Positions 1 through 48,506 of a stretch of DNA of 48,506 nt are shown here, piece after piece. Origin of the DNA: Candidatus Nomurabacteria bacterium (GTDB taxonomy: Bacteria; Patescibacteriota; Minisyncoccia; Phycocordibacterales; UBA9973). Every line of letters starts with the position of its first letter. Within the stretch, counting starts at the first letter, position 1. The DNA lies in assembly GCA_943348755.1 (NCBI GenBank), contig CALQYS010000006.1, positions 1-48,506 on the forward strand, in the 5' to 3' direction. The notes beneath the pieces were generated by a model. That model was given only the letters and a program-made list of their open reading frames with translations. It did no database searches and was not told the origin of the DNA. The position numbers and the translations under genes are program-made.

Positions 1-1470
1 AAGAATAAGAGCGGCTGAAGAACTATTGGGGATGGTCAACGTTCCAGTAGTTGAAGTCACCGTCAATCCGTTGATGGAAGTAGCAGTGGCAGCCCCAATG
101 TTGGGGGTCGTTAAAGTCGGAGTATCTTGCATTACGAAAGTAGTTCCACTTCCTGTTTGCGCAACTGAAGTTACGTTACCGACAGAAGTAACTGGTCCGG
201 TTAAATTTGCGTTAGTAGTAACATTTCCAGCAGTTAACCCAGCAGCTGTACCGGTAATATATGTACCAATAAGTAAAGAAGGAGTGCCAAGATTAGGATT
301 GATTAATGTTGGAGAAGTCGCAAGTGCTAAAACGGTTCCACTTCCGGTAGTGGTCATTTCTCCAATTGTCCCGACGTTATCGTATAACACACGTCCAGAT
401 GTCCCACCTGTTACTGTGGTACTTCCTAATGTAATGTCACTTGGTGTCGTAATTCCCCAAGATGTTCCATTAAATATGTTTAGGAGATTGCTGGTAGTGT
501 TATAAATTATAAGACCAGTTGCGGGTGATGTTATGGCATCCCTCTGTGCCGTGGTCATGCGTGGTCCCAAAAAACCTTTAGAAGTAGAAGTAAGATCTAA
601 AATGGATGACGCAGCTGGAGTTGCCGTGCCGAGCCCGAGAATATGGTTAGTGGCATCATAAAAGAAATTCGAATTATCTTGTGTGATACCGCTGGCACCC
701 TGAAAATAAACTGAACCGAGAGTCAGAGCTGGATTAAAAGCTCCTGTAGAACTAATACTCGTCCCCCCCACCGTCAGTCCTCCACTGATCGTCGTGGCAC
801 CTGCTACATTCAAGGTAGTAACATTGGTGGTAGTAGCGTTAATAATATTGGAGTTTAGACTTGCAATGTTGGCATAAGCACCACCCGGGAAATTATTAGC
901 TGAAGAGTCTGGGTTAGCTAGACGAACTGGTAGATAAGCTACAGAGTTAGGAGTGGAAGGTTGACTTAAACCTTGAGGTCCCGCTGGACCTTGGGGTCCA
1001 GTGGGACCGCGTAGTTGATCAGCGATTTCTTTTTTGGAAAGTAGATTTTTTAAAGCAGGAATAAGGACGCTATCACTGACATTGGCTGTAGGTGAAGAAT
1101 TATTTGGCTGAGTAGTAATTTTTGAAAAAGTTTTAACTACACCCAATTGACTGGTATTAGATTCTGCAGAACTTGGATTAATACTTGGTTGAGGTTCAGG
1201 TAAGATATAAGCCTTGAAAGTTTTTAATAAGGAACTACTACCTATAACGTTAGCTGAAAATGGATTTGACGGAGGAAGAAAAGAAAATATGTAATCTTTA
1301 AAAGATTTAGTTAAAGAAGCGCTTGTAACAGATCCATTAGAAGATACCGGATTTATTGAATCAGCTGCAAAAACATCTTTTGATGTAGATAGAAAAACAA
1401 AAAAAGCAAAGACAAAAAGTCCAAGAGAGAATCTTTTTACAAAAATTCTAAAAGTTCTATTTTTTGACAT
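1..1470 (-). CDS. Large repetitive surface/adhesin-like protein, N-terminal part (runs off the left edge)
   Basis: Hand translation of the minus strand from ATG at 1470 gives an open frame to position 1: hydrophobic N-terminus (MSKNRTFRIFVKRFSLGLFVFAFFVFL), collagen-like GPTGPQGPAGPQG, then Ser/Thr/Gly-rich repeats. Not in the ORF track because no stop falls inside the window. Confidence 0.85.
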   Translation of the reverse strand, partial: MSKNRTFRIFVKRFSLGLFVFAFFVFLSTSKDVFAADSINPVSSNGSVTSASLTKSFKDYIFSFLPPSNPFSANVIGSSSLLKTFKAYILPEPQPSINPSSAESNTSQLGVVKTFSKITTQPNNSSPTANVSDSVLIPALKNLLSKKEIADQLRGPTGPQGPAGPQGLSQPSTPNSVAYLPVRLANPDSSANNFPGGAYANIASLNSNIINATTTNVTTLNVAGATTISGGLTVGGTSISSTGAFNPALTLGSVYFQGASGITQDNSNFFYDATNHILGLGTATPAASSILDLTSTSKGFLGPRMTTAQRDAITSPATGLIIYNTTSNLLNIFNGTSWGITTPSDITLGSTTVTGGTSGRVLYDNVGTIGEMTTTGSGTVLALATSPTLINPNLGTPSLLIGTYITGTAAGLTAGNVTTNANLTGPVTSVGNVTSVAQTGSGTTFVMQDTPTLTTPNIGAATATSINGLTVTSTTGTLTIPNSSSAALIL

Positions 1471-1539
1471 TTTTTTCTTTTAGAATACGCATATATTATA
1501 CTAATAATGTGTATGTTCTAAAAGGAAAAATGGGGATAA

Positions 1540-2850
1540 CTACGGCATAGATTTATCGTCTCTTTTTAACCATTCATCGTCCTGACGCACTAATAATTTA
1601 TCTTTATTTTCTTTATCTAAAATTACCCCCTCAACCACTCTTTCCATGCGCATACCCTGGGAACCCTTTATTAAAAAAAGATCATTTTTTTGGACAAAAG
1701 TTTCTAAAAATTTGGCTGTCTGATAAGAGTCCAAAAACTCAAAAATAGCCTCGCTATTCATACCGGCCTCAATAGCACCAGATTTAATGGCTTGCGCTCT
1801 TGGGCCCACTACCATCAGAATATTACAATTTTCTTTTGCAATTTTACCTACACTCTTGTGTGCTTCTACCGTATGACGTCCTAATTGCAACATATCTCCT
1901 AATATTGCGATTTTTCTACCAGTACATTTAACTTGTCCCAATGTTTCAAGAGCTGACTTACAAGCAAAAGGAGAAGAATTATAAGTATCATCAATGATCA
2001 AACAATCTTTTATACCCCTTAATAATCTGACACGTCCGGGTGGAACATCATAATTCTTTAGTGAATTAATAGCATTTAATATGTTAAATTTTAAACCTGA
2101 AGAGAGTGCAAGAGTCGCAAGAGCTGCGTAAACATGGTTTCTGCCAAATACTCCTTCTATGATCACCGGCAAACTTTTCCCCTGTTCGTCTACCCTAAAA
2201 ATGACACCCTCGGGTTCGCAGTTATTATTATAAGAAATAGTTTCACTCGAACCAACGATGTCTGCGTCTTCTTTGAAACCGTAAGTGATGACTATATTTT
2301 TTGTTTTTGCTTTCATTTCTAAAACATCAGGATCGTCGGCATTCAATATCAAGAGACCGTCTTTCTTTAAAGTTTTTACTAAACTGTTTTTTTCTTCTAT
2401 CAGATGTTTGCGCGAATTAAAGAATTCAATGTGTGCTGGGGTTTCCCCTATCGCCGTTATGATGACTACATCGGTTTTAAGCCATAGGGCGGTACGACGC
2501 ATGTCACCAGGCTTACCCACACCCACTTCTAAGACAAGCCACTTTGGGTATTCATGCGGTCCGATAAAAAGCCATAAACCTTTGAAAATATTACACAACC
2601 ACACCAGAGGATTATTCCACCCATTTGAGATACCTAAAATAGTAAGAGGTAAACCTATTTCACTATTATAACTTTTCTCACTTTTACGAACATGGGCAAT
2701 TTTAGAAATGACCGCATAAACCGCATCTTTAGTAGAAGTCTTACCGACACTTCCAGTAATGGTAATAATTTTTGGTTTGTATTTAAAAAGCACTAGTTGG
2801 GATTCGACTCGTAGTATGTAAGCTATTATTTTTTTAAAAATGTTTTTCAT
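1540..2850 (-). CDS. murF: UDP-N-acetylmuramoyl-tripeptide--D-alanyl-D-alanine ligase (MurF-like Mur ligase)
   Basis: ITGSVGKTSTKD P-loop, DDTYNSSPFACKSAL, GDMLQLG motifs; follows ftsI with a 4-nt overlap. Confidence 0.88.
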   Translation of the reverse strand: MKNIFKKIIAYILRVESQLVLFKYKPKIITITGSVGKTSTKDAVYAVISKIAHVRKSEKSYNSEIGLPLTILGISNGWNNPLVWLCNIFKGLWLFIGPHEYPKWLVLEVGVGKPGDMRRTALWLKTDVVIITAIGETPAHIEFFNSRKHLIEEKNSLVKTLKKDGLLILNADDPDVLEMKAKTKNIVITYGFKEDADIVGSSETISYNNNCEPEGVIFRVDEQGKSLPVIIEGVFGRNHVYAALATLALSSGLKFNILNAINSLKNYDVPPGRVRLLRGIKDCLIIDDTYNSSPFACKSALETLGQVKCTGRKIAILGDMLQLGRHTVEAHKSVGKIAKENCNILMVVGPRAQAIKSGAIEAGMNSEAIFEFLDSYQTAKFLETFVQKNDLFLIKGSQGMRMERVVEGVILDKENKDKLLVRQDDEWLKRDDKSMP

Positions 2851-4553
2851 CGATCTGGGGCAACTTCGTAATAATTTAATAAAAATTTAGTGATATCTAA
2901 AAATGGATTGGTCCAAGTAGTCGCCGAATAAAGCACGTCCTTTGGATTGACCGCATAAAGGAAGATTATAAACTTTGGATTATAAGCTGGAAAATAACCG
3001 ACAAAAGAATGAGTGTGCCTGTCCGTATAGTATCCCCCGGAGGTACTATCTGCAACTTGAGCTGTACCTGTCTTAACGGCTACACTGAAATGATCGAGTC
3101 CTGATTTAAGCCCCTTATCCATGACAGTCACAAGCATTTGGGTGATTTCATCACTAGTCTCTTTTGTAATTTTAGTAGCTAAAGTTGGATATTTTATAAT
3201 TTTAGAAATACCACTGTTATATCTTACTTCTTTAACAACATGCGGTACAACCAATTTCCCCCCATTACCGAGTGAGGCTAAAGCACGGGTAAGCTCGACT
3301 GGAGTAAGGGCGATTCCTTGTCCAAAAGCCGCGTTTGCATACTCGATCTCACGAGGACTATTTATGATGTTAGATACAAGTCCCGAAGTTTCATTCGGTA
3401 GATCGATGCCAGTTTTTTCTTTTATTCCATAAGAGAGCAGATAATCACGCAGCTGAACTTTGCCCAACTTTTGCTCCACGAAAACCATTCCAGTGTTTAA
3501 AGATTGATTCAAAACATCCTGCATCGTTGTATTCGGACCTCTTCCCTTTTTATCAAAATTAAATATTTGATGTTTTTCGATTGTAACTTCACCCTTATCA
3601 TCATAGGTTGCTTCTGGCGTTAAAACTTTCGTATCTAGAGCAGCAGCCATCACTAAAGGCTTGACCACTGACCCAAATTCTAAAACGTTTTCAACTAGTG
3701 GATTAGAAAAAATAGAGACATTCTTGACTTGGGAAAAATTATTTGGATCAAAATCCGGTTTAACACCCATAGCATAAATAGAACCGTCTTGCGGATTCAT
3801 AATTATTCCGCCAATAGAATCTATCTGATATTTCTCCCTTACATCTTTTAGTGTTTTTTCCAAAAAAACTTGCACTTGTGGTTCAATAGTTGTCACTACG
3901 TCGCCTGATTCAACTTCACCTTTAAATAAAGTTTTATTTAAATTAGAAAAAACTTCAGCGAAAAAATTAACATAGGGACTGTCATTATTTATTGTGAGCT
4001 CTTTGTTATATTGCCTCTCGAGACCATAGCGTCCACCCAGCTCGGCATCTTTATATCCGACAAGACCAAGTGCGTGAGATGCAAGCGTTGCCCCTGGGTA
4101 AAATCGCCATTTTTCTTTAAAGATACTTACACCCGGAATTTTAAGTGCAGATACCGCATCGGCTTCTTTTTTGGCAAGATGATGAGCAACTTCTTCATAG
4201 GGGTCATTTAATTTAGATGCCCTCATAATAAAATCATTATGATCAAGAGGAACTATCTTGGATATCCTTTCATAGACACTTTCCTTATCTAAAATTTTAC
4301 TGGGATCAATGGCTACTTTGAACCCTGTCGCCTGTGTAGCCGCTGAAATAAGTTCGCCATTTTTTGCTTGAAAGAAAATAGTTCCCCGTTCATAAATGTC
4401 ACCAGCGGAAGTGGCATATTGACGATCTGCAGACTCTCTATAGACGTTGCGATGTACAACTTGCACCAAGAAAAGTTTAGAAATTAAAATAAAAGAGAAA
4501 ACGATAATACAAAAAAGAGTAATTCTGGATCTGGAAATAAAACTATAAGTCAT
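2847..4553 (-). CDS. ftsI: Penicillin-binding protein / FtsI-like transpeptidase
   Basis: N-terminal TM, PBP dimerisation region, SVVKP (SxxK), SLN, KTGTAQVAD motifs. Confidence 0.9.
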   Translation of the reverse strand: MTYSFISRSRITLFCIIVFSFILISKLFLVQVVHRNVYRESADRQYATSAGDIYERGTIFFQAKNGELISAATQATGFKVAIDPSKILDKESVYERISKIVPLDHNDFIMRASKLNDPYEEVAHHLAKKEADAVSALKIPGVSIFKEKWRFYPGATLASHALGLVGYKDAELGGRYGLERQYNKELTINNDSPYVNFFAEVFSNLNKTLFKGEVESGDVVTTIEPQVQVFLEKTLKDVREKYQIDSIGGIIMNPQDGSIYAMGVKPDFDPNNFSQVKNVSIFSNPLVENVLEFGSVVKPLVMAAALDTKVLTPEATYDDKGEVTIEKHQIFNFDKKGRGPNTTMQDVLNQSLNTGMVFVEQKLGKVQLRDYLLSYGIKEKTGIDLPNETSGLVSNIINSPREIEYANAAFGQGIALTPVELTRALASLGNGGKLVVPHVVKEVRYNSGISKIIKYPTLATKITKETSDEITQMLVTVMDKGLKSGLDHFSVAVKTGTAQVADSTSGGYYTDRHTHSFVGYFPAYNPKFIIFLYAVNPKDVLYSATTWTNPFLDITKFLLNYYEVAPDR

Positions 4554-4911
4554 TGTGGACTATTCCTGTGTTATTAGGTAGAGATCTGAAACCGAGTGCT
4601 TTGCGAGTCGCAAATGTCGCTTTTGTGTCTTTAAATCCCATTTTGTATGAAAATGCAAGATTGACATCACTAGACATAGATAGATAAGTAAGTTCTAAAT
4701 CCCTAACTTCACTAGAAAGCGAACGTGCTTGCGCTTCAAAGCTTCGACGCTCTATGATATTTTTCACCATGTTTCCTAAAAATAAAATATACAAAAGTGC
4801 AAGCGCCCCAAAAGACCAGAGAATAAAATGCAACGCAAACTTCTCGATATTGTTGTTTATCAAACTTACGCTTCTTACATATGTATTTAATTTTGAACTT
4901 ATTGCTCTCAT
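4543..4911 (-). CDS. FtsL-like small single-TM division protein
   Basis: 122 aa with one TM segment and coiled-coil-like region, located between rsmH and ftsI as ftsL usually is. Confidence 0.6.
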   Translation of the reverse strand: MRAISSKLNTYVRSVSLINNNIEKFALHFILWSFGALALLYILFLGNMVKNIIERRSFEAQARSLSSEVRDLELTYLSMSSDVNLAFSYKMGFKDTKATFATRKALGFRSLPNNTGIVHNDL

Positions 4912-4913
4912 GG

Positions 4914-5783
4914 TTATATTTTTTCTAAAATTCTTAATTTGGCACTTCTAGACCTGGGATTATTCTTTAACTCTTCACTACTCGCTAAAATTACTTTTTT
5001 ATTTACCAACCTTGCCGAACCTTCACTTACTTTTGTTTTGAAAAATCTCTTGACTACCCTATCTTCCAAACTATGAAAAGAAATCACTGACATCCTTCCT
5101 TCGGCTTTTAAAGATTTAAAACCTTTATCTAAACCTTCCGATAGAGCTCCTAATTCATCATTGACTGCTATACGGATGGCCTGAAAAGTCTTGGTGGCAA
5201 AATGTATCCTTCCCTTACGAAACTTTGCTGGAATAGCTTGCTCGACAATCTTTACTAAATCAAAAGTCGTTTTTATCTCCTGCTTTTTTCGAAATTCAAC
5301 TATTTCCTTTGCAATCCTCCGGGCCTGCTTTTCCTCACCATAACCGTAAATGATATCTGCCAAACTTTCTTCTCCCCAGGTATTTACGACATCTTTGGCT
5401 GTAATATCTGAAGGGGTTGGGTTTGCTTTCATGGTCATTATGAGTGGCTCATCTTTCATGAAGGAAAATCCTCGTCCAGAACTTTCTAATTGGTCAGAAC
5501 TTAGACCGAGGTCGAAGATGATACCGTCTACGTTCTCTTGATTTATGTTTCGGAAGTTACTGTTTACGAAAGTGATGTCACACCCTTTAAATTTACCTTC
5601 CGCGTTATCAAAAACACTTTTATCTTGATCAAAGGCGATTATTTTAACTTTTGGAAATCTTTTGCATACTTCCAAACTATGCCCCCCTCCACCAAAAGTG
5701 CTGTCGATCACCGTCGCACCAGGCTTTAGATTTAGACCGTCTATTGTTTCTTGTAAAAGAACTGTCTTGTGTCTGGTATTCAT
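4914..5783 (-). CDS. rsmH: 16S rRNA (cytosine1402-N4)-methyltransferase RsmH
   Basis: HKTVLLQETIDGL, DSTFGGGGHS, ISFHSLEDRVVKRFF; start placed at MNTRHKTVLL inside the 4914..5822 ORF. Confidence 0.92.
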   Translation of the reverse strand: MNTRHKTVLLQETIDGLNLKPGATVIDSTFGGGGHSLEVCKRFPKVKIIAFDQDKSVFDNAEGKFKGCDITFVNSNFRNINQENVDGIIFDLGLSSDQLESSGRGFSFMKDEPLIMTMKANPTPSDITAKDVVNTWGEESLADIIYGYGEEKQARRIAKEIVEFRKKQEIKTTFDLVKIVEQAIPAKFRKGRIHFATKTFQAIRIAVNDELGALSEGLDKGFKSLKAEGRMSVISFHSLEDRVVKRFFKTKVSEGSARLVNKKVILASSEELKNNPRSRSAKLRILEKI

Positions 5784-5802
5784 TGCCTCTCGTTTTGTCA
5801 TC

Positions 5803-6246
5803 CTATTTCTCCTCACTTCCAAGGCTTTCTGCTAATTGTTCTGCCTGCCTTTCGACGACTGCCTTATTCTCCGACCATGCCTTTTCGTTCCATACTTCTA
5901 CTCTGTCTTTAACCCCCACAATTGCTGCTGTATCTTTCAAACCGATTCTCTCTGAAAGGAATTCTGGAATTAAAATTCTTCCGATCGAATCTATCTCCAC
6001 CTCTGCCGCACGTCCGAACATGTATCGATTAAAATTTCTCTGGTCAGCTTTTAAAAAAGATAGATCTGAATCTGAACTGGAAAGTTTGTTACTAACCTTC
6101 TCCCATTCTTTGTTTGTGAAAATGAACAAACAGTTTCCGAGTCCGGGAGTAATAATAATTTTCTTACCGAGCTCTTTACGAAACTTTGCCGGCATTGAAA
6201 CTCGATTCTTTTCGTCTATGGTGTGTATGTATTCGCCGATTAGCAT
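5803..6246 (-). CDS. mraZ: Transcriptional regulator MraZ
   Basis: MLIGEYIHTIDEKNRVSMPAKFR and duplicated AbrB-like half (DSIGRILIPEFL); ORF extends to 6327 but homology starts at MLIGEY. Confidence 0.9.
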   Translation of the reverse strand: MLIGEYIHTIDEKNRVSMPAKFRKELGKKIIITPGLGNCLFIFTNKEWEKVSNKLSSSDSDLSFLKADQRNFNRYMFGRAAEVEIDSIGRILIPEFLSERIGLKDTAAIVGVKDRVEVWNEKAWSENKAVVERQAEQLAESLGSEEK

Positions 6247-6254
6247 ATATTTCG

Positions 6255-6282
6255 TAAAATTATTATTTCCCACTTTTTCCCA
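6255..6282 (-). promoter_or_regulatory. Putative MraZ operator repeats upstream of mraZ
   Basis: Minus strand reads AAGTGGGAAAAAGTGGGAAATAAT: two TGGGA units with 5-nt spacing just upstream of the mraZ start; further GTGGGC and GTGGAA lie upstream. Confidence 0.5.
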
Positions 6283-6375
6283 CTTGATATACATTGTATT
6301 CCACTCGTGAAATGCCCACAAGCTCAAGCTGTGGATAACTTAAGGATGACTTTTGCTTATTTGACGACTATACTC

Positions 6376-6552
6376 TAAAGTGAGTTGATTGGTGTGACTG
6401 GTGTTAGTTCCGTGCGATGGTCGTCCCTGACTGTGTTAATGGCAAACTGTGGTTTGCCGACTCAGTTGGGGACGACCTAACAATGTTTGCGCAATCGCGC
6501 AAAAAGATGCCCCGAGGATCGGTCTACGATTCTTGGGGATATTTATTTATAG
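6376..6552 (+). ncRNA. Candidate structured RNA in the mraZ-lysS intergenic region
   Basis: Three consecutive hairpins; the last (CCCCGAGGATCG/CGATTCTTGGGG) pairs fully only as plus-strand RNA through G-U wobbles and precedes an AT-rich tract; ATGACT-17-TATACT promoter-like sequence at 6346-6374. Confidence 0.42.
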
Positions 6553-6559
6553 GAGGTTT

Positions 6560-8023
6560 TTACTCTAAATGCTTCGGCCTCATGAGTGGGAACATCTGGG
6601 TCTCGCGAATAGGCTTGTCGGCGAGAAAAGCGAAAAGCATTTCACCAAATCCAAATCCACAAGTCGGTGGCATACCGTACTCGAGCATCTCGACAAATTC
6701 TGTGTCTGGCATCATCGCCTCTTTATCACCTTTTTCTATCAACTTTTGCTGCGCTTCAAATCTTTCTGCCTGATTTATCGGATCATTTAATTCAGAGTAA
6801 CCATTCCCCACTTCAGAACCAGCGATTATAATCTGGAATCTTTCAGTCAGCTCATCATTGTCCCCCATTCCTTTAGATAAAGGAGAAACGAGCTTCGGAT
6901 GTCCAGTTAAAAACACAGGTCCGGAAATGGATTTTCGGCAATATTTCCAAAGAGTATCCACCAGACGCTCCATAGTATCACCATCATAAGTAACTTTTAA
7001 CTTATCCAATTTATTTTTTACTTCTTCGTAAGTAGTATTGAGGACATCTATGCCAGTTTCTTTTTTGACGGTATCACGATAACTTATCTGTTCCCACTTT
7101 TTACCTAAATCAAATTTATGCCCGCGGGTTTCGAATTTTAAAGTACCAAAAACATCTTCAGCAATTTTTCTATAAAGTTCCTCCACCAATTTCATCCCAT
7201 CTTTATAATTTGCATAAGCCCAATAAAATTCCATATTAGTAAATTCTTGTAGATGATTCGCATCCGAACCCTCATTCCTATATGCCCGCCCTATTTCGAA
7301 AGTTTTAGCAAAACCAGCAGCCATGAGACGTTTCTGCCAAAGCTCTCCGACAGAGATACGTAGGTAAAGTGGAAGTTTAAAATCCTCATTGTACGTTTTG
7401 AATGGAGTGGCTTCGGCTCCGCCAGTCGTCACCTCTAGAGTAGGAGTTTCCACTTCTAGAAATCCGCGGTCCTTCATAAAGTTACGAGTGGTATCCCAAA
7501 ATTTAGTTTTCTTTTGCAGAGTATCTTTGATCTCCGGATTCATTAAAATATCCAAATATCTTTTTCGGAATCTCTCCTCCACATCTACTAGTCCATGCCA
7601 TTTTTCTGGAAGTGGTCGTAGGCTTTTTGAGAGCATCCGCCAATCTTTTGCTTCGAGCGTTTTCTCCCCCCTTTTGGTTGTAAAAAAGCTTCCTTGAATT
7701 TCTACAAAATCTCCAATGTCAGAAACTGCGCTAAAAAAATCAAGTTTTTCATCGCCTAAAACATCTTTCTTTAGCAGTCCTTGGAAAGTTGCCGTACCGT
7801 CGTTTAAAGTTATAAAAACTATAGCCCCCTGGCCACGTATAGACATAATACGTCCAGAAATCCATTTTATTTCTTTACTTTTTTCTAGATTATCAAAATC
7901 TTCTACCGCCTCTTTTAAAGAAATTTCTCTTTTTGACTCTGCTGGATATGGATTAACACCCTTACTCCGGAGGAGCTCGAGCTTTTTGATTCTAGCGTCT
8001 CGAATTTCGTCGATTGAAGACAT
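6560..8023 (-). CDS. lysS: Lysine--tRNA ligase, class II
   Basis: FLEVETPTLEVTTGGAEATPF, FEIGRAYRNEG, GFGFGEMLFAFL motifs. Confidence 0.95.
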   Translation of the reverse strand: MSSIDEIRDARIKKLELLRSKGVNPYPAESKREISLKEAVEDFDNLEKSKEIKWISGRIMSIRGQGAIVFITLNDGTATFQGLLKKDVLGDEKLDFFSAVSDIGDFVEIQGSFFTTKRGEKTLEAKDWRMLSKSLRPLPEKWHGLVDVEERFRKRYLDILMNPEIKDTLQKKTKFWDTTRNFMKDRGFLEVETPTLEVTTGGAEATPFKTYNEDFKLPLYLRISVGELWQKRLMAAGFAKTFEIGRAYRNEGSDANHLQEFTNMEFYWAYANYKDGMKLVEELYRKIAEDVFGTLKFETRGHKFDLGKKWEQISYRDTVKKETGIDVLNTTYEEVKNKLDKLKVTYDGDTMERLVDTLWKYCRKSISGPVFLTGHPKLVSPLSKGMGDNDELTERFQIIIAGSEVGNGYSELNDPINQAERFEAQQKLIEKGDKEAMMPDTEFVEMLEYGMPPTCGFGFGEMLFAFLADKPIRETQMFPLMRPKHLE

Positions 8024-8490
8024 TAAGATACGTTAATTATTTTATAATTAACTGTCCCATTTGGAGTTTTGAAGGAAACACTACTACCCTTCTTCTTACC
8101 GAAGAGCGCCTCACCAAAAGGAGATTTATTTGAAATTTTACCGGCTATCATATCAGCTTCTTCAGACCCGACTATTGTGTATGTTTTTTCTTCTTTAGTG
8201 CCTTCCTTTTGCACCACCACCTTGGAACCGACTTCTACTATGTCTCCTCCGTGCCGAGAAAAAATCTGTGAAGATTGTAAAATAGTTTCTACATGCTTGA
8301 TGCGCTCTTCAAGCTTGCCCTGATCTTCCCTAGCTTGATGATATTCCGCATTTTCCCCCAAATCACCGAGGGATTTAGCGTACTCTAAAGTCGAGAGAAT
8401 TTCTTTTCTTTTTGGGCCTTTTAAATCTTTCAGCTCTGCTTCTAGGGCCTTCTTTTTTTCTTCAGTTATATAGTTAGCTCCTTGATCCAT
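8023..8490 (-). CDS. greA: Transcription elongation factor GreA
   Basis: YITEEKKKALEAELKDLK, GDLGENAEYHQAREDQ, SPFGEALFGKKKG. Confidence 0.92.
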   Translation of the reverse strand: MDQGANYITEEKKKALEAELKDLKGPKRKEILSTLEYAKSLGDLGENAEYHQAREDQGKLEERIKHVETILQSSQIFSRHGGDIVEVGSKVVVQKEGTKEEKTYTIVGSEEADMIAGKISNKSPFGEALFGKKKGSSVSFKTPNGTVNYKIINVS

Positions 8491-8548
8491 GCTATTAATA
8501 TTATCTTTTTTTGACAAAAGAGTCAATTATATGATAGCCTATACCGAT

Positions 8549-8782
8549 ATGGCTAAAACAGTAATTGAGGTGAAGAAAAATCCAAACGAAAACAATTCGA
8601 GCGTCTTACGTCGTTTTTCGCGCAGAATTCAAGAATCGGGAATAATCCGTAAGGTTAAGGGCGCTCGTTACAACGTTCGCAAAGAGTCTCGATTGAAAAT
8701 AAAGAAAAGTGCACTCAAAAGACTCGCTCGAAGAATCGAGATAGAACACTTGAAGAAACTCGGCAAGATGGTCACTAAATAG
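8549..8782 (+). CDS. rpsU: Small ribosomal subunit protein bS21
   Basis: MAKTVIEVKKNPNENNSSVLRRFSRRIQESG; start reassigned to 8549. Confidence 0.8.
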   Translation: MAKTVIEVKKNPNENNSSVLRRFSRRIQESGIIRKVKGARYNVRKESRLKIKKSALKRLARRIEIEHLKKLGKMVTK

Positions 8783-8785
8783 TCT

Positions 8786-9211
8786 ATGGAGGAAAATCTT
8801 TCCATAAGAAACAAAACAAAAATCAAGCTCCCCCGCTTACCCTTTTTAGAGATGAAAAACGACATACTGGGTAAAAATTATTCTCTCTCTATCGCTTTTG
8901 TAGAAGAAAAAGAATCTCGAAAAATAAATAAAAAATATAGAGGTAAAAATAAGTCGACAAATATACTCTCTTTTTCTTTACGTAAAAACGAAGGTGAACT
9001 GGTCCTATGCCCAGCGGTGATAAAGAGAGAAGCAAAAGATTTTTTTAGAAATTTCAACCAATTCTTGGGCTTTTTAGTTATCCACGGAATGCTTCATTTG
9101 AAAGGCCTCGAACATAGTAGTACAATGGAAAGAGCTGAGGCTAAATATGATAAGAAATATTTCAGTCGGAATAGACGTGGGATCCTCGACGACGAGGGTC
9201 GTGGTGGGTGA
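8786..9211 (+). CDS. ybeY: Endoribonuclease YbeY
   Basis: HGMLHLKGLEHS zinc motif and STNILSF segment. Confidence 0.85.
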   Translation: MEENLSIRNKTKIKLPRLPFLEMKNDILGKNYSLSIAFVEEKESRKINKKYRGKNKSTNILSFSLRKNEGELVLCPAVIKREAKDFFRNFNQFLGFLVIHGMLHLKGLEHSSTMERAEAKYDKKYFSRNRRGILDDEGRGG

Positions 9212-10310
9212 ATTCGTAAAGGGAGAAAAAAATCCTAAAATTATTGGCGTCGGAGAAAGTGAAACTGTGGGAGTGAGACGTGGATATGTAGTTGACCCTG
9301 CTCCCCTTTTAGTTTCCATAAAAAGCGCTGTGGGAATAGCAGAGAAATCTTCCGGCATAAAAATAAAACGTGCATTTCTTGCTGTGGGTGGTATAAGTTT
9401 ACGCGGAGAGCTCAGTTCTGGTTCGACTATTATTTCTAAAGCTGATGGTGAAGTAACTAATTTAGATATAAACAAAGCACTACAGGATTGTGAAGATAAT
9501 TTAAATTTAAATAACAAGAAAGTGATCCAGATATTCCCCCTTTCTCACCGACTTGATGGCAAAGAAGTATTGGGTAGGCCAGAGGGCATGTGCGGAACCA
9601 AGCTTGAAGTAAAAGCCCTTTTTATAACTTATTCTCTCCAGCATTTAGAGGATCTGGTGGCTGTTTTAGCCGAAGCTGGAGTGGAGACAATAGACGTCAT
9701 CGCCTCTCCTATCGCCATGGCTCAGATAGCCCTTTCCGAAAAACAAAAAATCGCGGGTGTCGGTCTGGTAGACATAGGGTCTCAAAAGACCTCGCTTACT
9801 GTTTTTGAAAATGGATTACCGTTATCGATTCACACTTTTTCTATTGGTTCTTCTGACATTACTAATGACATTGCACTTGGGTTAAAAATCCCCCTAGATG
9901 TGGCAGAACGTTTTAAACAAGAAGGCGTCGAAGAAAATTTTTCGCAGAAAAAATTAAATGAAATTATTGAAGCACGTCTATATGATATTTTTGAATCAAT
10001 AGAAAATCATTTAAAGAAAATGAAACGAAACGAGCTCTTGCCTGCAGGCATTGTCTTCGTCGGTGGTGGCGCAAGTATTTTCGGACTTGAAGAATTATCA
10101 AAATCAGTGCTGAAACTGCCTTCGAGTCTTGGAACCAGCGAAGTTTTCGGCAATTCAAAAACCAAACTGCGAGATTCGTGCTGGTTTACAGTCCTTGGCT
10201 TGGTTGCCTCTGGCAGAGATAACGATGGATATTCCGAAGGTACCTTTAGAAATTTGTTTAAAGATCTTAAAAATTCAATAAAATCAAGCGTAAAACAGCT
10301 GATGCCCTAA
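9147..10310 (+). CDS. ftsA: Cell division protein FtsA
   Basis: VGIDVGSSTTRVVVGE, VGLVDIGSQKTSLTVF, IVFVGGGASIFGLEEL actin-fold motifs; upstream of ftsZ. Confidence 0.92.
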   Translation: MIRNISVGIDVGSSTTRVVVGEFVKGEKNPKIIGVGESETVGVRRGYVVDPAPLLVSIKSAVGIAEKSSGIKIKRAFLAVGGISLRGELSSGSTIISKADGEVTNLDINKALQDCEDNLNLNNKKVIQIFPLSHRLDGKEVLGRPEGMCGTKLEVKALFITYSLQHLEDLVAVLAEAGVETIDVIASPIAMAQIALSEKQKIAGVGLVDIGSQKTSLTVFENGLPLSIHTFSIGSSDITNDIALGLKIPLDVAERFKQEGVEENFSQKKLNEIIEARLYDIFESIENHLKKMKRNELLPAGIVFVGGGASIFGLEELSKSVLKLPSSLGTSEVFGNSKTKLRDSCWFTVLGLVASGRDNDGYSEGTFRNLFKDLKNSIKSSVKQLMP

Positions 10311-10549
10311 AAAAATCAACACTCAAAAATAGCATGATTTATCTGACGATAAACTTGCTTTGTTGTCTAAGTTGCTTTTTTTTGCTTCGGTGGTAGTATG
10401 CATTTATAATAACTAATGAAGAGCATAAACAAATTTATTTATTTGTTTCATGTCTGAATGAAGTTATTATATGGTAATCCATATACAAGTAAAAAAGCTT
10501 TTTATTAGAAATAATTTCACCCCGCCACGGGCGGGGCAAGAGAAAATAT

Positions 10550-11764
10550 ATGCCAAAAGTAAATCAAGAAATAGAGAGTTTCGCTCGCATCATGGTTATC
10601 GGAGTCGGAGGATCTGGAAAAAACGCTATTAACCACATGATAAATTCTAAGGTTAAGGGGGTCTCTTTTATTTGCATGAATACTGACACGCAAGATTTAC
10701 ATCACTCTTTGGCAGAGAAGAGAATTCATATTGGTAAAAATTTGACTAAGGGCCTCGGTGCTGGGATGGATCCAGAAGTCGGCAAGAAAGCAGCGGAGGA
10801 AACAAAGTCAGAAATTCAAGACGTCATCAAAGGCGCAGACATGATCTTCATCGCCTGCGGAATGGGTGGAGGCACTGGTACTGGAGCAGCACCGATCGTC
10901 GCTCGCGCAGCTCGAGAACAGGGAATCCTGACTGTTGCTGTCACGACCAAACCTTTCTTCTTTGAAGGTAACCATCGCATGAAAATCGCCGAAAAAGGAA
11001 TTGAAGAATTGTCTAAAGAAGTCGATGCTATTATCGTTATTCCAAATGATAAACTCCTACAATTAGCTGATAAAAACACTAATTTTAAAGATGCTTTCAG
11101 TAGTTGTGATAATGTGCTCCGCCAAGCTGTCGAAGGTATTTCTGACCTTATTACGACTCCTGGTATCATCAACGTTGACTTCGCAGATATCAAAGCTGTG
11201 ATGCGAGACGCTGGTAGCGCGCTGATGGGCATCGGCATCGGTTCTGGGGAAAAGCGTGCGGAGAAAGCAGCCATTGCCGCCATCAACTCTCCTCTTCTTG
11301 AGATCTCAATTCATGGCGCAAAGGGCGTACTCTTTGCTATCTCTGGTGGAGATGATCTGACGATTCATGAAATACAAGAAGCAGCCAAAATAATCACAGA
11401 GTCAATCGATAAAGACGCGAAGGTTATCTTCGGTACCATCCGTGATGAAAAATTAAAGAAAGGTGAATTAAAGGTTACTGTCATCGCTACTAACTTCCCT
11501 GCTGATATGCCCCGCAAGACCCTTTTCAGTGGAGCCGGTAATGCAGGTCAGACGTTGTTAAAAGAAGACAACGCGGCAATGGCAAAAAAGGAAATAAGCA
11601 GTAGCATCAATAGTGCGAAAAGCGGAAGTTCAAATATAAATAGTAACGATTTTATAAAAAAAGCTGACGGTAAGAAAACAGAACCTATAAAAGATATAAT
11701 AATTGAAGATGATAATGATGACTGGAGCGCTGTTCCAGCCTTTCTAAGACGCAAGAAAAACTAA
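10550..11764 (+). CDS. ftsZ: Cell division protein FtsZ
   Basis: GMGGGTGTGAAP tubulin signature; C-terminal DWSAVPAFLRRKKN peptide. Confidence 0.97.
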   Translation: MPKVNQEIESFARIMVIGVGGSGKNAINHMINSKVKGVSFICMNTDTQDLHHSLAEKRIHIGKNLTKGLGAGMDPEVGKKAAEETKSEIQDVIKGADMIFIACGMGGGTGTGAAPIVARAAREQGILTVAVTTKPFFFEGNHRMKIAEKGIEELSKEVDAIIVIPNDKLLQLADKNTNFKDAFSSCDNVLRQAVEGISDLITTPGIINVDFADIKAVMRDAGSALMGIGIGSGEKRAEKAAIAAINSPLLEISIHGAKGVLFAISGGDDLTIHEIQEAAKIITESIDKDAKVIFGTIRDEKLKKGELKVTVIATNFPADMPRKTLFSGAGNAGQTLLKEDNAAMAKKEISSSINSAKSGSSNINSNDFIKKADGKKTEPIKDIIIEDDNDDWSAVPAFLRRKKN

Positions 11765-11828
11765 GATAAAATAGAAAGACCTCGCGAAGCAAGGCTTCTA
11801 CGAGATCTTGAAATTCTTTTATTACCTA

Positions 11829-11856
11829 GCCTCCGCGCCCGTATTGGCGCGGAGGC
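11829..11856. terminator. Strong GC-rich hairpin downstream of ftsZ
   Basis: GCCTCCGCGCC-CGTATT-GGCGCGGAGGC, 11-bp perfect stem; no clear U-tract, so terminator function is uncertain. Confidence 0.5.
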
Positions 11857-11868
11857 TCATGAGAATGA

Positions 11869-12117
11869 TCACATAAAGATCTTGACGAGAAACGGATGGA
11901 TTCGTTCGTAGAAGTTCTCGAGAAACCACCACATTCCAAAGCCTCCGATCGAAAGACCGATAAGGCAGTAGAGAACAAATCGTCCGAGAACCCCCCAGAA
12001 TTTGCTTCGAGCAGCAGCATGCCTGCTCATGAAGTCACCATCCTCGACATTCTGGATCCCGCCCCAGTGACACTGCTGTCTATCCCCATTTACTCCGCTT
12101 GATCGCGTAGTTTTCAT
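11869..12117 (-). CDS. Possible small single-TM protein
   Basis: Reading frame with TM-like segment FVLYCLIGLSIGGFGMWWFL; region looks GC-richer than neighbours; start uncertain. Confidence 0.35.
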   Translation of the reverse strand: MKTTRSSGVNGDRQQCHWGGIQNVEDGDFMSRHAAARSKFWGVLGRFVLYCLIGLSIGGFGMWWFLENFYERIHPFLVKIFM

Positions 12118-12313
12118 GGTTTTGATGTTTTCAACTGACCCTCTCATCAAACATACCCATACACTGCGCAACAATGACGGGATGCACGATATAGTTTTAC
12201 TGATGAGCTTTCAACTGTACATCCTATCATATTTAGAACCAAAAGTCAATAGGCTAAATAGCCTATAAAAACATAGATTTTTGAAACTTCTACAAATAAT
12301 GTATACTAGAGCA

Positions 12314-13297
12314 ATGACTTACGATTTGATCATTATTGGAGGTGGACCAGCAGGTAGTGCAGCCGCAGTGTATGCTGCTCGCAAGAGATTGCAGACGCTT
12401 TTTATCACTGCCGAATGGGGCGGGCAGTCTGTCGTGTCTGAAACTATTTACAACTGGATAGGCAGTCCGACCATATCTGGTCCTGGCCTAGCCGAAAACT
12501 TGAAGAAGCACGTCATGGCAAATGCCATAGGTAGCGAAAATTCCAAAGAAGCAGAAGATACTGGTTCGACACTTTTGGTTAAGGAAGGTGAAAAGGTAAA
12601 TTCCATCGTAAAAAACGGAGACCCACGCCAAGGCGGGGCAAGCCTATTTACAGTTAAAACAGAATCAGGCCAAGGATTTGATGCTAAGACTATCCTCATA
12701 GCGACGGGTAGCGGACGGAGGAAACTTGAAGCAAAGGGAGCAGATAGGCTCGAACACAAAGGACTCACCTACTGCGCTTCATGCGACGGCCCGCTTTTTT
12801 CTGGAATGGATGTCGTGGTGGCTGGTGGAGGTAACGCTGGATTTGAATCGGCTGCTCAATTACTTGCCTACTGTAAATCCGTCACGCTTTTACATCGAAG
12901 TGACACTTTTCGTGCAGATGAAATAACGGTGGAAAAAGTTTTGAAAAATCCGAAAATGAAAGCGATTAAAAATGTAGATATCCTGGAAATCCTTGGGGAT
13001 AAATTTGTAGAAGGTCTAATTTATAAAGACAAGAAAACTAGCAAAGAAACCAAATTAGATGTTTCGGGCGTCTTTGTCGAAATTGGGCAAATCCCAAACA
13101 CTGACTTTGCTAAAGATATCGTTCCACTTGATGAATATGGAAGGATAAAGATAGACCCGATGACCCAAAAGACACAAACCAAAGACATCTGGGCAGCTGG
13201 AGATTGCACTGATGTCCTCTACCACCAGAACAACATCGCCGCCGGTGATGCTGTTCGTGCCCTTGAGGATATCTATCTTGCAATACACGCAAAGTAA
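12314..13297 (+). CDS. trxB: Thioredoxin reductase
   Basis: DLIIIGGGPAGSAAAVYAARK, CASCDGPLF redox motif, VVAGGGNAGFESA, WAAGDCTDVLYHQ. Confidence 0.9.
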   Translation: MTYDLIIIGGGPAGSAAAVYAARKRLQTLFITAEWGGQSVVSETIYNWIGSPTISGPGLAENLKKHVMANAIGSENSKEAEDTGSTLLVKEGEKVNSIVKNGDPRQGGASLFTVKTESGQGFDAKTILIATGSGRRKLEAKGADRLEHKGLTYCASCDGPLFSGMDVVVAGGGNAGFESAAQLLAYCKSVTLLHRSDTFRADEITVEKVLKNPKMKAIKNVDILEILGDKFVEGLIYKDKKTSKETKLDVSGVFVEIGQIPNTDFAKDIVPLDEYGRIKIDPMTQKTQTKDIWAAGDCTDVLYHQNNIAAGDAVRALEDIYLAIHAK

Positions 13298-13304
13298 AAT
13301 ATGC

Positions 13305-13389
13305 TGGCGGAGGGTACAGGACTTGAACCTGTAAAGGATTACTCCTGCTGGTTTTCGAAACCAGTGCCATACCATTAGGCGAACCCTCC
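13305..13389 (-). tRNA. tRNA-Ser(CGA)
   Basis: Minus strand GGAGGGT...ACCCTCC-G-CCA, anticodon loop TTCGAAA, long variable arm, 3-bp D stem, encoded CCA. Confidence 0.92.
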
Positions 13390-13516
13390 ATTTTGTACTG
13401 GATGAACCGGTGATTTCAACTTCACCCCGCCTGAGCTGGGCGGGGCAGGCTCACCCATGCCTCCATTTTTTCAATTTAACATTTTTTGCGATTTTATCAA
13501 AAATAAAACAAGAACA

Positions 13517-13543
13517 TAAAAAGCCCCTTTTGGGAGCTTTTTA
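13517..13543. terminator. Intrinsic terminator-like hairpin
   Basis: AAAAAGCCCCTTTTGGGAGCTTTTT, stem with U-tract. Confidence 0.6.
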
Positions 13544-13550
13544 CTACGCG

Positions 13551-13837
13551 TGAACTAATTATACACTTTGCACGAACTTTTTTCGAGGGGAAATCCTAGC
13601 GTGCCTCGCGCCCGCCAAAGGCGGGCAGGCGTTCTACGCCCTTTTTCCAAAGGAGAAAAGCGAGGCACGCAATACCAATACAAAATGGACTCGGTTTTGC
13701 GAAACTATTTTGCGGGAGGGAGGGTTCGCAAAACCGAGACTAAGTTTTTTGAAATTCGGCGGGATTCGGGTTTCCGCCCCGCAGGAGGGTGCGGGAGGAA
13801 TGCGGGGCGGGGGTTTTGGAATTTTGGCGGGGGGCTA
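13551..13837 (+). repeat. Left copy of 287-bp perfect inverted repeat (IR1-L)
   Basis: Reverse complement of 15554-15840 by direct comparison, equal length; the encoded pseudo-ORFs are identical. Confidence 0.95.
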
Positions 13838-13855
13838 GAAAATTCTTAAAATTGA

Positions 13856-14998
13856 TTAGAGGCTTAATATGCCAGAAAGCTCAAAGGCAGATTTTAATCT
13901 TGCTTGTTTGATTTTGCTTTCTAGTGAATCATCAAAATCTATCCATCTAATACCATATACATTTATGGTTTGTCTTTTGGTGGGTTGGATACCATTTCTT
14001 TTTTCATTTTCATAATACTCATATTTTTTGACTGATTCAGTGGGAAGACCAAGAAGAATGCCAACAGCCAAATGATTACCTACTGCTGATTTATTTTCGC
14101 CAATAGAACCCATAATTGTATCTGGATCATCAGAACCGAAAATCTCAAATATCTCTTTATGTTTTTTTATAACATCTCCAACTTGTTCTTTGTCATATAC
14201 ATACTTACCTTTCACTTCTATACCAAAAGATTTTAATAAATTAATTATTTCTAAATTATCAGGGTCCAGAGGTGTTTCAAGTAAAACAACAGGTTTTTCT
14301 CCCAAAAATAGTGCCTTGAGTGCGTTCAGATCGATTGGGTTAAAAATGGTTTCAAATTTTTCTCGTACTGATTGTTCTTGTATGATTTTAATAAATTGCT
14401 TAAATTTTTCTGCTCCTTTATTCCATTTTAAGGTATCTAATTCGTTAAAAATTTCTACTGGAGATTCAAATATTACTGGAGCTGGTGGAGTATTAGCACT
14501 TGTTCGTAAAGCATTGTTATATAATGTGTGAAATTCTGAATTTAATATTGTATATTCTTGCTCATCACCACTGGAAAGAGAACCTAAAAGTTTCCTCAAC
14601 CTACTAAGGATTTGTAGTCGCTCAAACTTTTCGTCATCCATTTCAAATACAATAGGATGCTCCATAGAATCTTGACTCCGTGTTTTGGTAATATGTTCTT
14701 CCGGTTTTTCAGTATTTGCAACTCTTACACGGCTTGAAGTTTCAACAGCATTAATAAATTTTTTATTCAAATCGGAATACTCTTCTCTGTCTGCTTCACT
14801 TAAGTTTTCACCCATAGCGAGAATTGCACCAAGTTCTTGAAGTCGGTTAAAATTTTCTTCTCCCATTATTTCTACACTATTATATCCATTAGGAACCACA
14901 GGAGAAGCTTCAGCAGTTGTTGATATGTTTTCTATCTTTTTTTGTGTTTTTACACCATTTAACGATGGATTAAGCGGTGTGGGTGAAAATCCTTCCAT
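13856..14998 (-). CDS. Hypothetical protein (cargo of the IR1 element)
   Basis: 380-aa ORF with ordinary amino-acid composition; family not recognised. Confidence 0.75.
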   Translation of the reverse strand: MEGFSPTPLNPSLNGVKTQKKIENISTTAEASPVVPNGYNSVEIMGEENFNRLQELGAILAMGENLSEADREEYSDLNKKFINAVETSSRVRVANTEKPEEHITKTRSQDSMEHPIVFEMDDEKFERLQILSRLRKLLGSLSSGDEQEYTILNSEFHTLYNNALRTSANTPPAPVIFESPVEIFNELDTLKWNKGAEKFKQFIKIIQEQSVREKFETIFNPIDLNALKALFLGEKPVVLLETPLDPDNLEIINLLKSFGIEVKGKYVYDKEQVGDVIKKHKEIFEIFGSDDPDTIMGSIGENKSAVGNHLAVGILLGLPTESVKKYEYYENEKRNGIQPTKRQTINVYGIRWIDFDDSLESKIKQARLKSAFELSGILSL

Positions 14999-15039
14999 GC
15001 TTACATTCTATCACAAAAATACTATACACATAATTTTGC

Positions 15040-15122
15040 TTGACTTCCTTCGCTCGTTTGCTATACTTAATACACAAAGTGCCGAAAGGCTCCGAGAAAC
15101 CCCGCCAAAAGCGGGGTTTCGA
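15040..15122 (+). ncRNA. Candidate promoter plus short structured RNA in the IR1 cargo
   Basis: TTGACT-16 nt-TATACT (15040-15067), then GCC-GAAA-GGC tetraloop hairpin (15081-15090) and 10-bp stem GAAACCCCGC-CAAAA-GCGGGGTTTC (15096-15120). Confidence 0.35.
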
Positions 15123-15126
15123 GTTT

Positions 15127-15516
15127 CTAGAGGAAAGATTTTAATTTTTGCCTAATTTCATCAAAAAGTTCGTTTGAAACCTCATAGAGCTTTCTTTTTA
15201 ATCTTTTCACACTAACTAATTTCATTTGTGCCAAAATCGCAGAAACTTTTTGATTATTTGGATCGGTGTAATTGAAATAAAAATCAAAATCTTTCTGCTT
15301 GGTGGAAAGTGATATAGACCAAAACATATGATTATTAAATTTCTTAATTATTAAAATCGGACGAGAAAAATTATCTCCGCTTCCATTTTGTTCAAATCCG
15401 ATATTTCTGCCAAGACTACACATCCAAACTTCTCCCTCTTTGGGAAATTTATCAGGATCATTTTTCTCGGCTTCAATTTTCTTTTTTAACTCATTCCAAG
15501 AGTCAAAATCTTTCAT
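15127..15516 (-). CDS. PemK/MazF-like type II toxin family protein
   Basis: GEVWMCSLGRNIGFEQNG...FSRPILIIKKFN...AILAQMKLVSVKRLKRK matches the PemK/MazF pattern. Confidence 0.75.
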   Translation of the reverse strand: MKDFDSWNELKKKIEAEKNDPDKFPKEGEVWMCSLGRNIGFEQNGSGDNFSRPILIIKKFNNHMFWSISLSTKQKDFDFYFNYTDPNNQKVSAILAQMKLVSVKRLKRKLYEVSNELFDEIRQKLKSFL

Positions 15517-15553
15517 AGAAAGATTTTATCATATTTTGTATTTAATTTCTGGA

Positions 15554-15840
15554 TAGCCCCCCGCCAAAATTCCAAAACCCCCGCCCCGCATTCCTCCCGC
15601 ACCCTCCTGCGGGGCGGAAACCCGAATCCCGCCGAATTTCAAAAAACTTAGTCTCGGTTTTGCGAACCCTCCCTCCCGCAAAATAGTTTCGCAAAACCGA
15701 GTCCATTTTGTATTGGTATTGCGTGCCTCGCTTTTCTCCTTTGGAAAAAGGGCGTAGAACGCCTGCCCGCCTTTGGCGGGCGCGAGGCACGCTAGGATTT
15801 CCCCTCGAAAAAAGTTCGTGCAAAGTGTATAATTAGTTCA
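15554..15840 (-). repeat. Right copy of 287-bp perfect inverted repeat (IR1-R)
   Basis: Reverse complement of 13551-13837. Confidence 0.95.
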
Positions 15841-15967
15841 CCCAAAGAAACGTTTGCGAAATTAGAAATAAGGTGCGAGTTTTCAGAATGAAAACTCGCG
15901 CTAGGTAGCCCGCTTCCGCCCTTTGCGGAAGCGACAAAATCCCAAAGTTCCCCCCAGTGTATGGAAA
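15838..15967 (+). repeat. Left copy of 130-bp perfect inverted repeat (IR2-L)
   Basis: TCACCCAAAGAAACG...CAGTGTATGGAAA is the exact reverse complement of 17375-17504; includes the recombinase start codon. Confidence 0.95.
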
Positions 15968-17562
15968 CAATTCAAATCAAAACAAAATGTGTTCTCTACG
16001 CCAGAAAATCTACTGAAGATGACGACAAACAAGTCATGAGTATTGAAGCTCAACTTTTTGAACTGCGTGAATATGCGCGTAGAGAATGCATTGAAATTCT
16101 AAAAGAATTTACGGAAGCGAAAAGCGCAAAGAAACCCGGGCGAGAAGAATTTGCCAAAATGTTGGCGTTCGTGGAAACTTCAAAAGAACCAATCGGCATA
16201 CTCGCTTGGCATCCAGACCGTCTCGCCCGAAATTCTGTTGATGGTGGAAAAATAATATACTTAGTGGACATCAACAGAATTGCTTCTTTACGCTTTCCTC
16301 AGTTTTGGTTTGAATCAACTCCGCAAGGCAAATTTATGTTGCAAGTGGCTTTCGGACAATCAAAATATTTTTCTGATAATCTTGTTGAAAATGTGAAGCG
16401 CGGAGTCCGCCAAAAACTTCGCCGTGGGGAATGGCTTACAAAAGCTCCGTATGGTTATGTAAATAATTTGAAAACGAGAAATATTGAACCTCATCCCGTG
16501 TATTCAAAAATCGTGGTGAGAGCTTTTGAAGAATATGTGAAAAATATTTACACCATTGAAGGATTAAGCAAATTTTTGGCGGACTTAGGACTTGTCACAA
16601 AAATAGGAAAGCCACTTGCCAAAGCTTGCATTGTGCGATTACTTACCAATCGTGCATATTTAGGATTTATCAAACACCACGATGAATGGCACAATGGAAG
16701 CTTTGCGCCAATTATTTCTCCGACCCTGTTTGAAGCAGTGCAGAAAATCTATAAAACGAGACAGAGACCGAGAAAATCTAAAATTGCTCATCCATTTCAT
16801 TTTCTCGGTTTTGCTCGTTGTGGCGAGTGTGGAGGTATGTTTACCGCTCAATATTCTACCAACCGTTTTGGCACAAAATATTCATATTATCGTTGCACAA
16901 AAAAGTTTGGGAAGTGCGGTCAACTATACCTCCAAGAAAACGCACTCGCCACACAACTGCAAACACTGCTTCAATCAGTGTCGCTTCCCCGTGAAGAAAT
17001 ATTAAAAATGGAAAAGAAAATTGATGAATGGGAAAATGAAAATATTTGCGCGCGGGGAAGTGTTGTCCAAAATCTCAAAGAAAAGATTCGAGAAAATCAA
17101 GAGAAGCTGGACAAACTTGTTTCCATTTACCTAGACGGGGACATTGAACGAGAAATATATTTAGAACGAAAAGATTTACTCATGCGAGAAAAAGCTTCTT
17201 TTCTCGAATCCGAAAGAGATTTTGGACAACAGAGAAAAAATTGGATCGAACCCTTGCGGAGTTTCGTTTTGTCCTTGAAAGAATGTGCCGATTTGGAAAA
17301 AACCGAAAATTATTTGGAATGGAAGCGGTTTTTCAAAAAAATCGGCTCTAACCCTGAAATCAAGGACAAAACGATTTCCATACACTGGGGGGAACTTTGG
17401 GATTTTGTCGCTTCCGCAAAGGGCGGAAGCGGGCTACCTAGCGCGAGTTTTCATTCTGAAAACTCGCACCTTATTTCTAATTTCGCAAACGTTTCTTTGG
17501 GTGACCCTACAGGGAATCGAACCCTGATTATCGGATTGAAAACCCGGTGTCCTAACCGTTAG
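15961..17562 (+). CDS. Large serine recombinase (resolvase domain + recombinase domain + zinc ribbon)
   Basis: CVLYARKSTEDDDKQVMSIEAQL catalytic N-terminus, WHPDRLARNSVDGG, recombinase domain, FLGFARCGECGGMFTAQYS...YYRCTKKFGKCGQ zinc ribbon. The C-terminus reads through IR2-R and antisense to tRNA-Glu. Confidence 0.9.
   Translation: METIQIKTKCVLYARKSTEDDDKQVMSIEAQLFELREYARRECIEILKEFTEAKSAKKPGREEFAKMLAFVETSKEPIGILAWHPDRLARNSVDGGKIIYLVDINRIASLRFPQFWFESTPQGKFMLQVAFGQSKYFSDNLVENVKRGVRQKLRRGEWLTKAPYGYVNNLKTRNIEPHPVYSKIVVRAFEEYVKNIYTIEGLSKFLADLGLVTKIGKPLAKACIVRLLTNRAYLGFIKHHDEWHNGSFAPIISPTLFEAVQKIYKTRQRPRKSKIAHPFHFLGFARCGECGGMFTAQYSTNRFGTKYSYYRCTKKFGKCGQLYLQENALATQLQTLLQSVSLPREEILKMEKKIDEWENENICARGSVVQNLKEKIRENQEKLDKLVSIYLDGDIEREIYLERKDLLMREKASFLESERDFGQQRKNWIEPLRSFVLSLKECADLEKTENYLEWKRFFKKIGSNPEIKDKTISIHWGELWDFVASAKGGSGLPSASFHSENSHLISNFANVSLGDPTGNRTLIIGLKTRCPNR
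17375..17504 (-). repeat. Right copy of 130-bp perfect inverted repeat (IR2-R)
   Basis: Exact reverse complement of 15838-15967; overlaps the last 3 nt of tRNA-Glu. Confidence 0.95.
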
Positions 17563-17573
17563 ACGATAGGGCC
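17502..17573 (-). tRNA. tRNA-Glu(TTC)
   Basis: Minus strand GGCCCTA...CCGGGTTTTCAATCCGA...CAGGGTTCGATTCCCTG-TAGGGTC-A; anticodon TTC; followed by CCC rather than CCA. Confidence 0.88.
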
Positions 17574-17653
17574 ATGTAGAAAAATATAGCATTTTTGTAC
17601 TTAATTGCAAAACAAAAGAATAAATTAAATATAAAAAAATATTTTGAAAAAGT

Positions 17654-17683
17654 TTGACATAAGCACTACTTTAGTGCAAATAT
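17654..17683 (+). promoter_or_regulatory. Putative promoter with palindromic operator
   Basis: TTGACA followed by GCACTA-CTT-TAGTGC (17663-17677) and an AT-rich -10 candidate (AAATAT/AATATT). Confidence 0.45.
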
Positions 17684-17713
17684 TAAGAAAAAGTTCCACC
17701 CATAATCAATTCT

Positions 17714-18634
17714 TTGGGCGTGAGCACAAAGATCTTTGATAATGTGATGGTGGGGCTAAACCTACAAAAAACTGAAGACATGAAAACACCTAGCAGAATG
17801 CATTCGCACTTCTTGGCTCACGGGACCATGCTAACACCGGACATACTCCGGGACTGTCTGGAAGCAGATCAAAAGCTGGGCTTCGAGGCCATGGTCATCG
17901 TTGCTGCCTTGATTGATCAAAGTCGCTACTCACCCGGAATCATCGCAGATGTTTTCGAAGAAGTGGGGATGAGCGGTCTCGTGTGCGGGTTAAATCAAGG
18001 AGACGGACCAGATCCTCTGGGTGGCGATGAAAAACTCGTCATCGAGTCTCTCCGCGCACAGGCCGCCTATGCGATCGCCCTCGCCGAGAGAGATTGCGGA
18101 CCGGAACTGTTTGTTGGTCCAACCCACGCAAAACACAGGACCCAACGACCAGTATGGCCGGACAGTGCGTTCGACCGCTGGATCGACGCAGTCGAAGGGC
18201 TCGCAAATGAAACTGGCCTCAGGGTTCTCTTCGAGCCACTGAATGGGATTGAGGATGGGACACCAACGCCCTTCTCGACCATCCATACGGCTGTTTGTGG
18301 TCGGAAAAAGCTTGGAATCCACTTTGATACCGGCCACGCACGTGCACACGGTCTCACGCCAAAAGACCTCCCCATGATCGCCGACTCCATTGGCTACTTC
18401 GAGTTCGCCAACGTCGGCCGTCACCCGCTCTACAATCAAATGGGTATAGACTTTGCCGCATACGCAAGGTCAATGCAATATCTCCCAGAAGATTGTGAAG
18501 TGGGAGACGAACCGTTTGACCCCTCCGTGATCAACGCCTTCGGGCTTCAGAAACTCTGCACTACCACGATGTCCGGGTCAGAGTGCCTCAAACGTGACGT
18601 AGCCTACCTCCGCTCACTCGGAGTCATGGCCTAA
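17714..18634 (+). CDS. Sugar phosphate isomerase/epimerase-like TIM barrel protein
   Basis: GLRVLFEPLNGIEDGTPTPFSTIHTAV and LGIHFDTGHARAHG motifs of the xylose-isomerase-like TIM barrel; start uncertain (17745 or 17780 possible). Confidence 0.65.
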   Translation: MGVSTKIFDNVMVGLNLQKTEDMKTPSRMHSHFLAHGTMLTPDILRDCLEADQKLGFEAMVIVAALIDQSRYSPGIIADVFEEVGMSGLVCGLNQGDGPDPLGGDEKLVIESLRAQAAYAIALAERDCGPELFVGPTHAKHRTQRPVWPDSAFDRWIDAVEGLANETGLRVLFEPLNGIEDGTPTPFSTIHTAVCGRKKLGIHFDTGHARAHGLTPKDLPMIADSIGYFEFANVGRHPLYNQMGIDFAAYARSMQYLPEDCEVGDEPFDPSVINAFGLQKLCTTTMSGSECLKRDVAYLRSLGVMA

Positions 18635-18687
18635 CGCCAAAAGGTTTCAGGAGCGTTTACCATAAAAACCCCTCATCAAACAATTTT

Positions 18688-18718
18688 CGGCGACCCGCAA
18701 GGTCGCCGTTAACTTTTT
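18688..18718 (+). terminator. Intrinsic terminator
   Basis: CGGCGACC-CGCAA-GGTCGCCG followed by a T-rich tract. Confidence 0.65.
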
Positions 18719-18738
18719 ATATATTGTATAATCATCCT

Positions 18739-19329
18739 ATGGACAAAACCACAGAACTCAAAAATCTCCACAAAAAGTGGAAAGAAGAATGCCAATGTGA
18801 GCTGAAGAAAACGGCAACTCAGGCAGTGCCGGGAGATGGCAGCCCAAATGCGGAGATTGTCTTTATTGGCGAAGCTCCGGGAAAGTCTGAAGACGAGCAA
18901 GGCAGGCCTTTCGTGGGTGCAGCCGGCAAATTCTTGGCTGAAATGCTCGAACTCATAAATCTAAAAAAAGAGGACGTCTACATTACTAATGTAGTGAAAT
19001 ATCGTCCGCCGAACAATCGTGATCCCCTGCCCGAAGAAAAGAGTCTTTGCCGAGAATGGCTGCTCGGCGAGCTCAAAATCATCCAGCCCAAGCTCATCAT
19101 CTTCCTCGGCCGTCACGCCATGAATAATTTCTTCCCAGAACTCAAGATTTCTGGTGCTCATGGTAAATTATTGATAAAACCATTCAAAGGGATGTCCACG
19201 AAATATTTCTTCCCCCTATATCACCCAGCAGCTGCTCTCTATGACGGCTCGATGCGGGAAACTTTAAAAGATGACTTTAAGAAAATTCCGAAGGTTCTGC
19301 AAGAGATAGATAAACGCGGGAAAAATTAG
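18739..19329 (+). CDS. Uracil-DNA glycosylase, family 4-like
   Basis: [50 protein letters not shown]. Confidence 0.85.
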
Positions 19330-19359
19330 AAAAAAATAAAATTAGTGTATAATCTTCGG

Positions 19360-20118
19360 ATGGATAAAAAAGATAAAATCAGGGTAGTGATCCTAGCTGC
19401 CGGTCAAGGTACGCGAATGAAAAGTGACCTACCGAAAGTGTTGGTGCCCGTCAAAGGCAAGCCAATGATTGAACATCTACTCGAAGCAGTCGCTGAATCA
19501 AGTATTGATGCCAAGCCTGTCATTGTCGTCGGGTATAAGAAGGAAGAAGTGATAAAAACGCTTGGCGACAAATATGAATACGTGGTGCAAGAAAAACAGT
19601 TGGGCACTGGTCATGCAGTTATAACTACAGAGAAGATACTAAAAGATAAGACAGATCATGTGCTGGTGTTGTATGGGGACAGTCCTTTCTTGAGCTCAGA
19701 AACCATAGAAAAATTAGTAGATAGACACCTAGGATCAAAGGCAAAGATAACGATGGCTACAGTAGAGCTCCCAGATTTTAATGATTGGCGAGATTTTTTC
19801 TATAAAAGCTTTTCTCGAATAGTTCGTGATAAAAATGGAAACATTATAAAAGATGTTCAATTTAAAGATACAAATGAAGAGGAAAAGAAGATCAAAGAAG
19901 TTAATCCATGTTATTTTATTTTTGAAACAAGGTGGATGTGGGAAAAACTAAAAACTTTAAATAAGAACAATGCGCAAAAACAATATTATCTGACTGACCT
20001 AGTGGAATGCGCAATACAAGAAGGAACAAAAATAGAATCAATGAAAATTGATCCACGTGAAGCCCTTGCCGCAAATTCTCAAGAAGAACTCGCCGTTCTA
20101 GAAAAATTAACATTATAA
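19360..20118 (+). CDS. NTP transferase similar to the GlmU N-terminal domain (no acetyltransferase domain)
   Basis: VVILAAGQGTRMKSDLPKVLVPVKGKPMIEH, VQEKQLGTGHAV, LVLYGDSPFL. Confidence 0.82.
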   Translation: MDKKDKIRVVILAAGQGTRMKSDLPKVLVPVKGKPMIEHLLEAVAESSIDAKPVIVVGYKKEEVIKTLGDKYEYVVQEKQLGTGHAVITTEKILKDKTDHVLVLYGDSPFLSSETIEKLVDRHLGSKAKITMATVELPDFNDWRDFFYKSFSRIVRDKNGNIIKDVQFKDTNEEEKKIKEVNPCYFIFETRWMWEKLKTLNKNNAQKQYYLTDLVECAIQEGTKIESMKIDPREALAANSQEELAVLEKLTL

Positions 20119-20129
20119 TCATATCAAAT

Positions 20130-21380
20130 ATGCAAAACCCATTCGAAAATGCAATGAAACAATTGGACAGCGTTTCTAAAATAGCGAAGATAAAAAGCCT
20201 GAACGGTGGTCTTATCGCCCAACTCCGAGCGCCCAACCACGATATTAAAATTTCTATTCCAGTCAAGATGGATGATGGCTCGACGAAAGTATTTGAGGGA
20301 TACAGAGTTCAATACAACAATGTGCTGGGGCCTTACAAGGGTGGTATTAGGTATCACCCAAAAACTGAAATAAACGATGTGAAAGCTCTCGCCTTCTGGA
20401 TGACAATAAAGTGTGCAGTTGCGAACATCCCCATGGGTGGAGGCAAGGGCGGAATAACTGTAGATCCGAAAAATTTATCAAAGAGCGAGTTGGAGAAGCT
20501 CTCACGCGGGTGGGTGCGAGGCCTTTCAGACGTTTTGGGACCTTATAAAGATGTGCCAGCCCCCGACGTCAACACTACAGCCGAAATAATGGCTTGGATG
20601 GTAGATGAATTCGGAAAGATAACTAAAAATAAGAATACCAACGAAGTTAAAGCAGCTTTTACGGGGAAACCCATAGATAAGGGTGGGTCAGAAGGGCGAG
20701 ATGGAGCCACTGGACTCGGTGGATTTTATGTTTTCGATGCTCTGCGTGAAGAACTAAAGCTCCCTAAAAAATGTAAAGTGGTGATCCAGGGTTTCGGAAA
20801 TGTGGGTGGAAATGCAGCGCGTATTTTTGCCGAACAAGGACACACAGTAATAGCAGTTTCTGATTCACATGGCGCAATATTTAATGAAAGCGGACTAGAT
20901 ATAAAAAAAGTTGAAGCTCACAAAAAAAAGACTGGCGGTTTAAAAGACTTTTCCAAAGAAAACTTACAGACAAAAAACATTACGAACGAAGAATTGCTAG
21001 CATTATCGTGTGATCTATTAGTACCAGCCGCTTTTGAAAATGTCATAACTGATACGAACGCACACAAAATCAGAGCTAAGGCTATTTTAGAGCTTGCAAA
21101 CGGCCCGATAACCCCCAAAGCAGATGAAATTTTATTTAAAAATAATATTCCGGTGATACCAGACGTCCTGGCTAATTCTGGGGGTGTGACTGTGTCTTAT
21201 TTTGAGTGGGAACAAAATTTAAAAAATGAACATTGGACAGAGCAAAAGGTTTTTGAGAAATTAAGGCTAGTAATGGAAGATGCTTCCAGAAAAACCTTAG
21301 AAAAAGCCGAGGAATCTAAAACATCCCTGCGTATGGGTGCTTTCATCCTGGCCCTTGAAAGAATAAGAGGGAAAATGTAA
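20130..21380 (+). CDS. gdhA: Glu/Leu/Phe/Val dehydrogenase (glutamate dehydrogenase-like)
   Basis: GPYKGGIRYHP, MGGGKGGI, VPAPDVNTTAEIMAWM, VVIQGFGNVGGNAA. Confidence 0.92.
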   Translation: MQNPFENAMKQLDSVSKIAKIKSLNGGLIAQLRAPNHDIKISIPVKMDDGSTKVFEGYRVQYNNVLGPYKGGIRYHPKTEINDVKALAFWMTIKCAVANIPMGGGKGGITVDPKNLSKSELEKLSRGWVRGLSDVLGPYKDVPAPDVNTTAEIMAWMVDEFGKITKNKNTNEVKAAFTGKPIDKGGSEGRDGATGLGGFYVFDALREELKLPKKCKVVIQGFGNVGGNAARIFAEQGHTVIAVSDSHGAIFNESGLDIKKVEAHKKKTGGLKDFSKENLQTKNITNEELLALSCDLLVPAAFENVITDTNAHKIRAKAILELANGPITPKADEILFKNNIPVIPDVLANSGGVTVSYFEWEQNLKNEHWTEQKVFEKLRLVMEDASRKTLEKAEESKTSLRMGAFILALERIRGKM

Positions 21381-21399
21381 CATCACCATATGCGCGGTT

Positions 21400-21437
21400 A
21401 CCTGCCCGCAATGCTACGCATAGCGTTGCAGGCGGGG
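21400..21437. terminator. Long GC-rich hairpin between gdhA and the GIY-YIG gene
   Basis: GCAATGCTA-CGCA-TAGCGTTGC core extended by CCTGCCC/GGCGGGG-like arms. Confidence 0.5.
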
Positions 21438-21453
21438 CTCAGTTGTAAAAAAT

Positions 21454-21690
21454 ATGTTTTATACTTATGTTTTAAAAAGTTTGAAAGATGGTAAACTGTA
21501 TATAGGTTTTTCCGAGAATTTAGAAAACCGTATAAAAGAACATACTAAAGGTTTGGTTGTTGCAACTAGAAATAGAACCCCTTTAAAGTTAATATATTAT
21601 GAAGCATGTCTGATTAAAGAAAAAGCGATTGAAAGAGAGAAGGTATTAAAATCTGGTTTTGGTAGAGCATATTTGAAAAGAAGATTATAG
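21454..21690 (+). CDS. Small GIY-YIG nuclease superfamily protein
   Basis: FYTYVLKSLKDGKLYIGFSENLENRIKEH. Confidence 0.88.
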   Translation: MFYTYVLKSLKDGKLYIGFSENLENRIKEHTKGLVVATRNRTPLKLIYYEACLIKEKAIEREKVLKSGFGRAYLKRRL

Positions 21691-21697
21691 GGTGAAA

Positions 21698-21770
21698 GGG
21701 CGGTTAGCTCATTTGGTAGAGCGTGTCTTTGACGTAGACAAGGTAACAAGTTCGATTCTTGTACCGCCCA
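21698..21770 (+). tRNA. tRNA-Val(GAC)
   Basis: GGGCGGT...TTGACGT anticodon loop...ACAAGTTCGATTCTTGT-ACCGCCC-A. Confidence 0.93.
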
Positions 21771-21771
21771 C

Positions 21772-22239
21772 ATGACATCAGAAAATGTTATCAAACTTAT
21801 ACAAGAAATAGTTGAACAAGCTCAATTATTAAAAGATAAGCACGTCTCAGGAGAAAATAACGCTCCTGTTAATTATGCTTGTATTTTTTCTCAAACAGAA
21901 AAAGAATTCAATGATTTCTTGGAAATTATTAAAAAAATGGGTCCTGAAGTCGAAAAAACCTCAAAAGGTCCTATTTTTGACATTGGAGGTATCGAAACCA
22001 AAGCAGGTCGATTGAGAGTCTTGAAACTTCGTCTTCCAGACATAAAAAGGCCAGAGCGGGGTGACGCTGATTTTACTGTTAAAAACTATCCGAAATTTAA
22101 AAAAGATTATTTATCTAAACCTGGTTTTAATTTAATAATCAAACCAAAATTTGAAATGATTGAACTTTCAGATCCAGCTTTTAATGTTTTAACATACTTT
22201 TCAAGTATCCCAATGAATGAACAACTTGGTTTAATATAA
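21772..22239 (+). CDS. Conserved-looking hypothetical protein
   Basis: 155 aa with RPERGDADFTVKNYPKFKKDY and EMIELSDPAFNVLTYFS; starts 2 nt after the tRNA-Val discriminator base. Confidence 0.75.
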   Translation: MTSENVIKLIQEIVEQAQLLKDKHVSGENNAPVNYACIFSQTEKEFNDFLEIIKKMGPEVEKTSKGPIFDIGGIETKAGRLRVLKLRLPDIKRPERGDADFTVKNYPKFKKDYLSKPGFNLIIKPKFEMIELSDPAFNVLTYFSSIPMNEQLGLI

Positions 22240-22243
22240 CATT

Positions 22244-23395
22244 ATGAAAATTTTAAGCATTGAAACATCCTGTGACGACACAGCGATAAGTATTTTTGAG
22301 GTAAGGGGAACTGCCAAGCCTTCATTTAAGGTTTTAGCAAATAATTCAAATTCACAAATAAATATCCACATCCCCTACGGTGGAGTTTACCCGGTGCTTG
22401 CCAAGAGAGAACATGCCAAAAATCTACCCATTTTACTTGAAGCAAGTCTAAAACAAGCAAAGCTAGAAAAGAAATCAAAACCAGTAGACGCTATCGCTGT
22501 CACCTATGGCCCAGGGCTAGAAATGTGTCTCTGGGAGGGTATAATTTTCGCTAAAGATTTAGCGAAGAAATGGGGTGTGCCCATTATACCTGTAAACCAC
22601 ATGGAGGGGCATGTGGTTTCGGTTTTTGGAAAACACAAAGGAAAGTTTTTAATACCGAAAGTAAAAACGCCGATTCTTTCTCTTTTAGTTTCTGGTGGAC
22701 ACACACAATTAGTACTGAGCAAAAAGTTTATGCAATATGAAATAGTTGGAGAGACCCTAGACGATGCTGTCGGCGAGGCTTTCGACAAGGTCGCCCGTAT
22801 GCTTGATCTGCCCTACCCCGGCGGTCCACAGATTTCAAAGATGGCGGAAATAGAAAGGGCTGCAAAAAAACAAATTATTTTTGGGTCGCTGTCTCCGCGT
22901 GCTCGCGGAGCGCTGCCTCTCGGCTCGTCAGCCTGCGAGACACCCAAAAATGATTGTTTTTCTTTCGCCCTTCCAAGACCAATGCTTCACAGTAAAGATT
23001 TTAATTTTTCTTATGCTGGATTAAAAACCGCCGTTCTTTATTTAATTAGAAAAATCGCACCAGATGGAAAGCTGGATTATAAAACAAAAAGCGCTATAGC
23101 TCTAGAATTTGAAAACGCAGCTATAGAGTGTTTGGTGTATAAAACAAAAAAAGCCATAGAAAAGTACGGGGCTAAAACTTTAATGGTGGCAGGTGGAGTA
23201 GCTGCTAATAGACACCTAAGAAATGAAATGTCCGCCTTGGGTGGAAAAAAAATAAAACTCCTCTTCCCCACCCTAGAACTTTCAGGAGACAATTCCCTAA
23301 TGATCGGCATAGCGGGATACTTAAATTACATAAAAAATAAGAGAAAAGTCCCTAAACCAGCCCTCATAAAAGCAACTGGTAATCTAAGGCTCTAA
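22244..23395 (+). CDS. tsaD: tRNA N6-adenosine threonylcarbamoyltransferase TsaD
   Basis: ILSIETSCDDTA, VNHMEGH, VSGGHTQLVL, FSYAGLKTAV, VAGGVAANRHLR. Confidence 0.95.
   Translation: MKILSIETSCDDTAISIFEVRGTAKPSFKVLANNSNSQINIHIPYGGVYPVLAKREHAKNLPILLEASLKQAKLEKKSKPVDAIAVTYGPGLEMCLWEGIIFAKDLAKKWGVPIIPVNHMEGHVVSVFGKHKGKFLIPKVKTPILSLLVSGGHTQLVLSKKFMQYEIVGETLDDAVGEAFDKVARMLDLPYPGGPQISKMAEIERAAKKQIIFGSLSPRARGALPLGSSACETPKNDCFSFALPRPMLHSKDFNFSYAGLKTAVLYLIRKIAPDGKLDYKTKSAIALEFENAAIECLVYKTKKAIEKYGAKTLMVAGGVAANRHLRNEMSALGGKKIKLLFPTLELSGDNSLMIGIAGYLNYIKNKRKVPKPALIKATGNLRL
22866..22962. repeat. In-frame palindromic insertion element within tsaD
   Basis: Outer arms AATTATTTTTGGGT / ACCCAAAAATGATT, inner CTCCGCG-TGCT-CGCGGAG; GC-rich relative to the gene; encodes IIFGSLSPRARGALPLGSSACETPKNDCF. 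Confidence 0.65.
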
Positions 23396-23434
23396 CCCTC
23401 GCCCAGGCGGGGCAGGTATGATATTATTCAACTT

Positions 23435-25912
23435 ATGAACGAGAAGCTGCTCAAGCCATATAACCCTAAAGAAACAGAAGAAAGAATCTACAAGCTATGG
23501 GAAGATAGCGGTTTTTTTAACCCAGATGTGTGTATAAAAAAGGGAGTGACTGAGGCTGATGCAGAACATTTTTCGATCGTCCTTCCACCACCAAACGTAA
23601 CTGGAAATTTACATACTGGACATGCTTTGATGCTTGTCATTCAAGACATCATGATTCGCCAGGCGCGCATGCAAGGCAAAAAGACACTTTGGCTCCCCGG
23701 CACAGACCATGCGGCCATCGCCACTCAGTCAAAAGTTGAAAAATTGCTTGAAAAAGAAGGTATCCGTAAAAATGATCTTGGCCGCGAAGAGTTTTTGAAG
23801 CGTGTTGAGAAATTTGCTAAAGAATCACATGACACTATCATAAATCAATGTAAGAAGATGGGTGCAACGCTCGACTGGTCTCGCGAAGCTTTTACTCTAG
23901 ATGAAGCTCGTAATCTCGCTGTTAAAACAGCTTTTAAAAAAATGTACGACGATGGTCTTATTTATCGAGGACATAGGATAGTGAACTGGGATCCGAAAGG
24001 ACAAACAGTTATTTCGGATGATGAAACAATTTACGAAGAAAGAAAAGGAAAATTTTATACTTTTAAGTATGGGCCTTTCGAAATAGGCACAGCAAGACCC
24101 GAAACAAAATTTGGAGACAAATACGTGGTCATGCATCCAGATGACAAAAGATATAAAAAATGGGATCATGGCGACAAACTGACGGTAGAATGGATAAATG
24201 GCCCCATTGAAGCAACAATCATAAAAGACAAAATAATTGACATGGAATTTGGCACTGGTGTGATGACCATTACTCCCTGGCATTCACATGAAGATTTCCA
24301 GTTAGCTGAAAAATATAAATTATACAAAGAACAAATCATAGATAAATTTGGAAAATTACTCCCGATTGCACAAGAATTTTCTGGTATGAAAATCACTGAG
24401 GCTAGAGAAAAAATTGTTGAAAAATTAAAAAATAAAGGACTGCTAGTCTCGGTCGATGAAAATTACACAAACAGAGTGGCCACAGCCGAGCGCACTGGAG
24501 GCATGATAGAACCACAAATCATGCTTCAGTGGTTTGTAGACGTAAATAAAAAGATCCCAGCACGTGGTAATAAATCTCTTAAAGAACTCATGCTCGAACC
24601 AGTGCGAGAAGGTAAAATAAAGATTATTCCCAACCATTTTGAAAAGGTTTATTTTAATTGGATAGAAAATTTGCGTGATTGGTGTATCTCCAGACAGATT
24701 TGGTATGGGCACAGAATTCCAGTATGGTATAAAAAGAAAGAAACGGGCAAAAAAATGGGTTTTGCGGGTGATATCGTTAATCAGGTTTTAGATACTAAAA
24801 CAAAAACATATAGATTGCGAGATCATAATTTGTCTGTAGGAGATGAAATTGCTTTTGAAGACAGTTCAGCTGGTAACATTTTCGGTTATGGAAAAATAAC
24901 CAAAATAGAACAAACCATAGTGGGTAAAATAGATTTAGAAGATAAAAAACACTGGAGAACTTACGAAAAAACAGAAGATCTAATAAAAGCTTTTAAACGA
25001 CATCATCCAGATAAAGAAGTAGACGAATCAACTCCAGTATGGATATATACATACGAGTTTACTTCACCAATACACTGCGGAATTGAAGCTCCTAAGGATG
25101 AAGACTGGACTCAAGACGAAGACACATTAGACACATGGTTTTCTTCCGGACTCTGGACTTTCTCCACGCTCGGTTGGCCAAACAAGACAAAGGATTTGGA
25201 GACATACCACCCTACTTCTGTGCTCGAAACCGGACACGACATTCTTTTCTTCTGGATTGCCCGCATGATTTTGATGTCGCAATATTTGCTTGGAGAAATA
25301 CCTTTCAAAAATGTATATTTGCATGGTATGGTCCGCACGTCTGACGGTAAGAAAATGTCTAAATCCCTTGGAGAAAAGGCCATTGATCCGCTTGATATAG
25401 TGGCTAAATACGGCAATGATGCGTTGCGTATGGCCATGGTGGTCGGCAATACTCCAGGCAATGATCTAAAGCTAAACGAAAATGACATCAGGGGGTATGG
25501 TAAATTCACAAATAAAATTTGGAATGCTTCTAGATTTGTTTTAGAACAGACAAAAGATGTGGCTGTTTTTAATCCTAAAAATTACGACGCGGAAGATAGA
25601 AAATCCGAAGATGAATTGAAAAACTTAATAAAGGAAGTAACAAAAGAAATGAACGAATATAGATTTTCGATAGTTTCGGAAAAACTTTACCATTATTTTT
25701 GGCACACTTTCGCAGATATCATTATCGAAAGATCAAAAAAGAAAATTTTGGAAGATAAAAATGCCCTATCAGCTAAGACGCTTTTACATCGTCATTTAAA
25801 TATCCTTTTAAGAACACTCCATCCCTTCGTACCATTCGTCACAGAAGAAGTGTGGTCTATGATACCTGATTATAAAAGTTTATTAATGGTTGAAAAATGG
25901 CCTAATGACTAA
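23435..25912 (+). CDS. valS: Valine--tRNA ligase with an inserted ASCH/PUA-like domain
   Basis: PPPNVTGNLHTGHAL, GTDHAAIATQSKVEK, DTLDTWFSSGLW, GKKMSKSLG; insertion at about aa 433-548. Confidence 0.95.
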   Translation: MNEKLLKPYNPKETEERIYKLWEDSGFFNPDVCIKKGVTEADAEHFSIVLPPPNVTGNLHTGHALMLVIQDIMIRQARMQGKKTLWLPGTDHAAIATQSKVEKLLEKEGIRKNDLGREEFLKRVEKFAKESHDTIINQCKKMGATLDWSREAFTLDEARNLAVKTAFKKMYDDGLIYRGHRIVNWDPKGQTVISDDETIYEERKGKFYTFKYGPFEIGTARPETKFGDKYVVMHPDDKRYKKWDHGDKLTVEWINGPIEATIIKDKIIDMEFGTGVMTITPWHSHEDFQLAEKYKLYKEQIIDKFGKLLPIAQEFSGMKITEAREKIVEKLKNKGLLVSVDENYTNRVATAERTGGMIEPQIMLQWFVDVNKKIPARGNKSLKELMLEPVREGKIKIIPNHFEKVYFNWIENLRDWCISRQIWYGHRIPVWYKKKETGKKMGFAGDIVNQVLDTKTKTYRLRDHNLSVGDEIAFEDSSAGNIFGYGKITKIEQTIVGKIDLEDKKHWRTYEKTEDLIKAFKRHHPDKEVDESTPVWIYTYEFTSPIHCGIEAPKDEDWTQDEDTLDTWFSSGLWTFSTLGWPNKTKDLETYHPTSVLETGHDILFFWIARMILMSQYLLGEIPFKNVYLHGMVRTSDGKKMSKSLGEKAIDPLDIVAKYGNDALRMAMVVGNTPGNDLKLNENDIRGYGKFTNKIWNASRFVLEQTKDVAVFNPKNYDAEDRKSEDELKNLIKEVTKEMNEYRFSIVSEKLYHYFWHTFADIIIERSKKKILEDKNALSAKTLLHRHLNILLRTLHPFVPFVTEEVWSMIPDYKSLLMVEKWPND

Positions 25913-26606
25913 CGACCCTAAAATTCTGGCTTTAGCGTTTATTGGTGGGATTATCCCCTCCCTTTTGTGGCTCTGGTTCTGGATTAAAGAAGAAGAGAAT
26001 GATCCCGAACCAAAAGGAGTCATCACCGCAGTTTTCATTTTAGGCATGATAGGAGTGGCTTGTGTTCTACCGATTCAAAAATTTATCCAAGCACACACAA
26101 ACTCTCCCGAAGACCAGCTCGTGCTATGGGCAGGCTCGGAAGAAATAATAAAATACCTTGCCGTCTTGGTCGTTCTTTACAGAACGAGATACATAAACCA
26201 AGCCATAGATTGGCCTATATACTTGATCACTGCAGCCCTAGGCTTCGCTGCTCTTGAAAATACGTTATTTTTGATTAAACCGCTATCACTCGGTCAAGAC
26301 ACGGTGGGTTTGCTCACAGGAGAATTTAGGTTTTTGGGTTCGACGCTTTTGCATGCTGTTGCAAGTGGAATTTTGGGTATCGCACTCGGTATTTCCTTGC
26401 ATATTGAAGGATTTAAAAGAAAATTATATCTTATCACTGGCCTTGTACTGGCTACTGCCTTGCATAGTGTCTTTAATTTTTTTATAATAAGGGTTAAAGT
26501 AAACGATGGAAATTATCTTTTAGAAGTGTTGAAGGTGTTTGGTTTCTTGTGGGTCGTTACTATCATTGTAATGTTACTTTTTGAAAAAGTAAGAAGGATG
26601 AATTAA
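25905..26606 (+). CDS. PrsW-family intramembrane metalloprotease-like protein
   Basis: Polytopic; EEIIKY, GFAALENTLF, LLHAVASG, HSVFNFF motifs; overlaps the valS stop. Confidence 0.8.
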   Translation: MTNDPKILALAFIGGIIPSLLWLWFWIKEEENDPEPKGVITAVFILGMIGVACVLPIQKFIQAHTNSPEDQLVLWAGSEEIIKYLAVLVVLYRTRYINQAIDWPIYLITAALGFAALENTLFLIKPLSLGQDTVGLLTGEFRFLGSTLLHAVASGILGIALGISLHIEGFKRKLYLITGLVLATALHSVFNFFIIRVKVNDGNYLLEVLKVFGFLWVVTIIVMLLFEKVRRMN

Positions 26607-26657
26607 AACTAATTTCAGCTTAAAGCTGATCCGCCTCGAGCGGACAAATTAAAAAAT

Positions 26658-27131
26658 ATGAATAAAAAAAGAAGTTTTTGGGAAAGATTAACAGGAAGTG
26701 TTCACGAAGAAGAATATGAAGAAACAAAAAAGGTTTCAGTTACGGTAAAAGGGGCTCGAGACAAAAAGCCTGACAACAATTGGATCGAGGAAGAAAATGA
26801 AGAAGCAGAACTAGCAATCGACGTTTATCAAACTCCGACTGATATCGTAGTGCAGACGATGACTGCTGGAGTTAAACCAGAAGATTTAGAAATATCAGTG
26901 GCTCGCGATATGATCACAATCAAGGGTCATCGTGAAGAGTCGAGAACAATAGACGAAGATAACTATTTCTCCAAAGAACTTTATTGGGGAAGATTTTCTA
27001 GAACTATATCACTTCCAGCTGAAGTAGAACCAGAAGAAGTGGAGGCAACGGAAAAACACGGACTTTTGACGATAAAAATCAGGAAAGTAGATAAGGAAAA
27101 GAAAAACAATATAAGAGTCAGATCAATCTAA
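26658..27131 (+). CDS. Hsp20/alpha-crystallin family small heat-shock protein
   Basis: AELAIDVYQTPTDIVVQTMTAGVKPEDLEISVARDMITIKGHR, KHGLLTIKIRK. Confidence 0.93.
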   Translation: MNKKRSFWERLTGSVHEEEYEETKKVSVTVKGARDKKPDNNWIEEENEEAELAIDVYQTPTDIVVQTMTAGVKPEDLEISVARDMITIKGHREESRTIDEDNYFSKELYWGRFSRTISLPAEVEPEEVEATEKHGLLTIKIRKVDKEKKNNIRVRSI

Positions 27132-27133
27132 TG

Positions 27134-27205
27134 TGCCTGGGGGCAGAATCGCACTGCCGACCTATCCCTCTTCAGGGGAGAGCTCTACTACTGAGCTACC
27201 CAGGC
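27134..27205 (-). tRNA. tRNA-Phe(GAA)
   Basis: Minus strand GCCTGGG...CTGAAGA anticodon loop...CCCAGGC-A. Confidence 0.9.
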
Positions 27206-27208
27206 GTT

Positions 27209-27472
27209 TTACTTCTTAAAATTCTGAATTATCTTATTAAGATTACTTAAATCACTTTTTGCTCCACCATATACGCCGATTAATTTATCCACATATGGCT
27301 GAATAAAGTAATATGCCCCTACCGCAGAACCAACAATCAATATCCAATATATTGCTCTCATAATACTTGCGTAGCGCATTCCACGTCTCATAGAATGCAA
27401 CATTTTATTGTTGTCTTCTACAAGTTTTACGCTCTTGTACAAAAGTTCTCTTTCTTCCGGAGACATAGACAA
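27209..27472 (-). CDS. Small membrane protein
   Basis: 87 aa, one TM (IYWILIVGSAVGAYYFI), conserved-looking N-terminal helix. Confidence 0.65.
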   Translation of the reverse strand: MSMSPEERELLYKSVKLVEDNNKMLHSMRRGMRYASIMRAIYWILIVGSAVGAYYFIQPYVDKLIGVYGGAKSDLSNLNKIIQNFKK

Positions 27473-27508
27473 ATACTAGCAAAAATAGATTTAAAAATCA
27501 AAACTTTG

Positions 27509-27580
27509 TGTCCTCGGCAGGAATTGAACCTACAATTACTCCTTAGGACGGAGTCGTTATATCCGTTTAACTACGAGGAC
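27509..27580 (-). tRNA. tRNA-Arg(CCT)
   Basis: Minus strand GTCCTCG...ACTCC-GTCCTAA-GGAGT...CGAGGAC-A. Confidence 0.9.
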
Positions 27581-27610
27581 ATTACAAGACAATAGTATAT
27601 GAGAGTCGGA

Positions 27611-27844
27611 TTAAAGTCCAAGCAACTTCACTATCAATGGTTTATTGAAACCGACAACCAAATCGTTGTCGATGATGATAACCGGCACACCCAGCTGCCC
27701 ACTTTTCTCTACTAGCTCCTTTCTTTTCTCTGGGTTTCCAGCAACATCATATTCTGTATATGGAATATTTTTCTCCTTAAAAAACTCTTTGGCCATGTGA
27801 CAGAAATGACAAGAAGGAGTCGAATAAATTACTACATTTTTCAT
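27611..27844 (-). CDS. Glutaredoxin-like protein
   Basis: VVIYSTPSCHFCHMAKEFF, GVPVIIIDN. Confidence 0.9.
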   Translation of the reverse strand: MKNVVIYSTPSCHFCHMAKEFFKEKNIPYTEYDVAGNPEKRKELVEKSGQLGVPVIIIDNDLVVGFNKPLIVKLLGL

Positions 27845-27936
27845 AAAATTAAAAAATTAATTACTAATTACCTATATTGTATCATACTTTCTTAAACTTG
27901 CCTAAAGATTAAAATAACGATATATTTCTTGAATAC

Positions 27937-28007
27937 GCGGCCGTAGTTTAGTGGTAGAACTGGTGCTTCCCAAGCATCGGGTGCGGGTTCGATTCCCGCC
28001 GACCGCA
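27937..28007 (+). tRNA. tRNA-Gly(CCC)
   Basis: GCGGCCG...GGTGC-TTCCCAA-GCATC...GCGGGTTCGATTCCCGC; one acceptor mismatch. Confidence 0.9.
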
Positions 28008-28011
28008 CAGA

Positions 28012-28395
28012 TTATTTAAACCAATTTTTCCAAAAAAACAAAAAGGAGAAGAACCCACCTGAATCTTTTTTAGGAACCACCGTGGAATTTTTATCATCTA
28101 CAACCACGATCAATCCCTCCCCTTCTTTAGCTAAACCAAACTTGTCACGAATACTTTCCTCTACCCCGCTGTCCGTCTTTAATTTAGCTATGTCAGAAGA
28201 TAATTTGACTTTTTCTTTTTGTAAATCTAAGACCCTATTTTCAGCTATTTTTTTATTCTCCGTAGTTATTGTCATTTTTCCCATAAAACCAACCACTCCC
28301 CAGACAAAAAATATCAGTAAAACACCTAAAATCACCAAAACTGGTCTGGAATACACTATGTTGCGAAAACCTCTTTTTGGTTGAAAACTTTTCAT
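28012..28395 (-). CDS. FtsB/DivIC-like septum formation initiator protein
   Basis: TM followed by coiled coil and GVEESIRDKFGLAKEGEGLIVVV; start at MKSFQPKRGF. Confidence 0.7.
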   Translation of the reverse strand: MKSFQPKRGFRNIVYSRPVLVILGVLLIFFVWGVVGFMGKMTITTENKKIAENRVLDLQKEKVKLSSDIAKLKTDSGVEESIRDKFGLAKEGEGLIVVVDDKNSTVVPKKDSGGFFSFLFFWKNWFK

Positions 28396-28414
28396 GATAT
28401 GGTAATATAAGTAT

Positions 28415-28528
28415 ATGCTTTTCAATAAAAAACATCAAAAGAAAATACAAGTGGCTTGGGCGGCTGTTAGTCTACTGATAATTATCAGTATGATTTTGCT
28501 TTACTCTCCCTTCTTTGGCACAAGATAA
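28415..28528 (+). CDS. Tiny single-TM protein, 37 aa (not in the ORF track)
   Basis: ATG at 28415: MLFNKKHQKKIQVAWAAVSLLIIISMILLYSPFFGTR*; basic N-terminus then hydrophobic helix. Confidence 0.5.
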   Translation: MLFNKKHQKKIQVAWAAVSLLIIISMILLYSPFFGTR

Positions 28529-28596
28529 TTTTAAAATAACTTTGCAAGAGCATCCTCCTTATGACCTAACGCAGCAAAGTTTGATTTTAAAGTTTT

Positions 28597-30414
28597 TTAT
28601 TTTTCCCCGCTCCGCATCATTTTCAAAAAGACATCTTGCGGAATGTTTACCCGGCCCCTTTCTTTCATCTTTTTCTTACCCTTCTTTTGTTTTTCACGAA
28701 GTTTCATCTTGCGGGTGATATCCCCCCCGTACATATGAGCAGTCACATCTTTTTTCATCCCGCTCAGTGTGCGAGAAGAAATAATACGCCCAAGTGCCTT
28801 ACCCTGGATTTTTAAAGTAAACATTTGCCTCGGCAAGAGACCTTCTAGTTTGAGGACGGATTCTTCGGCCTCAGTTTCCACTCTCTTTTTAGAAATAACC
28901 TTAGAAAAAGCGGGTACAACTTCGTCTGCCACCAATATATCAAGTCTGGTAACTTCTGCTTCACGCATTTCGGCCATTTCATAAGATATCGATCCATAGC
29001 CTGAGGTTGTGCTCTTCAATTCATCAAAAAAATTACGCATCAGTTCACGTAGTGGCATCCTCACTGATAAGGAAGAACGATTGTCTCCGAAATTTTCTGT
29101 TTCTCCCACTTCCCCCTCATGGTCAAACATAAGTTGCATTATGTTGCCTAGATATTCTACTGGCGTGATTATTTTCGCCTTCACCCACGGCTCGAAAACT
29201 TTCTGTATATTGCCATCGTCTGGGAAAAAATAGGGTGAGTAGATTTTTTCCCTTTTATTGTTGTTGTTTATTACTTCATAAATGATAGAAGGTGTCGTAA
29301 TGACCAAACTTAGATTAAATTCTCTTTTTAGTCTCTCAGTAATTATTTCCAAATGAAGCATACCAAGGAAACCGCAGCGGAATCCCCGACCGAGAGACCC
29401 AGAAGATTCCTCCTCATACGAAAAGGACGAATCAGAAAGTTTTAGCTTACCCAAAGATAGTTTAAGAATAGCAAAATCATCTGCATTCTCCGGAAACACA
29501 CTGGCCCATACCACCGGCATAGGTTGCATATATCCCGGGAGAGCTGGTAGAGGGTTCGCAGATTTGGTAATGGTATCTCCGACAGAAGCGATACCTGGTT
29601 TCTTAATGCCTGTAACAATATACCCTATTTCGCCCGAAGTAAGAGATTCCCGTACCGTTTCCTCTGGTGAGAAAGTACCCACTTCCAGCGCCGCGAATTT
29701 TTCATTGGATACCGCAAAGGTTAGATTATCTCCCTTTTTCACCTTACCATCGAGTACCCGCACGAATACGATGACACCTCGATGATTTGAATATTTAAAA
29801 TCAAAAATAAGCGCTCGTAAGATATTATCACCCGATAAATAAGTTACCACTGGGGCTGGAACACGTTTTATGATCTCTTGTAACAGATTTTCTACGCCTT
29901 CTCCTGTACGTCCCGATACTTCTAATATTTCTTCTGGCCGACAGTTTAAAAGCTTGATAACTTCTTCTTTGACTTCTGATATTCTAGCAAGTGGTGAATC
30001 TATTTTGGTAATAACTGGAATTATCTTCTTGCCTGTTTCTTGACCTTCCCCACGTGCCATGGCAAGCGTGGTAAGTGTTTGAGCTTGAACCCCCTGTGTT
30101 GAGTCAATCAGCAAAATAGAGCCTTCTACAGCCTTCAGAGCACGAGAAACTTCGTATGAAAAGTCTACGTGGCCTGGAGTATCGATTAGATTTAAAGCAT
30201 ATTTCTCGACGCCAAAAACGTATTCCATGCGTACCGGCTGCATTTTAATAGTAATCCCCCGTTCACGTTCCAGCTCCATGGAGTCGAGTACTTGATCACG
30301 CATTAGACGTTCTGGCACTGTATGTGTAATCTCCAGCATTCTATCCGCCAAGGTGCTTTTACCGTGGTCAATATGGGCGATGATTGAAAAGTTTTTAATG
30401 TTTTTTAGATCCAT
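28597..30414 (-). CDS. lepA: Elongation factor 4 (LepA)
   Basis: IAHIDHGKSTLADRMLE, DTPGHVDFSYEVSRAL, LepA-type C-terminus. Confidence 0.97.
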   Translation of the reverse strand: MDLKNIKNFSIIAHIDHGKSTLADRMLEITHTVPERLMRDQVLDSMELERERGITIKMQPVRMEYVFGVEKYALNLIDTPGHVDFSYEVSRALKAVEGSILLIDSTQGVQAQTLTTLAMARGEGQETGKKIIPVITKIDSPLARISEVKEEVIKLLNCRPEEILEVSGRTGEGVENLLQEIIKRVPAPVVTYLSGDNILRALIFDFKYSNHRGVIVFVRVLDGKVKKGDNLTFAVSNEKFAALEVGTFSPEETVRESLTSGEIGYIVTGIKKPGIASVGDTITKSANPLPALPGYMQPMPVVWASVFPENADDFAILKLSLGKLKLSDSSFSYEEESSGSLGRGFRCGFLGMLHLEIITERLKREFNLSLVITTPSIIYEVINNNNKREKIYSPYFFPDDGNIQKVFEPWVKAKIITPVEYLGNIMQLMFDHEGEVGETENFGDNRSSLSVRMPLRELMRNFFDELKSTTSGYGSISYEMAEMREAEVTRLDILVADEVVPAFSKVISKKRVETEAEESVLKLEGLLPRQMFTLKIQGKALGRIISSRTLSGMKKDVTAHMYGGDITRKMKLREKQKKGKKKMKERGRVNIPQDVFLKMMRSGEK

Positions 30415-30418
30415 AGAA

Positions 30419-32194
30419 TTAAATTATGCTTTTGAATCCTCCAGCTTGGAGATCCCATAATTTTTTATACAATCCGCTTTCTTTGTTTATAAGATCTTCA
30501 TGGATTCCATCTTCAATAATCTTTCCTTTTTCAATAACAATAATTCTATCCATCTCTCTGATGGTCGAAAGTCGGTGGGCAATGATGATAGTTGTTTTTC
30601 CCTTAATAAGTGTACGAAGTGCATCTTGAATTAAAGATTCAGAATGAGAATCCAGAGAAGAGGTAGCTTCATCAAGAATAAGAATAGGGGCATTTTTTAG
30701 GATAGCTCGAGCGATCGCGACCCGTTGACGTTCACCGCCAGAAAGTTTGACTCCCCTTTCTCCCACAAAGGTTTTGTAACCCCTTGGCAATAGATCGATA
30801 AATTCATCACAATGCGCAAGGTGGGCTGCAATTAAGACTTCCTCATCGGTCGCATCACGTCTACCATAACGTATATTTTCTAAAAGGGTTCGATGGAAAA
30901 GGGATGGATCTTGCGGGACAAAAGCAATCTTTTCTCGTAGATTTTTCTGAGAAATACTTGAAATATCAACCCCGTCAATCAAAACCCTCCCAGAAGTAAT
31001 ATTAAACAATCTCATGAGTAAACGAACAAAGGTAGTTTTGCCAGCACCCGAAGAACCGACGATAGCGATTTTCTGCCCCGTGGGAATCCTTAGAGAAAAA
31101 TTATCTAATATCTTAGAATTATTATTCTCATAAACATATGTAATATTCTCAAATATCACTTCTCCTTTTACACTATTTATTACTTTCTTTGAATTGTCTG
31201 AAATTTCATACGGGGTGTTTAATATAACAGCCATTTCTTCAGCATCAGCAAAACTTTCATAATATGCGCGGACAATGGCTCCAAAACTCCAAAGATTTTC
31301 AATTAAACGAAATAGATAATTTTGCAGTAAAATAATGACGGGCAAGGTTATGAGACCAAGTCTCCAATCGTTGAGAACAATCCAAAAAATGATGAATTCG
31401 GTAATAAATGAATAAAAACTCTCTATTGACTGAAGCCCTTCCCATAAATACCAATTAAAAAGAGACTTTTTCTTTTGCTCGTCTATAACTCCACCAACTT
31501 TTTCTTTTTCATATTCATGACCAGTAAATAATTGAATTGAGGGATGGTTCCCGATCGAATCAGCTAAAGCTCCTGTGGTTTTTGAATCAGCTTCTGAGGC
31601 AATAACGTCATATTTTAACTTGTAACGAATATAAATAAAAGCAGTAAGTAAAAATATCAAGCAAAAAACTGCCAGAATATAAGAATATTTGGGAAACAGG
31701 GTGTAAATAGCAATTATCGTACCGAAACTGCGCACGATAAGCGGTAACCCATCAACCATCATTCGATCATTAATTTTTTCAAAAGCTCTGGCATATTTAT
31801 TAATTCTCTGGGTCAGAGAACCGCTAAAATGATTAGCAAAAAAAGAATGAGAATGACCAATCATGTACGAAAAAGCTTGCTTGCGTAAACCAGCTATCGT
31901 TTGTGCTTCAAAATATGAAAGCGAAAAACCGGAAATTCTACGAAATAACCAACGAATTAAGTTTAGTGAAAAAACAAGGATAATTATGGACTTAGCCTCA
32001 GTCACGGAGGTAAAATTATTAGTACTCAAAACATTCCAAAGCGTCAGGTATTGAAACGGTATTAAAATATCAAAGGACGCAGCGGCAACCGTACAAACGA
32101 TCACAGAAAAAAAAGACGCCTTGTAGTGTCTAGCCACTTGCCAAAAATATTTAAGCACCAATCCTCGGTGCAAATTTGAATAATCCTTTTCCAT
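30419..32194 (-). CDS. ABC transporter, fused permease and ATPase
   Basis: IVGSSGAGKTTFVRLL, LSGGERQRVAIARAIL, ILDEATSSLDS; N-terminal six-TM domain. Confidence 0.95.
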   Translation of the reverse strand: MEKDYSNLHRGLVLKYFWQVARHYKASFFSVIVCTVAAASFDILIPFQYLTLWNVLSTNNFTSVTEAKSIIILVFSLNLIRWLFRRISGFSLSYFEAQTIAGLRKQAFSYMIGHSHSFFANHFSGSLTQRINKYARAFEKINDRMMVDGLPLIVRSFGTIIAIYTLFPKYSYILAVFCLIFLLTAFIYIRYKLKYDVIASEADSKTTGALADSIGNHPSIQLFTGHEYEKEKVGGVIDEQKKKSLFNWYLWEGLQSIESFYSFITEFIIFWIVLNDWRLGLITLPVIILLQNYLFRLIENLWSFGAIVRAYYESFADAEEMAVILNTPYEISDNSKKVINSVKGEVIFENITYVYENNNSKILDNFSLRIPTGQKIAIVGSSGAGKTTFVRLLMRLFNITSGRVLIDGVDISSISQKNLREKIAFVPQDPSLFHRTLLENIRYGRRDATDEEVLIAAHLAHCDEFIDLLPRGYKTFVGERGVKLSGGERQRVAIARAILKNAPILILDEATSSLDSHSESLIQDALRTLIKGKTTIIIAHRLSTIREMDRIIVIEKGKIIEDGIHEDLINKESGLYKKLWDLQAGGFKSII

Positions 32195-32241
32195 ATTTTA
32201 TATTTGTATGGAATTTAATTCTAGCAAGAAAAACCCTTAAA

Positions 32242-33921
32242 TCAAAGCCCTTCTTGGGAAGGAGCGATAATTTTTGCTCGCCAGAATTTGGTTCTGAAGG
32301 TCTCTAAGAGATATTTTAACTCTTCATTTTTGAGCAAATATAACACGACAACAGCTGCCATTATGCCTAGAATTCCAGATATCAAGCCTTGAAAGAAAAC
32401 TCCAATAAGAGTAGTCGTACCAAAAATCGGAGAAAATATATTTAATCCGACATATGAGACAAGTCCTAGAAAGAACGAAGCGCCCAGGCTTTGGAAAAAA
32501 GTTTTGGTAATAAAAGATTCGTCTGGCATGAAATCTTTTTTCACAAAGAACCAATGTAAGATGAAATTTAATATAGTACCAATAGAATACGCAAGTGGCA
32601 ACATTAATACTTCCGTACCAGGGATATCATTCACCTTGAACAAAGCCTCTATAAAGTATCGAAATATGGGAAAATTTTTAAAAAAATTAATTAACACGAA
32701 AGATAAAATTATAATCAAAACAGAGCAGGAGAAATTAACGATAAGGGGGCGTTTGGTATCACCTGTCGCATAATAAGAACGAGATAAGAGCGTTATCATC
32801 CCCTGAGCCAGAATTGAGACAGAAAAAATGGCCAAACAAGCTGCTACTAGACGAGTATTTTCCCAAGAAAAAGTACCGGAACCTAGTATTACACGCACTA
32901 TCTGAGCACGAACCACAATAAAAAGAAATATGATAGGTAGAGACCAAAAAACTATCGCCCGCGCAGCTGATTTTAGATGAATTCTGAATTCGTCCATTTT
33001 GCCCATAGATACAGATTTGGCTAAAGTTGGAAAAGCTGCCACTGCGTAAGAAATACCGATGATATTTAAGGGCACGGACTGAAGATTGAAAGCAAAATTA
33101 AAAACTGAAATAGAGCCACTTTTTAGAAAAGAGGCAAGAGCAATAATAGAAATGAGAGCAATATTGTTAAAAGAAAGCCCGAGCGTTCTCGGAAGAGAAG
33201 TTAGAACTGATTTTTTTATATCCGCATAATTAATTGAAAAAGAAAATTTAGGTGTAAACCCGCAAGATTTAGATGAGATAAATTGTATCGCGAAATGCAT
33301 AAATGCACCCAAAACTACTCCAAGAGCTAGTCCGTAAATTCCAAAGATCGGATATAAAAATACCACCCCGATAATAATGCCCAGATTATAGAAAATTGGA
33401 CTTAAGGCATACATAAAAAATTTACGAAAAAGTTGAGTAACTGTGCCAAAAAGATTAGAAAGCCCTAGGAGTATTGGAGATAGCAACATGATGCGTGATA
33501 GTACTATTAATTTACTCTGGAAAAATGGTGTAAAACCAGGGGCGATGAAAGGTACTATAAGGGGCATAAGAAAAAAAACAATAAGGGAAACAACAACCAT
33601 TACCAGAAAAAAAATAGTGAAAACATCGTTTAGATACTTTTGTGCTTCATCGGTGACTTTGTCACCATTCATCTTTGCTGTAACGAAAGGAATGAGGACA
33701 GTAATAGAAGCCAGTGATGCGATACTGATGAATATGAGGTCAGGCACGCGAAAAGCCGCATAATAGGCATCCAAAGATGGCGAAGGACCGATAAAATGCG
33801 CAATGGAACGATCACGAAAGAGAGCTAAAATTTGAGAGAGTAAAGTAAAAAAACCTAAAAGAAGTGCTGCCTGGTTTATATTTACAGATTCTTTACTAAA
33901 AATCCTAAATATTTTCTCCAT
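32242..33921 (-). CDS. murJ: Lipid II flippase MurJ (MviN family)
   Basis: Polytopic; ALFRDRSIAHFIGPSPSLDAYYAAFRVPD and MviN pattern. Confidence 0.9.
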   Translation of the reverse strand: MEKIFRIFSKESVNINQAALLLGFFTLLSQILALFRDRSIAHFIGPSPSLDAYYAAFRVPDLIFISIASLASITVLIPFVTAKMNGDKVTDEAQKYLNDVFTIFFLVMVVVSLIVFFLMPLIVPFIAPGFTPFFQSKLIVLSRIMLLSPILLGLSNLFGTVTQLFRKFFMYALSPIFYNLGIIIGVVFLYPIFGIYGLALGVVLGAFMHFAIQFISSKSCGFTPKFSFSINYADIKKSVLTSLPRTLGLSFNNIALISIIALASFLKSGSISVFNFAFNLQSVPLNIIGISYAVAAFPTLAKSVSMGKMDEFRIHLKSAARAIVFWSLPIIFLFIVVRAQIVRVILGSGTFSWENTRLVAACLAIFSVSILAQGMITLLSRSYYATGDTKRPLIVNFSCSVLIIILSFVLINFFKNFPIFRYFIEALFKVNDIPGTEVLMLPLAYSIGTILNFILHWFFVKKDFMPDESFITKTFFQSLGASFFLGLVSYVGLNIFSPIFGTTTLIGVFFQGLISGILGIMAAVVVLYLLKNEELKYLLETFRTKFWRAKIIAPSQEGL

Positions 33922-36042
33922 TTATTTTGGCTTTTTGGTTGTTGGGGTAGGAGTGGAAGCAGTAGTTGAACTTTTGAAAGAATCAGCATACTTCTTTAAA
34001 TCTGTATTGGTAGGAGAAATAGATAGGGCCTTCTGCGCATAGTTAAGAGCTAGAACGTTATCACCCCGACTCTTTGCTATTTGAGAAAGAATTACGTAAG
34101 CATCGATATAGTCGGGTTTAAGGGTAAGGGCAGCATTGGCATAATCTTCTGCTTCTTTTGTTTTTTGATTAGCGACAGATACGATGGCCATACTGAGCTT
34201 AAGCCCTGGATTGTTTGGGTTAAGAGTGGAAGCTGTTGTATACGCTTCAATAGCCTTACTATAAGCGTCTTTAACTCCAAGTGAAGCGAGCTTCTGATAT
34301 ACAGCGCCAAGTGACTGGAAGTTTAAATAATTTGTAGGATCATAGGTCGTGGCTAGTTGTGCCCCGCTTACTGACTGCCCCAGACTTGATTGTAAACTGG
34401 CTTTATCTGCTTCAGATAAAGTAGCAGCATCCTTGCTGGCTAGAGAATTCAATTTGACAAGATATATTTGTGCATATGTACGAAAATACAAATCATTCTG
34501 GTAGAGTGTCAGAGCCTTGCTTATAGAAGCTTCGGCTACTGGTATAGAGGGAGCTGTTATTGCCTTTCCAAAATAAGAGACAGAAACAAGACGCTCTATA
34601 TACCTAAACGAAATAGCCGCAGTCCCGATCAATACAAGAACGATAAATAATATAGAGAAGAAACTTTTCCTGTGATCACTTAAATATGACAGAACAATTT
34701 CTCCTTTATGGTGACTAGACGAAGAGAGTCCTATGAATACCCCAGCGAAAGCAAGAGCTAGTAAAAATATAACTGCCCCGGTTGAATAGAAAAAGCAGGA
34801 TACAAATAAATAGAGAGACAAAACAAAGAAAGCCATCGTTTCCCAGTTTACGCCATTTTTAATGCTAGAAAAAATAGATTTTATGCCACTGGTTATAAAC
34901 ATAATGAAAAAAATAAGAAGCATGAGTATGCCGAGAAGTCCAGTGGTGACAGCAAGGGTCGGTAACAATCCCGAGCCAGAATTAAAGGAAACATCCCAAA
35001 AATCGTTGCCATTTATTGTTTGATTTATAACAAGAGGCTTGTACATAGCCCAGGCGCTTGAAAACTTGTTCGGACCCACGCCAAACAAAAGATGATCTTT
35101 TAGGGCTGACCGGGTGACCCCCATCGTAGCTGAAAAAGAAGGACCAACTTCGGTGTTTTGTATACCTAGACTGTTTGGTAATATTCCTCCGATGAAATTA
35201 CCAGACATAAAGAATAAAAGTGTTATCATTATGATGACAAAAGAAAATACAGGGAAACTATTCTTGCCATGTTCAGCACCCGAAACACCCTCCGACTCCT
35301 TTGCTTTAGAAGCAAGAGAGACTTTGTAGACAAAAATGATTAGTGCAAAGATTCCCAAGAGTTCCCAGACAAACTGGAAATTAACTGCTGCCACCATTAC
35401 CATGGAAAATATGGCTAATATTTGAAGCAGCCATCTCTCGACTCTTGTGGTTGGGAAAAATTCAACCACCAAAAGAGACATAAAGCTTAGAAATCCGGCG
35501 AAAATGCCAAACGCATTCCAGGAACCAAGAAGATTGTCTGTCTTTGAGGCCAAAACCCCCAAAGATAGAAAATTTGTTATAAACATTGGGAAAAATAAAC
35601 GAATACTTTGAAAGACTAAAACAATAGCACCCGAAAGTATTGCTCCAAATAAAACTATTTTGGCCTTCCTTGGGTCTCGTAAAACAATAGAAGACATAAG
35701 CATTAAAAGGAAAGCAGAAAAAGTAAACCAGAAAGTACCGATATCAAACATTGTACCAAAAAAAGAAACCTGTGGAACTTTTACTAAAAAGGCTGATAAC
35801 AAAAATGCCAAAACAATCCCCCCGCCGGCAAGTAAAGTGGCAGACCTGGGAAGAATTATTTTACCATCAAAAAATCTGGCCAAACACCAACAAATAACAC
35901 ATACGGTAAGCCCTACTACCAAGAGCAACCCCTTTGAAGTCTCAACTGGAATATTAGTGAAAGGTAAAAAGAAGAATGGAAGTAATACTATTACTAAAAA
36001 TAAAGAAACAAAAGAAACCCGATCAAAAATATTTGTTTTCAT
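33922..36042 (-). CDS. Polytopic membrane protein with C-terminal TPRs, O-antigen ligase-like
   Basis: About 10+ TM segments; FGVGPNKFSSAW loop; TPR units (DAYVILSQIAKSRGDNVLALNYAQKALSISP). Confidence 0.65.
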   Translation of the reverse strand: MKTNIFDRVSFVSLFLVIVLLPFFFLPFTNIPVETSKGLLLVVGLTVCVICWCLARFFDGKIILPRSATLLAGGGIVLAFLLSAFLVKVPQVSFFGTMFDIGTFWFTFSAFLLMLMSSIVLRDPRKAKIVLFGAILSGAIVLVFQSIRLFFPMFITNFLSLGVLASKTDNLLGSWNAFGIFAGFLSFMSLLVVEFFPTTRVERWLLQILAIFSMVMVAAVNFQFVWELLGIFALIIFVYKVSLASKAKESEGVSGAEHGKNSFPVFSFVIIMITLLFFMSGNFIGGILPNSLGIQNTEVGPSFSATMGVTRSALKDHLLFGVGPNKFSSAWAMYKPLVINQTINGNDFWDVSFNSGSGLLPTLAVTTGLLGILMLLIFFIMFITSGIKSIFSSIKNGVNWETMAFFVLSLYLFVSCFFYSTGAVIFLLALAFAGVFIGLSSSSHHKGEIVLSYLSDHRKSFFSILFIVLVLIGTAAISFRYIERLVSVSYFGKAITAPSIPVAEASISKALTLYQNDLYFRTYAQIYLVKLNSLASKDAATLSEADKASLQSSLGQSVSGAQLATTYDPTNYLNFQSLGAVYQKLASLGVKDAYSKAIEAYTTASTLNPNNPGLKLSMAIVSVANQKTKEAEDYANAALTLKPDYIDAYVILSQIAKSRGDNVLALNYAQKALSISPTNTDLKKYADSFKSSTTASTPTPTTKKPK

Positions 36043-36125
36043 GGGTTTAATTATACTATAACCCCACATCTAATCACAAGTTAAAAAGATGAAAAAGGTG
36101 TTGATAAGTGAATAATTTATATAAT

Positions 36126-39100
36126 TTACGGTCCCGCCGTAGGAGCAGGAGCATTAACATTGACTGTCCTAGTGACTTCTATGGCGTGGTTGCCAGCGGT
36201 ATCGGTAGCATTGTAGTGAATTGTATAGGTGCCAGCGGTGTTTGTATCTACTGTGCCACTAATGATGACAGCGACAGAAGTGTCTACATCGTCTGTGGCA
36301 GTGGCTCCTTGTTCACTATACGTCTCTCCTACATTTAGATTCATTGTGCTATCGCCATTTAGAGTAATTACTGGTGGAGTTGTGTCTGCTCCTGGAGTTG
36401 CACCACCCCCTGTTCCTGGATCTGCTGGTGGAGTACCGCCAGCGCTACTACCCCCACTTCCAGAGCTACTTCCGCCGGTGTTGTTGGCGACGCTGGAACT
36501 ACTACCCGCTGCCATGGCTTCGAGCTTATCACCATCTGCACAAAACTCAGTGCCATCGGATTTCGCAACACAAATTTGCTTGGTGTGTACCTTGTTGGCA
36601 AAAAAGTCTCCAATATTATTCGCCTTATCCGCCATCCAAGTATCAACTTTTTCATAAACATTTTTAAAGAAAGCATTAACAAAAGACTCATTGGTAGAAC
36701 CAGCAAGTGGCGTAATGGTGCCAGCGATGGCATTAAGATTAAGATCAAGTTCTTGAATAGATGCGATCATCACAGGAGTGAGTTTGGAATAATCCACCAT
36801 CCACTTATCTGCGTCATTGATTGGCTTAGTTACAGCGTGAGGATAAACATTATAGAGTTCTTGGGCAAAGACTCCAGTGTATAAATTGTGATTAGCATCG
36901 TTTTTCCAGGTAAAGTCGTGTATTTTTATTTGATTTAACACATTAAGAGACGAAGCAGTATTTTCGTTGACTAAATTCTTTAATCTTTGATCTGATGTTG
37001 TGTTATAGGCCGTGGCAGAAGAGCCAAAAGTAATTGAACCAATATCACCGCCATCGCCATCTTTAAAAGCAATAAGTGTAGATGGCCCAGCTGCGGTGTC
37101 ATCATCTAGACCAGCCTGAATGAGAACACCACTACGATTGGCGTTGTTGCCATCATTGAAAAAATTCGCAACATAAGAAGCAACATCATTTTTTACGTCA
37201 AATTTATAGCCTGGCGTCGTTGTCCCGATACCGACAGCACCCTCAAAATAAGCAGAATTTGCCCTGGTGATAGTAGTGTTTGTTCCAGCAATTGGTTTAG
37301 GCACATAAAGAGTAAATGCATCAGTGACTGTAATAGCATTTGTGGAAGCAAAGGTTGGGGCACCGAAACTATTGGCCGTTCTTATGGCCACTGTGCCTGC
37401 GGCAGCCGTACTTGTATCAGTGTATGTGGCAGCATTAGAGTCAAATGCTATACCATCTGTGGTCCATGAAGAAGCAGAGATGTTTCCATCTATCATTAGG
37501 TGCGCAGTGGGAGAAGTACTACCTATACCAAAATTACCACCAGAAGCAAAACGTCCACGTTCGCCATAAGCCGAGCCGGTATAGGTATAAAACATAAGAC
37601 CAGAAGTGTTGTTTGAACGAGTACCCAGAACAAGATTACCACTATCATCCACTGCTATCTGAGCAGAAAGAATACCAGAATCAGGGCCACTTCTGTCCCA
37701 ACCAATTCTTAGACGAGCGCTCGTTCCGGCTCCACCGATACCAACTAGGGTCTCATCACCTCCATCATCAATATCCAATATATTGGTTGCTGTTGTACCT
37801 ATACCCACTCTTCCACTGTCAGTAATGCTCATCTTGACAGAACCTCCAGCACCAGATCCACTTGCACTGTAATTCTCACGGAAAAATCTTAAAGTACCAG
37901 CACTGTTGTCAAAATTCCACATATTTGTTGAATCATTAGAAGCAACGAGTGTTAAACGTGCATTTGCTGCTCCAGAAATACGAATACCTTGTGAAGAAGC
38001 GCCGACCACATGAAGTGGTGCGACTGGTGTAGTTATTCCGATACCGACCGCCGCTGCACTCGTATCCACATATAATTGATTTGTATTTACCGCAAAGTCT
38101 CCTGTAGTAGAAAGAGCCACGTTTAAATTACTTCCTGCAGCTGGGGTCATAGTGATAGCTCCAGTGCTGATGAGAGATGGAGTCGATACAGATGTGGAAG
38201 ACAGAAGTTTGGTAGCGGAAAGTGTGTCTGTGGCAAAAGTTAAATCCGCATCATCAGAGAGAAGCCCTCCTGTACCAGCAAAAGTTACTCGGGTTGCTGT
38301 CAACCCAGAGTTGGTGAGATTGGTAAATGTACCCATTCCCGCATTGTTTATGCTGGCTACGGTAGTAGAAGTGCCACCAGTTGTTGTAAACTGATAACTA
38401 TCATAAGCATTAAAAATTAGAACATTGCTTGTATTTCTTATGTTAGCACCGGTACCAGCACCAAAATTAATACCCCCTGCCGCAGTTTGAAGAAGAAGAT
38501 TTGCGTATATAGTGACGTTATCAGTGCTTAAAACATTGGTTCCTGTTTGAGGCGAATAGAAAGCAAAACCCTGATAAGGAGCGCTGAGAGTCATTATACT
38601 ACTACCATCAGTTTTTAGTGATCCTCCACCGACAAATAAATATCCTGAAGCAGCAGGTACTGTTATTGATGATCCTGTGTTTATAGCTCCAGCCACACCG
38701 AGACCACCCGAAACCTTAAGCGCTCCAGTGGTGCTAGAAGTGGAGGCAGTGGTAGAGCTAACCGTCGTAGCTGCATTTATCGCCAAAGTCTGTGACGCCA
38801 CTGTGGAATTAAATGTTCCATACAAAAGCGCTCCGGCGATATCTCCAGCACGATTTGTGCGAGATTGGTTGTCTATGAAAAGTTCATTTGATTGAGTAGT
38901 ACTATAAGCACCAGCAGAGTAACCTATGGAGACGTTGTTTGAGCCAGTAGTAGCAGAGATACCCGCTTGAGAACCTAAATATGTGTTGTAATTTCCAGAA
39001 CTAACAGCATAACCAGCCTGCCAACCAACGCCCGTATTTTCGGCAGCTCCATTGGAAGAAGAGAGTGATCTGTAACCAACGGCAGTATTTCTATTACCAG

Positions 39101-42100
39101 TTTGGGTCGTAGAAAGAGCTTCTCGCCCAATAGCAGTATTTTGTATAGCTGTTGTGTTTGCAGTTAATGCACTTAAGCCAACTGCTACATTGTCTGTACC
39201 CGTTGTATTCGCAAATAAAGCACTATTACCGAATGCAGAGTTAGATGAACCTGTGGTATTTGTATACATCGAAGAAACACCAATAGCGGTATTTGAACCA
39301 CCAGAAGTAGTATTGGTCATTGCGTTATAGCCCATTGCTGTATTAGAAGCTGCAGTGTTGTTATATAGAGTTGCATAACCAACAGCCGTATTTCCATTTC
39401 CCGTAACTACACTAGCTAGCGAACTATCTCCTATAGCGACATTCCCCGCACCTGTAGTATTCAATAAAAGCGCATCCCCACCAATAGCCACGTTTGAGTT
39501 ACCTGTAGTGTTCGCATTCAATGCACGATATCCCAGAGCCACATCATATGTAGCAGTAGTTAAAGCTGCTGCTGCTGCTGAACCCACCGCCACATTTTTG
39601 TTGCCTGTAGTAGACGCTGCCAAAGCACTCGAACCTACAGCAGTGTTGTCCGATGCGGTGGTCATGGCCACCAATGCAGAATAACCCACAGCTGTGTTAC
39701 GAGCTCCTGTGGTCGCCGTGTATCCGGCTTGGGAACCAACGAAAGTATTAAACGTTCCGCTGGTATCTGATGTGCCCGCAAAGAAACCAACAAATGTATT
39801 TTCTGCCCCAGTTAGAGCCCCTGCTCCAGCTCCTGCGCCGACAATGGTCGCTCGAGTGGCGGTGGTATTACCTCCCGCACCCTGTGAACCGACTACTACA
39901 GTATCAGCATTGCTTCCTGAACCTAAACCTATTCTAAGAGTATTGATGAAAGAATCTTTTGCAATACCCACACCTCCAGAAACTACCAAGGCTCCTGTTG
40001 TTGTAGAAGTGGAAGCGGTAGTATTTGTTAAAGTTGCAACACCAGATGCTCCAAGAGTTGTTACCCCACTAAGTGGACCACTTAAAGCTAGAGATGTCCC
40101 AGACGCTGCACCAATATTTGGCGTCGTAAAGCTTGGACTCTCCAAAAAGGCAAATGTTTTTCGGGCAGCTCCGGTTGTAATCGTTCCATAAAATGCATCA
40201 GTTAGAAATTCCACTGCTCCAGCTTCGGGTGTGGTATTTAGAGAGCCTGAAGTAAATTTTAATGGTGCGGTGCTTGCTGTAGCTGTGCCAGCTCCTAAGT
40301 GAAGATAAGCAGTGGGTGCGGTAGTTCTTATGCCAAGAAGTCCACCAGTAGCATTGATAACAATATTTGCAGAATTACTATTACCATTTGTACCACCTTC
40401 GATCTTATAATAAGTATTACCAGAGACAGCAGATGGGTATATTCTGAATCCTGACCCAGTTGAACCACTCACCCAATCACTATTCGTGAGACCTAAAGAA
40501 CCTCCTAAAGTAGACGAGCCTCTGAACCCAGCCGATACGGTAGCACTGAATAAGTCACTGCCATTAAATGAAGCAGTACCATCTTGAGTAAATGTAAGAG
40601 CGTTTATTGAAGCACCACCTCCGCCAGCCATAAAGAAATTAAGTTTGTCTGTAGCTGGATTTCCATTAAAACTACTTTGAATTTCATTGTAGTAAACGGT
40701 TGGCTGTGCACTGTATGAAAGTCTTATGTTCGCTGAATTAGTAAAAGAACCAGCAACATTACGGCTGACTTCCAATGCTTGGGCTGGTGATGTGATCCCG
40801 ATCCCAACATTACCTGCGGAATCAATTCTCATCCTCTCAGAATTATTTGTTGCAAATGTATAAGGTTGAGCAGCAGAAGTACCTGTGATAAGTGCGGAGT
40901 TTACGTAGATTGCACTTGCACCAGCTTTAGTAACACCAAACAAAGTACCTGAAATTGAGTTTCCATAAGTTTCCATCGAAAGGGCATTACCATTGTTGGT
41001 ATTTTGAGCATAAAGAGAAGCAGTAGCATTGGCAGCTGTGGCATTAGCAGTAAAATATGTATTTTGAGAAGTTTGAGCAATAATATTTCCTGCTACTTGT
41101 AGTTTTTCACTTGGACTTGTGGTGCCGATGCCGACATTACCACTGCTATCAATCGTCATCCGTTCTGTACTGTTTGTCGCCAAACTAACACGGTTGGCTG
41201 CTGGTAAGTAGAGACCATTGGTTGGTACAGTACTTCCGGTCGGAATAAATGAAGCAGCAGAGGCAGAGGAAGAAATAGCTGTCATACCCGTCACTGCTAA
41301 TGCATTGCTTCCGAGAGTTGCACCATTGACAGCAAGTGAAGTTGCGGTTGCGACACCCAAGATTGGTGTAGTCAAAGTCTTGTTTGAAAGCGTCTCTATC
41401 CCAGCTAAAGTGGCCAGAGTGCCGGTCGTCGGCAGGGTAACACTGGTTGCTGCAGTAGTCAAAAGCGAGAGAGCATTTGTGGGCGAGAAGGTAACTACTT
41501 CACCACCACCTAGTGTAATGGCGTTGGTGGCAAGAGTCGTACTGTCTGAGACGGTAAGAGTTTTACTTGCGCCGAGAGTAAGAGTACCTGTGCCAGTGGT
41601 AATGGTGTTACCATTAATGCTAAGAGCAGTAAGCGCACCCGAGAGAGCAAGAGTGGTTCCAGTCAATGCCCCACTGCTAGCAATGCTTGTGCCACCGACA
41701 GTGAGAGCGCCAGTGAGTGTCGTCGCTCCCGCTACATTCAAGGTAGTAACGTTGGTGGTGGTAGCATTAATAATATTGGAGTTTAGACTTGCAATGTTCG
41801 CATAAGCACCACCAGGGAAATTATTAGCTGAAGAGTCTGGATTAGCTAGACGAACTGGTAGATAAGCTACAGAGTTAGGAGTGGAAGGTTGACTTAAACC
41901 TTGAGGTCCCGCTGGACCTTGGGGTCCAGTGGGACCACGTAGTTGGTCAGCGATTTCTTTTTTAGAAAGTATCTTTCGTAAAGCGGAGAGGACGCTAGAT
42001 TCACTGACGGATGATGGTGGGGTGGATACGTAGACTACAGGGGGGTTAGTGACAATAGATGATACAGAATTATCACCTTTTTCAGCACCTTGATTGGGTA

Positions 42101-42308
42101 AGAGTGCCGAAGGCGGGATAGTGTTATTTTGAGTAACTGGCGTGATTACAGAAGAAGAAGCAACATAGCTTCTAAAAGCATGGACAAGAGAGTTGGTATT
42201 TACTGCAGCCGATGCATCAGGGGTATATAGAAAAAGAAAAAAAGCAAAGACAAAAAGTCCAAGTGGAAATCTTTTTACGAGTGCCCTAAAATTATTTTTA
42301 TTTTTCAT
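36126..42308 (-). CDS. Giant (2060 aa) surface adhesin/tail-fibre-like protein: signal peptide, collagen-like GXX, YadA-head-like repeats, S74 intramolecular chaperone, Ig-like C-terminal domain
   Basis: GPTGPQGPAGPQG; NTAVGYSAL/NVAIGGDAL series; TTSDQRLKNLVNENTASS S74 motif; DTTPPVITLNGDSTMNLNVGETYSEQGATATDDVD DUF5011/HYR-like. Confidence 0.92.
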   Translation of the reverse strand: MKNKNNFRALVKRFPLGLFVFAFFLFLYTPDASAAVNTNSLVHAFRSYVASSSVITPVTQNNTIPPSALLPNQGAEKGDNSVSSIVTNPPVVYVSTPPSSVSESSVLSALRKILSKKEIADQLRGPTGPQGPAGPQGLSQPSTPNSVAYLPVRLANPDSSANNFPGGAYANIASLNSNIINATTTNVTTLNVAGATTLTGALTVGGTSIASSGALTGTTLALSGALTALSINGNTITTGTGTLTLGASKTLTVSDSTTLATNAITLGGGEVVTFSPTNALSLLTTAATSVTLPTTGTLATLAGIETLSNKTLTTPILGVATATSLAVNGATLGSNALAVTGMTAISSSASAASFIPTGSTVPTNGLYLPAANRVSLATNSTERMTIDSSGNVGIGTTSPSEKLQVAGNIIAQTSQNTYFTANATAANATASLYAQNTNNGNALSMETYGNSISGTLFGVTKAGASAIYVNSALITGTSAAQPYTFATNNSERMRIDSAGNVGIGITSPAQALEVSRNVAGSFTNSANIRLSYSAQPTVYYNEIQSSFNGNPATDKLNFFMAGGGGASINALTFTQDGTASFNGSDLFSATVSAGFRGSSTLGGSLGLTNSDWVSGSTGSGFRIYPSAVSGNTYYKIEGGTNGNSNSANIVINATGGLLGIRTTAPTAYLHLGAGTATASTAPLKFTSGSLNTTPEAGAVEFLTDAFYGTITTGAARKTFAFLESPSFTTPNIGAASGTSLALSGPLSGVTTLGASGVATLTNTTASTSTTTGALVVSGGVGIAKDSFINTLRIGLGSGSNADTVVVGSQGAGGNTTATRATIVGAGAGAGALTGAENTFVGFFAGTSDTSGTFNTFVGSQAGYTATTGARNTAVGYSALVAMTTASDNTAVGSSALAASTTGNKNVAVGSAAAAALTTATYDVALGYRALNANTTGNSNVAIGGDALLLNTTGAGNVAIGDSSLASVVTGNGNTAVGYATLYNNTAASNTAMGYNAMTNTTSGGSNTAIGVSSMYTNTTGSSNSAFGNSALFANTTGTDNVAVGLSALTANTTAIQNTAIGREALSTTQTGNRNTAVGYRSLSSSNGAAENTGVGWQAGYAVSSGNYNTYLGSQAGISATTGSNNVSIGYSAGAYSTTQSNELFIDNQSRTNRAGDIAGALLYGTFNSTVASQTLAINAATTVSSTTASTSSTTGALKVSGGLGVAGAINTGSSITVPAASGYLFVGGGSLKTDGSSIMTLSAPYQGFAFYSPQTGTNVLSTDNVTIYANLLLQTAAGGINFGAGTGANIRNTSNVLIFNAYDSYQFTTTGGTSTTVASINNAGMGTFTNLTNSGLTATRVTFAGTGGLLSDDADLTFATDTLSATKLLSSTSVSTPSLISTGAITMTPAAGSNLNVALSTTGDFAVNTNQLYVDTSAAAVGIGITTPVAPLHVVGASSQGIRISGAANARLTLVASNDSTNMWNFDNSAGTLRFFRENYSASGSGAGGSVKMSITDSGRVGIGTTATNILDIDDGGDETLVGIGGAGTSARLRIGWDRSGPDSGILSAQIAVDDSGNLVLGTRSNNTSGLMFYTYTGSAYGERGRFASGGNFGIGSTSPTAHLMIDGNISASSWTTDGIAFDSNAATYTDTSTAAAGTVAIRTANSFGAPTFASTNAITVTDAFTLYVPKPIAGTNTTITRANSAYFEGAVGIGTTTPGYKFDVKNDVASYVANFFNDGNNANRSGVLIQAGLDDDTAAGPSTLIAFKDGDGGDIGSITFGSSATAYNTTSDQRLKNLVNENTASSLNVLNQIKIHDFTWKNDANHNLYTGVFAQELYNVYPHAVTKPINDADKWMVDYSKLTPVMIASIQELDLNLNAIAGTITPLAGSTNESFVNAFFKNVYEKVDTWMADKANNIGDFFANKVHTKQICVAKSDGTEFCADGDKLEAMAAGSSSSVANNTGGSSSGSGGSSAGGTPPADPGTGGGATPGADTTPPVITLNGDSTMNLNVGETYSEQGATATDDVDTSVAVIISGTVDTNTAGTYTIHYNATDTAGNHAIEVTRTVNVNAPAPTAGP

Positions 42309-42311
42309 TAG

Positions 42312-42343
42312 GACCTATATATTATATCAATAATATATAGGTC
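42312..42343 (-). promoter_or_regulatory. Palindromic promoter of the giant surface protein gene
   Basis: GACCTATATATTAT-ATCA-ATAATATATAGGTC, 14-bp perfect arms with TATAAT embedded on the minus strand, just upstream of the ATG. Confidence 0.6.
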
Positions 42344-42453
42344 GAAGGAAGAAAAAATGGGGATAACTATGCACCTATTTTAGGGGCTAAAATGTTGGCT
42401 AACAGGCTAAAAAAATTTCTTTAAAAGAAGTGTAAGAAGACCTGCCCAAGAGA

Positions 42454-45400
42454 CTAGATAACGATGTTGACGAGTCTATTTTTTACGTAAATTACTCTTT
42501 TGATTTCCTTGCCCGCAATATGTCTTAAAACGTTCTCATCTTTGAGAACTTTACGCTTAACATCCTCTTCATTTTCATTTGCTTTGACAAAAATTTCTGT
42601 TCTCAGCTTGCCGTTTATTTGCACTACGATTTTTACTTCCTCATCTTTGATTAAATTCTCGTCGTGTTTTGGCCATTCTGAAAGATTAATGGATTTTTTT
42701 TCTCCAAGCATATTCCAAAGCTCCTCAGTGATATGGGGAGCGAATGGTGAGAGAATTTGAAGAAATATTTTGAAATCTTCCCTTGTCACGCTTTCTGCTT
42801 TATCCATTTCTGTCGAAAGTATCATCATAGAAGATATGGCGGTATTGAAATTCATACCTTCAATGTCTTCTGTCACTTTTTTGATGGTTTTATGGAGAAG
42901 ATTAATAAGATTCAAACTTCTTTCAATTTTGAGCTGCCCGAGGGTCCCACCCTTGTACTCAAGGGAAGGGCGCAGGGCCGAAAAATTGGAAGAAGTGAGA
43001 ATCTTTTCCCCTATCCTCCAAACTTTTTCTAAAAACCTGCGTGGACCAATGATTGCTTCTTCACTCCATGCGATGGCTTGATCAAAGGGCCCCATGAACA
43101 TCTCATAGACGCGTAATGTGTCTGCGCCATACCTTTTGACGATGTCATCTGGATTCACCACATTACCTTTAGATTTAGACATCTTTTCTCCACCCTCTGC
43201 CAAAATAAGCCCATGAGAAGTACGCTTCATGTATGGTTCGTTTGTCGGCACTAACTTTAAATCAAATAGAAATTTATGCCAGAAACGTGAATACAAAAGA
43301 TGAAGAGTGGTATGTTCATTGCCTCCGTTGTACCAGTTTACCCCGCCGTGGCGTGGGTCGTTTCCAAGCCAATATTTTAAATTTTTATTATCAGCAAAAG
43401 CTTTGCTGTTTTTCGGATCTGTGTACCTCAAATAATACCAAGAACTCCCCGCCCAGTTGGGCATCGTATCTGTTTCCCTCTTTGCCTTACCCTTACACTT
43501 CGGACATTTCACATTCACCCATTTTGTAATATTCGCAAGCGGAGACTCCCCTGAATCTGTCGGCTGATAATTCTTGACCTTCGGCAGTTCGACTGGCAAG
43601 TCTTTTTCGGATACTGGAACAAGTCCACATTTTTGACAATTTATCACCGGTATCGGCTCGCCCCAATATCGCTGACGAGAAAAAATCCAGTCGCGAAGTT
43701 TAAAGATAGTTTTTTCTTTACCACCGACAAATTTTATAATTTCTTTCTTAGCTTGCTCAGAATCCATATCATCGAACTTTTGAGAGTGGTGAAGGATGCC
43801 CCTGCCTAGAAAAATATAATTGGGATTATCGATTAAATCTAAAATGAACTGACCCTCTATAACTGTGAAAAAATTCTTTAATTCTTCTTTTTTTACCCAC
43901 ACAATGTCATGAATTTGGTTTTCTTCTTCACTTATTTGGTCCCTGGATTCATCTACTAAGTCAAAAAACATATATTGAAATCTTGCCCAACGATTCTGTT
44001 TTTTAACTCTATGATAAAATTTATTCTGAATTGCGAAATCTGGGTTTGTAACAAGTCTTAAATTTTTGTACCCAGTTTCCTCGTATACTTCTCTCTTAGC
44101 AGCCTCGATCATGTCTTCTCCTTCCTCCACCCCACCGGTTATTAACCCATTCATCTTGAACGCTTTCCATGAACTGCATAGATATGTATTATCTTTTGGG
44201 TTCCTAACGACGGCACAAACCGCGTTCCTTTTAACAAAAGACTGGTCATTTTTTACGGCCGACTCTCCCTCGGTAACTATTTGTATTGGCTCTACGACTC
44301 TCCTAATTGGTAAATCATATTTCTTAGCAAACTGAAAATCTCTCTCATCGTGCCCTGGCACAGCCATGATGGCCCCTGTGCCATAGCCCGCAAGCACATA
44401 GTCGGCAACCCAAACTGGAATTTCTTCATTGGTTGCGGGATTAATAACTTTCAAACCCTTCAACTCAACCCCAGTTTTTTCTTTCTCTGTATTTAAACGG
44501 GTTATTTCATCTTTTTTCTTGGTTTCAATAAGATATTTTTCAATCTCTGTCTTGTTCTCTGATATCCCCATTCGACTCTGAACGTAAGGGTTCTCTGGTG
44601 CTAAAACTAGATAAGTTGCTCCAAAAATAGTATCTGGTCGAGTAGTGAAAACTTTAATATTAGGCAAGAGATAGCTTAATACTTCTGGCTCCTCTTTTCC
44701 TGAAAAATGAGGCTCATTACCTGGAAAAGCTTGATAGAAAGATCCAAGATTTTTTGCTAAAATTTTTCCATCTTCTTGTGAGACTACAGAGTCTGTAGAG
44801 TCTGAAAGAATTTTAAAAAAGTCTGCTTGCTTTTTTATCTTTTCATAATCAAACCCTCGAACAGCAGCAGCCGTGACACTTGATCGTACTTTCCCATCAA
44901 GAAACCTTCCAGTAATTGGCGTCGCCAGAAAAACAACCCCATGAACTTTTATTCCGCGTTCCAGCAATCTTAAAGCCACCAAGCCTCCCATTGAGTGTCC
45001 TACTATTACAGTTTCTTTATTTAAAGTACAATTCTTTTCTACGAAATCGGCTTGTTCTATATCATTAGGCTCCCCCCTACCTGGCATTTCGGGTACTTCA
45101 ACCTTGAAACCCTTACTTTCTAGTTCCATTTTAAGCCATGGATAGAAATTATCCTTGGGCGTACTAGATCTGCCATGTAAAATCAAAAATCTTTTCACTC
45201 TTGGATTTACTACGGGAAAATCTATCTCCGCTCCTTCTGACTTCCCTATCCAATTCCTCTGCCCGAGTTTGATCTGCGGAAGATAATCTACATCGTCTAA
45301 ATCTTTATGAAGTCTATCCGCATACTTCGTGATAGCAAGCATCCATTGTTCCTTTTCTCTCTTTTCCACGGCGGTACCACAGCGTTCACAACAGCCATCA

Positions 45401-45960
45401 ACAACTTCTTCATTCGCAAGACCAATTTTATCCTTTGGACACCAGTTGATCGTCATCTTGGCTTTATAAGCCAGACCTTTTTTAAGAAACTGTAAAAATA
45501 TCCACTGGGTCCATTTATAGTATCTTGGATCCGTAGTATTTATTTCCCGGGACCAGTCGAAAGATATACCGAGGGATTGTATTTGTCGGCGAAAAGTATC
45601 ACTATTCTTCTTTGTAACAATTCTTGGATCTTTGCCGGTTTTTATCGCAAAGTTTTCTGTCGGTAGACCAAACGCATCCCAGCCGATAGGGTAAAGCACA
45701 TTGTAGCCCTGCAGTCTCCTTTTACGAGAAATGACATCCATGCCAATATAGGGCCTCGGGTGCCCCACATGTAACCCATCACCAGATGGATATGGAAATT
45801 CTATAAGACTGTAGTATTTTGGCTTTTTATTCTGACCTTTCTGGTCTTTGGCGTGATAGATCTCTTTTTTCTCCCATTCTTTCTGCCACTTGTTCTCAAT
45901 TTTTTTATGGTCATATTCTTTCATGTACTTCATAATACCTAAAATCCAATTGTTTGCCAA
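42454..45960 (-). CDS. leuS: Leucine--tRNA ligase with inserted serine-hydrolase and NUDIX domains
   Basis: FPYPSGDGLHVGHPRPY, KVFTTRPDTIFGATYLVLAPE, LRDWIFSRQRYWGEPIP, GGEKMSKSKGNVV; the two insertions lie at editing-domain boundaries. Confidence 0.95.
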   Translation of the reverse strand: MANNWILGIMKYMKEYDHKKIENKWQKEWEKKEIYHAKDQKGQNKKPKYYSLIEFPYPSGDGLHVGHPRPYIGMDVISRKRRLQGYNVLYPIGWDAFGLPTENFAIKTGKDPRIVTKKNSDTFRRQIQSLGISFDWSREINTTDPRYYKWTQWIFLQFLKKGLAYKAKMTINWCPKDKIGLANEEVVDGCCERCGTAVEKREKEQWMLAITKYADRLHKDLDDVDYLPQIKLGQRNWIGKSEGAEIDFPVVNPRVKRFLILHGRSSTPKDNFYPWLKMELESKGFKVEVPEMPGRGEPNDIEQADFVEKNCTLNKETVIVGHSMGGLVALRLLERGIKVHGVVFLATPITGRFLDGKVRSSVTAAAVRGFDYEKIKKQADFFKILSDSTDSVVSQEDGKILAKNLGSFYQAFPGNEPHFSGKEEPEVLSYLLPNIKVFTTRPDTIFGATYLVLAPENPYVQSRMGISENKTEIEKYLIETKKKDEITRLNTEKEKTGVELKGLKVINPATNEEIPVWVADYVLAGYGTGAIMAVPGHDERDFQFAKKYDLPIRRVVEPIQIVTEGESAVKNDQSFVKRNAVCAVVRNPKDNTYLCSSWKAFKMNGLITGGVEEGEDMIEAAKREVYEETGYKNLRLVTNPDFAIQNKFYHRVKKQNRWARFQYMFFDLVDESRDQISEEENQIHDIVWVKKEELKNFFTVIEGQFILDLIDNPNYIFLGRGILHHSQKFDDMDSEQAKKEIIKFVGGKEKTIFKLRDWIFSRQRYWGEPIPVINCQKCGLVPVSEKDLPVELPKVKNYQPTDSGESPLANITKWVNVKCPKCKGKAKRETDTMPNWAGSSWYYLRYTDPKNSKAFADNKNLKYWLGNDPRHGGVNWYNGGNEHTTLHLLYSRFWHKFLFDLKLVPTNEPYMKRTSHGLILAEGGEKMSKSKGNVVNPDDIVKRYGADTLRVYEMFMGPFDQAIAWSEEAIIGPRRFLEKVWRIGEKILTSSNFSALRPSLEYKGGTLGQLKIERSLNLINLLHKTIKKVTEDIEGMNFNTAISSMMILSTEMDKAESVTREDFKIFLQILSPFAPHITEELWNMLGEKKSINLSEWPKHDENLIKDEEVKIVVQINGKLRTEIFVKANENEEDVKRKVLKDENVLRHIAGKEIKRVIYVKNRLVNIVI

Positions 45961-45989
45961 ATTAGTAAGTAGAAATTATATTTTAAATT

Positions 45990-48506
45990 TTAGGGTGCGG
46001 GTGTTGAATCTGGGGCTGGGGTTGGATCTGGAGTTGGAGATGGTGTAGGTGTCGTTTCTGGTGCTGGAGTTGGATCAGTTATTGGTGTGGGGTCAGGAGA
46101 AGGAGTTGGTGCTGAACTTTCACCTCCAGTCTGTCCTAATGAACCCGGAGTATTATTTACAACACTGCTACTAGCAGACCCCGTTAAAAGAGCGTCAAGT
46201 TTTTCACGTGTAATGCAGGTTTCGCCGGAGTCGTTACTTACACAAAGTTCCTTAGTTCTTACTCGATTTGCAATAAAATCTCCTATCCCATTTCCGACAT
46301 CCCCCATCCAAGTCCCAACCTTAGCAAAAACATTTTTGAAGAAAGCTGTGACAAAAGATTCATCTACCGAACCAGCGAGCGGAGTGATGGTGCCAGCTAT
46401 TGCACCTAATTTTAATTCTGGCATTTGATAATTTAGATTCATAAATGTGAGAACCTTCGTCTTGCCAGCAGAACTCTCTAAAGCAATACCCACGCCCTGT
46501 CCCGACTCTGTCATCTTCATAGCATAACCCGGTAAGGTTTTTGATGGAGCCAGCCTATCGCCCGGAATGATAGCTCCATTCTCTTCTGAAATTTTAACTG
46601 GGATTCTTCCCGCAAGAGCTACTTTCCTCCATTCTCCTCTAGTTTGATTACCTAAAGTTAGACCAGGATTTGTGGAAATTATACCGATAACATTATTTAT
46701 CCCTAGTGCATTTCTAATAAGTTTTCCATCTGCACCAACACTAACCACGTCACCCGGTACCAGTGTTGGATCAAGTGTTTGGTATTGTTCTGACACGTCG
46801 AAACCTCCCGCCAAAGTAGAAGTTAAGCCCTTAAAATTAACAGCATAGACATTATTAAAGAAACCGGAAGTATTTGTGCCTATGTCTCCTGATGGATTAT
46901 AAATTGTAAAAGCGTCTGTGGCCGCGTTTGTGACAGTGCTATTAGTTAGAGTTACAACTTGATAAGTAGTAGCTCCATCGACACATTGCGCAACAGAGGC
47001 AATTATATCATGTAGAGCTGCTGTGGAATTATAAAAGATGTGTCCTACGGTGGGAGCGGTTGTTCCAACAAAAACTGCAATGTTAACAGTGTTAACAGTG
47101 GCAACACAAGTACCAGTGCCATCAGTTAGAGTCGAAGTACCCATACTAACTGTACTATTGGCCGTGTCACTTATGGTACCAGCTACAGATAACGATGTAG
47201 CTGAAGCCACGCCAAGGGTTGGAGTCACCAACGTTGGGCTCGTAGAAAACACAAGATTAGTTGAAGTTGTTCCAGTTGCTCCACTAGCAGTGTAGCCTGT
47301 GATGTTGTTGAAGGCGGTGATACCAGCAGAAGTAGCATTAGTTCCACCTTGAGCCACAGTTACTACTGCATTACTGGTTAAAATAGTTGCAGAAGCATTC
47401 GGTAAAGTAAAGGTTTTTTCTGAAGTAGTAGGTCCTGTAAACTTAGTAAATCCATTTCCAGTTCCACCATAAGTTGAAGCAATAACTTGAGTAAGTGCCG
47501 CAGTGCCATCAAAGTTGTTACCATAAATAGCACGTGTAGTAGCAAGAGCCGTCGCAGTACTTGCTGTTCCAGTTAAAGCACCCACGAAAGTTGTCGCATT
47601 GACGGTGTTTGCAAAAGTTGCACTTTGGTCAGCGTTTAAGGTAAGTGCGGTAGTTGCCGTACCACCACTTGTCGTGGTTTGTAAAGCTAGGGTTCGGCTG
47701 TTGCCGGTACCAGCGGTGATGGTCATGTTACCTGCTCCACCTGTTAAAGTCCACGATCCTGTTCCGCTGATATTTCCACCAAATGTAGAAGATTGATCTG
47801 CGTTTCCTGTCAAGAAAGCAGTGGCCGTACCACCACTTGTAGTACTTTTCAACGTAAGAGTTCTACTATTTCCGGTACCAGCGGTGATAACCATATTACT
47901 TGCTCCACCTGTTATATCTCCAACTGATGTAAGTGAACCTGTGATGTTCGCTGTACCATCAAAGCTTTGACCCCATAAAGTTCTTGCAGTGGCTAGAGCA
48001 GTGGCAGCACCAGCCGTTAAGCTTGCAGCAGTACCTGTTAGATTAGTGGCAACACCAGAAGCAGGAGTACCTAGGGCTGGAGCTACAAATGTTTTATTCG
48101 TTAAAGTCTGGGTTCCTCCCACTGTCACTACACTTGCAGTATTTGTTCCTGCAGTAGTGATACGAAGATCCCCAGTACCTTCAGTTAAAATTCCAGTAGT
48201 GTGAGTAAATACCACATCACCGTTTGCATAATTGATAACTGCACCTGAAGCAAGGAAAAGGTCAGAGAAATTGTGTGTGGCATTTCCGAGTGCTGCACCA
48301 TCGTCAGTGCCAGGTAGAAGAGAGGTATTGATCGCGACAGAAGCCAGGTTATCTAAAGCGGTTGTAGCTCCTGAGGATCCACTTCCACAATCAGAACCTG
48401 TTCCAGAGACTACTCCACTAGTATTTACATGTAAACATTGAGTAGAGCCAGTAATGGAACTTAGGGTTAATCCAGAGGCTGTAGCGGCACCAATATTCGG
48501 AGTGAC
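45990..48506 (-). CDS. Large repetitive surface protein, C-terminal part (runs off the right edge)
   Basis: The 45990..48215 ORF begins at an internal GTG; the frame stays open to 48506 (VTPNIGAATASGLTLSS...). Ser/Thr/Gly repeats, VALAGRIPVKISEENGAIIPGDRL segment, P/T/D-rich tail. Confidence 0.85.
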   Translation of the reverse strand, partial: VTPNIGAATASGLTLSSITGSTQCLHVNTSGVVSGTGSDCGSGSSGATTALDNLASVAINTSLLPGTDDGAALGNATHNFSDLFLASGAVINYANGDVVFTHTTGILTEGTGDLRITTAGTNTASVVTVGGTQTLTNKTFVAPALGTPASGVATNLTGTAASLTAGAATALATARTLWGQSFDGTANITGSLTSVGDITGGASNMVITAGTGNSRTLTLKSTTSGGTATAFLTGNADQSSTFGGNISGTGSWTLTGGAGNMTITAGTGNSRTLALQTTTSGGTATTALTLNADQSATFANTVNATTFVGALTGTASTATALATTRAIYGNNFDGTAALTQVIASTYGGTGNGFTKFTGPTTSEKTFTLPNASATILTSNAVVTVAQGGTNATSAGITAFNNITGYTASGATGTTSTNLVFSTSPTLVTPTLGVASATSLSVAGTISDTANSTVSMGTSTLTDGTGTCVATVNTVNIAVFVGTTAPTVGHIFYNSTAALHDIIASVAQCVDGATTYQVVTLTNSTVTNAATDAFTIYNPSGDIGTNTSGFFNNVYAVNFKGLTSTLAGGFDVSEQYQTLDPTLVPGDVVSVGADGKLIRNALGINNVIGIISTNPGLTLGNQTRGEWRKVALAGRIPVKISEENGAIIPGDRLAPSKTLPGYAMKMTESGQGVGIALESSAGKTKVLTFMNLNYQMPELKLGAIAGTITPLAGSVDESFVTAFFKNVFAKVGTWMGDVGNGIGDFIANRVRTKELCVSNDSGETCITREKLDALLTGSASSSVVNNTPGSLGQTGGESSAPTPSPDPTPITDPTPAPETTPTPSPTPDPTPAPDSTPAP

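What the first reader, a model, noticed from the sequence alone, without database searches (positions are those of the whole stretch)
13551..15840. 287-bp perfect terminal inverted repeats flank a toxin-plus-unknown-gene cargo
Seen: 13551-13837 and 15554-15840 are perfect reverse complements, enclosing a PemK/MazF-like gene and a 380-aa unknown gene on the minus strand, with no transposase between. Perfect identity implies recent mobility, recent duplication or active gene conversion. It resembles a non-autonomous composite element mobilised in trans.
Basis: partly seen in the sequence, partly recalled or inferred. Interest (0 to 1): 0.72.

Follow-up and report, generated by a model that had tools for sequence, protein, structure and literature searches.

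The report
tRNA-inserted cassette with doubled inverted ends
The two perfect inverted repeats are half of a larger mobile element that inserts at the 3' end of tRNA genes using its own serine recombinase, and the same unusual double-inverted-repeat layout recurs with different cargo genes in dozens of bacteria, mostly ultra-small Patescibacteria.

Summary
The repeat is real: 288 bp, 100% identical, 13550-13837 / 15554-15841. It is not a free-standing transposase-less transposon. It abuts, sharing 4 bp (TCAC), a second perfect inverted repeat (130 bp, 15838-15967 / 17375-17504) around a large serine recombinase gene (15961-17562), whose outer end overlaps the 3' end of tRNA-Glu (17498-17574). 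The whole is one element, 13550-17504: tRNA.A-rec-A'.B'-cargo-B.chromosome. By geometry attL = T.A, attR = B.D, and the middle junction is an intact attP in inverted orientation.

The layout recurs: 91 of about 120 related recombinase loci carry the A repeat, 73 of these beside a tRNA 3' end (32 isoacceptors); 34 also have the cargo repeat. The recombinase reads toward the tRNA (two exceptions); cargo reads away from it in 33 of 34. Arms are about 98% identical within elements and about 65% between them, so they evolve in concert. Cargo is swapped freely (restriction-modification, Shedu, GmrSD, OLD, a reverse transcriptase, metabolic genes). A GTTCG motif lies about 5 bp further out in attP than in the tRNA, as for serine integrases. 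I found no description of this architecture in the open papers searched. Why the attP is doubled remains open.

The parts
17498..17574 (-). tRNA-Glu (UUC) gene; its 3' end is the insertion site (T half of attB)
   Evidence: ARAGORN and Rfam tRNA; overlaps the A arm by 7 nt
17501..17504 (.). attL core (GTGA; TCAC on the tRNA strand) joining tRNA and A arm
17375..17504 (-). A arm, tRNA-side copy (130 bp, 100% identical to the other A arm); also encodes the recombinase C-terminal tail
15961..17562 (+). large serine recombinase (Resolvase, Recombinase and Zn-ribbon domains), reading toward the tRNA; the ORF runs into the tRNA gene
   Evidence: Pfam PF00239, PF07508, PF13408; best NCBIfam resemblance CcrB, far below its cut-off
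15838..15967 (+). A arm, middle copy (130 bp); holds the recombinase leader and start codon
15838..15841 (.). core TCAC shared by both repeat pairs: centre of an intact attP (B.core.A) in inverted orientation relative to the end sites
15554..15841 (-). B arm, middle copy (288 bp); carries the GTTCG motif that mimics the tRNA T-arm
15127..15516 (-). cargo gene: PemK/MazF-like toxin-family protein, 129 aa
   Evidence: Pfam PemK_toxin E 1.5e-8
13856..14998 (-). cargo gene: 380-aa protein of unknown family; one distant relative (29% over its C-terminal part) in 100 related genomes
13550..13837 (+). B arm, chromosome-side copy (288 bp, 100%); outer end is attR
13550..13553 (.). attR core (GTGA) joining B arm and chromosomal flank D
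13507..13549 (-). D flank: terminator-like hairpin and T-run that would directly follow tRNA-Glu in the empty site

Best explanation
Window 13550-17504 is one site-specifically integrated cassette element. Shown by sequence: order tRNA.core.A - recombinase - A'.core'.B' - cargo - B.core.D; the core is the last bases of the tRNA acceptor end; end cores are in direct orientation and the middle one is inverted; each arm pair is near-identical within an element. Inferred: a large serine recombinase that reads the conserved T-arm and 3' end of many tRNAs integrates a circular form by attP x attB. The end junctions are then attL (T.A) and attR (B.D), so circularising the element rebuilds attP = B.core.A. 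The middle junction is a second, intact attP in inverted orientation. The circle would therefore carry two inverted copies of a B+A repeat (about 414 bp here), one between the 5' ends and one between the 3' ends of recombinase and cargo; integration uses the copy between the 3' ends, and the other stays whole in the middle as the divergent start region for recombinase and cargo. Arms are kept identical by repeated gene conversion. Cargo is exchangeable accessory, often defence, genes.
For: Two abutting perfect inverted repeats sharing the core. Same layout in independent assemblies: A repeat in 91 loci, tRNA at its outer end in 73 (32 isoacceptors; overlap mostly 4 or 6 nt), cargo repeat B in 34, sharing 3-6 bp with A in most. 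All IR-bearing recombinases fall in one part of the tree; none of the 13 more distant relatives sampled passed the same screen. GTTCG motif sits 23-24 nt before the core in attP and 18 nt in the tRNA, a shift of 4-6 bp in 46 of 54 sites, matching the 5-bp displacement of the zinc-ribbon motif between attP and attB in serine integrases (PMC3783163). Concerted evolution: within-element arm identity median 98%, between-element 65%; 10,344 of 11,465 left-arm differences mirrored in the right arm (pairs not independent). Uninterrupted sites: tRNA-Ser(CGA) and tRNA-Glu(UUC) 28 bp apart in L151; same gene order without the element in L144. Middle site appears active: in L160 an A-rec-A unit without B lies between two different tRNA-Leu genes, as expected if the middle attP recombined with a second tRNA.
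Against: No excised circle, read data or biochemistry was seen. Two equal attP copies should give both orientations of the recombinase relative to the tRNA; almost all read toward it (exceptions L107, L200), so selection or an extra mechanism must be added. Identities of A and B arms in one element are uncorrelated (Spearman 0.20, p 0.31, n 27), so arms are not simply renewed together at each jump. The attB side D has no recognisable half-site, unusual for this enzyme class. No same-species genome with the exact empty site was available.
Confidence: 0.74

Rival explanations
1. Two separate terminal-inverted-repeat transposons, a recombinase unit and a passenger unit, inserted one after the other beside the tRNA.
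For: Each unit is bounded by its own long perfect inverted repeats.
Against: Shared cores are inverted at the two ends of each unit, not directly duplicated; the layout recurs with fixed order and polarity (33 of 34 cargo units read away from the recombinase), and the B units followed up lie next to an A arm, the contig end, or a degraded element. Independent insertions would give random orientation and isolated units.
Confidence: 0.07
2. Single-stranded integration: the two inverted attP copies pair within one strand of a single-stranded circle to form a double-stranded attP with the recombinase and cargo as loops, as in CTX phage; strand choice fixes the orientation and mismatch repair of the stem keeps arms identical.
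For: CTX phage uses two inverted attP sites folded from its single-stranded genome (PMC4246890). Explains the near-fixed polarity and the concerted arms.
Against: CTX and integron systems use tyrosine recombinases; a serine recombinase cuts both strands and would leave two hairpin-capped chromosome ends, needing an unproven resolution step. No single-strand transfer genes were recognised in the cargo examined. Two oppositely oriented cases exist.
Confidence: 0.1
3. Invertible switch: the recombinase flips recombinase and cargo segments between inverted sites to control expression (Hin or shufflon type).
For: Inverted sites flank each segment; attP-type site in the middle; two loci have the recombinase reversed.
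Against: Orientation is nearly invariant for both segments across divergent elements; arms are identical, so flipping would not change the adjacent sequence.
Confidence: 0.06
4. Assembly artefact or random inverted duplication.
For: Many contigs end inside the arms, as repeats break assemblies.
Against: Same architecture in dozens of genomes and assemblies, including elements internal to long contigs (L181, L212, L237).
Confidence: 0.01

Closest known systems
tRNA-integrated genomic islands and integrative elements with large serine recombinases
   Same: Insertion at a tRNA 3' end that leaves the tRNA complete, direct core repeats at the two ends, recombinase next to the tRNA, accessory cargo; attP/attB motif shift of about 5 bp as in PMC3783163.
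   Different: A second, intact, inverted attP between recombinase and cargo; arms of 75-370 bp kept near-identical far beyond a recognition site; one recombinase clade spread over 32 tRNA isoacceptors.
Staphylococcal cassette chromosome (Ccr serine recombinases)
   Same: Best NCBIfam resemblance is CcrB (78 bits; cut-off 900); inserts at the 3' end of a conserved gene with variable cargo (own knowledge).
   Different: Score far below the family cut-off; target is a tRNA, not rlmH; recombinase and cargo separated by inverted attP arms.
CTX phage (two inverted attP sites)
   Same: Two inverted attP copies in the free form (PMC4246890).
   Different: Serine, not Xer tyrosine, recombinase; attP copies here are near-identical and hundreds of bp long, and the middle junction looks like a complete attP.
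Yeast 2-micron plasmid
   Same: Predicted circle with two inverted repeats, each holding a recombination site, recombinase in one unique region (own knowledge).
   Different: Integrates into chromosomes; different enzyme family; orientation not mixed; no replication genes recognised in the cargo examined.
Integron gene cassettes
   Same: Swappable accessory cargo beside a recombinase.
   Different: Serine recombinase, one cargo block with long near-identical arms rather than tandem attC cassettes.

Membership tests
tRNA-integrated element of a large serine recombinase | Recombinase with resolvase, recombinase and zinc-ribbon domains | tested here: met
   Pfam hits above cut-offs; catalytic-region residues invariant in 17 relatives
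tRNA-integrated element of a large serine recombinase | Core identical to the tRNA 3' end, repeated directly at both element ends | tested here: met
   (window, L010, L052, L058, L105, L112 and others); 4-bp core in the window
tRNA-integrated element of a large serine recombinase | Uninterrupted site in relatives | tested here: met
   tRNA-Ser and tRNA-Glu adjacent in L151, syntenic in L144; the D flank differs, so the exact empty site was not seen
tRNA-integrated element of a large serine recombinase | Excision and integration activity | not testable with these tools
   needs reads or an assay
Terminal-inverted-repeat (composite) transposon | Direct target-site duplication outside the inverted repeats | tested here: not met
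   flanks of the 288-bp pair differ; the shared bases are inverted core
Terminal-inverted-repeat (composite) transposon | Insertion at varied sites in either orientation | tested here: not met
   fixed position and polarity
Staphylococcal cassette chromosome | Recombinase in the CcrA/B/C families | tested here: not met
   78 bits against a cut-off of 900
Staphylococcal cassette chromosome | Insertion in rlmH | tested here: not met
   inserted at tRNA genes
CTX-type single-stranded integration | Two inverted attP sites able to pair | tested here: met
   geometry
CTX-type single-stranded integration | Single-stranded DNA is the substrate | not testable with these tools
   experiment needed
Site-specific inversion system | Both orientations occur | tested here: not met
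   cargo 33 of 34 one way; recombinase reversed only in L107 and L200

The most novel reading that the evidence does not exclude
A widespread class of integrative element whose free form carries two long, inverted, concerted attP repeats and uses only one of them for integration, through a strand-specific or fold-back (single-stranded or hairpin) substrate of a serine recombinase; such a substrate is not among the serine-integrase systems I know.
Probability: 0.12. Interest if true: 0.92.

Novelty: new variant of a known kind. Interest (0 to 1): 0.72.

Why it matters
If right, many ultra-small Patescibacteria acquire restriction-modification, anti-phage and metabolic genes through one compact, self-recombining cassette system that uses tRNA genes in general as landing sites; this genome of 0.69 Mb holds at least four or five. 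It gives a concrete account of gene gain in reduced genomes, offers a serine recombinase clade that tolerates many tRNA targets, and poses a testable puzzle: why keep a second, inverted, near-identical attP. It also explains inverted repeats that break many Patescibacteria assemblies beside tRNA genes.

Tried and rejected
Independent TIR transposons, invertible cassette, artefact (see rivals). Expected both recombinase orientations from a two-attP circle: not seen apart from L107 and L200. Expected A and B arm identities to correlate: not so. Promoter in the B half of attP: TATAAT-like sites mildly enriched (19 of 54 with at least 5 of 6 matches, shuffled mean 8.9, maximum 17), not conclusive. 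Rfam: only tRNAs in the window. Plasmid collection: no match to the recombinase. Viral contigs: 7 relatives, none passing the arm screen. Papers: ten searches gave no description of this architecture; most subscription journals and preprints are not covered. The only relative of the 380-aa protein outside this genome (L250) has no detectable inverted repeat around it.

Full report
OBSERVATION. The inverted repeat is exact and slightly longer than reported: 13550-13837 and 15554-15841, 288 bp, 100%. Between the arms lie two minus-strand ORFs, a PemK/MazF-family protein and a 380-aa protein without a Pfam or NCBIfam match.

SURROUNDINGS. The right arm does not end in neutral DNA. Its last four bases (TCAC, 15838-15841) are also the first four of a second perfect inverted repeat, 130 bp, 15838-15967 and 17375-17504. 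That pair encloses a large serine recombinase (Resolvase, Recombinase, Zn-ribbon) reading on the plus strand, and its outer end overlaps the 3' end of a minus-strand tRNA-Glu (17498-17574). I call the recombinase-side arms A and the cargo-side arms B. Read from the tRNA (T) the order is T.core.A - rec - A'.core'.B' - cargo - B.core.D, D being chromosomal flank.

GEOMETRY. The cores next to T and D are in direct orientation; the middle one is inverted. With attB = T.core.D and attP = B.core.A, integration gives attL = T.core.A and attR = B.core.D, exactly the two ends. The middle junction, A'.core'.B', is then an intact attP in inverted orientation. A circle released by attL x attR would carry two inverted copies of the repeat B+A (about 414 bp here), recombinase in one unique segment and cargo in the other. 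This circle is inferred; it was not observed.

RECURRENCE. Repeat relatives occur in 22 of 60 genomes, largely in inverted pairs. In this genome further copies of the layout or parts of it lie on contigs C3, C4, C9 and C11. Around recombinase relatives in related genomes and in named genomes, 91 of about 120 loci carry an A pair with 1.4-2.1 kb between arms (median length 124 bp; 48 at 99% identity or more), and in 73 a tRNA lies at its outer end, over 32 isoacceptors; where the arm was complete it overlaps the tRNA by mostly 4 or 6 nt. B pairs were found in 34, 27 of them abutting A closely. Many loci lacking A or B stop at a contig end. Most hosts are Patescibacteria, but Omnitrophota (L194), a Marinimicrobia MAG (L237) and a Bacteroidota genome, Chitinophagaceae PMP191F (L209, perfect 157-bp pair, tRNA-Ser), carry it too. 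In the tree all IR-bearing recombinases lie in one part; the 13 more distant relatives sampled, several of them beside tRNA genes, had no pair that passed the same screen, though L242 shows a weak one (59%).

POLARITY. The recombinase reads toward the tRNA in all 73 loci with a tRNA at the outer end; L107 and L200 are reversed. Cargo reads away from the recombinase in 33 of 34. So the middle site is the divergent start region and the outer ends are 3' ends. This argues against free inversion and against independent transposon insertions. Two equal attP copies on a double-stranded circle predict both orientations; either the reverse state is selected against (the recombinase would sit downstream of a tRNA promoter, next to an intact attP), or integration uses a strand-specific substrate. 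I cannot decide between these.

SITE LOGIC. The B half of attP has a GTTCG motif 23-24 nt before the core; the T-arm GTTC of the tRNA starts 18 nt before it; the shift is 4-6 bp in 46 of 54 sites. A 5-bp outward displacement of the zinc-ribbon motif in attP relative to attB is the published rule for serine integrases (PMC3783163). This suggests how one clade can use so many tRNAs: the T-arm is nearly universal. D shows no consensus.

CONCERTED ARMS. For element pairs with recombinases at least 62% identical, A arms differ between elements (median 65% identity) but agree within them (median 98%); about 90% of left-arm differences are mirrored in the right arm (pairs are not independent). A and B identities within an element are not correlated, so homogenisation looks piecemeal, as by gene conversion, rather than once per jump.

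EVIDENCE OF ACTIVITY. Relatives keep tRNA-Ser(CGA) and tRNA-Glu(UUC) 28 bp apart (L151) or the same gene order without the element (L144); L068 holds a degraded relative at a tRNA-Glu. In L160 an A-rec-A unit sits between two different tRNA-Leu genes, and L111 holds a recombinase between tRNA-Arg and tRNA-Tyr with two unlike A arms; both fit recombination of a middle attP with another tRNA or element. These are interpretations of static sequence.

CARGO. Sampled cargo includes Type I and Eco57I-like restriction-modification, EcoRI-type and D12 methylases, GmrSD, Shedu, OLD-like ATPase, Mrr, a reverse transcriptase, D-Ala-D-Ala ligase, an aromatic amino acid lyase and a carbohydrate kinase. No replication or transfer genes were recognised in the cargo examined, which was not exhaustive. 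A winged-helix protein with a low-complexity N-terminus recurs in five cassettes (L010, L011, L056, L057, L059), a candidate regulator or directionality factor. The window's PemK-family gene and 380-aa ORF are thus one cargo among many; whether they form a toxin-antitoxin pair is untested.

VERDICT. It works like a tRNA-targeting serine-recombinase island and meets those membership tests that could be run; it differs by the doubled, inverted, concerted attP arms, for which I found no description in the open literature searched.

Noticed in passing
window 754-1053 and 41682-41981; 1385-1471 and 42223-42309: Two 300-nt direct repeats at 90% identity, 41 kb apart, with a further 87-nt similar stretch (79%) downstream: a duplicated segment near both ends of the window.
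   Followed up: no
window 47612-47914: Two adjacent 135-nt repeats at 73% identity, spaced 168 nt.
   Followed up: no
window 17375-17562: The recombinase ORF has its C-terminal tail inside the A arm and runs on into the antisense of tRNA-Glu, so its last residues should differ between integrated and circular forms.
   Followed up: partly
L010 4827-5378, L011 4631-5218, L056 2762-3463, L057 573-1184, L059 9776-10078: A winged-helix protein with conserved C-terminus recurs in cassettes with unrelated cargo; candidate recombination directionality factor.
   Followed up: partly
L113 11490-17577: A cassette carries a reverse transcriptase next to large exported-looking proteins, suggestive of a diversity-generating retroelement as cargo.
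   Followed up: no
L160 9798-11622: An A-recombinase-A unit without cargo lies between two different tRNA-Leu genes.
   Followed up: partly
L111 1199-3207: Recombinase between tRNA-Arg and tRNA-Tyr with two unlike A arms, apparently a hybrid of two elements.
   Followed up: partly
L216 8000-8110: Flank outside the cargo repeat looks like another attP-type half-site, a possible tandem element.
   Followed up: no
A arms, about 40 nt from the core: GC-rich perfect hairpin (stem 8 bp or more in 35 of 77 arms; mean longest stem in shuffled arms 4.5), function unknown.
   Followed up: partly

Follow-up and report, generated by a model that had tools for sequence, protein, structure and literature searches.

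The paired ends of a mobile-element family in a Candidatus Nomurabacteria genome and its relatives contain a three-armed cloverleaf motif that is real and evolutionarily conserved. Since the shape of this cloverleaf is kept while its sequence changes, it very probably has a job.

The window, by which we mean the whole 48,506-nt stretch of DNA analysed, contains one such element, with chromosomal genes on both sides. Starting from the target tRNA gene, its order is tRNA / IR2 - large serine recombinase - IR2' / IR1 - cargo - IR1' / flank, with IR1 and IR2 being two pairs of inverted repeats (Table 1). The recombinase matches PF00239 (1e-21), PF07508 (2.3e-10), and PF13408 (9.5e-8), and its C-terminal codons overlap tRNA-Glu antisense.

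Table 1. Positions of the element, its repeats, and its folded structures within the window
Feature	Position	Strand	Basis or remark
IR1 left arm	13541..13837	+	inverted repeat; outer end of element
IR1 right arm	15554..15850	-	inverted repeat; meets IR2 at core
IR2 left arm, 130 bp	15838..15967	+	perfect inverted repeat
IR2 right arm, 130 bp	17375..17504	-	ends 7 bp inside tRNA-Glu 3' end
Three-arm cloverleaf, IR1 left arm	13599..13670	+	stems located, ssDNA folding, homologues
Cloverleaf outer stem	13599-13609/13660-13670
Cloverleaf arms	13610-13626, 13628-13640, 13642-13659
Cloverleaf mirror copy, IR1 right arm	15721..15792	-	inverted-repeat alignment
Hairpin D	13690..13738	+	conserved in other IR1 arms with compensatory changes
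Hairpin E, G-rich loop	13774..13810	+	stem sequence varies among elements
Outward sigma70-like promoter TCGAAA-17-TATAAT (putative), left arm	13558..13586	-	consensus match only
Mirror promoter-like site	15805..15833	+	reads into recombinase; consensus match only
Predicted attR-side attP half	13550..13577	-	core GTGA/TCAC 13550-13553; T-loop-like GTTC 13574-13577
Predicted internal attP copy, inverted relative to outer	15814..15841	+	GTTC 15814-15817 to core TCAC 15838-15841
Large serine recombinase	15961..17562	+	Resolvase + Recombinase + zinc ribbon
tRNA-Glu (UUC), target gene	17498..17574	-	T-arm probably the attB-derived half of attL
Cargo, 380-aa protein of unknown function	13856..14998	-
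Cargo, PemK/MazF-like toxin	15127..15516	-	PF02452 E 1.5e-8

All of the stems proposed in a preliminary description of this DNA are present, including the perfect 11-bp outer stem and the three arms, as are two additional hairpins, D and E, with perfect stems of 14 and 10 bp. The mirror copy it had placed in the opposite arm is real as well, since the two IR1 arms form an inverted repeat of 297 nt with 99% identity. The cloverleaf is composed of 11+17+1+13+1+18+11 = 72 nt and forms a near-perfect four-way junction with hardly any unpaired bases. Arm 3, which has a T.G pair, is the weakest, and DNA parameters pair just 5 bp of it. Folded as ssDNA, the 72-mer reached -30.7 kcal/mol compared to a mean of -13.9 for shuffled sequences (z -7.0), with 0 of 200 shuffles equal to it, and the whole 297-nt arm also outperformed its shuffles both as DNA (z -6.8) and as RNA (z -5.1).

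Conservation of the cloverleaf and neighbouring hairpins

A structure scan showed that the three-arm design recurs in other loci with different sequences, and 70 distinct cloverleaf sequences were collected from other elements and genomes. When aligned, 96.2% of cells are paired and double changes occur at 21 of the 24 base pairs, counts that are inflated because this alignment (A5) was fitted to a covariance model. A separate MAFFT/RNAalifold alignment of 15 sequences has double changes at 16/24 pairs. The covariation score was 0.425 versus 0.195 in shuffles (0/500 as good), and slid registers scored far lower. Unconstrained DNA folding produced a three-branch junction in 65 of the 70 sequences, with a median z of -7.5. 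The compensatory changes anticipated in homologues are thus present, and loss of the stems without compensation was not seen. A chance origin of the cloverleaf is ruled out by the shuffles, the recurrence, and the covariation. The arm-2 loop is GAA in 46/70 sequences; in DNA, a GAA triloop with a C-G closing pair is exceptionally stable.

The covariance model (R1) matched 22 of 80 congeneric genomes and 40 of 148 in the family (12/25 genera), falling to 14/247 in the order, 11/387 in the class, and 6/381 in the phylum, in samples that overlap and include the home genome. The genomes scanned are draft assemblies of 0.4-1.2 Mb, and many contigs end within the arms. In 69 contexts the attP half-site motif described below was found immediately upstream of the cloverleaf in 64 cases by script and 67 by eye; of the 5 script failures, L195, L100, and L196 show a visible variant of the motif, leaving L138 and L139. 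The cloverleaf is positioned ~25-45 nt outside this motif.

The cloverleaf is also optional, as it is missing from roughly half of the complete elements surveyed and several IR1 arms have only hairpins D and E. This, together with its modular nature and its differing sequence families, is what would be expected of a REP- or MITE-like passenger that entered the arms by insertion before spreading with them. Such a history is very unlikely given that the cloverleaf occupies one position beside the attP half in nearly all contexts and that both arms carry a matching copy. Dispersed solitary copies at unrelated positions would characterise an independent MITE; this is not the pattern seen, and that classification was rejected.

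Hairpin D shows compensatory changes of its own, with TTTT/AAAA replaced by CAGG/CCTG or AAAA/TTTT, and MAFFT with RNAalifold gave double changes at 5 of 8 pairs. Hairpin E was judged by eye, and both the sequence and the length of its stem differ between elements. Its loop (window 13784-13800 and homologues) is rich in G, with mirror symmetry in many elements (GGAGGGGTCTGGGGAGG), and could form a G-quadruplex or be compared to doubled Shine-Dalgarno sequences. The hairpins also rearrange locally. In the element on contig C4 of the home genome the hairpin E loop is flipped in one IR1 arm (L009 5944-5978, 8521-8555), where the copies of CGCCCCGCATTCCTCCCGCACCCTCCTGCGGGGCG in the two arms are direct and not inverted. 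At L102 (1501-1584) the arms of the cloverleaf are rearranged and the model matches either strand, with 56 and 51 bits, as would result from a partial flip.

Element layout and integration at tRNA genes

Both repeat pairs occur in the same layout in at least 17 elements of the home genome and related genomes (the window element, L010, L057, L059, L064, L065, L074, L078, L191, L193, L194, L196, L199, L206, L207, L212, and L213), with some of the repeats imperfect or cut by contig ends. Their annotated targets are tRNA-Glu, Ser, Gly, Ala, Thr, Gln, Leu, or Val, and the arms within one element are mostly 97-100% identical. The home genome has more copies on contigs C3, C4, C8, and C9 with different cargo, including a restriction-modification gene, Shedu, and a phosphoesterase. 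Cargo across the elements is similarly diverse (restriction-modification, Shedu, peptidase, NUDIX, and metabolic enzymes), and no replication, transfer, or capsid families are among the 25 commonest cargo families listed. In L072, L189, and L194 the first cargo gene is helix-turn-helix-like, with a short palindrome, AATGTCGCAAGGCGACATTTG, within its coding sequence.

An empty site is available for a sibling of the window element at a tRNA-Thr/prfB locus, prfB being identified by reading its first codons and not by database comparison. At the filled locus (L212) one boundary has the sequence ...CCATCGGCTC/CAAAACCC... and the opposite boundary ...AAAGACACTC/ATGGAAAAAG..., while the uninterrupted junction is exactly GGCTC/ATGGA in four genomes (G024, G008, G009, and G056). 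From this exact empty site it follows that the two modules, recombinase and cargo, move in or out as a pair, with CTC as the core, and at this locus the whole element is shown to enter as one unit. In the window element the core is TCAC, and no clean empty site was found for its tRNA-Glu locus among relatives, whose synteny differs there.

In 19 elements the tRNA T-loop motif (GTTCGA or close to it) lies 18-21 nt from the IR2 boundary wherever this boundary is clean, and the equivalent motif of IR1' lies 4-6 nt further outward in 19/19 measurable elements. The motif for the zinc domain of serine integrases lies about 5 bp further from the core in attP than in attB (PMC3783163). The offset of +4 to +6 nt matches this shift, so that IR1' would be the P half and the tRNA T-arm the B half; one predicted attP half-site is given by IR1' and the other by IR2. 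Because IR1/IR1' and IR2/IR2' are mirrored, the internal junction IR2'/IR1 would hold the inferred attP a second time, in inverted orientation, and the excised circle is expected to carry two attP regions in inverted orientation. These comparisons show the family to insert at the 3' end of tRNA genes, with the predicted large serine recombinase as the responsible enzyme. The recombinase points towards the tRNA in at least 22 of 22 elements, with its last codons running antisense into the tRNA gene. Two equivalent, inverted attP copies would predict both recombinase orientations, and one direction only is seen.

Several loci depart from the standard layout. L208 (6816-9471) has no recombinase, and there a tRNA-Thr whose 3' part is duplicated is followed by 34 bp of IR2 and then by IR1-cargo-IR1', while L209 (2486-2937) is a cargo-less derivative directly after tRNA-Glu with two opposed IR1 arms whose cloverleafs are ~160 nt apart. 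On contig C38 of G002 a tRNA-Thr is followed by a truncated prfB start (L233, 5646-5840), and a second prfB start lies behind an IR1 arm (8321-8569); these repeated starts may be a sign of repeated insertion at the site. The existence of recombinase-less, IR1-bounded cargo such as L208 raises the question of whether IR1-cargo and IR2-recombinase are two separate mobile elements that insert side by side. We regard this as highly improbable. The layout recurs in the elements listed above, the att half at the tRNA-side end of IR2 has its partner at the outer end of IR1', and it is removal of both modules together that gives the exact empty site. L208 itself looks like a deletion derivative, since it retains the IR2 piece beside IR1.

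With its recombinase domains, a core shared by attL and attR together with the sibling's empty site, and the attP motif shift, the element belongs with large-serine-recombinase elements. It resembles the tRNA-targeting phages, ICEs, and IMEs of this type in its recombinase domains, short core repeat in attL/attR, ~5-bp attP/attB motif shift, insertion at the 3' end of a gene, and accessory cargo. Unlike those elements, here a long inverted repeat bounds each module, which gives a second, inverted attP inside, the arms contain a covarying cloverleaf and hairpins, and no transfer, replication, or phage genes were seen. The yeast 2-micron plasmid is a circle in which two unique regions are parted by inverted repeats with recombination sites. 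The likeness is in the two regions and the inverted repeats, whereas here there is a serine integrase, the element is inserted in the chromosome, and the circle is inferred.

The element family was not described in the literature searched, which left out most subscription journals and all preprints. A plasmid search gave no match for the element, viral contigs contained no relative of it, and phage records had only distant integrases (<=~26% identity) among the matches listed; the best phage match, MT836653, is without long near-perfect inverted repeats. As these plasmid, phage, and viral-contig comparisons gave no close relative, a phage or plasmid origin was rejected.

Possible roles of the folded arms

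The preliminary description saw no protein-coding constraint in this architecture, and this reading stands: the arms are non-coding and linked to the neighbouring recombinase. Its comparison with folded single-stranded recombination substrates holds in part: the fold is recombinase-linked and a role in ssDNA is possible, but the cloverleaf lies outside the ~50-bp attP core and so is not itself the minimal recombination substrate. IS200/IS605, REP/RAYT, and integron attC sites are likewise folded single-stranded sites near a recombinase; they differ in that the enzyme here is a serine recombinase and neither a HUH transposase nor a tyrosine integrase. The suggested HUH/TnpA enzyme has no counterpart, as the sole recombinase is the large serine enzyme and no such domain occurs in the ORFs of the window element. 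IS200/IS605 and REP/RAYT were accordingly rejected for want of a Y1 HUH transposase gene among those ORFs, and attC because the recombinase is serine-type and not a tyrosine IntI.

Hairpin replication ends had also been proposed. Streptomyces telomeres and parvovirus ITRs do have multi-armed hairpins in inverted terminal repeats, with locally flipped variants. They differ from the present case, in which the elements sit inside chromosomes, with chromosomal genes on both sides of the window element, and the empty site of the sibling element is exact; the ends of a linear replicon are therefore ruled out.

The arms could act as RNA or as DNA. As RNA, the hairpins could be terminators or processing structures that separate transcription of the cargo, recombinase, and host, with an outward promoter in the arm driving the recombinase. 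Promoter-like TCGAAA-17-TATAAT sites point outward at both IR1 ends, T-runs follow hairpin D, and the IR1 arm folds well as RNA too. We nevertheless consider this role rather improbable. Non-Watson-Crick cells in the cloverleaf alignment are G.T in 44 cases versus A.C in 33, which indicates no strong strand bias and no one-strand G.U excess. The cloverleaf is not followed by a T-run of the terminator kind, and there is no excess of terminator-like sites. In an Rfam search no family overlapped the cloverleaf, and gathering scores were reached by tRNAs only.

The absence of a strong strand preference, the prevalence of GAA in the arm-2 loop, the place beside attP, and the mirrored arrangement favour a role as DNA. 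Our tentative preference, held with less than even confidence, is that the cloverleaf and hairpins are a DNA structure used in a single-stranded stage of the element. Folding would take place in the single-stranded state, such as that left by transformational uptake or strand displacement, and the folded structure would load a protein or polymerase so that the element is made double-stranded and the recombinase expressed. As each arm has an inverted twin, either strand would carry one correctly oriented copy, and the near-identity of the arms may be kept by gene conversion or pairing between twins. Known single-strand origins consist of several hairpins and work in one orientation, and their structure can outweigh their sequence (PMC4595007). 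The sso of rolling-circle plasmids and ICEBs1 has, as here, adjacent stem-loops in non-coding DNA, and it is this multi-hairpin anatomy alone that matches (PMC4595007). Unlike an sso, the structures here come in inverted pairs in an element without a rolling-circle initiator. The optional nature of the cloverleaf and the constant orientation of the recombinase count against the single-strand proposal.

A DNA role in the duplex is also conceivable, though we think it unlikely. The cloverleaf could be extruded as a cruciform in supercoiled DNA and bound by the recombinase, a directionality factor, or a host junction protein, and thereby regulate synapsis, excision, or protection of the arms. A near-perfect four-way junction at a short distance from the attP half-site motif is consistent with this, as is a tolerance of mismatches that is about equal on both strands. 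However, serine integrases have been described as working without accessory DNA (PMC3783163), and many otherwise similar elements have no cloverleaf.

Taking the single-stranded reading further, these mobile elements of ultra-small bacteria may form a class that is so far undescribed and moves as ssDNA. The mirrored arrays beside two inverted attP sites would let either strand be recognised and made double-stranded on arrival, and the tRNA-mimicking GTTCGA half would let related recombinases use almost any tRNA gene. This fuller picture is speculative, and we would give it only a modest chance of being correct. It is rare for a shape to be preserved by compensatory mutation in the ends of mobile elements, and such preservation implies a specific folding event or binding partner. 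The T-loop-mimicking attP half-site offers a testable rule for how serine integrases may use many tRNA genes, and the elements themselves appear to carry defence and other genes among bacteria with tiny genomes.
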